A DNA stretch of 32,045 nucleotides from Leptolyngbyaceae cyanobacterium M33_DOE_097 (GTDB lineage Bacteria > Cyanobacteriota > Cyanobacteriia > Leptolyngbyales > Leptolyngbyaceae): NCBI GenBank assembly GCA_015296075.1, contig DVDV01000278.1, positions 1 through 32,045 on the forward strand, read 5' to 3'. Under the pieces are notes generated by a model, which was not told where the DNA came from, made no database searches, and saw nothing but the letters and a program-made list of their open reading frames with translations. Shown piece by piece: positions 1-32,045 of the stretch. Made by a program: the position numbers and the translations under genes. Position 1 is the stretch's first letter; every line of letters begins with the position of its first letter.

Positions 1-15
1 TGAGAATAATTCTCA
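1..15. promoter_or_regulatory. Fur-like 7-1-7 palindrome at the repeat tip
   Basis: TGAGAATAATTCTCA has perfect 7-base arms around one central base. It matches 12 of the 14 defined positions of the 7-1-7 Fur-type core TGATAATNATTATCA; the sequence continues beyond the window, so its target gene is not visible. It could equally be part of a mobile element end. Confidence 0.35.
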
Positions 16-139
16 CAAAAATATTCATTTTGAACAGCTATCAATGGCTGGAATACCCATTCTGCCGTTCATAAAATTGAGCGCACAAGCCTTTAGAGGC
101 TCTGACTTCAGTACAAATGTTTCAAAATGAGAATTGCTG
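1..139. repeat. Left copy of 139-bp exact inverted terminal repeat
   Basis: Bases 1-139 are the exact reverse complement of 31907-32045; identity breaks at 140 (A) against 31906 (C, so G expected). The outermost 15 bases form a 7-1-7 palindrome. Inside the repeat a 10-bp inverted pair (25-34 and 121-130, TCATTTTGAA / TTCAAAATGA) is visible. No transposase gene lies within the 139 bases. The likeliest reading is that the contig stops inside two inverted copies of a repeat whose body lies outside the window. A small non-autonomous element or terminal inverted repeats of a larger element are alternatives. Confidence 0.95.
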
Positions 140-2697
140 ACATTACTAGACAGCGAGAGGCGCTTGATTCGCTGAACCAGGCCAATCAGCAAATTGCCAA
201 CTTACTGGGTGGCATTAGCGATGCGTGCTTTTCGCTTAACCAAAGCTGGCAATTTACTTACATGAATCGTCAGGCGGGAGAGTTGTTTCACCAGGAGCCA
301 GCCCAACTGCTCGGTCAAACAATTTGGGAGACGTTGCCAGAGTTGCAAGGTTCAGAGATTGAGCATCAATTAAGACAGGCCAGTGCCGATCGCGTCTCGA
401 TCAACTTTGAGCATTACTGGCCTATCTTTCAGCGCTGGTTAGAGATTCGCATTTCACCCGTTGCTGGGGGGCTGCTGGTTTTTTTGCTAGATGTCAGCGA
501 TCGCCACATGGCTCAGGTTGAATTACTGGAAATGAGTTCTGCTTTAGGGAATGCGGTCGAAGGCATTGCTCGGTTAGATTTGCAGGGACGGTATATTGCG
601 CTCAATCGCTCCTACGCAGAAGTTTTGGGCTACGAACCCGAAGAAATGATTGGTATGGCCTGGGAGCAAACACTCTTGGCTGAAGACATTGCTGAAGTGA
701 AGGCTGCTTATCATCGCGTTGTAACGACGGGCAGCAAAATATCAATCGAGGCGCGTGCCCTGCGCAAAGATGGGTCTACTTTCTATAAAGAAGTGGTTTT
801 GGTGCCAGCTTACGACTTGCACGATAACCTGATTGGGCATCACTGCTTTACGCGCGACATTACAGAACGCAAAAAGGCTGAGGAATCGTTGCGTCTGCAA
901 GCTGAGCGCGAGCAGATGCTGAGTGCGGTGGCCCAGCGGATTCGTAACTCACTGGAGTTGTCAGAGATTCTCAATACGGCAGTGGCGGAGGTGCGGCAAC
1001 TGCTGAAGGTCGATCGCACGGTGATTCTGCAAGTTGCGGCTGAAAATCACATCATGGTGGCGGCGGAGTCCGTTATTCCACCGTTTTTCTCAGTACTTAA
1101 CTCGTGTTTGGAGAATCGCCGATTTCAGCAGCTCAGTCTAACGCACCATCAAGACCTTGTAATTGATGACGTATTGGGCCTGCTATCAGATGCAAGAGAG
1201 CCACCCCGGAGTGAGCTAGCTGAAATTGCGGCGCTGATGCAAGCATGGCAAGTGCAGGCGCTGTTGTCGGTGCCAATCCTGCTGGGCGATCGCCTCTGGG
1301 GCTTTTTGTTTTGTCATCAATGCACCGCACCACGTCAATGGGAAGCCTTTGAAATCGGGTTAGTCGATCAACTGGCAACCCATTTGGTGATTGCGATTCA
1401 GCAGGCGAATTTGTATCAACAAGTGCAGCAGCTTAATAGTGAGTTAGAGCAGCAGGTGCAAGAGCGCACAGCTCAACTGCAAACCGCTTTGCTCTATGAG
1501 GCATTGCTCAAACGCATTACTGATTCGGTGCGCGACAGTCTAAACGAAGAGGAAATCTTGCAGCGTGCTGTTCATGAGTTGACCAACGGCTTAATCGTGA
1601 ATGGCTGTGATGCGGCTTTGTACAACATTGAGCAGCGCACCTCCACAATCTGCTACGAAGCCCTGCGAGATTTACCGTCAGCAAAGGGGGTGACGCTCTC
1701 GATGCAAGATTTCCCAGAGCTGTATGACCAGATTTTGAGTGAGCACCATTTTCAGTTTTGTCAATTGTTACCTGATCCTGTGCGCTCGATTGAGCGACAT
1801 TACGCTGTCCTGGTTTGTCCCCTGGTGGGTGATCTGGATGTGATTGGTGACTTGTGGTTGTTTAAGCCTGAGTATGACCACTTTTCGTCGTTAGAGATTC
1901 GGCTGGTGCAGCAAGTGGCAAATCAGTGTGCGATCGCGATTCGGCAAGCGCGACTTTACCAGGCGGCACAGGCTCAGGTGCAAGAATTAGAGAAGCTTAA
2001 TCAGCTAAAAGATGACTTTCTCAGCACGGTTTCGCATGAGTTGCGTACGCCGATGTCGAATATGAAAATGGCGATTCACATGCTGCGAAACGTCGAAACG
2101 CCAGAGCGCCGCGATCGCTATTTGGGTATTTTGCAAGCGGAATGTGTGCGCGAAATTGAGCTGATCAATGACTTGCTAGACCTGCAACGGTTAGAGGCCG
2201 ACTCCTATCGCATCGTGCCTGAACCGCTCGATGTTTACACTTTTATTGAGCGCTTGATCGAGCCATTTTACGAACGCACCCGCGATCGCGAGCAAAACTT
2301 GCACTATGACTTGCCTGCGAATATTCCCGCTATATTGAGCGATCGCCCCACATTAGAACGGGTTTTGGCAGAATTGTTAAATAATGCCTGCAAATACACG
2401 CCTCCCAAGGGTGAAATTGTCCTGCGAGTCGAGTTAGATAACCCGGACTCAGCCAGACAAAGCCTGCTGTTTCATATCAGCAACCAGGCCGAAATTCCCG
2501 CAGAGGAGTTACCCCGAATTTTTGAGAAGTTTTATCGGGTTCCGGCGATTGATCGCTGGCAGCAGGGCGGCACAGGCTTAGGCTTGGCGCTCGTGCAACA
2601 TCTGGTGGCTCAATTGAGTGGCACCATTCACGTAGCCAGCACAAGCCAATGGACAACGTTCACAGTGCGGTTGCCTCTGGTTATCCATCCAGCTTAG
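127..2697 (+). CDS. PAS-PAS-GAF-GAF sensor histidine kinase, probably 5'-truncated
   Basis: Multidomain cytosolic sensor kinase of 856 residues. Order by eye: PAS about 20-128, second PAS about 135-250 ending in the RDITERKKAEE signature, GAF about 265-425, coiled coil about 428-460, GAF about 470-620, HisKA with SHELRTP (phospho-accepting His637), and HATPase_c about 745-850 with an N box (NNACKY) and G box (GGTGLGLAL). No transmembrane segment and no phytochrome-type chromophore Cys was seen, so the ligand is unknown. The first residues (MRIA-DITRQREAL) match the last strand and linker of a PAS domain, and the ATG lies inside the terminal repeat, with the junction in codon 5. This suggests the real gene once extended upstream and was cut by the repeat. 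No cognate response regulator is in the window. Confidence 0.85.
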   Translation: MRIADITRQREALDSLNQANQQIANLLGGISDACFSLNQSWQFTYMNRQAGELFHQEPAQLLGQTIWETLPELQGSEIEHQLRQASADRVSINFEHYWPIFQRWLEIRISPVAGGLLVFLLDVSDRHMAQVELLEMSSALGNAVEGIARLDLQGRYIALNRSYAEVLGYEPEEMIGMAWEQTLLAEDIAEVKAAYHRVVTTGSKISIEARALRKDGSTFYKEVVLVPAYDLHDNLIGHHCFTRDITERKKAEESLRLQAEREQMLSAVAQRIRNSLELSEILNTAVAEVRQLLKVDRTVILQVAAENHIMVAAESVIPPFFSVLNSCLENRRFQQLSLTHHQDLVIDDVLGLLSDAREPPRSELAEIAALMQAWQVQALLSVPILLGDRLWGFLFCHQCTAPRQWEAFEIGLVDQLATHLVIAIQQANLYQQVQQLNSELEQQVQERTAQLQTALLYEALLKRITDSVRDSLNEEEILQRAVHELTNGLIVNGCDAALYNIEQRTSTICYEALRDLPSAKGVTLSMQDFPELYDQILSEHHFQFCQLLPDPVRSIERHYAVLVCPLVGDLDVIGDLWLFKPEYDHFSSLEIRLVQQVANQCAIAIRQARLYQAAQAQVQELEKLNQLKDDFLSTVSHELRTPMSNMKMAIHMLRNVETPERRDRYLGILQAECVREIELINDLLDLQRLEADSYRIVPEPLDVYTFIERLIEPFYERTRDREQNLHYDLPANIPAILSDRPTLERVLAELLNNACKYTPPKGEIVLRVELDNPDSARQSLLFHISNQAEIPAEELPRIFEKFYRVPAIDRWQQGGTGLGLALVQHLVAQLSGTIHVASTSQWTTFTVRLPLVIHPA

Positions 2698-2800
2698 AGT
2701 GTTGCGTGCAAGCCAGCGAGTCGTGCCTGGCCTGACAAGTTTCTGCCAGCCGTATCATTTCGTGCGATCGCCTAGACGCAACGAACGCCAAAATGCGATA

Positions 2801-2817
2801 CTGCTGAGTCTCAGCAG
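2801..2817. promoter_or_regulatory. 17-bp palindrome upstream of bioB
   Basis: CTGCTGAG-T-CTCAGCAG is a perfect 8-1-8 palindrome starting 79 bases before the bioB ATG. It has no T-tract after it, so it is a poor terminator for the upstream kinase. Its place in a 180-base intergenic gap fits an operator. No biotin regulator consensus that I know matches it. Confidence 0.35.
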
Positions 2818-2879
2818 CATTATGCTTTGAGTCCTGCTTGGCGACTCGCCCCAATCTCCCCTGCGCCTATCACTGCATC

Positions 2880-3833
2880 ATGACGACAACGATTCAAACA
2901 GCCTTACAACAAAAGATTGCTGCCATTTATCAGCAACCATTCCCCGACTTGCTTTTTGAAGCGCAAAAGATTCACCGGGAGCACCACAACCCCAAAGAAG
3001 TTCAATTTTGCACGCTTTCGAGCATCAAAACGGGAGCCTGCCCCGAAGACTGCGCCTACTGCTCACAAAGTGTTCACAACAACGCTGATCTTAAACCTGA
3101 ACCCCTGATGGATCTGGTGGCTGTGCTAGAGCAGGCAAAAGCGGCGAAGGCTGGAGGCTCGACGCGATTTTGTATGGGGGCAGCCTGGCGCGAAGTCAGA
3201 GATGGTGCCCAGTTTGAGCAGGTGCTAGAAATGGTTCGCCAAGTGGCGGCGCTTGATCTAGAAGTTTGTTGCACATTGGGGATGTTGAAGCCCCACCAGG
3301 CTCAACGCTTAAAAGAAGCGGGGCTGACGGCCTACAACCACAATCTCGATACCTCACCCGACTACTACGATCAGATCATTACGACCCGCACTTACCGCGA
3401 TCGCCTGGATACAATTGCAGCCGTTAGTGCAGCAGGTATCTCTGTCTGTTGCGGTGGCATTTTAGGTATGGGTGAATCGGTGCAAGATCGCCTCGATTTG
3501 TTGGCAACATTGACAACGCTTAACCCCCCACCCGAATCGATTCCCATCAATTGCTTGGTGCCCATCCCTGGCACTCCTTTAGAAAATGCACCCACGATCG
3601 CGCCCTTTGATCTCGTTCGTACGATCGCTACAACCCGCATTCTCTTTCCCAAAGCTATGGTGCGCCTGTCAGCCGGACGCTTAGAAATGAGCGACGAATT
3701 GCAAGCCCTCTGTTTCTTAGCCGGGGCTAACTCGATCTTTACTGGAGCAAAACTGCTTACCACTCCCAACCCAGAGCGATCGCGCGATGAGCAACTCCTT
3801 GCTACTTTAGGAATGGCACCTAAATCTTTGTAG
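2880..3833 (+). CDS. bioB: Biotin synthase BioB
   Basis: Radical-SAM enzyme that inserts sulfur into dethiobiotin, the last step of biotin synthesis, in the cytoplasm. The CxxxCxxC motif that binds the [4Fe-4S] cluster is at Cys54-Cys58-Cys61 ([13 protein letters not shown]). The conserved Cys98 (RFCMGAAWR), the CCTLG and CCGGI cysteines and the Arg of RLSAGR supply the [2Fe-2S] site. The open frame reaches back to a TTG at 2838, but the ATG at 2880 gives 317 residues and starts close to the family N-terminus, so I use it. The MpaB-like gene begins 51 bases after the stop and may be cotranscribed. bioD is about 8 kb away on the other strand; bioA and bioF are not here. Confidence 0.95.
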
Positions 3834-3884
3834 ACAGCTTGTTGGAAGGAGGCAGATCGCGACGGCTGTTAATAGGAGTGACCC

Positions 3885-4754
3885 ATGCAGCGATTTGAGC
3901 GTTTTCAGGCGATTCAACAACTCGACCCGGTACAAGATAACTGCGAGATTTGCCGCCAACTGGCAGGCTACGAATTTCCGTGGGATATTACGCGATCGCT
4001 GGAAATTGCCTTATTCCGCACCTTTTGTGTCCCTAGCGTTGCCGATCTCCTTGATCGCACTGCCGAATTTCACCATCGTCCCCAAAAACGCTACGACGAT
4101 ACCGGGTTGATGGTTTCGCTGATTCTCAAATGGGGACACGACACTCCTAAGGGGCAGGCCGTGATTCAACGTATGAATCAAATTCATGGGCACTTCCCGA
4201 TCTCAAATGAGGATTTTCTGTACGTTCTCTCAACGTTTATCTATGAGCCAGTGCGATGGGTTGACCGCTTTGGTTGGCGAAAATTTAGTGACCTGGAAAA
4301 GCAAGCTCTGTTTTACTTCTGGTATGCGGTCGGGCAACAGATGGGGATTCAAGCAATCCCGACGAGCTTTGCAATCTTTGAGCAATACAACCTGGACTAC
4401 GAACGCGAACATTTTCGCTATAACGCCGCCAATCAACGTGTGGGTGAATCGACTTTAAGACTCTTCTTGAGTTGGTTTCCGGCACCCCTGCGCCCCGTGA
4501 TTCAACCTTTTGTTTACGCCATCATGGACGATCGCATGTTGCAGGCGTTTGGTTTTCCGACTCCTCAACTGTGGCAGCGCCGTTTGGTCGAGCAAGTGTT
4601 GCGATCGCGCGGTCATCTCCTCCGCTATTTTCCCCCGCGCCAAACTCCCAGCTTCTACAGCGACGAACCCCAACGGAGTTATCCCCACGGCTACGACTTG
4701 ACCGACATCGGCCCACCCAAAATGCTGTCAAAGCTGAATCGCCCTAAGGCTTGA
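3885..4754 (+). CDS. MpaB/DUF2236-like oxygenase family protein
   Basis: A 289-residue soluble, mostly helical protein. Its overall layout resembles the oxygenase MpaB / rubber oxygenase (DUF2236) group: an N-terminal arginine-rich start, a central HGHFPISNEDFLYVLSTF-like helix in the place where family members have their HxxI...LLWVH segment, and an FSDLEKQALFYFWYAVGQQMGI helix. Family members bind a b-type haem through histidines; His-rich positions occur here (HGH near residue 101), but I cannot confirm a haem ligand pair. A clear AGGAG lies about 8 bases before the ATG at 3885. It follows bioB closely on the same strand. Substrate unknown; family call is from memory of the pattern. Confidence 0.6.
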   Translation: MQRFERFQAIQQLDPVQDNCEICRQLAGYEFPWDITRSLEIALFRTFCVPSVADLLDRTAEFHHRPQKRYDDTGLMVSLILKWGHDTPKGQAVIQRMNQIHGHFPISNEDFLYVLSTFIYEPVRWVDRFGWRKFSDLEKQALFYFWYAVGQQMGIQAIPTSFAIFEQYNLDYEREHFRYNAANQRVGESTLRLFLSWFPAPLRPVIQPFVYAIMDDRMLQAFGFPTPQLWQRRLVEQVLRSRGHLLRYFPPRQTPSFYSDEPQRSYPHGYDLTDIGPPKMLSKLNRPKA

Positions 4755-4810
4755 TGCAGTAAAAGCTAAAACGAACTTTACGATCAACTTACTGTAAACA
4801 TTTAGAAATA

Positions 4811-5353
4811 TTAATTAGAATTCCGGCCAATTCTAGAGCTTGAAGTAGTAAATTTTAATGCGTATAAAGGATCGTGAGCCTCATAGATGCTCCTAACAAG
4901 CCTGTGACTAATATTGCTTACTAACCATGCTATAAATCCTCCTGCTACTAATCCTCGGAAGATTGATGGGTACAAATAAGAGTTTTCAAAATCGGAAGCG
5001 GCAAGAAATGCAAACATGAAGTAAAAAATCAGGCTGGGATAGCTTATCAAGGCGGTTACGGCAAAAGTGCCTGCTTCTAGGCGACGGCGCTCCTGCTCTG
5101 AAGCTATTTCAATTTCGTTTGCTATTTTCTTGAAGAAGTATCTACGAGCAAAAAAGTTAATTCCAGCAACTGTATAAATTGTTGATCCAAGCACGAGAAA
5201 CCAGATGTACGTAGGTTCATCTTGAGAGTTGCTTGAAACTTTAAACAAACCAGCAAGACTTATTAAATCAGCAACTAAGCCAATTAAACCTGTTCCAATC
5301 CCAAATTTATCGATATTACTTAGTTTGCTCTTGTTAGATTGCCTGAACGTCAT
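4811..5353 (-). CDS. Hypothetical four-helix membrane protein
   Basis: A 180-residue protein with no family I recognise. Hydrophobic segments lie at about 17-37, 49-68, 95-120 and 128-148, with a charged stretch (KKIANEIEIASEQERRR) in the middle loop and a Ser-rich tail. The gene is AT-richer than its neighbours and uses codons less like the surrounding core genes, which fits an accessory gene. It is convergent with the MpaB-like gene and divergent from the toxin-antitoxin pair. Position next to two toxin-antitoxin pairs is suggestive of an accessory patch, not of a specific function. Confidence 0.6.
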   Translation of the reverse strand: MTFRQSNKSKLSNIDKFGIGTGLIGLVADLISLAGLFKVSSNSQDEPTYIWFLVLGSTIYTVAGINFFARRYFFKKIANEIEIASEQERRRLEAGTFAVTALISYPSLIFYFMFAFLAASDFENSYLYPSIFRGLVAGGFIAWLVSNISHRLVRSIYEAHDPLYALKFTTSSSRIGRNSN

Positions 5354-5652
5354 TTATATCTATCTCTATACTGAGCTTAGCTAGAGCTTTCTTCTTAAGC
5401 TTATTCAAATATAAGCTCTATGTTTTCATGCCCAGACCCTGCAAAGCTTTGTACCTAATCATTGAAGGGAATCTAATTCGCTACAAGAAACGGTCTGCAA
5501 ACGGTGTGATTGGGGTTTTGGTGCCTCTCTCAAAACTGCGGCAGATTGCAGAACCTAACATTTGAGTCTTGCCTCTTTAACAGTCATTGCAATTTGTAGG
5601 TTAAGTTTTAGTAGCAGGTTTGCTTTGACTGTCATACCCGGAGGCAGAGTTG
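5354..5652. other. Intergenic region without a gene
   Basis: About 300 bases between the divergent membrane-protein gene and the antitoxin gene. It is AT-rich. Short weak inverted pairs occur near 5385-5420 (AGAGCT / AGCTCT). No RNA gene or clear promoter could be called. A strong ribosome site (GGAGG, 5640-5644) lies at its right edge. Confidence 0.5.
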
Positions 5653-5931
5653 ATGTTGATTACTCTGGAGCTGACCCCCGACCTAGAACTTAAACTGAGG
5701 CAGAGCATTGCGGCTCATGACACTGAGAGTGTTCGTCAGCTATTGGTAGATGCTTTGATACCAACAGTGGAAGCACTCCTACAGCAAGAAGTTGAAGCAT
5801 TACCCACAGAGCAGTTCGAGGTGCTGACCAATCAGCTAGTCGAAGAGTTTGCAACATTTTTTGACTCAACTCCACCAGCCTTGTCAGACTACGCAGTCAG
5901 CCGTGCAGGCATCTATGAGGATCATCCTTGA
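5653..5931 (+). CDS. Antitoxin of a PIN-toxin pair
   Basis: A 92-residue acidic protein directly before a PIN-domain toxin, with only 3 bases between the stop and the toxin's GTG. It has no obvious ribbon-helix-helix or AbrB motif; it is mostly predicted helix with a C-terminal LSDYAVSRAGIYED tail that I associate with small cyanobacterial VapC-partner proteins. The antitoxin role comes mainly from position. GGAGG at 5640-5644 sits 8 bases before the ATG at 5653, which is preferred over the in-frame TTG at 5650. Antitoxins of this type usually bind both the toxin and their own promoter. Confidence 0.7.
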   Translation: MLITLELTPDLELKLRQSIAAHDTESVRQLLVDALIPTVEALLQQEVEALPTEQFEVLTNQLVEEFATFFDSTPPALSDYAVSRAGIYEDHP

Positions 5932-5934
5932 GCT

Positions 5935-6378
5935 GTGATTTATCTGGTCGATACCAATGTTTTGTTGCGCTTTACCGATCGCACTCATACACTGCACTCA
6001 GTCACCCGAACCGCGATTCGCAAGTTGATGAGCGACGGTCACAACCTTAAAATCACCTCACAAAACTACGTTGAATTTTGGAATGTTGCGACTCGTCCCG
6101 CAGATAAGAATGGCTTTGGTCTAACCCCTGCTAAAGCAGAGCGATCGCTGTGCTTGATTGAGCGGCTCTTTCCTGTCTTACCAGATTCGCCAGCGACTTA
6201 CCTTAAATGGCGACGACTGGTTATTTCATTTAGCGTATCAGGAGTGCAAGTACACGATGCTCGTCTAGTAGCGGCAATGAAAGTGAATAATATAGATTGC
6301 ATTTTGACATTCAACGAGGCTGACTTTACCCGTTATGCCAGTGAAGGAGTTGTAGCCATTCATCCAGCAACTGTCTGA
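5935..6378 (+). CDS. PIN-domain ribonuclease toxin, VapC type
   Basis: A 147-residue PIN protein, expected to be a Mg-dependent RNase held inactive by the upstream partner. The acidic active site can be followed: Asp6 in LVDTNVLLR, Glu47 in NYVEFWNV, Asp108 in VQVHDARLVAAM, and the C-terminal ILTFNEADF with Asn127 and Asp130. All the usual PIN residues are present, so it looks intact. The start is a GTG at 5935 three bases after the antitoxin stop, giving translational coupling. The RNA target cannot be told from sequence. Confidence 0.88.
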   Translation: MIYLVDTNVLLRFTDRTHTLHSVTRTAIRKLMSDGHNLKITSQNYVEFWNVATRPADKNGFGLTPAKAERSLCLIERLFPVLPDSPATYLKWRRLVISFSVSGVQVHDARLVAAMKVNNIDCILTFNEADFTRYASEGVVAIHPATV

Positions 6379-6392
6379 TGTAGATTAGAAAA

Positions 6393-6439
6393 CTTGACCG
6401 AACGATTGGTGTAGCCTTGGCCTTGAATTTCCTCATCAG
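6393..6439. repeat. Direct repeat copy 1, TetR-like operator, before the DUF433 gene
   Basis: Aligns without gaps to 7232-7278 at 36 of 47 bases. The first 18 bases (CTTGACCGAACGATTGGT) are identical and contain an imperfect dyad ACCGAAC/GATTGGT (10 of 14 positions symmetric). This copy lies 40 bases before the DUF433 start. The TATAAT box of copy 2 is replaced here by TGTAGC, so this copy may keep the operator but not the promoter. Confidence 0.8.
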
Positions 6440-6479
6440 AGATCGCTTACCATCGTAGAGAGATATAGCGATTAATTTC

Positions 6480-6812
6480 ATGACAACATCACCCGTCTTA
6501 GCTAAGCAATACGTCGAGCAACGAAATGGAGGATATTGGATTGAGGGAACTCGCATATCCCTTGACTCAGTGGTGTATAGCTTTTTGAATGGAGAGTCTC
6601 CCGAAAGCATTGCTCAATATTTTCCTTTGTTGACCCTTGAACAGGTCTACGGCAGTATTGCTTTTTACTTAGCGAATCGAGAATTGATCGATCAATACCT
6701 GAAAGACGCAGAGACAGAGTTTTTGAAGATGCGACAGACACTCAAAGAGAAGAATGTGCTGCTTTATCAGAAGGTAGACGCCGCTCAGCTTCAAAAACAG
6801 GATAACGAATGA
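6480..6812 (+). CDS. DUF433 family antitoxin
   Basis: A 110-residue protein of the DUF433 family. The core reads as ...YWIEGTRISLDSVVYSFLNGESPESIAQYFP..LTLEQVYGSIAFYLANRELID, with the typical GTRISLDSVV strand and a helix-turn-helix-like LTLEQVYGSIAFYL segment. DUF433 proteins are the usual partners of DUF5615 PIN-like toxins and can bind DNA. The stop overlaps the next ATG (ATGA at 6809-6812), the standard coupling of such pairs. The C-terminal part (about 75-110) is a charged helix likely to contact the toxin. A TetR-like operator copy lies upstream. Confidence 0.85.
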   Translation: MTTSPVLAKQYVEQRNGGYWIEGTRISLDSVVYSFLNGESPESIAQYFPLLTLEQVYGSIAFYLANRELIDQYLKDAETEFLKMRQTLKEKNVLLYQKVDAAQLQKQDNE

Positions 6813-7162
6813 CACCTATTTGCTTCCAGACCGATGCTGATCTAAAACAATCGATTGTGAGCGGTGTATGGCGTAGACAACCTGGTGTTGATTTTCAATC
6901 GGCAAACGCAGCAAACTTTAAGGGTAAAACGGATCAAGAAGTTTTAGCGATCGCGGCTAAAGACGGCAGAGTGTTGGTCACCCATGACCGCAAGACGATG
7001 CCTCTAGAATTTGCAGAATTCATCACAACTCAAACCAGTGCGGGTGTATTAATTCTTTCTCAAACGGCATCAGCGAATGAGGCAATCGAGTGGCTGCTAT
7101 TAGTTTGGGAAGCTTCGATACCCGAAGAATGGCTCAATCGGCTGGTGGCGCTTCCGTTTTGA
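6809..7162 (+). CDS. DUF5615 PIN-like toxin
   Basis: A 117-residue PIN-like protein with the DUF5615 pattern: an early acidic strand (FQTDADL, Asp9/Asp11), a DQEVLAIAAKDGRVLVTHDRKT core with the catalytic-type Asp52 and Asp59, and a SAGVLILSQTAS strand. Expected to be a nuclease toxin neutralised by the DUF433 protein it overlaps by four bases. The N-terminus is a little unusual, since most members begin with a short ...LLDENL strand and here Cys-Phe-Gln-Thr-Asp takes its place, but the acidic position is kept. Nuclease activity not shown by sequence alone. Confidence 0.82.
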   Translation: MTPICFQTDADLKQSIVSGVWRRQPGVDFQSANAANFKGKTDQEVLAIAAKDGRVLVTHDRKTMPLEFAEFITTQTSAGVLILSQTASANEAIEWLLLVWEASIPEEWLNRLVALPF

Positions 7163-7224
7163 TTTTGATTGGCAGGGCTGGGCATGTTCTGGCTTCTTTA
7201 AGTGATACCTGAATTGAGTTAACT

Positions 7225-7254
7225 TTGGCGTCTTGACCGAACGATTGGTATAAT
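7225..7254 (+). promoter_or_regulatory. Likely tetR promoter with embedded operator
   Basis: A perfect -10 box TATAAT (7249-7254) is preceded at 18 bases by TTGGCG (7225-7230), a weak -35. The dyad ACCGAAC/GATTGGT (7236-7249) lies between the two boxes, the usual site for a repressor to block RNA polymerase. The tetR ATG follows 26 bases after the -10 box, so the leader would be short. Confidence 0.55.
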
Positions 7255-7278
7255 TAAGGTGTTGAGTTTCCTGATTAG
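7232..7278. repeat. Direct repeat copy 2, tetR promoter/operator
   Basis: Second copy of the 47-base repeat found at 6393-6439, 839 bases downstream, ending two bases before the tetR ATG. The two copies bracket the DUF433/DUF5615 module exactly. Confidence 0.8.
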
Positions 7279-7280
7279 CA

Positions 7281-7859
7281 ATGGCGACGAAGAAACAGTC
7301 CAGTTCAAGAGAGGAAGCGGTGCGTAAGTTGCTGCTGCTGTTTCGTCAGTATGGCTATGAAGGGGCAACCTTAACCCGCATCTCTGAGGCAACGGGTTTG
7401 GGGCGAGCGAGTTTGTACCATCACTTTCCCAAAGGCAAAGAAGAGATGGCAACAGCAGTGCTGGAGTACGTCGATCGCTGGATGGCAGAGAACATTCTGA
7501 ACCCGTTAAAAGCAGATGGCAATCCCGGCGATCGCCTGCAAAATATGGTCACGAAGGTGAACGCGCTCTACGAGTCGGGCGGACGACCCTGCATTTTGGC
7601 GGCGTTGTCGATGGGAGATTCGCACGATCTGTTTTATCGGCAGATTCAAACCGCTCTCCAAAGTTGGATCGACGCGATCTCCCAGGTGCTAATCGACGAT
7701 GGTATTGATGCTGCGAATGCACGCCTGCGAGCCGAAAATGCGATTTTGCAGATTCAAGGGGCACTCATCCTATCGCGAGGTCTCAACAATACAGCACCGT
7801 TTCAACGGGTGTTACAACAATTGCCTGATGAGTTACTGCAACCAGTCCGAGCAAGCTAG
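7281..7859 (+). CDS. TetR/AcrR family transcriptional regulator
   Basis: A 192-residue one-component regulator. The N-terminal DNA-binding domain (about 10-56) shows the TetR helix-turn-helix with ATLTRISEATGLGRASLYHHFPKGKEEM. The C-terminal helical ligand domain (about 60-190) is of the LmrA/YxaF-like type (GGRPCILAALSMGDSH). Such repressors typically bind dyads with GACCGA-type half sites, as seen in its own promoter and again before the DUF433 gene. It probably represses itself. The next genes downstream code for proteins of unknown function and begin 90 bases later, so they could be its targets too. The ligand is unknown. Confidence 0.9.
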   Translation: MATKKQSSSREEAVRKLLLLFRQYGYEGATLTRISEATGLGRASLYHHFPKGKEEMATAVLEYVDRWMAENILNPLKADGNPGDRLQNMVTKVNALYESGGRPCILAALSMGDSHDLFYRQIQTALQSWIDAISQVLIDDGIDAANARLRAENAILQIQGALILSRGLNNTAPFQRVLQQLPDELLQPVRAS

Positions 7860-7948
7860 TCCGCTTCTTTGACTTCATTTATCAAAACTTCACGATTTAC
7901 TCGTATCTGCACTGTTGGGTCATTTAGAGGGCTTAAATCAAGCTAGGA

Positions 7949-8866
7949 ATGACCTATTTGTGCATTACCATGCTGCTCTCCACTAGAAAGTTTGTTTGTT
8001 CACAGGTTTTGGCTGGGTTCGTTGTGTTGGTTGGCAGTACTTTTTTAAGTGGAAGTGTTGGGGCAGTGCCAAAGCCCGATCAAGAAATGATCCCCAAGGC
8101 GACAGTGTTGCGATTGCTCAAGTGCCCCGGCGATTGCGTTAAGAATATGCAGTTACTTGTGGGTCGGTTGCCTGACAACTTTCTAGTGAAGTTGCCGCTA
8201 CCCACAGATGCCAAAATCGTGGCAACCATTATTCGTGATCAAGATCGATCTGAAGTTGTTTTGGATTCGCCTCAATCCCCTCAACAAATTAAAGCGTTTT
8301 ACACAAAATCCTTTATCGCGTCAGGTTGGAAAACAGAACCGTCGCTTCCAGAGGCTCCTGGTTTCCTTCCATCGCTGCCTGATTTTCCATACACCCGGTT
8401 CTGCCAATCAGAGCAAGGGCCTGAAATGACGCTTTCAGCCAACAAAGATGGAAATGAACCGACTGATGTTCGGCTTTATTTCAACCTTAAATCTGAAAAT
8501 TGTGCTGAGTCTGATGAGACAGCGGAGGCAACTCCTGATTGGCAGGATTGGTTCCCTATCCCCAGTTTGACTCCACCAGAGGATAGTGAAGTGAGCCAAA
8601 CTGATTTGAGTCCTCAGAGCGACATGCTGATTGCGAGTGCCCAAGTCACTACTAAAAAAAGCCAGGAAGCGTTACTCAGTGACTACAGCAGCCAACTCGT
8701 GAAAGCAGGTTGGAGGCAACAAAATCAAACCAAGACTGAGCAATCAACCTCAAGTTTTCTGATATTTAAGGACAAGAAAGGCACTACCTGGCAAGGCATG
8801 CTTAAACTTTCACCCATTGAAGACCAACCCAACGATTACGCAGCCACACTACTTGTTTGGCGGTAA
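7949..8866 (+). CDS. Hypothetical exported protein, paralog 1
   Basis: A 305-residue protein of no family I recognise. The N-terminus has a signal peptide: a basic start (STRKF), a hydrophobic core LAGFVVLVGSTFL and a probable cleavage after Val-Gly-Ala, so it should be exported. The ATG at 7970 (residue 8) is an equally good start and makes the signal peptide more typical. The mature part holds two related-looking halves: ...LPLPTDAKIVATII...IKAFYTKSFIASGW and ...SEVSQTDL...LLSDYSSQLVKAGW, each ending in an AxGW motif. The downstream gene is a clear paralog. Both may be repeats of one fold that tests the difference of two quantities, but no function can be assigned. Confidence 0.75.
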   Translation: MTYLCITMLLSTRKFVCSQVLAGFVVLVGSTFLSGSVGAVPKPDQEMIPKATVLRLLKCPGDCVKNMQLLVGRLPDNFLVKLPLPTDAKIVATIIRDQDRSEVVLDSPQSPQQIKAFYTKSFIASGWKTEPSLPEAPGFLPSLPDFPYTRFCQSEQGPEMTLSANKDGNEPTDVRLYFNLKSENCAESDETAEATPDWQDWFPIPSLTPPEDSEVSQTDLSPQSDMLIASAQVTTKKSQEALLSDYSSQLVKAGWRQQNQTKTEQSTSSFLIFKDKKGTTWQGMLKLSPIEDQPNDYAATLLVWR

Positions 8867-8897
8867 CTCAAACTTCATTAACTGCAATTAAAAAGCA

Positions 8898-8926
8898 GCT
8901 GGGGAACCCATTCTCCAGCGCTTTTT
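8898..8926 (+). terminator. Rho-independent terminator after paralog 1
   Basis: A 9-bp stem GCTGGGGAA / TTCTCCAGC (one G-T pair) with a CCCA loop is followed by GCTTTTT. It lies 32 bases after the paralog 1 stop and separates it from paralog 2. Confidence 0.7.
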
Positions 8927-8980
8927 GAAGCCTGCCATTTCCACTGATAGCCACTAAGCCTGAATGAGACCGTTAGAGTG

Positions 8981-9805
8981 ATGTCAACGCAAGATCAAGA
9001 ATTGATTCCTAAGTCTGTCTTACTGAGGTTACTGAAGGATCCGTTTGAACGCCTCACAGACTTGCAGTTTTGGAATGGCCAGTTACCGCCTGATTTTCTG
9101 ATGGAGTTGCCATTGCCAGTCGATGCCAAAATCATTGGAACCATCGTGCGTTATCAAGGGCGATCGTCCGAAGTGATTTTAGATGCACCTCAGTCACAGC
9201 GGCAAATTCACGAGTTTTACGCGAATGTATTGCCTGCCTCTGGTTGGACTCTCAGTGAACAAGAACCGCCATCACCAGGGTTTCAAACTACTACACCTGG
9301 AGGGTTTGAGTACCCGACTATTTATTGTCATAGTGAGCAACAGCGCTCACTGACACTTGAGGCGGATCAAAATGGCGATGACCCCACAGATATTCGTCTT
9401 CGTCTCGATTTAGACTTTAGTGCCTGCGCTACTCGTGCCGAAATTGCCCAATCGAGAACTTGGAACCAGGAATTCTACTTTCCAATGCCAAGTCTAACTC
9501 TGCCAGAAAATGTTCAGATCAGCCAATCTCGTTTAGAAAGAGGCGGTGATAAAAACAACATTACACTTCTGTCGAGCGCTCAGATTAATACGACCAAAAG
9601 CCAAGAGCCGCTATTTTGTGATTATGCAGAGCAGTTAGTTAACGCAGGCTGGAGCCATCAGCATAAAGTGACCATCGAGCAATCAATCTCTAGTTTTTGG
9701 CTCATTAAAGATGTGCAGGGCAATGCTTGGCAAGGCATGTTTAAATTGACTCAGATTGAGGGGCAACCCAATGAGTATGCGGCCTCGTTACTGATTTGGC
9801 AGTAG
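8981..9805 (+). CDS. Hypothetical protein, paralog 2 without signal peptide
   Basis: A 274-residue paralog of the preceding protein, aligning from its mature N-terminus to its end: DQELIPKSVLLRLLKD..., LPLPVDAKIIGTIV, PASGW, then LLSSAQINTTKSQEPLF, VNAGW and the final EYAASLLIWQ. The repeated half structure is also kept. It begins at an ATG (8981), or at the GTG just before (8978), and stop codons upstream rule out a longer start, so it has no signal peptide and should stay in the cytoplasm unless it has another export route. A terminator between the two genes means it probably has its own promoter. Function unknown. Confidence 0.75.
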   Translation: MSTQDQELIPKSVLLRLLKDPFERLTDLQFWNGQLPPDFLMELPLPVDAKIIGTIVRYQGRSSEVILDAPQSQRQIHEFYANVLPASGWTLSEQEPPSPGFQTTTPGGFEYPTIYCHSEQQRSLTLEADQNGDDPTDIRLRLDLDFSACATRAEIAQSRTWNQEFYFPMPSLTLPENVQISQSRLERGGDKNNITLLSSAQINTTKSQEPLFCDYAEQLVNAGWSHQHKVTIEQSISSFWLIKDVQGNAWQGMFKLTQIEGQPNEYAASLLIWQ

Positions 9806-10106
9806 CTTTCTTTTCTAGTAGCGTGGGTTATTCAACAGCCAACGGAGCTAAACTCTACATCCCTCCTAAATTAGTGGCTCGCTCACCCTATCTCGTCTTT
9901 TACTTATTTAATTCGTGTAGGTGATAAGTCTAGCCCATTCATTTTTTCGTGCTCATGCGAAGTTTGGGCATACTATAGCCGTAGCCATGTGTAACGTGGC
10001 GGAAGCGAGTCAGAATGTCTACCAAAACCTCGCTTTGACCATCATCTGTTCTAAGTGTTCTGACCAAAGCTATATTTAAGCGGGCGCTCTCCTTGCAGCC
10101 ATCACC
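9806..10106. other. Intergenic region without a gene
   Basis: About 300 bases between paralog 2 and the GspF-like gene. No open frame, RNA gene or clear terminator stands out. It should hold the promoter of the GspF-like gene, but I cannot place the boxes. Confidence 0.45.
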
Positions 10107-11063
10107 ATGTTTGCTGACTCACGTTGGATTCTTGAAAATGCTCGTTTTTTGCGACAATTGGCGGCGCTACTCAATGCAGGCGTGCCAATTCAGCAAGCTT
10201 TGAGCATGGCAGGGCGTGACTGTAGCAAAGAGTTGCAAAAAGCCTTACAAATTGCCAGTCAGTACGTTACCACAGGGCAAGGTTTGGCCGAGTCTTTGAA
10301 GCTCGCATCGAGACGATTTGATCGCTGGACTCTCAGCCTCATCTATGCGGCTGAAGAGAGTGGGGCGCTTCCAGAAACCTGCGATCGCCTGGCAAATAAT
10401 TTTGAAATTCAAATTAGACGGCGACGGCTCTATCGGTCGGTTGCCTTCTTTTGCTTGTTGTTGATGCTGGGTAGCTGCGTTTTTATCTTTGCTTTGATGC
10501 AACGGAGCTTGCATTTTTTGTGGCTGCCGCGATTTTGGATCTGGCTTGTGGTGGTGAGCATCGCTTTTTGGGGTTTGCTGCGCTGGACAAATGCGCAATA
10601 CCAGGGGCAAGCCTTGCTGCGATCGCTGTCGCGGCTACCGATGATTACGCCGATTGTGGAAGCGCGATCAATGATTTATTTGAGCGAGTTGGCGATCGCT
10701 TTACAGTCAGGGCTTTCACTTTTGCAAGGGCTAGATTTATTACAACGACGGATCCCTGACCCGGTGTTAGTCAACCAGTTAGAATTGGCGACTCAGCAGG
10801 TTAAACAGGGGCATACACTCAGCCAGGGCTTAGCCGGAAAAGTGCCTCTGGTTGCCTTTCAAATGGTGCGGGTCGGAGAAGAAACCGGAGATTTGGGGCG
10901 ATCGCTGCAAAAAATGGGCGAATACTATGAGGCTCAGCTTTACTATCGGTTGCGCCAACTCTACGCGACATTACGCCCCATTACGTTAATTGCACTGGGG
11001 GCGATCGTCTTGCTGGCTGGAGTTCAGACCATCAGCAATTTGCTAAATCGGCTGCCGAGCTAA
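10107..11063 (+). CDS. GspF/PilC-like inner-membrane protein
   Basis: A 318-residue type II secretion F family protein, the platform protein of type IV pili or type II secretion. Two T2SSF domains are visible, about 12-107 and 190-290, each with the LxxLLxAGxPxxQAL...GEETG layout (first copy LAALLNAGVPIQQAL ... AAEESGALPE, second copy ELAIALQSGLSLLQGL ... RVGEETGDLG). Three membrane segments lie near 111-131, 142-159 and 288-308. At 318 residues it is shorter than PilC (about 400) and lacks its N-terminal cytoplasmic stretch. No other pilus gene is nearby, so its partner system is unknown. The last 21 bases overlap the end of bioD on the other strand. Confidence 0.85.
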   Translation: MFADSRWILENARFLRQLAALLNAGVPIQQALSMAGRDCSKELQKALQIASQYVTTGQGLAESLKLASRRFDRWTLSLIYAAEESGALPETCDRLANNFEIQIRRRRLYRSVAFFCLLLMLGSCVFIFALMQRSLHFLWLPRFWIWLVVVSIAFWGLLRWTNAQYQGQALLRSLSRLPMITPIVEARSMIYLSELAIALQSGLSLLQGLDLLQRRIPDPVLVNQLELATQQVKQGHTLSQGLAGKVPLVAFQMVRVGEETGDLGRSLQKMGEYYEAQLYYRLRQLYATLRPITLIALGAIVLLAGVQTISNLLNRLPS

Positions 11064-11738
11064 GAGCAAATTTGGAAAGATTCGCTCTAACTCCAAGCAC
11101 GAAGCAACCTGAGCCAACTCTTCTAGATCTTTTGGGTTTGTCAAATATGGCACAATTCCCAAAACAGGTACACCTGTTAGCTTTTGGATTAAGTCTACGG
11201 GTGTCCAGTTGTCAATCTCAGTCTCAGTGACAGGCTGAACACAGTTAAGCACAATCCCCTTCAAATGAATGCGGTTTTGCTTAGCGAGAGCAACGTTTGC
11301 GACTGCTTGACCAACAGCGCCCAGTTTGACGGGCACAACTAAAACCGCCGGTAAGTGCCAATCCCACGCGAGGTCAGCTACCGTTGCCTCATAGGTGATG
11401 GGTGTACCTAAACCACCAACTCCTTCGATCAAGACCATGTCTGACTGGGTGCGCAACTGCTCGTAGTGTTGCCAGACAACCTCCAAATCTACGCGTTTAC
11501 CTTCTTGCGACGCAGCTAACGGCGGGGCGATCGGGGCTTTAAAGCGCAGCGGGGCGACCACATCAATATCCACACCAAAGAGCTGGCTGTACAGCTCACC
11601 ATCCCCAATCCCAGACTGGACGATTTTGAGGATACTAATTCTGCGATCGCCACAATACTTCCGCCAATAGGCAGCTAGCGCGGCTGTTAGGACTGTCTTA
11701 CCTGCGTCCGTATCCGTTCCAGTAATAAGTAAATTCAT
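11043..11738 (-). CDS. bioD: Dethiobiotin synthetase BioD
   Basis: ATP-dependent carboxylase that closes the ureido ring of dethiobiotin from DAPA and CO2, the step before BioB, in the cytoplasm. The P-loop GTDTDAGKT is at residues 7-15. The family motif around EGVGGLGTPI follows later, as does the PVKLGAVGQA strand. The length of 231 residues is normal. The gene stands alone on the minus strand, tail to tail with the GspF-like gene with which it overlaps by 21 bases. The kinase gene begins upstream on the same strand, so bioD may be at the end of a transcript that starts beyond it, 50 bases from its stop. Confidence 0.95.
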   Translation of the reverse strand: MNLLITGTDTDAGKTVLTAALAAYWRKYCGDRRISILKIVQSGIGDGELYSQLFGVDIDVVAPLRFKAPIAPPLAASQEGKRVDLEVVWQHYEQLRTQSDMVLIEGVGGLGTPITYEATVADLAWDWHLPAVLVVPVKLGAVGQAVANVALAKQNRIHLKGIVLNCVQPVTETEIDNWTPVDLIQKLTGVPVLGIVPYLTNPKDLEELAQVASCLELERIFPNLLLARQPI

Positions 11739-11788
11739 CTAAATCTATCCAGCCATATTTGCCTTCTGCCTATTGTACTGGGTTGGTT

Positions 11789-13729
11789 TTAGCGCGGCAT
11801 CCGTCGTTGCAGGCCGATTTCCAGGGTGTAATCGGTTTCTCGTCGGGGAACCACATCAATCTGGTAGTCTCCGGCGCTCGCGGCTTCTTCTTGCCACGCT
11901 TTCACCCCTGTCACATTTGGCAAAGGCCGCCCGTTAGGGTCATACACTGACAGCGTCGCTCGTCCTTCTAAAATTCGGGCTTGCAGCATATCCCCGACCT
12001 CAGCATTCACAAGATATCGCTTGATCGTGGCCGGGGTTGCGCGATCAGAGAGGGTTGTCACACTCGTCCCTGGCGGAAAATTGACCGATTGGGTTTCAAC
12101 CGTCGGTTCCCCTGGCTCATCAGGTGACTCAGTGGGGCTAGGCTCTGGCGTAGGTGTTGCAGGTGGCTCGGCTTTGTTGAGCAGAAACTCAACTTCGTAT
12201 TGAGTATTGTCTAAGCCTTGCACAGGGCTGATTTCAATGATGTATTGCCCCGTATAGGGAAGTGTATCGCGCCACGACTGAACGCGAGTTGCAATCGGTT
12301 CGCGATTTGGCCCTCTAACCGTCATTAATGCGCCTTCGGTGGTTAGCGTTGCGCTCAACTCGCGGCCCTGCCGCCCCCGAATGACATAAACTGCTTTTTG
12401 TTGAGCGGTTAAGCTGCCTGACTCTACTTGGGTTTCCCCAGGTGTGAGTTGCACTCGCTTTGAGAAGTTCGTCGGGCTGGGCGATGGCGAGGGTGAAGGT
12501 TTTGGCGATGGTGAGACTGAAACGGAAGGCGTTGGCGTTGGCGAAATCACAACCGTTTGGGTGGGGGTCGGAGCCGGAGCTGGACTAAGTACGGCTCGGA
12601 CGATCGCCCAAGAGCCAATTCCAGTTAGGGCGACTAAACCTAAACCAACCAGCGTCACTGCCAGCGGATCATCCCAAATTGAGCTGCGCGGTGGTGGAAT
12701 CGAAGGTTCATCGGGATAGCGCGTTGAGTGGGTGGGTGGTTCGAGCGATCGCCCGCCCACAGCCATTGTGCGAGTTTCGGTACTGGCTGGAGGTTTCGCA
12801 GTTGGCACTGGCGTTGGGTAAGCGGTTGGTGGCGGATTCACGGGTTGGCTTGCGATCGGCTCATAAGCCCGTTGCAATGCTTGCGCAACTTCTGCCACAG
12901 ACTGATAGCGATCGCCCGGTCGCACGCTCAACATGCGATTGAGTACCTGCGCTAAGCCAGGACTAACCTGCACCCATCGCTGCCAATACCAAGTTAAGGT
13001 GTTGTCATCAAAAAGGTCTTGAGGTTCGCGGCCAGTAAGTAAAACAACAGCGGTTACAGCTAACGAGTAGAGGTCACTACAGGGGTAAGCGCGCCCAGTT
13101 TGAATCTGCTCGCTTGGGGCATACCCTAACTTGCCAACCGTCGTGTTTTGGGCAACGGTCCCCACCTGCTGAAATGTTTCAGGGTTCACTATTCCCGTTT
13201 TGAATTGGTTGGCGAGTTCTTTCACAACCCCAAAGTCGATCAGCACGGGTAGGTTGTCTTTCTCCCGCAACATAATGTTGTCTGGGGCAATATCCCGGTG
13301 AACAATGCCTTTAGCATGAATATGAGCCAGCACTGGCAGAATGCGCTGCAACAGTTGCACAATCTCAGCTTCATTAAAGGTCAACCCTTCAAGCTTGCGT
13401 TGGTCTAGCAGCTTGCGATACGACAACCCCTCAACGTAGTCTTGCACCAAAAACAAGCGCTGGTCCTGCTCAAAGTTGGCGCGGAACTGAGGAATCTGGG
13501 GGTGCTGAATTTGATAGAGCGTTTGCGCCTCCCGCTGAAACAACTCCTTTGACTTCGACAGTGCATAAGGGTCGCCCTGCGGGGGAATGAGTTCTTTAAT
13601 CGCGCAAAACTCATTGAAGCGCCCCTGGTCTTCTGCCAGATAAGTGCGCCCAAAGCCGCCTTGCCCCAAAATTCGGAGAACTCGATAACGGCTTTGCAGA
13701 ATGGTGCCCGCAGGCAGGGGAGGTCTCAT
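11789..13729 (-). CDS. Membrane-bound Ser/Thr protein kinase with PPC-like extracellular domains
   Basis: A 646-residue eukaryotic-type kinase. The kinase domain (about 14-290) has the glycine loop GQGGFGRTY (23-30), Lys45 in AIKEL, catalytic HRD (144-146) with HRDIAPDN, and DFG (165-167), so all key residues are present. A Pro/Thr linker (about 291-350) and a single membrane segment (about 355-381) follow. The outer part has a Pro/Ser/Thr-rich stalk (about 383-420), a domain at about 425-520 and, after another Pro/Thr stalk, a domain at about 550-640. Both look like PPC (pre-peptidase C-terminal) beta-sandwiches (TPGETQVESGSL..., FPPGTSVTTLSD...). The kinase is likely inside and the beta domains outside. 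It is followed by bioD. Confidence 0.9.
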   Translation of the reverse strand: MRPPLPAGTILQSRYRVLRILGQGGFGRTYLAEDQGRFNEFCAIKELIPPQGDPYALSKSKELFQREAQTLYQIQHPQIPQFRANFEQDQRLFLVQDYVEGLSYRKLLDQRKLEGLTFNEAEIVQLLQRILPVLAHIHAKGIVHRDIAPDNIMLREKDNLPVLIDFGVVKELANQFKTGIVNPETFQQVGTVAQNTTVGKLGYAPSEQIQTGRAYPCSDLYSLAVTAVVLLTGREPQDLFDDNTLTWYWQRWVQVSPGLAQVLNRMLSVRPGDRYQSVAEVAQALQRAYEPIASQPVNPPPTAYPTPVPTAKPPASTETRTMAVGGRSLEPPTHSTRYPDEPSIPPPRSSIWDDPLAVTLVGLGLVALTGIGSWAIVRAVLSPAPAPTPTQTVVISPTPTPSVSVSPSPKPSPSPSPSPTNFSKRVQLTPGETQVESGSLTAQQKAVYVIRGRQGRELSATLTTEGALMTVRGPNREPIATRVQSWRDTLPYTGQYIIEISPVQGLDNTQYEVEFLLNKAEPPATPTPEPSPTESPDEPGEPTVETQSVNFPPGTSVTTLSDRATPATIKRYLVNAEVGDMLQARILEGRATLSVYDPNGRPLPNVTGVKAWQEEAASAGDYQIDVVPRRETDYTLEIGLQRRMPR

Positions 13730-13797
13730 AGGGAAATCGTTAGCAGTAAATCTGAATAATTAATCCGTAGCACGCGATCTATTTCCATCTTAGGGGG

Positions 13798-14256
13798 CTA
13801 GTTAGCCAGTCGAGCTTTGACAATATCTTGAACTTTTTTGCCATCCGCTTTGCCTTTAAGTTGCTGCATGGCTGGCCCCATCACTTTGCCCATATCTTTG
13901 GCAGAGCTTGCCCCTACCTGGCTAATAATCTCATCGATGATTTGAGCCACTTCGTCATCGCTCAACTGCTTTGGCAAATACTCCTCTAAAATGGCTAACT
14001 CTTGCGCCTCCTGCTCAGCCAATTCGGGGCGGCCAGCTTGCTCGTATTGGGCGATCGAATCGCGGCGTTGTTTGGCAAGCTGCACTAACAACTCAATTTC
14101 TTGGGCTTCCGTCAATTCTTCCTGCCCGCTGGGGCGCACACTCACTTCCTTCTCCAGCACCGCTTTTTTAATGCTGCGTAGGGTTTCTAGCCGCAACTTA
14201 TCTTTGGCTTTCATCGCGTTCTTAATTTCTTCGGTGACCTGCTCTTTGAGTCTCAT
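13798..14256 (-). CDS. GatB/YqeY domain protein
   Basis: A 152-residue YqeY-type protein: N-terminal helices with MKAKDKLRLETLRSIKKAV, EEYLPKQLSDDEV in the middle, and the typical ending MGKVMGPAMQQLKGKADGKKVQDIVKARL. The family has the tRNA-amidotransferase GatB C-terminal fold and probably takes part in tRNA-linked functions, but the exact role is unknown. Length is normal. It starts upstream of the kinase on the same strand with 68 bases between, so the two may share a transcript. Confidence 0.93.
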   Translation of the reverse strand: MRLKEQVTEEIKNAMKAKDKLRLETLRSIKKAVLEKEVSVRPSGQEELTEAQEIELLVQLAKQRRDSIAQYEQAGRPELAEQEAQELAILEEYLPKQLSDDEVAQIIDEIISQVGASSAKDMGKVMGPAMQQLKGKADGKKVQDIVKARLAN

Positions 14257-14751
14257 TGCTGCTCCCCTTGGTTACTTACTAAAGCGGTGGCTCACCCAGT
14301 CGTAGCACCCCATTGTAGGAATTGACGGCATAACTGTGTGAGATACAAGATTATCAGGTGAAATTACGGATTAAATTTTCCCGTCTAAGATTGGAGAATA
14401 TCCTTCAAAGCTTTCTAGCTTGATTAGAATTAGTTTTATCATCAGTATTTGTTGTGTTCTGGGGCGATCGCCTCTGTCAAGAACATCCATTCTGGAGCAG
14501 CTTCTGGTTTGATAAGAAAGACAACGCTCGTTTCAAGATTTTTTTACTTCTTTTGCTCAAGTCACTTCTTCGAGCTAAGTGGTGACATTTTTTAACATCT
14601 TTCTGGTAAAAGTGATAAGGGAACTATTTATTAAGTCTTTTTAAAACTTTCTGAGTATGAGTTCATAAATTCTTGATAGAGAAACAGGAACTCAATCAGA
14701 CTTTTGGTATAGGTTTTGGTAGGATTTTTCCGGCGAGTTCGAGGGCAAGCT
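14257..14751. other. Intergenic region with possible prs leader hairpin
   Basis: Nearly 500 bases between yqeY and prs with no open frame that looks real. A hairpin-like sequence with short arms GTCAC / GTGAC (14561-14586) is followed by ATTTTTT (14587-14593). It could be a terminator of an unseen transcript or an attenuator in a long prs leader. The region is AT-rich and should carry the prs promoter. One HIP1-like site is present. No RNA gene recognised. Confidence 0.35.
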
Positions 14752-15744
14752 GTGATTCGCACTGCAACACTATCTCCGCAAGCGATTTTTTCTTCATTGG
14801 CTGACAATAGTCGTCTTCGACTTTTGGCAGGTTCGGCAAATTTTCCTCTCGCTCATGAAGTCGCACGCTACTTGGGTATGGATCTGAGTCCAATGGTGCG
14901 CAAGCGGTTTGCTGATGGCGAACTCTATATTCAGATTCAAGAGTCGATTCGAGGTTGTGACGTTTACTTGTTGCAACCAACTTGCCATCCCGTCAATGAT
15001 CACCTGATGGAATTGTTGATCATGATTGATGCTTGCCGACGCGCATCGGCTCGACAAATCACGGCGGTGATTCCTTACTATGGTTATGCTCGCGCCGATC
15101 GCAAAACAGCAGGTCGTGAGTCAATCAGTGCCAAACTGGTGGCAAACTTGCTTACGCAAGCGGGTGCAAGCCGTATCCTGGCTATGGATCTACACTCAGC
15201 CCAAATTCAAGGTTATTTCGACATTCCGATGGATCATGTTTATGGCTCGCCCGTAATCATCGATTACCTCGCCCGCAAGCAACTTTCAGATATTGTAGTT
15301 GTTTCGCCTGACGTTGGTGGTGTAGCGCGTGCGCGTGCGTTTGCAAAGAAGCTAAACGATGCACCTCTCGCTATTATTGATAAGCGGCGGCAAGCCCATA
15401 ACGTTGCTGAAGTGATGAATGTGATTGGGGATGTAGCTGGTAAAACGGCTGTTTTAGTCGATGACATGATCGACACCGCCGGAACCATTACGGAGGGTGC
15501 GCGGATTTTACGCAAAAATGGCGCTCACCAGGTGTATGCCTGTGCGACCCACGCTGTCTTTTCGCCACCCGCAACCGAGCGACTCTCAACTGGCGTTTTC
15601 GAGGAAGTCATCGTAACAAACACGATCCCGGTTCCTGAAGACAAGCGGTTTGACCAACTCACAGTTCTCTCGATCGCCAACACTTTGGGAGAAGCAATCT
15701 GGCGCATTCATGAAGACAGCTCTGTCAGCAGCATGTTTCGCTAG
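14752..15744 (+). CDS. prs: Ribose-phosphate pyrophosphokinase (PRPP synthetase)
   Basis: Transfers pyrophosphate from ATP to ribose 5-phosphate to make PRPP, the precursor of nucleotides, histidine, tryptophan and NAD. The conserved sites are all visible: RFADGELYIQI near the N-terminus, the flexible loop YARADRK, DLHSAQIQGYFDIP, SPDVGGVARARAFA, and the PRPP loop VLVDDMIDTAGTI. The open frame begins at a TTG (14716), but the GTG at 14752, with GAGGG 6 bases upstream, gives 330 residues, the usual cyanobacterial length, and MIRTATLSP..., so it is preferred. A strong terminator follows. Confidence 0.96.
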   Translation: MIRTATLSPQAIFSSLADNSRLRLLAGSANFPLAHEVARYLGMDLSPMVRKRFADGELYIQIQESIRGCDVYLLQPTCHPVNDHLMELLIMIDACRRASARQITAVIPYYGYARADRKTAGRESISAKLVANLLTQAGASRILAMDLHSAQIQGYFDIPMDHVYGSPVIIDYLARKQLSDIVVVSPDVGGVARARAFAKKLNDAPLAIIDKRRQAHNVAEVMNVIGDVAGKTAVLVDDMIDTAGTITEGARILRKNGAHQVYACATHAVFSPPATERLSTGVFEEVIVTNTIPVPEDKRFDQLTVLSIANTLGEAIWRIHEDSSVSSMFR

Positions 15745-15783
15745 ATCAGGGCGCGGTTAACTCAACCCTCGGTTCAGATTCTG

Positions 15784-15820
15784 AAAAACTCTCCTGGCTT
15801 ATGTGAGTCGGAGAGTTTTT
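15784..15820 (+). terminator. Rho-independent terminator of prs
   Basis: A perfect 11-bp stem AAAAACTCTCC / GGAGAGTTTTT (15784-15794 and 15810-15820) with a 15-base loop ends in five T. It lies 39 bases after the prs stop. Confidence 0.85.
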
Positions 15821-16033
15821 AAATAGAGACACTCAAAACTTGCTTGAGCCTTGATCAATCCTAGATTTTTCCCCGACTCCGCCGCCTAGTTGAGACAAGC
15901 TTGGAAAGTGGGACTTTTTGTTAACTCTAAGGGCCAGGAGTTGTCACGATGCCTTGAGCGATTTTTTCTAGCACGCTGCTACAGGAAAAGTCCTCGCATT
16001 GAGCCACCCACGTCATAGATTCAGCTAGAGCCA

Positions 16034-16076
16034 AAAATCTCTAGAAAGACTCAACAAACACCTCTCTAGAGATTTT
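16034..16076 (-). terminator. Terminator of crtR, possibly bidirectional
   Basis: A perfect 12-bp stem AAAATCTCTAGA / TCTAGAGATTTT (16034-16045 and 16065-16076). Read on the minus strand it ends in TTTTTGG, 33 bases after the crtR stop, fitting a crtR terminator. The symmetric arms may also stop transcription from the left. Confidence 0.7.
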
Positions 16077-16109
16077 CGTTTTAAGCATAGTCACAAAAGG
16101 AACTGAAGC

Positions 16110-17060
16110 CTATGCTGCTTCTTTAGAACTGATTGCGGCTGACGACAAAGACGGTAATGTTTCTTGAACCGACTCCGCTCCTTTACGGTGTAAGCGAATG
16201 CCGATAAAGACATCGTAGATAAAATTCCAAAAGTCCTTCTTCGTTTCGAGCAAGCCTAATGTCTGGTGGCAGCCCTTCGCATCTAACAACGGCCTCATTA
16301 CATGATAAGCCCGCTCGTAGTTGTACCAGGGGATCGAAGGCCATAAATGGTGGATCAAGTGATAATTTTGACCCATGATTAACCAATTCAAAACACGGCT
16401 GGGGTAAACACGCGCATTTTTCCAGCGATTCTGCTCCTCAAATGGACGATGAGGAAGGTAATCAAAAAATAACCCCAAAGCTAAGCCTACAAAGGCCAAT
16501 GGCACAAACCAATAATCGAAAATATAGCCAATAAAACCGTATTTAACGGCTGTAAGAAGAATAATTGCAGTGACGGAGCGGGCGATAATCCACTCGCCTA
16601 GCTCAAACTTGCGCCATAGCTTACGGCGAAAGAAGTAAACCTCGTGGTACAGAAAGCGAGCGTTGATAAACCACAAAGGCCCAATCGTTGAAACAACATG
16701 GTCTGGGTCATTCTCAGGATCATTGACATGAGCATGATGCTGCATGTGGACGCGCGTAAAAACTGGAAAGGAAAAACACAGCATGAGCGCGCTGCCATGA
16801 CCCAGAATGGCATTAACAATGCGATTACGATGAGCGACATTGTGACACGCGTCGTGAATTACTGTTCCGACGAGATGTAGTGCCACCATGTTCAGCACAA
16901 AGCTGATCCACTTGTACCAACCAAGAGAGAAATATCCGAACGCTGCAACAACTGCCAAGACCACTGCCAATACAAACATCAGCAGGGTGGGATTTAGAAA
17001 CTCATCAGGTGCGCTCATGAGTTCCCGCGGCACCGTCAGGCGCTTTACTACCGCCGACAT
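16110..17060 (-). CDS. crtR: Beta-carotene hydroxylase CrtR
   Basis: A 316-residue membrane di-iron hydroxylase of the fatty-acid-desaturase superfamily that adds 3-hydroxyl groups to beta-ionone rings of carotenoids (zeaxanthin, and myxoxanthophyll). Three His boxes are clear: HDACHNVAH (69-77), HMQHHAH (105-111) and a later HLIHHLWPSIPWY. The first and last boxes have the CrtR-type spacing rather than the acyl-lipid desaturase one, and the NDPENDPDHVVST segment agrees. Four hydrophobic segments lie about 25-43, 52-68, 158-178 and 182-200. The start (AGGAG about 8 bases before ATG) is clear. It stands alone, divergent from the COP23 gene. Confidence 0.9.
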   Translation of the reverse strand: MSAVVKRLTVPRELMSAPDEFLNPTLLMFVLAVVLAVVAAFGYFSLGWYKWISFVLNMVALHLVGTVIHDACHNVAHRNRIVNAILGHGSALMLCFSFPVFTRVHMQHHAHVNDPENDPDHVVSTIGPLWFINARFLYHEVYFFRRKLWRKFELGEWIIARSVTAIILLTAVKYGFIGYIFDYWFVPLAFVGLALGLFFDYLPHRPFEEQNRWKNARVYPSRVLNWLIMGQNYHLIHHLWPSIPWYNYERAYHVMRPLLDAKGCHQTLGLLETKKDFWNFIYDVFIGIRLHRKGAESVQETLPSLSSAAISSKEAA

Positions 17061-17464
17061 CTACAATCCTGCTCCTATCGCTGTCATGGGTAGTATACGC
17101 TACGCCAGGACTAGAATAAAGTTTTGTGAAATTAGGGAAGCTAATCGATTCGGAGTTTACGAAAAGTAATCCTTCTTGCAATTTTTTTAAGAATTGCGAT
17201 CGCCCCTATCTTTACTGGCTTCCAGGGTTTACGGCAGAGACCTAACTCAATAGCTAAGTCGAATAATTTTTTTGAGATTTTCGGGAACTTTAGACCTACA
17301 CGCTGCGTCAACCTGAATAAGATTTATCTCCGTTCGCGAAATTGGAACGCTAGACTGCTTGATTTAGTCGTTTTCTTGATGCCCTCTCAGAAAGCTTGTG
17401 ACTTTGGCAGCTAGAAAGCTGTCTTTGACAAATTTATTCAAACTTATCGTTGTTGAGGTTTGCC
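17061..17464. other. Divergent intergenic region between crtR and the COP23 gene
   Basis: About 400 bases. It should carry the promoters of both genes. An inverted pair GCAATT / AATTGC (about 17177-17196) around a T-rich loop is seen. A GTA-N8-TAC match occurs at 17090-17103 but is expected by chance in a window this size. No RNA gene recognised. Confidence 0.45.
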
Positions 17465-18277
17465 GTGGTGCTTCAGGAAAAATCATTACAAGGGATGGTT
17501 AAAGCCGCGCTTCTAATTGCGGGGATCGCTGGGTTGTCGGTTAGTAATCCGGCGATCGCGGCTCCGTTGTTTCAGGCGGCTCCCGACTCTACATCGGCAG
17601 AGCCAGACCAGTCGGGGGATGTCATCATCAACACAGAAGAAGATCAAGCTGATGCTCCGACGCCTGAGCCAAGTGCTGAGCCAAGTGCGACAACAACAAC
17701 CTCAAATAACCGCTTTAGCTGTCAAGCGATGAATGGCGAGTACATGGTGATGTACAACCCTGAGAGTCAACCCGGTAAGCTTTATCCCTGGGCAAAACCG
17801 ACGGCAATGGGGGGTGGTTGGAGTGCTGAGCGCCGCTGTATGGAAATCAGCCGCCGTTTAGAAGCCTACCGACCTGACGGTTTGCTAGAGATGAAGACAA
17901 ACATTGAAAACGGCTACAACGTTGTTTGTGTCACGACTCAAAAAATCTCAGACTGCCGCATTGTGTTGACCGTGCCTCAAGGTCAGAGTGCCATGCAGAC
18001 GCGCGATCGCGTGTTTGATAACCTTTCTGTCGCTGACCGAGGGGTTGAGACCAGTGCGGTGAATACCTTTGTGGGTGGTAATGATGCTCTGGGTCAGGTG
18101 GGGCAGCTCTTGAACGGCTTACCAAGAATTGGCTCTCGTCGCGATCGCAGTGTTGATAGTGGCATTAACCTGCGCCCTTACCTGGATCGGGCCGACGGTG
18201 GCACCGGGAAATTTTTACGGGGAAATGGAAACTCAGCCACACCGGGCTTGAGACTCAACCCAGATCAGTTTCGTTAG
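17465..18277 (+). CDS. COP23-domain exported protein
   Basis: About 270 residues. A signal peptide (MVKAALLIAGIAGLSVSNPAIAAP region, residues about 11-33) ends at Ala-Ile-Ala-Ala, then a low-complexity acidic/Pro linker with TPEPSAEPSATTTT, then a COP23 domain (about 85-190) with FSCQAMNGEYMVMY..., Trp-Ser-Ala-Glu-Arg-Arg-Cys and CVTTQKISDCRIVLTVP, four cysteines that could form two disulfides. The COP23 name comes from a circadian-oscillating membrane protein of Cyanothece; function unknown. The open frame reaches to a TTG at 17450; the GTG at 17465 with GAGG 7 bases upstream is preferred. A strong terminator follows. Confidence 0.8.
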   Translation: MVLQEKSLQGMVKAALLIAGIAGLSVSNPAIAAPLFQAAPDSTSAEPDQSGDVIINTEEDQADAPTPEPSAEPSATTTTSNNRFSCQAMNGEYMVMYNPESQPGKLYPWAKPTAMGGGWSAERRCMEISRRLEAYRPDGLLEMKTNIENGYNVVCVTTQKISDCRIVLTVPQGQSAMQTRDRVFDNLSVADRGVETSAVNTFVGGNDALGQVGQLLNGLPRIGSRRDRSVDSGINLRPYLDRADGGTGKFLRGNGNSATPGLRLNPDQFR

Positions 18278-18304
18278 TTAGTTGGTTAAGCTCCTTAGGT
18301 CATA

Positions 18305-18326
18305 CCGCCCTTAAGGGCGGTTTTTT
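18305..18326 (+). terminator. Rho-independent terminator after COP23 gene
   Basis: CCGCCC-TTAA-GGGCGG (18305-18320) is followed by six T (18321-18326), 28 bases after the COP23 stop. Confidence 0.9.
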
Positions 18327-18749
18327 GTTGGCTTTCCTCCATCCAAAACGGGAAGAGTACCCCATTAACGAATGCTCAATTTAAAGGGCGTAGGGGCAAG
18401 GTTTTTAACGTGCTATCTCAATCCTGCTTGGTTCCGGGCTGCTAAACCCCTCCACATGAACAATCGTATCCAAGTGGATCTTGATAGGAGTCCTTTGTCT
18501 ATTGCTATTGCAACAGCTCTATTTGTTAAAGCTCTGACTGACGGTTTGTGTCGCCACGATCGCAAAATCTCAAGCAATCTAGCTCAAGCTGTATCAACTC
18601 CTACCGAATGAATGCAACAGATTCGGTAAGGTCATTCAAGCTAAAATATGTGATTCACAGCACAATCTATTTCTTGCAAGGTAAAACTTTGCGAACTAGA
18701 CAGGCGAGGCATATTCACTTTCAGCGTTTTGTTTTGATGTGGTTGTTTC
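18327..18749. other. Intergenic region before ntcB
   Basis: About 420 bases. Short open frames here (18372-18611, 18548-18799) lack a ribosome site and family resemblance, and the second overlaps the ntcB start, so I do not treat them as genes. It holds the T-N11-A dyad at 18602-18628. No RNA gene recognised. Confidence 0.5.
18602..18628. promoter_or_regulatory. LysR-type operator dyad (T-N11-A) upstream of ntcB
   Basis: Perfect 8-base arms TACCGAAT and ATTCGGTA separated by 11 bases, so the inner T (18609) and A (18621) are exactly T-N11-A, the LysR-family binding signature. It lies 121 bases before the ntcB ATG, a usual place for autoregulation. Confidence 0.55.
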
Positions 18750-19727
18750 ATGCGCCTCGAACAGCTCCAAGCATTTTTGGCAGTCGCAGAAACGGGTAGC
18801 TTTCAGCAAGCTGCTCAACGTTGCGGTGTCACACAATCTGCAATTAGTCGCCAGATTCAGGGATTAGAAGGAGAATTGGGGATGCCGCTGTTTCATCGGG
18901 CGGCCCAAGCCAAGTTGACGATCGCGGGCGATCGTTTGCTGCCCCGTGCTAAGCGGATCTGCCAAGAGTGGGCCAGCGCCACTCAAGAAACAGCTGATTT
19001 GCTCGCAGGCAAGCAACCAGAGTTGTGTGTTGCTGCTATTCACTCCATTTGTGCCCACTATCTACCCCCCATCTTGCAGCAGTTTTGTGATGACTTTCCT
19101 GCGGTGCAATTGCGGGTGACAGCTCTGGGTAGCGATCGCGCGTTGAAAGTTCTCAAAGATGGCTTGGTGGATGTGGCGATCGTGATGCATAATCGCTTTC
19201 TCACATCTAACCCCGAGGTCGTTGTTAAAGTTCTCTTTAATGAACCGATTCACGTGCTCCTAGCCGCCGATCATCCCCTCGCAGCCTGGGAAGCGATCCC
19301 CTGGGAAGAACTGGTGAAATATCCCCAGGTTGTCTTTAAGGATGGTTATGGTATGCAGCGCATTGTACAAGAGCAATTTGAGCGTCGAGGCGCGATTCTC
19401 AGGGCTGCTTTGGAGTTAAACACCCCCGATGCGTTTCGAGGCGTGGTGCGGCAAGGAAATTTGGTTGCCTTGTTACCTGCTATGGCTCTGGTTGATGTCG
19501 ATAAGGATCCAACACTGGCTATTCGGCCGATCGCTGCCGATTTAATCAGTGCTGAACCGCTCAACCAGGAGTCGTTAACCCGGCAAGTGGTGTTGGTGAC
19601 AACCCGCGATCGCCTCCAGATTCCACCTATTCAACACTTTTTTGACTTAGTCAGTGAGCAACTTCCCCATCAAGTCGATCTGCTTACAGCTCCCCTCGTA
19701 GGGGGAACTATTTCAGAGAGTCAATAG
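18750..19727 (+). CDS. ntcB: LysR-type regulator NtcB (nitrate assimilation)
   Basis: A 325-residue LysR regulator. The N-terminal winged helix-turn-helix (about 1-60) has FQQAAQRCGVTQSAISRQIQGLEGELGMPLFHR. The C-terminal co-inducer domain contains LGSDRALKVLKDGLVDVAIVMHNRFL and FKDGYGMQRIVQEQF, which I associate with NtcB of cyanobacteria. NtcB activates the nitrate assimilation genes in response to nitrite. The assignment is supported by cnaT directly downstream, the same order as in Anabaena PCC 7120 (all0602-all0601, from memory). The nir/nrt/narB genes themselves are not in this window. A T-N11-A dyad lies upstream. Confidence 0.85.
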   Translation: MRLEQLQAFLAVAETGSFQQAAQRCGVTQSAISRQIQGLEGELGMPLFHRAAQAKLTIAGDRLLPRAKRICQEWASATQETADLLAGKQPELCVAAIHSICAHYLPPILQQFCDDFPAVQLRVTALGSDRALKVLKDGLVDVAIVMHNRFLTSNPEVVVKVLFNEPIHVLLAADHPLAAWEAIPWEELVKYPQVVFKDGYGMQRIVQEQFERRGAILRAALELNTPDAFRGVVRQGNLVALLPAMALVDVDKDPTLAIRPIAADLISAEPLNQESLTRQVVLVTTRDRLQIPPIQHFFDLVSEQLPHQVDLLTAPLVGGTISESQ

Positions 19728-19875
19728 GTGAGCAACCGTTTGCAGCAACGATTCAATGTCGCGACGCAGGAAATAATGGGAGGATCATATACTTCCCTCA
19801 TTGTTTAGCTTTGTCCTTCTGACCGCATTCATTGCCTGTCCCCCTTAACTGCCAATTAATCTAAAGGAAAAGTTG

Positions 19876-20916
19876 ATGAGTCACGCCTTTCGAGACCTGC
19901 TTCGTAAGATTGGGAGTGGACCCCATACCAGCGAAAATTTGTCGCGGGCCGAAGCAGCCGCAGCCATGCAAATGATGCTGCAACAAGAGGCAACTCCGGC
20001 ACAAATTGGGGCGTTTATGATTGCCCATCGAATTCGCCGCCCAACCGGGGAAGAACTGGCAGGCATGTTAGATGCCTATTACGCTTTGGGGCCTCAGTTG
20101 CAGCCGATCGCGGCGGCTTTTCCGCCTGTGATTTTTGGCAATCCCTACGACGGGCGATCGCGCACGATTTCCCTCTCACCACTAACAGCCCTGGTGTTGG
20201 CAACGGCGGGCTGTCCCGTGATTCTGCATGGGGGCGATCGGATGCCGACGAAAGAAGGCGAACCTTTGATTAACTTCTGGCGACAGTTGGGGGTTGATTG
20301 GTCTGAACTGCCCCTGGAGCAAGTGCAGCACATTTTTGCTCAAACACTGATTGGCTTTGTCTACCTGCCCACTCACTTTCCGCTGGCGCAGGGGTTAGTG
20401 CCCTACCGGGAGCAGATTGGCAAACGTCCTCCGCTAGCAACGATGGAGCTGATCTGGTCGCCTTATGCCGGAGATGGACATATCGCGGCTGGGTTTGTGC
20501 ATCCACCTACTGAAGGGCTGTTTCAAACGGCTCTGGGCTTACATAACGTCAGCCGCTTCACACTGGTAAAAGGGATCGAGGGAAGCTGTGATTTGCCACG
20601 AGAGCGAACCAGCATCATTGGCTTAGGCGAAGAGCGGTTGCTCCTACATCCCCGCGAGTATGGCTTTGAGGGTAAAAACACTCCCTTAGAGTCACCCGCA
20701 GCGACTGCCCAAGCGATGCAGGCAACCTTACAGGGTGAAGACTCAGAGCTGACCCGTTCTATTGTGTGGAATAGTGGCTTTTACCTGTGGCGGGTGGGTG
20801 CGACAGATTCAGTTGCAGCGGGTATTGTGCAAACCCAGGAATGGCTGCAATCAGGTGCGGTGGCGAGAAAGTTACAGGCGTTGCAAGCCGCGATCGCGCC
20901 TTTACCTGTTTCCTAA
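19876..20916 (+). CDS. cnaT: CnaT, anthranilate phosphoribosyltransferase-like nitrate regulator
   Basis: A 346-residue protein of the glycosyltransferase family 3 fold: an N-terminal helical domain (LRKIGSGPHTSENLSRAEAAAAM, AQIGAFMIAHRIRRPTGEELAGM) and the nucleotide/PRPP-side domain. It is not a normal TrpD: the Gly-Thr-Gly-Gly phosphate loop and the KHGN segment are replaced by GNPYDGRSRTISL and LHGGDRMPTKEG. In Anabaena, cnaT is needed for expression of the nir operon, and it adjoins ntcB there as here. How an enzyme-like protein does this is not known. AAAGGAAA lies just before the ATG at 19876, preferred over the TTG at 19873. A tail-to-tail neighbour lies 3 bases away. Confidence 0.88.
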   Translation: MSHAFRDLLRKIGSGPHTSENLSRAEAAAAMQMMLQQEATPAQIGAFMIAHRIRRPTGEELAGMLDAYYALGPQLQPIAAAFPPVIFGNPYDGRSRTISLSPLTALVLATAGCPVILHGGDRMPTKEGEPLINFWRQLGVDWSELPLEQVQHIFAQTLIGFVYLPTHFPLAQGLVPYREQIGKRPPLATMELIWSPYAGDGHIAAGFVHPPTEGLFQTALGLHNVSRFTLVKGIEGSCDLPRERTSIIGLGEERLLLHPREYGFEGKNTPLESPAATAQAMQATLQGEDSELTRSIVWNSGFYLWRVGATDSVAAGIVQTQEWLQSGAVARKLQALQAAIAPLPVS

Positions 20917-20919
20917 ACC

Positions 20920-21372
20920 CTAAGCAGGGTCACATCGAATCTCGATCATAAAACCGTCTGGATCGTAGAAGTAGATGCCACGACCCGTTGGTCGTGTGAC
21001 AGGCCCCTGGGCGATCGCGATTTTGTTAGTATGCAGACTCTCAACCGCCTGGTCAAAAAATTCGGGCGCAATATCAAAGGCAAGATGATTGGCTCGTGTA
21101 AATTGCTGCTCTGGATCTGCGTTGGGTGGCTCTAAGTCAGGTTCCCAAAACAAGTCCAGGATTGTACCATCGGGTGTTCTAAAGTTCGCTACCTTTCCCT
21201 GAGCGACCAGATCTTTCAGCGTGGTCGGCACCTCTGTCCCTTGCAACTCGTGCAACCCCAAAATCTCGCCGTAAAAATGACGCGAGGCTTGCATATTTTT
21301 GACATTCAAAGCAAAGTGGTGCATCTTGCGAAGCATTCCAGGAGCCAGCACTGCCGAAATTTGTGTCTGCAT
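20920..21372 (-). CDS. VOC-family (glyoxalase-like) protein
   Basis: A 150-residue metal-dependent vicinal oxygen chelate protein with two beta-alpha-beta-beta-beta modules. Likely metal ligands are His19 (KMHHFALNV), an acidic residue in ILDLFWEP (Asp73 or Glu77), His96 (NHLAFDI) and Glu144 (FMIEIRC). The family includes glyoxalase I, dioxygenases and fosfomycin-resistance proteins, and the substrate cannot be told. The start may be the ATG at 21372 or at codon 13. It is convergent with cnaT with only 3 bases between stops, so no terminator separates them. Confidence 0.85.
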   Translation of the reverse strand: MQTQISAVLAPGMLRKMHHFALNVKNMQASRHFYGEILGLHELQGTEVPTTLKDLVAQGKVANFRTPDGTILDLFWEPDLEPPNADPEQQFTRANHLAFDIAPEFFDQAVESLHTNKIAIAQGPVTRPTGRGIYFYDPDGFMIEIRCDPA

Positions 21373-21507
21373 AAGGGTTCACCCATTTTCTAGATGGTGA
21401 TGTTTCTCTTCATTCTAGAAGGGGGCCAGGGTTGCGCCTCTCTCGATTGGCTTCCCTGTCCCCCATTTATCCCTAGCTCATACCGATCAGGGTTTCATAT
21501 CCCCTAG

Positions 21508-22668
21508 TTAAGCCGCGTTTTGTAGCTCACCGGGGCGCACCTGCAAAATCTTCTTCTGTGCGCCGCGTAGCACTTCGACTCGCAGGTTTTGGCCCAGCTT
21601 GCTGTTCTCAACAATGGACTGTAGCTGCTCAGCCTTTGTGATCGTTTCACCATCAATCTGGGTGATCACGTCTCCTCGACGGATCCCGGCGGTCGCGGCT
21701 GGGGTGTTGGGTAGCACTCGCACAACGATCACCCCATTCACCTCTGGTACAGAAAAAGCAGAGTTTGGGTCTTCGTTATTTTGGCGAGCCAGTTCGGGAG
21801 TCAGCGTCGTCATTTGCACACCCAGGTAAGGATGGGCAATTTTCTCGCCACGTGCCAACTGGTCTTTAATCTCTTTGGCCTTGTTAACCGGAATGGCAAA
21901 CCCAATCCCCATTGCATCGGCCCGAATCGCGGTGTTAATGCCAATTACTTCGCCTTGCGCGTTGACTAGGGGGCCACCGGAGTTACCGGGGTTAATCGCC
22001 GCATCCGTCTGAATGAAATCTAGCCGCTTGTCAGGGATCCCAACTTGAGCGCTTGAGCGCTTCAGGGTGCTGACAATCCCTAAAGTAACGGTGTTATCAA
22101 GCCCTAGCGGATTGCCGACTGCGATCGCCCAGTCTCCCACTTCAACGCTATCTGAATCACCTAAAGAAACGGTAGGTAGCTTGTCGCCATTAATTTTGAC
22201 CACAGCCAAGTCGGTCACTTCATCCACCCCTTTCACCACCCCATCCAGAGTGCGCCCGTCTTTCAGGGTCACGGTCACGCGATCGGCCCCATCCACAACG
22301 TGAGCATTCGTCAAAATCACCCCACTCGGATCCACAATGAAGCCAGAGCCTTGCCCACGCATCAACTGTTGCCGAGGCCGACTAAAGTCATCACCAAAAA
22401 AGTTGCGAAAGAAGGGATCCTCTAAGAAGGGATCTGGCATTGCCCGTTGTGTCACCGTGCGCTCAGTGTCAATTCGCACAACAGCGGGACCGACCTGGTT
22501 AACGGCTTGAGCCACAAAACTTTTAGCAGGTAAAGCTGCCGCATTAGATGGTGCCAGAGGTTGCGCGATCGCGCCCGGCATCGGCAACGCAATCAGCACC
22601 AGTAAACCGATTAACAGAAGCTTGCTGATTTTGGCAGCCATGTAAGAGAAGGGATTTTGAAATCGCAT
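21508..22668 (-). CDS. HtrA/Deg-family trypsin-like serine protease
   Basis: A 386-residue exported protease of protein quality control. A hydrophobic signal (about 14-36, [15 protein letters not shown]) leads to Ala-Gln-Pro. The catalytic triad is His123 (TNAHVVDG), Asp153 ([10 protein letters not shown]) and Ser230 (NPGNSGGPL). One PDZ domain at about 290-378 ([24 protein letters not shown]) follows. The layout matches the HhoA/HhoB/HtrA group of cyanobacterial Deg proteases acting in the periplasm or thylakoid lumen; I do not choose among the three. Confidence 0.93.
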
Positions 22669-22867
22669 AGCACCAACTTCTTGTATCTGAATTCAACTCA
22701 TTTACAGCCGAGCTTAATGCCCTGAAGCCGTAACGGTGACTTGCTAGGATTAAACTCTTTTCTATTCTGGCAGGCAAATTTCCCCTTCTACCATCTCGTT
22801 TCAAGTTCAAAAGCGAATCCAGGGCATCCAGGCTACAATCGTAGGCAAACTTAGGCACGGTTAATGA

Positions 22868-23221
22868 ATGACTGCGACTGAACACAACCACGATACAGAG
22901 CTGGCAGATTCTTCTAAATCTCATCATCACTCTGATCCTCACCATCCCCACGTCCACAGCGAAGAGTCACTGCGGCGGGTGATTAATCGCCTTTCGCGAA
23001 TTGAGGGACATATTCGTGGCATCAAGACCATGATTCAAGAAAGTCGTGCTTGCCCTGACGTGCTGGTTCAAATTGCCGCCGTGCGGGGTGCCCTCGATCG
23101 CGTGGCCCGAATGGTGTTAGACGAACACCTGACAGAATGCATTGCTAGAGCTGCCCATGATGGCAATATTGACTCTGAAATCGAGGAGTTAAAAGCAGCT
23201 CTTGATCGCTTCTTGCTCTAA
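22868..23221 (+). CDS. inrS: CsoR/RcnR-family metal sensor, InrS-like (nickel)
   Basis: A 117-residue all-helical repressor. The N-terminus is His-rich (residues 18-30), followed by the CsoR core (INRLSRIEGHIRGIKTMIQ...). The likely ligands are His30, Cys62, His87 and Cys91; the spacings (32, 25 and 4) equal those of His21, Cys53, His78 and Cys82 of Synechocystis InrS as I remember it. This points to Ni(II) sensing and derepression of a nickel exporter. No exporter gene is next to it. The ATG at 22868 gives the reading frame; the ATG at 22864 is in another frame. It is divergent from the protease gene. Confidence 0.85.
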   Translation: MTATEHNHDTELADSSKSHHHSDPHHPHVHSEESLRRVINRLSRIEGHIRGIKTMIQESRACPDVLVQIAAVRGALDRVARMVLDEHLTECIARAAHDGNIDSEIEELKAALDRFLL

Positions 23222-23570
23222 CAGTCGCAAACCGCTCAATCACTGAAGCTCGTTTAGTTATTTTTCTTTGTAAATCTTATAAAGCCTATCGCATCTTTTC
23301 TCATAATCAATCGAACTGTTTCTGAAATTTACTGTTTCGTTTCTACTTGTTTTTTTACGGTTAGGGCTTAAAGGACTGTACTTTTGAGCGATCGCAAATC
23401 TATTTTTGGGTAGATTGCTAAAAGTTTGCGAGATGTTTCTAACTTGTTAAATTGCTTAAGAAAATCAGGGCTATTCGTTGCTGTTTGTAAGCATTGCTAC
23501 GTGTCTTGAGGTTCTGTCCTTTACACTGACTTTCGATCAAGGCACTTTGAAACGCACTTTAGATTAAGCA
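23222..23570. other. Intergenic region without a gene
   Basis: About 350 AT-rich bases between the metal sensor and the small membrane protein. No convincing open frame, terminator or RNA gene is seen. A HIP1 site is present near 23390. Confidence 0.45.
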
Positions 23571-23888
23571 ATGCAACAATTATCGTGGCATGACTATTTA
23601 ACGGTCTTTTCCTTTTTTGCAGCGATCGCGGGTCTAATTCTGGCTAAGACTGCACCGAAATCAGAAGACAATGCGATTGAAGCAACCGACCGCTGTTTGT
23701 TTTTGATGATTTTTACTTACTGGTTGGTTTATTGCGTCGCGGCGATCGGGCAAGATTTTCTGCATTCAGAGTGGGAGTTAGCCCTATTTAGTATGCGAGC
23801 TACCGCACTTCTTTCTTACTTTTTGACCTTTACGTGCATCATTAGTCTGCCGCTGCATCGGTTAGCTGCTGGTCGCCAAATCGAGTAG
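23571..23888 (+). CDS. Small three-helix membrane protein
   Basis: A 105-residue protein with three hydrophobic segments (about 9-26, 42-62, 76-98) joined by a charged loop (KTAPKSEDNAIEATDR). I do not recognise a family. The ATG at 23571 has no strong ribosome site, but codon use and length suggest a real gene. It runs towards DUF2103, whose stop is about 60 bases away on the other strand. Confidence 0.6.
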   Translation: MQQLSWHDYLTVFSFFAAIAGLILAKTAPKSEDNAIEATDRCLFLMIFTYWLVYCVAAIGQDFLHSEWELALFSMRATALLSYFLTFTCIISLPLHRLAAGRQIE

Positions 23889-23945
23889 CCAAATATTGCT
23901 TGCGACTGGCTGGCAAGATTAAGCAAGACGCTTCTCAAGCGTGCG

Positions 23946-24236
23946 CTAGCTCATCGCCTGGGCGATCGCGGTTTCTAACTCGCTTGGGGATAGCTGAGTC
24001 ACAATAAAGACTTCTTGCACCGTTTTGCCGCGCCGCGCAATCAGCTTGTACCCTCCGCGAATCGGCAGGGAAACCTTAATGATTAGCTTCGGTGAATGTG
24101 CCCTAACTCTGGCAAGCACGCCAGGAGTAATGGTTTGAATGCCTTCATATCGGGTCAACTTCTCTAAAATTGGAATCAACCCCTCCAGGTGAGTTGAGTG
24201 ATTCCAAACCAGCCTGCCGCTTTCGTTGGGTGCCAT
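23946..24236 (-). CDS. DUF2103 protein
   Basis: A 96-residue DUF2103-family protein, with WNHSTHLEGLIPILEKL near the start and KLIARRGKTVQEVFIVT later. The family is annotated as a predicted metal-binding protein on account of its conserved His residues (His13, His16); function unknown. The start ATG lies 3 bases after the clpS stop, so both are cotranscribed and probably translated together. Its fixed place after clpS suggests a role in the same proteolysis pathway, but this is inference. Confidence 0.8.
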   Translation of the reverse strand: MAPNESGRLVWNHSTHLEGLIPILEKLTRYEGIQTITPGVLARVRAHSPKLIIKVSLPIRGGYKLIARRGKTVQEVFIVTQLSPSELETAIAQAMS

Positions 24237-24239
24237 TTG

Positions 24240-24566
24240 TTATGCTGCCTCTAGGGGAGCCATTGTTAGCCCCGCCCGGCTTAGTTGTTGGTGATACAGT
24301 TCGGCCTGCTCAAGCGGCCCTACCCAGACAATTGCTTGCCCTTCGTAATGCACTTGATTGGTTAGCTCCCAGGCGCGATCGGGGGTCATATTGGGGACGT
24401 ATTTGATCAAGCACTCTGCGACATGCTGAAACGTGTTGAAATCGTCGTTTAGCACGATGATCTTGTAGTTGGGATACTCTTTGCGAACGGTTTGGCTCGA
24501 ACGCCCAGGGGCAACTGTGGGAGAGGCCGCCATCGCAATTGTGCTAGTTGAGAGAACCGTTGTCAT
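24240..24566 (-). CDS. clpS: ClpS-type Clp protease adaptor
   Basis: A 108-residue adaptor that delivers N-degron substrates to ClpAP/ClpCP. The core (about 30-100) has YKIIVLNDDFNTFQHVAECL, the N-terminal residue pocket with the NDDFNT signature, and ends with AELYHQQLSRAGLT. The sequence differs from the usual cyanobacterial ClpS (HNDDFNSMEYV type), so it may be a second ClpS (ClpS2-like). The frame is open to a GTG at 24596; the ATG at 24566 is used here, and an ATG at 24533 is also possible, as none has a clear ribosome site. DUF2103 follows. Confidence 0.85.
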   Translation of the reverse strand: MTTVLSTSTIAMAASPTVAPGRSSQTVRKEYPNYKIIVLNDDFNTFQHVAECLIKYVPNMTPDRAWELTNQVHYEGQAIVWVGPLEQAELYHQQLSRAGLTMAPLEAA

Positions 24567-24946
24567 GACTTGGGGCTGTGATAATACAACTTTCACTCAT
24601 TCGTAAATCATCCTAACCTAAAGCACCTTACCCTATAGAATTAAATTTCCTCTGAAAATTGATGCTAAGGCGACGCTTATCGTTTCCGCCATGCGTTTTA
24701 TGGGACTTCTTACTCGAGTTGTCACCAATAAGGTTCTCCCCAAATTCTTTCAAACATGGGGAGAGATAACCGCTATTCAATTTTGCTAAAGCTTAGGAGC
24801 AAAGAATCCCCAAAATTCTTAGGAACGAGAATTTAACAAATCCGCAAACTGTACGGGCAGGTTTGGCAGACCTATCTGCACCCTGTAATGGACTTAACGG
24901 CAAAACCTGCCCCTACCAAACATCGAACTTATTTAGTTTCCATTCT
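24567..24946. other. Intergenic region between rfbB and clpS
   Basis: About 380 bases. It holds the inverted pair described separately, and otherwise no gene. A promoter for clpS is expected on its left side but is not called. Confidence 0.45.
24855..24912. repeat. Inverted repeat GGGCAGGTTT / AAACCTGCCC
   Basis: Perfect 10-base arms (24855-24864 and 24903-24912) around a 38-base loop. The text GTAGGGGCAGGTTTTG on the minus strand resembles dispersed repeats seen in many cyanobacteria. Without a T-tract it is not a clear terminator for rfbB. Confidence 0.6.
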
Positions 24947-26044
24947 TTAGCAGGTTGCGTAAACCTTTTGATAGTAGTCTTGATACTCAGCAGACAGGAG
25001 CGGCTTCCACCAGTCCTGGTTAGCCAGATACCACTCAACCGTTTGGCGCAGACCTGTTTCAACCGTTTGGGCTGGAGTCCAACCCAGGTCTGTCTTGAGC
25101 TTGGTTGCATCGATCGCATAGCGGCGATCGTGGCCAGGACGGTCTTTGACAAAGGTGATCAACTGCTTAGAGGGGCGTACAGGTAAGTTGGGAGCTAACT
25201 CATCCATCAGCTCACACAGTTTGTGAACCAGGTCAATGTTCTTCACTTCATTGTTGCCACCCACGTTGTAGGTTTCACCTGGCTTGCTGCCATGGATCAC
25301 GGCATCGATCGCGCTACAGTGATCGCCCACATACAGCCAATCGCGCACGTTTTGACCATCTCCATAAACGGGTAAAGGCTTGCCCAGTAGAATGTTGATG
25401 CACATTAAAGGAATCAACTTCTCAGGGAAGTGGTAAGGACCATAGTTGTTCGAGCAGTTGGTCATCAGCGTTGGCATGCCATAGGTGTGATAGTAGGCAC
25501 GCACAAGGTGATCGCTCCCCGCTTTAGAAGCCGAATAGGGACTGTTGGGTTGGTAGGGCGTTGTCTCAGTAAATGCTGGATCTTCTGGCCCTAAGCTGCC
25601 ATACACCTCGTCGGTTGAAACGTGGTGAAATAGGAACGAGTCCGGTTGGCCCTTTTCGTTCCAGTGCTGCCGAAAGGCTTCTAACAGCGTGAAAGTACCA
25701 ACAACATTAGTTTGAACAAATGCACCGGGACCCAAAATTGAACGGTCAACGTGTGACTCAGCCGCAAAGTGAACAATCAGATCAATGTTCTCTTCTTTCA
25801 GCAGCCCATCAATTAACGGGCGATCGCAAATATCCCCGTGAACAAATCGGAGATTGGCTTTGCCTTCAAGCGGGGCAATGGTGGCTCGATTCCCTGCGTA
25901 GGTGAGAGCATCTAGCACCACAACGCGATCGCCGGGATACTTGCCACACCAGTGATGGACAAAGTTTGCACCGATAAATCCGGCACCACCCGTCACAATC
26001 AGGTTACGGGATTTTCGTTCTAAAGCAGGGGTGTTGATTGACAT
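24947..26044 (-). CDS. rfbB: dTDP-glucose 4,6-dehydratase
   Basis: A 365-residue short-chain dehydrogenase/reductase (RmlB) that makes dTDP-4-keto-6-deoxyglucose. The Rossmann motif GGAGFIG is at 19-25, the STDEVYG motif at 143-149 and the catalytic Tyr170-x3-Lys174 in PYSASK. The WxxxL-containing C-terminus and VKDRPGHDRRYAID are also typical. It is the last gene of a minus-strand operon (rfbC-rfbA-glycosyltransferase-rfbB) for deoxysugar, probably rhamnose, in surface polysaccharide. No rfbD gene is present here. Confidence 0.95.
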   Translation of the reverse strand: MSINTPALERKSRNLIVTGGAGFIGANFVHHWCGKYPGDRVVVLDALTYAGNRATIAPLEGKANLRFVHGDICDRPLIDGLLKEENIDLIVHFAAESHVDRSILGPGAFVQTNVVGTFTLLEAFRQHWNEKGQPDSFLFHHVSTDEVYGSLGPEDPAFTETTPYQPNSPYSASKAGSDHLVRAYYHTYGMPTLMTNCSNNYGPYHFPEKLIPLMCINILLGKPLPVYGDGQNVRDWLYVGDHCSAIDAVIHGSKPGETYNVGGNNEVKNIDLVHKLCELMDELAPNLPVRPSKQLITFVKDRPGHDRRYAIDATKLKTDLGWTPAQTVETGLRQTVEWYLANQDWWKPLLSAEYQDYYQKVYATC

Positions 26045-26106
26045 AAGGGGACAACAATAAAGAACAAAAGGACAAAAAGGAAACAGGTAAATACAAACTA
26101 GGCAAC

Positions 26107-27417
26107 TTAAATAGAGCCTTGAGCGAGGACTGAAACACCCTCTAACCGTTTTTGGGCGATCGCTTCATAGTATTGCTGCACAATTTGTTCAGCTTTGCGC
26201 GACCAGACAAAACTACGGGCGCGATTAACAGAAGCCGCAGCCAGCTGTTGACGTACTTCAGGTTGTTCAACCAGCAATGCAATTTTTTCTGCAACTTGGT
26301 GAATGACATACTCGCGAGAGTGCGGCTCAATCCGAAATCCTGTCTGGTCTGTCACGTATTCACCAATACCGCCGTTGTTCACAACAATACAGGGCAAACC
26401 GCAGGCCATCGCTTCCATGACGACGGCACCACCAAACTCACGGATTGACGGAAAACAGAAAATATCCGCCGTTGCATAGTGATTAATCGTCTCATCGGGT
26501 TTCACCCAACCTGCAAAATGGACGGTGTCTTCCAGATTGAGCCGCTTTACTTGTTGCTCAAGGGCGGCCCGCTCTGACCCATCACCCACAATAGTGAACC
26601 GCAGCTTTTGGCGAATGCCCTCATCCACACGAGCAATTGCATCGATCGCAATATCCGCACATTTATAAGGCACCAGTCGGCCAACAAACAACAAATTCAC
26701 GCGATCGTCGGTTCTGGACGGTTTAGGGTGATGAAAGAACGTATCGAGAATGCCATTTTCATAGACCAGTTCCATGCGGTCGCCGGCGATCGCGAACATC
26801 TCTTTCAAGTCGTTATAGGTGTATGTCGAACCCGCAAGTACTTTGTCAGCTTTGCGATAGGTTTCAACATAACCAGGAATCAGCCACCGCCCGACTGCTC
26901 GCAAGAAGTTTAGTCCTGCAAACTCTGCCTTTGCTTTCTCCTGAAAACCGGGTGGAAAGGGCACCCCTCCATTCACTGGCCCTAAAACAAATGGCACTGA
27001 GCGGCAAGCCTTCACCATCTTGGATGGATAGCGTGGCATCATCGGAGTCACGACATGCACAACATCAAACTCTCCCGCGAGAACCTGATCCTTAAATGCT
27101 CCGTAAACCTTCTGATTAAATTCCTCGTAAATCGGGTAAGACAGAGTGTGGTAAAGTGGCCAAATTGTCCGCTTACCTCCAACTAGCGTCTTCACAACAC
27201 CGTAATAGCGTTGAAGTAGATTGCTTTCAGAGATGTAATGGATTTTGGCGGTTGGATGATGTTTTTCTAACCCCTGTTGATTGCGTGCATGTGTCACAAG
27301 CGTGACATCAACCAGGTGACTTAAGGTTTCATAGAGTCGATAAGCAACCAGAGGTACGGATGGCCACTCAGGATTACATTGCTCGGCAATGAGTAGCACT
27401 CGCAATTTTTTGCCCAT
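26107..27417 (-). CDS. GT4-family glycosyltransferase
   Basis: A 436-residue GT-B enzyme, likely transferring a sugar from a nucleotide donor to a polysaccharide or lipid acceptor at the inner membrane. The N-terminal half has VLLIAEQCNPEWPSVPLVAYRLYE, and the C-terminal half has the GT4 signature: LLFVGRLVPYKCADIAIDA, FTIVGDGSERAALEQQ and the E-x7-E motif of EFGGAVVMEAMACGLP. Its place between rfbA and rfbB suggests it acts on the sugar made by the operon. Gaps of 65 and 62 bases to its neighbours fit one transcript. Confidence 0.92.
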   Translation of the reverse strand: MGKKLRVLLIAEQCNPEWPSVPLVAYRLYETLSHLVDVTLVTHARNQQGLEKHHPTAKIHYISESNLLQRYYGVVKTLVGGKRTIWPLYHTLSYPIYEEFNQKVYGAFKDQVLAGEFDVVHVVTPMMPRYPSKMVKACRSVPFVLGPVNGGVPFPPGFQEKAKAEFAGLNFLRAVGRWLIPGYVETYRKADKVLAGSTYTYNDLKEMFAIAGDRMELVYENGILDTFFHHPKPSRTDDRVNLLFVGRLVPYKCADIAIDAIARVDEGIRQKLRFTIVGDGSERAALEQQVKRLNLEDTVHFAGWVKPDETINHYATADIFCFPSIREFGGAVVMEAMACGLPCIVVNNGGIGEYVTDQTGFRIEPHSREYVIHQVAEKIALLVEQPEVRQQLAAASVNRARSFVWSRKAEQIVQQYYEAIAQKRLEGVSVLAQGSI

Positions 27418-27482
27418 TCATTTGCTCCTTGCCTATCTGTTTAGTCTCATGTGCTAGATAGTATTCACTCTCTAAGCCAAAA

Positions 27483-28559
27483 CTAAACTAATTCCACCTG
27501 GCAATCGTCTCCAATCATAAATCTCAGAGCTTTAGGGCGATGAGGCGCGGCTTTCAGATGGGCGCGTTGACCAATCACACTGTCTACAATGCGCTGGTGG
27601 ATACCAGAAATTTGTGCGCCTTGCAGCACCACGCTATGTTCTAAGTCCACATCGGTTAAGCTAACTTGATCGGCCACACTGCTATAGGGGCCAATAAAGC
27701 AATTCTCAAGATGACAGTTTTTGCCAATCGTGACCGGGCCACGCACTGTGCAATTGATCAGACGAGAACCTTCACCAATTTGAACGCGCCCTGAAATTTG
27801 GGTTTTCTCATCCAGGTCGCCAGCTATCTTAGGGTTCACCAGGCAAGTGTCTAGAATGATCTGATTAGCGCTAAGCAGATCGTCTTTTTTCCCGGTATCG
27901 AGCCACCAACCTTCAATTTGACGGGCTTCAACGTGGTTTTGATGGTCGATCAGGTTTTGAATCGCATCGGTAATTTCTAACTCACCCCGGGCCGATGGTT
28001 GAATGCGATCGATCGCATCGTGAATCACTTGGTTAAAGAAGTAGATCCCAACCAGAGCCAAATTGGAAGGAGGAACTTTCGGCTTTTCAACCAGGCGCAG
28101 TACCTTGCCTTGAGCATCGACCTCAGCCACCCCAAACGAAGTCGGGTTTGGCACGGGACGCAACATGATCAGTGCATCCATGTGCTGTTCTTTGAAGTTG
28201 GTCAGCAGCGGGTTGAGCGTATCTTGAATCAAGTTGTCACCCAAGTACATCACAAATGGCGAGTCACCCAAAAAGGGTCGGGCTATCTTGACAGCGTGAG
28301 CCAGACCAGCTGGTTTGTCTTGCAGAATGTAGGTGATATTGGCACCAAATAGCTCGCCATTCCCCGTTTTGGTTTTGACTTCTTCCCCCGTTTCAGGGCT
28401 GATGATGATACCAATGTCGGTAATCCCAGCTGCAACGATGGATTCAATGCCGTACCAGAGAATTGGCTTGTTAGCGACAGGAACTAACTGCTTCGCACCT
28501 GTGTAGGTGAGAGGGCGTAAACGAGTACCTTTACCGCCGCTGAGAATGATTGCTTTCAT
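27483..28559 (-). CDS. rfbA: Glucose-1-phosphate thymidylyltransferase, long form
   Basis: A 358-residue nucleotidyltransferase (RmlA) making dTDP-glucose. The N-terminal pyrophosphorylase signature GGKGTRLRPLT is at residues 9-19, with the LGDNLIQ metal motif. The extra C-terminal left-handed beta-helix (about 250-350, hexad repeats such as INCTVRGPVTIGKNCHLENC) makes this the long type (about 355 residues). It lies 23 bases after rfbC and 65 before the glycosyltransferase gene. Confidence 0.94.
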   Translation of the reverse strand: MKAIILSGGKGTRLRPLTYTGAKQLVPVANKPILWYGIESIVAAGITDIGIIISPETGEEVKTKTGNGELFGANITYILQDKPAGLAHAVKIARPFLGDSPFVMYLGDNLIQDTLNPLLTNFKEQHMDALIMLRPVPNPTSFGVAEVDAQGKVLRLVEKPKVPPSNLALVGIYFFNQVIHDAIDRIQPSARGELEITDAIQNLIDHQNHVEARQIEGWWLDTGKKDDLLSANQIILDTCLVNPKIAGDLDEKTQISGRVQIGEGSRLINCTVRGPVTIGKNCHLENCFIGPYSSVADQVSLTDVDLEHSVVLQGAQISGIHQRIVDSVIGQRAHLKAAPHRPKALRFMIGDDCQVELV

Positions 28560-28582
28560 AAGAGGGTTAAATATAAGGTGGG

Positions 28583-29128
28583 TTAGGGATAGACTTCAGC
28601 CTGTTTAAGCGGTACACCCGCTTCGTCTTTGGGAGAAAGAATCGGTTCGCCATCAACATTCCACGCGATCGCCAAATCGGGATCATTCCACAAGATTGAC
28701 CGCTCGTACTGAGGGGCATAAAAGTCTGTGGCTTTATACAGCACTTCGGCCACATCAGAAGTGACCACGAAACCATGGGCAAATCCGGCAGGTACCCATA
28801 GCATCCGCTTGTTTTCGGCGCTGAGTTCGCAACTGATCCACTGCCCAAAGGTCGGAGAACTACGGCGAATATCAACCGCCACATCCAATATTGTTCCCAC
28901 GATCGCTCGAACTAACTTGCCTTGGGCTTGCTGAATCTGATAATGCAAACCTCGTAGAACATTTTTGCCAGAGCGGGAGTGATTGTCTTGCACAAACTGT
29001 TGAGTAATCCCTGCTTTTTCGGCAAACGCACGCTCGTTGTAGCTCTCCATAAAAAAACCTCGATCGTCACCAAAAACGCGAGGCTCAATAATTAATACGT
29101 CAGGGATTTCTGTTGGAATAACATTCAT
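28583..29128 (-). CDS. rfbC: dTDP-4-dehydrorhamnose 3,5-epimerase
   Basis: A 181-residue cupin enzyme (RmlC). Family motifs are RGFFMESYNERAF, VLRGLHYQ with the catalytic His, DVAVDIRRSSPTFG, and WVPAGFAHGFVV. The frame is open to a TTG at 29155, but the ATG at 29128, with GAGGAA 7 bases before it, fits the family start. First gene of the rfb operon. Confidence 0.95.
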   Translation of the reverse strand: MNVIPTEIPDVLIIEPRVFGDDRGFFMESYNERAFAEKAGITQQFVQDNHSRSGKNVLRGLHYQIQQAQGKLVRAIVGTILDVAVDIRRSSPTFGQWISCELSAENKRMLWVPAGFAHGFVVTSDVAEVLYKATDFYAPQYERSILWNDPDLAIAWNVDGEPILSPKDEAGVPLKQAEVYP

Positions 29129-29805
29129 CAATAGTTCCTCACCACTTACACCCAATCACTCAAAAAAATGTCCAGTTTCACAAAATATAGCTTTGGTCTA
29201 AACCAATATAAAAGGTCAATGGAGCAAATCTGTTCCAAAAGAAGTGACGGCCGAAAGAGCGATCGCTGAACTGATAGTGAGAGCGCCAGAAAAACCAGCA
29301 GCACTAATGCAGAGGCTTAATTGAACGTAGGAACCCAGTTTGCGCTTTGCTACAGGCGCTTGTGAAGCATACCAAGCGTCTTTATAACTTAATTGCCGTT
29401 CTCTCTCCAAGTATGCTTCTCTGGCTTCACCAAAATATCAAGCCCACTCTAACTTCTATAAAGGCAGAAAATCCTTTGGCGCTTCAGGCTTTGTCTATGC
29501 AGCGTGGCTCAGTGACCCAGCTTCAGGTTTACAAAGTTTTGAAGAAGCAGGTAAAGAACGTGACATGAAAACAGTAGGCGTATACGTAGAGCGTAGACTC
29601 TGATCAAGAGGAAAATTGTTGGCAAAGGGCAATGCAAGCTTTGGCCATTTCTGCAAAAAGCAAGCTCTCAAACCGAAACAGGCGTAACAGACTAGCTTCA
29701 GTGATTATTTCTTGTAGATGATCTGCTCCTACAAAGCCTCTATTAGCTCACCGCGATCGCGAGGGAGTTGAAGAGCCTGTCATGATTTAACTGCGAAAAC
29801 TCTGC
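29129..29805. other. Long intergenic region with open-frame remnants
   Basis: About 680 bases. Next to rfbC a near-palindrome TTGGT-CTAA-ACCAA (29193-29206) may be an operator. On the minus strand an open frame at about 29216-29431 reads without an ATG start (a TTG at 29410 exists). On the plus strand an open frame at 29388-29603 reads without any ATG in its first two thirds. Both have coding-like amino-acid content and neither has a ribosome site, so I think of them as relics or chance; no family recognised. Confidence 0.4.
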
Positions 29806-30267
29806 TTAAGGATTTGGTTCGGTGGCTTGATCGTAACTACGGTAGGCCCGTTGGTAATGCCCTAAGCGATGCAACGCAACCCCATGAAACAACCAAGCTT
29901 CTTGATTGTTAGGGTCGATCGCGATCGCTCGCGCACAACTTGCTAAGGCCGCCTCATATTGCTGCAAGTAGATCAATACCACCCCTCGAAACACCCAGGC
30001 ATCTGTGGCTTCAGGATTACAAGCAATGGCCTGATCAAAACTTTCTAGGGCGGCTGCATAGAGTTTTTGGTTGGCAAGACTTTCCCCTTGGTGATACCAA
30101 TTGGCATAGACATCTGCGGAAGCTGACTCGTGCAATTGCGGCGGAGCCGCAACATTTTGCACTGGATAAATTTCAGTGACTTGAGTTTTACGCCGTGCCA
30201 ATAACAACAGAGGTTTCAAAATTCCCCAACGGGAATTAGGGTGAAATGACTGACCAGAATGCATCAT
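29806..30267 (-). CDS. TPR-repeat protein
   Basis: About 153 residues with three tetratricopeptide repeats in the C-terminal part: WYHQGESLANQKLYAAALES, WVFRGVVLIYLQQYEAALAS and WLFHGVALHRLGHYQRAYRS, each with the typical A/G-x3-hydrophobic helix pair and the NPxxxxAW link. The N-terminal 50 residues have LKPLLLLARRK, a short hydrophobic stretch. TPR domains mediate protein contacts; the partner is unknown. The frame extends to a start at 30360, but the Met pair at codon 32-33 (30267) leaves out a stretch with no homology and is preferred; no clear ribosome site at either. Confidence 0.78.
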   Translation of the reverse strand: MMHSGQSFHPNSRWGILKPLLLLARRKTQVTEIYPVQNVAAPPQLHESASADVYANWYHQGESLANQKLYAAALESFDQAIACNPEATDAWVFRGVVLIYLQQYEAALASCARAIAIDPNNQEAWLFHGVALHRLGHYQRAYRSYDQATEPNP

Positions 30268-30690
30268 AGACGCTTGATACTCAAAATGATTTGACGACCT
30301 AGAAAGTCGAGATGGCTTTGCTAGACACAGATCGTTAGGGCACCCCTTGAGCGGTTGCACCGTCCAGAGGAGTCCAAGTCATGCTTGCAACGCTGTGAAA
30401 ACATGAAAGTGGCGTACCCCACGCCTGAAACAGACAAAATATTTCAATCTAAAAAACAAATGATTTGTTAACTGGTATTTTTTATGGCAAAAGAGTCCTT
30501 TGGATCGCAGAGTTATAAAACTCACATGCGATTTCATTGCCTTATTGTTATATCTTGACAGGATTAGGATGCACTCGGTTGGGACAAGCCATTCAAAACG
30601 GTTAATTTTTGTATAAGTCGGAAAACGATTCATTTCACAAACTACCTATCAGTCAGGTAAAGCAAGGCTACGAACACAGACGGAGAGGTT
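30268..30690. other. Divergent intergenic region before ddl
   Basis: About 420 AT-rich bases containing the ddl promoter and perhaps the TPR promoter. The open frame at 30379-30633 looks like chance. No RNA gene recognised. Confidence 0.45.
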
Positions 30691-31767
30691 ATGACAAAGC
30701 TAAGAGTCGGGTTATTGTTTGGGGGGCGATCAGGTGAGCATGAAGTGTCGATTCGTTCGGCGGGAGCGATCGCGCGTGCTTTGCTGACCGATGCCAACTA
30801 TGACAAATACGAGTTGTTGCCGTTCTACATTCAAAAGAATGGTGACTGGGTTGGCGGGGCGATCGCCCAATCAGTACTCGACTCTGCAACCGCGCTCCAG
30901 GTAGAAGCAACCGATAACCGGGCGACCCGATGGCAGTTTCCCCCCGAAGCGGCTGATGTCGAGGTGTGGTTTCCCATCCTGCATGGCCCAAACGGTGAAG
31001 ATGGCTCGGTTCAGGGTTTATTGCAGCTGATGCAAGTGCCTTTTGTTGGCTCTGGTGTTTTGGGTTCTGCGATCGGCATGGACAAGCTTGCTATGAAGAT
31101 GGCTTATGCGGAGGCGGGTTTACCCCAAGTGCGTTACAGAGCCATTACTCGCGCTCAAATCTGGTCAAACCCTTGCGTCTTTCCGAAGTTATGCGACGAA
31201 ATTGAGGCTGCGTTGGGCTATCCCTGCTTTGTGAAGCCTGCCAATCTTGGTTCCTCCGTGGGTATTTCGAAGGTCCGCAATCGGGCGCAACTCGAAGCGG
31301 CTCTGGATAGTGCAGCGAGTTACGATCGCCGCATTATTATTGAGGCAGGTGTAACCGCGCGGGAAGTCGAGTGTTCGGTTTTAGGTAATGACAATCCCCA
31401 AGCTTCGGTTGTTGGCGAAATTACTTACCAGAGCGACTTCTACGACTACGAGACAAAATACACTGAAGGCCGCGCAGACTTAATTATTCCAGCCGATCTG
31501 CCGGAAGCAATTCGCGAAAAAATTCGAGAAACAGCGATCAAAGCGTTTGCGGCAATTGACTGTGCAGGGCTAGCCAGGGTTGACTTTTTCTATGTCGAAG
31601 CAACGGGCGAAGTCTTGATCAACGAAATCAACACGCTGCCAGGGTTTACCTCTACCAGTATGTATCCGCAACTGTGGGCAGCAAGCGGTGTTTCTTTCCC
31701 AGAATTAGTGGATCGGTTGGTGCAATTGGCAATCGAACGAGCCACCGGCGCAAGACAACCTGAGTAG
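30691..31767 (+). CDS. ddl: D-alanine--D-alanine ligase
   Basis: A 358-residue ATP-grasp enzyme making the D-Ala-D-Ala dipeptide of peptidoglycan, in the cytoplasm. Motifs: [14 protein letters not shown] (start), [15 protein letters not shown], the ATP-binding [16 protein letters not shown], and [18 protein letters not shown] with the Mg-binding Glu and Asn. GGAGAGG precedes the ATG at 30691. Length fits the DdlA type. The stop lies 139 bases before the right terminal repeat. Confidence 0.96.
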
Positions 31768-31906
31768 TTGCGAGGCTCGGCTCCGCCCTGTATTAGCGCG
31801 AGTTTTTAGAACTGGGCGAAACTTCGTCCAATGAGAATTTGGTGTTTTTTAGGCTTTGAGCAGTTGTCTACCATTGGTAGCAAACATCTTTTTCAAAAGG
31901 TTAGGC

Positions 31907-32045
31907 CAGCAATTCTCATTTTGAAACATTTGTACTGAAGTCAGAGCCTCTAAAGGCTTGTGCGCTCAATTTTATGAACGGCAGAATGGGTATTCCAGCC
32001 ATTGATAGCTGTTCAAAATGAATATTTTTGTGAGAATTATTCTCA
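31907..32045. repeat. Right copy of 139-bp exact inverted terminal repeat
   Basis: Reverse complement of bases 1-139. The boundary at 31906/31907 marks where the copies part. It carries the same Fur-like palindrome at its outer tip (32031-32045). A short open stretch in the repeat (31922-32008 region) ends in a stop but resembles no known protein. Confidence 0.95.

Follow-up and report, generated by a model that had tools for sequence, protein, structure and literature searches.

A tandem version of a predicted Mog1p/PsbP/DcrB-like fold in a pair of cyanobacterial paralogues, one with and one without a signal peptide

We analyzed two adjacent genes of a cyanobacterial draft genome, ORF A and ORF B, and propose, with a probability of about one half, that they are lineage-specific duplicates of an unannotated two-domain protein of the Mog1p/PsbP/DcrB fold. 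A would be an exported binding or adaptor module and B a duplicate relocated to the cytosol, and the two would not constitute a sensor pair coupled to the TetR regulator encoded in front of them. The sequences show a duplication within the protein, a duplication of the gene and the lack of a signal peptide in B.

Results

The analyzed window is an entire contig of 32,045 bases (C286), part of a draft genome of 6.96 Mb. Its named relatives and the 46 GCGATCGC sites of the window point to a cyanobacterial origin. ORF A (7949-8866, plus strand, 305 aa) and ORF B (8978-9805, plus strand, 275 aa) have the coordinates given in the original prediction, and they follow, on the same strand and in that order, the gene of a TetR-family regulator with an LmrA/YxaF-like C-terminal domain (7281-7859, plus strand). 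The presence of such a regulator in front of the pair had been proposed and was supported by Pfam (PF00440, E 4e-10; PF21993, E 3.6e-12). The TetR gene and A are separated by 90 bp, and A and B by 111 bases. Another in-frame ATG of A is found at 7970, and B starts with a GTG and has an ATG at 8981. The gap between A and B contains a terminator-like hairpin (8888-8928, plus strand) with a match in the terminator scan at 8898-8919. The folding energy of the region 8880-8935 was -23.5 kcal/mol (z -4.37), none of 200 shuffles was as stable, and a T run was present. Since terminator-like matches were at the chance level (5 vs 3.4 expected), it is the folding energy that argues for this hairpin. Promoter-like matches were no more frequent than chance either (4 vs 3.2 expected).

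Regarding the other genes of the window, a stand-alone gene downstream of B (10107-11063) encodes a PilC-like protein of 318 aa with a T2SS F domain (PF00482, E 5.5e-39), shorter than the majority of the PilC/GspF models matched. Upstream, a PIN-domain toxin-like gene (5935-6378; PF01850, E 1.7e-10) is preceded by a small unmatched ORF (5650-5931), as in a toxin-antitoxin-like pair, and a second toxin-antitoxin-like module, composed of DUF433 and DUF5615 genes overlapping by 4 bases (6480-7162), lies directly upstream of the TetR gene. None of the neighbours of A and B that were scanned was recognized as a secretion effector gene. The GC3 was 0.45 in A and B vs 0.57 in the TetR gene and 0.55 in the T2SS F gene; 46 GCGATCGC sites were counted across the window and none of them was in A or B. 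Given this lower GC3 and the lack of GCGATCGC sites, it is possible that A and B were acquired from elsewhere.

Signal peptides were assigned throughout from a hydropathy window and by reading the translations by eye. The N-terminus of A shows 'RK' and then a hydrophobic stretch with a probable cleavage between SVGA and VPKP, after residue 39 (7949-8065, plus strand). No lipobox was present. This signal peptide is of the Sec type, and it becomes tighter when the ATG at 7970 is taken as the start. In B, an in-frame stop is located about nine codons 5' of the GTG and the A-B gap contains no hydrophobic stretch in any frame, so that no choice of start codon provides B with a signal peptide. The suggestion that only the first of the two proteins carries a signal peptide, and that the upstream gene actually has one, was thus borne out by hydropathy and reading by eye.

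A and B were 49% identical (131/270 identities, 246 bits, E 7e-86) in an alignment spanning residues 44-305 of A, confirming that these tandem paralogues align over the mature length. Each protein had also been described as internally duplicated. When the profiles of the first and second halves of 36 family units were compared, we obtained an hhalign probability of 96.1 with an E of 3e-9 and a score of 51.9. As the top score of the same comparison in 100 column-shuffled controls was 16.3, the internal duplication is real. The original prediction placed a repeated AxGW at the end of each half: the repeat does exist (ASGW and KAGW in A), but the (A)GW follows a helix in the middle of the domain. 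In the AlphaFold2 models, both halves follow the order beta-beta-alpha-GW-beta-beta-beta. The two domains of A cover approximately residues 66-180 (8144-8488, plus strand) and 203-305 (8555-8863, plus strand), and the alignment to A places those of B at 9059-9415 and 9491-9802 (plus strand). Six residues (P75, P85, P205, L207, Q249 and W255) are invariant in 19 single-unit proteins, B included. Each unit thus contains two homologous domains, and in both of them the helix is followed by a conserved GW, as would be the case for a new tandem Mog1p/PsbP-like family.

The full model of A, obtained with AlphaFold2 from an alignment of seven rows, was of moderate confidence (mean pLDDT 67.9, pTM 0.47), with pLDDT values of 81-92 per block from residue 231 onward. 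The predicted half 2 could be superposed on DcrB, Mog1 and PsbP: the matches to DcrB (6e8a, rmsd 2.1, 90 residues aligned) and SciW (6xrr) both reached Z 10.7, followed by PA1624 (9.3), EagT6 (8.4), Mog1 (7.7), BamC (7.6) and PsbP (7.4). We assign half 2 of this model to the Mog1p/PsbP-like fold with fair confidence. The model of domain 1 alone (pTM 0.71) had PA1624 as its best match (Z 8.2 over 105 residues), all others being at 6.7 or below; DcrB (Z 6.7, rmsd 4.0) was within the range of chance arrangements, and PsbP, Mog1 and LpqN were at about 5. The prediction of the same fold for half 1 is based mainly on its homology to half 2. Foldseek's own E values were weak (best 0.018 and 0.031), and the sequence search against solved structures detected no convincing relative (best E 0.57; none in a second search). 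As both halves are predicted to be Mog1p/PsbP/DcrB-like, A and B would represent a known envelope/adaptor fold in a tandem form that is so far unannotated.

Neither protein matched a family of Pfam, NCBIfam, PHROGs or PADLOC at E 1, and these databases thus gave no known family with an ordinary role to which both could belong. The Pfam DcrB model PF08786 did not detect A or B even at E 10; its sole match in this genome was at another locus with an E of 0.34, below the cut-off, and A and B are not members of PF08786 by sequence. The PsbP/CyanoP sequence models of Pfam and NCBIfam gave no match at E 1. The statement that no known family could be recognized therefore remains correct for annotated families, but not for the fold, since both halves look Mog1p/PsbP/DcrB-like. 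Pfam scans of 27 relatives returned TY-Chap3 in two (best E 0.0038) and DUF4136 in three (best E 0.058); both were set aside since no family was matched in more than three of the 27 and the predicted topology fits DcrB. A scan of 10 proteins did not show the TY-Chap3 match. In the titles and abstract openings of the literature, we recognized no description of the tandem family.

The relatives of A and B are patchily distributed and mainly cyanobacterial. Full units were present in at least 15 of 388 genomes of the class (G000, G003, G047 and the twelve named below), a minimum because up to six candidates were scored per genome; nearly all candidates were scored for three families, and no further genome with a full unit was found. 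By family, full units were detected in 2 of 42 genomes for that of the window, in 6 of 36 for f24 (G084, G096, G185, G256, G262, G298) and in 6 of 63 for f13 (G205, G289, G308, G329, G349, G364). In the present genome, A and B are the only members. Exported members were also found on two Deinococcus plasmids, the sole plasmid records found for A. Phage records gave no match, and no relative was found among the 21 pattern matches of a viral-contig scan or the 28 matches of the first genome-contig scan with A. Beyond closely related genomes, no conserved gene neighbourhood pointed to a function.

The architectures include exported single units and double units, the latter mostly non-exported. 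The non-exported double units measure 560-592 aa (L044, L045, L047, L053, L057), and a single exported one has 636 aa (L049); B and four others (L041, L050, L055, L056) are non-exported single units. One genome (G205) carries four exported family genes in tandem, a local expansion (L039, 6453-10708). Decayed copies were also observed: in G298, a copy split between frames lies next to an intact copy (L046, 4905-5850), in G047 an exported copy is broken by a stop (L006/L061), and G096 has a copy with a stop. A lipoprotein of 160 aa (L024, 1309-1791) is essentially one copy of domain 1 behind a lipobox; it had no Pfam family above the cut-off and no plasmid relatives. In a small local set, such one-domain lipoproteins were matched by the domain 1 profile with E values from 3e-11 to 3e-6. 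Five cyanobacterial proteins of 387-477 aa (L028, L032, L033, L034, L036) have a domain-1-like region followed by C-terminal repeats. When the long ones were scanned, Pfam identified SLH repeats (PF00395) in L028, in L062 (at the place of L032) and in L064 (at the place of L033).

The history of the predicted locations was analyzed on a tree of 32 rows. L048 (two units, N-terminus unclear), L060 and L058 (truncated), that is 4 of the 36 units, were left out of the tree and of the final cysteine counts; an earlier cysteine table took in all 36. A and B were sisters (100/98) and the exported protein of G003 came next (99/98), the finer placement being unsure because several branches are long. 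A single clade of all non-exported rows was rejected (p-AU 8.4e-5), and the signal peptide was gained or lost at least five times. The branch of B was twice as long as that of A (0.80 vs 0.39). An even number of cysteines was found in 17 of 17 exported units vs 9 of 15 non-exported ones (Fisher p 0.0055, with related rows treated as independent). A [FY]C...C pair was present in 15 of the 17 exported units, the two without it being from Deinococcus, vs 4 of the 15 non-exported ones. A shares a CPxDC motif with its nearest relative, the exported G003 protein. B has lost this motif; of its three cysteines, two belong to the [FY]C...C pair that is characteristic of the exported members. These cysteine patterns fit the predicted locations. 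In our reading, B derives from the duplication of a gene for an exported protein and then lost its signal peptide. An exported A and a fairly recent move of B to the cytosol fit both the tree and the cysteines, which prove neither.

Discussion

The original prediction considered that an exported and a cytosolic copy behind a TetR regulator could be a sensing pair. In such a pair, both proteins would sense or handle the same ligand on the two sides of the membrane under the control of the adjacent regulator. A, B and the TetR gene are indeed adjacent and co-directional, both forms occur in 5 of the 15 genomes among the matches listed (G000, G084, G205, G256, G298), and the signal peptide has come or gone repeatedly on the tree. 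However, in the four other genomes with two forms these are on separate contigs, and no adjacent exported/non-exported pair was observed at the other family loci examined. Nine of the 15 genomes have one intact class only among the matches listed, G047 being counted there since a stop breaks its exported copy, and G364 falling in neither group on account of its N-terminus. A homologue of the window's TetR was found in 0 of 23 other family records (blastp E 1e-6), the hairpin separates A from B, and no inverted repeat with 8-base arms that could be an operator was detected upstream of TetR or A. The separate contigs, the one-class genomes, the lack of TetR homologues elsewhere and the hairpin weaken the regulated pair, which we consider improbable.

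The long branch of B can also be read as relaxed constraint in a failing duplicate whose signal peptide disappeared by chance and which is turning into a pseudogene. On reading the sequence, no clear ribosome site was seen for B and no promoter-like match was found just upstream, and the decayed copies of G047, G298 and G096 would be precedents for such an outcome. B is nevertheless an intact frame of 275 codons that keeps the six invariant residues, and long, uninterrupted frames also encode several of the other non-exported members in distant genomes, which makes this fate unlikely, although it is the alternative to which we give most weight. An error of sequencing or assembly, which would have removed the signal peptide from one of two ordinary periplasmic proteins, would agree with the cysteine pair retained in B, which is characteristic of the exported members. 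Since the 111-base gap contains no hydrophobic frame, a single indel there cannot explain the missing signal peptide, and the loss of CPxDC and the odd cysteine count of B also speak against such an error, which appears very improbable.

Several known systems resemble the predicted domains. PsbP/CyanoP, Mog1, LpqN and Apa/MTC28 are single domains that have the general fold in common with half 2 (Z 6-8), with no detectable sequence similarity to A or B in the Pfam, NCBIfam and solved-structure searches. DcrB (PF08786/DUF1795), a periplasmic lipoprotein of enterobacteria, is similar to A in the fold of half 2, more weakly in that of half 1, and in its export, but differs in that its Pfam model does not match A, which has no lipobox and two domains per chain. 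The cyanobacterial lipoproteins such as L024 match domain 1 by profile and differ from A in having only one domain and, by eye, a lipobox, and in some cases S-layer homology repeats behind the domain. The Eag chaperones SciW and EagT6 (DUF1795, type VI secretion) are cytosolic, as B is expected to be, match half 2 and bring two such domains together as the two chains of a dimer. This dimer is described as a domain-swapped homodimer (PMC7773334), whereas the tandem of A and B is covalent, and transmembrane helices are reported to be gripped in the claw that it forms (PMC7773334, PMC12881460). PA1624 of Pseudomonas aeruginosa (6td9), a periplasmic two-domain protein with no assigned function, is the top match of half 1 and a high one of half 2. 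Its N-terminal domain has been tied to Mog1p/PsbP-like proteins via DcrB and its second domain is described as OmpA-like (PMC7716261), whereas both domains of A look Mog1p/PsbP-like. LpqN is reported to interact with MmpL3 and has been studied with a lipid mimic (PMC7458404).

Coming back to the proposal of lineage-specific duplicates, A would be exported and would reside in soluble form in the periplasm (or the thylakoid lumen), where it would probably contain disulphides. It would serve as a small adaptor or binding module that holds a hydrophobic segment, a lipid or a partner in the envelope. The two linked domains of one chain might take the part that two separate chains play in the domain-swapped Eag claw. 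B would be the duplicate of an exported gene from which the signal peptide and a pair of cysteines were lost, and as a gene of its own it would now act, or drift, in the cytosol. By analogy with these systems, we regard it as most likely that A in the periplasm would bind a protein or some hydrophobic partner, B being a relocated, diverging duplicate. A broader idea, which we consider quite improbable, is that the whole family is a covalent claw of the Eag type deployed repeatedly, and in parallel, on either side of the inner membrane, where exported single units and cytosolic double (four-domain) units would together take care of one hydrophobic client, both ahead of its export and afterwards.

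These results name a likely fold for an unannotated family of cyanobacteria and Deinococcus, and they document that its members switched several times between an exported and a non-exported state, with a cysteine content that tracks the location. The Mog1p/PsbP/DcrB domain is known mostly as a single domain or a dimer, and this family presents it in tandem and four-domain arrangements. If the claw idea were true, these proteins would make it possible to study the binding of hydrophobic clients by this fold in a soluble system with one chain.
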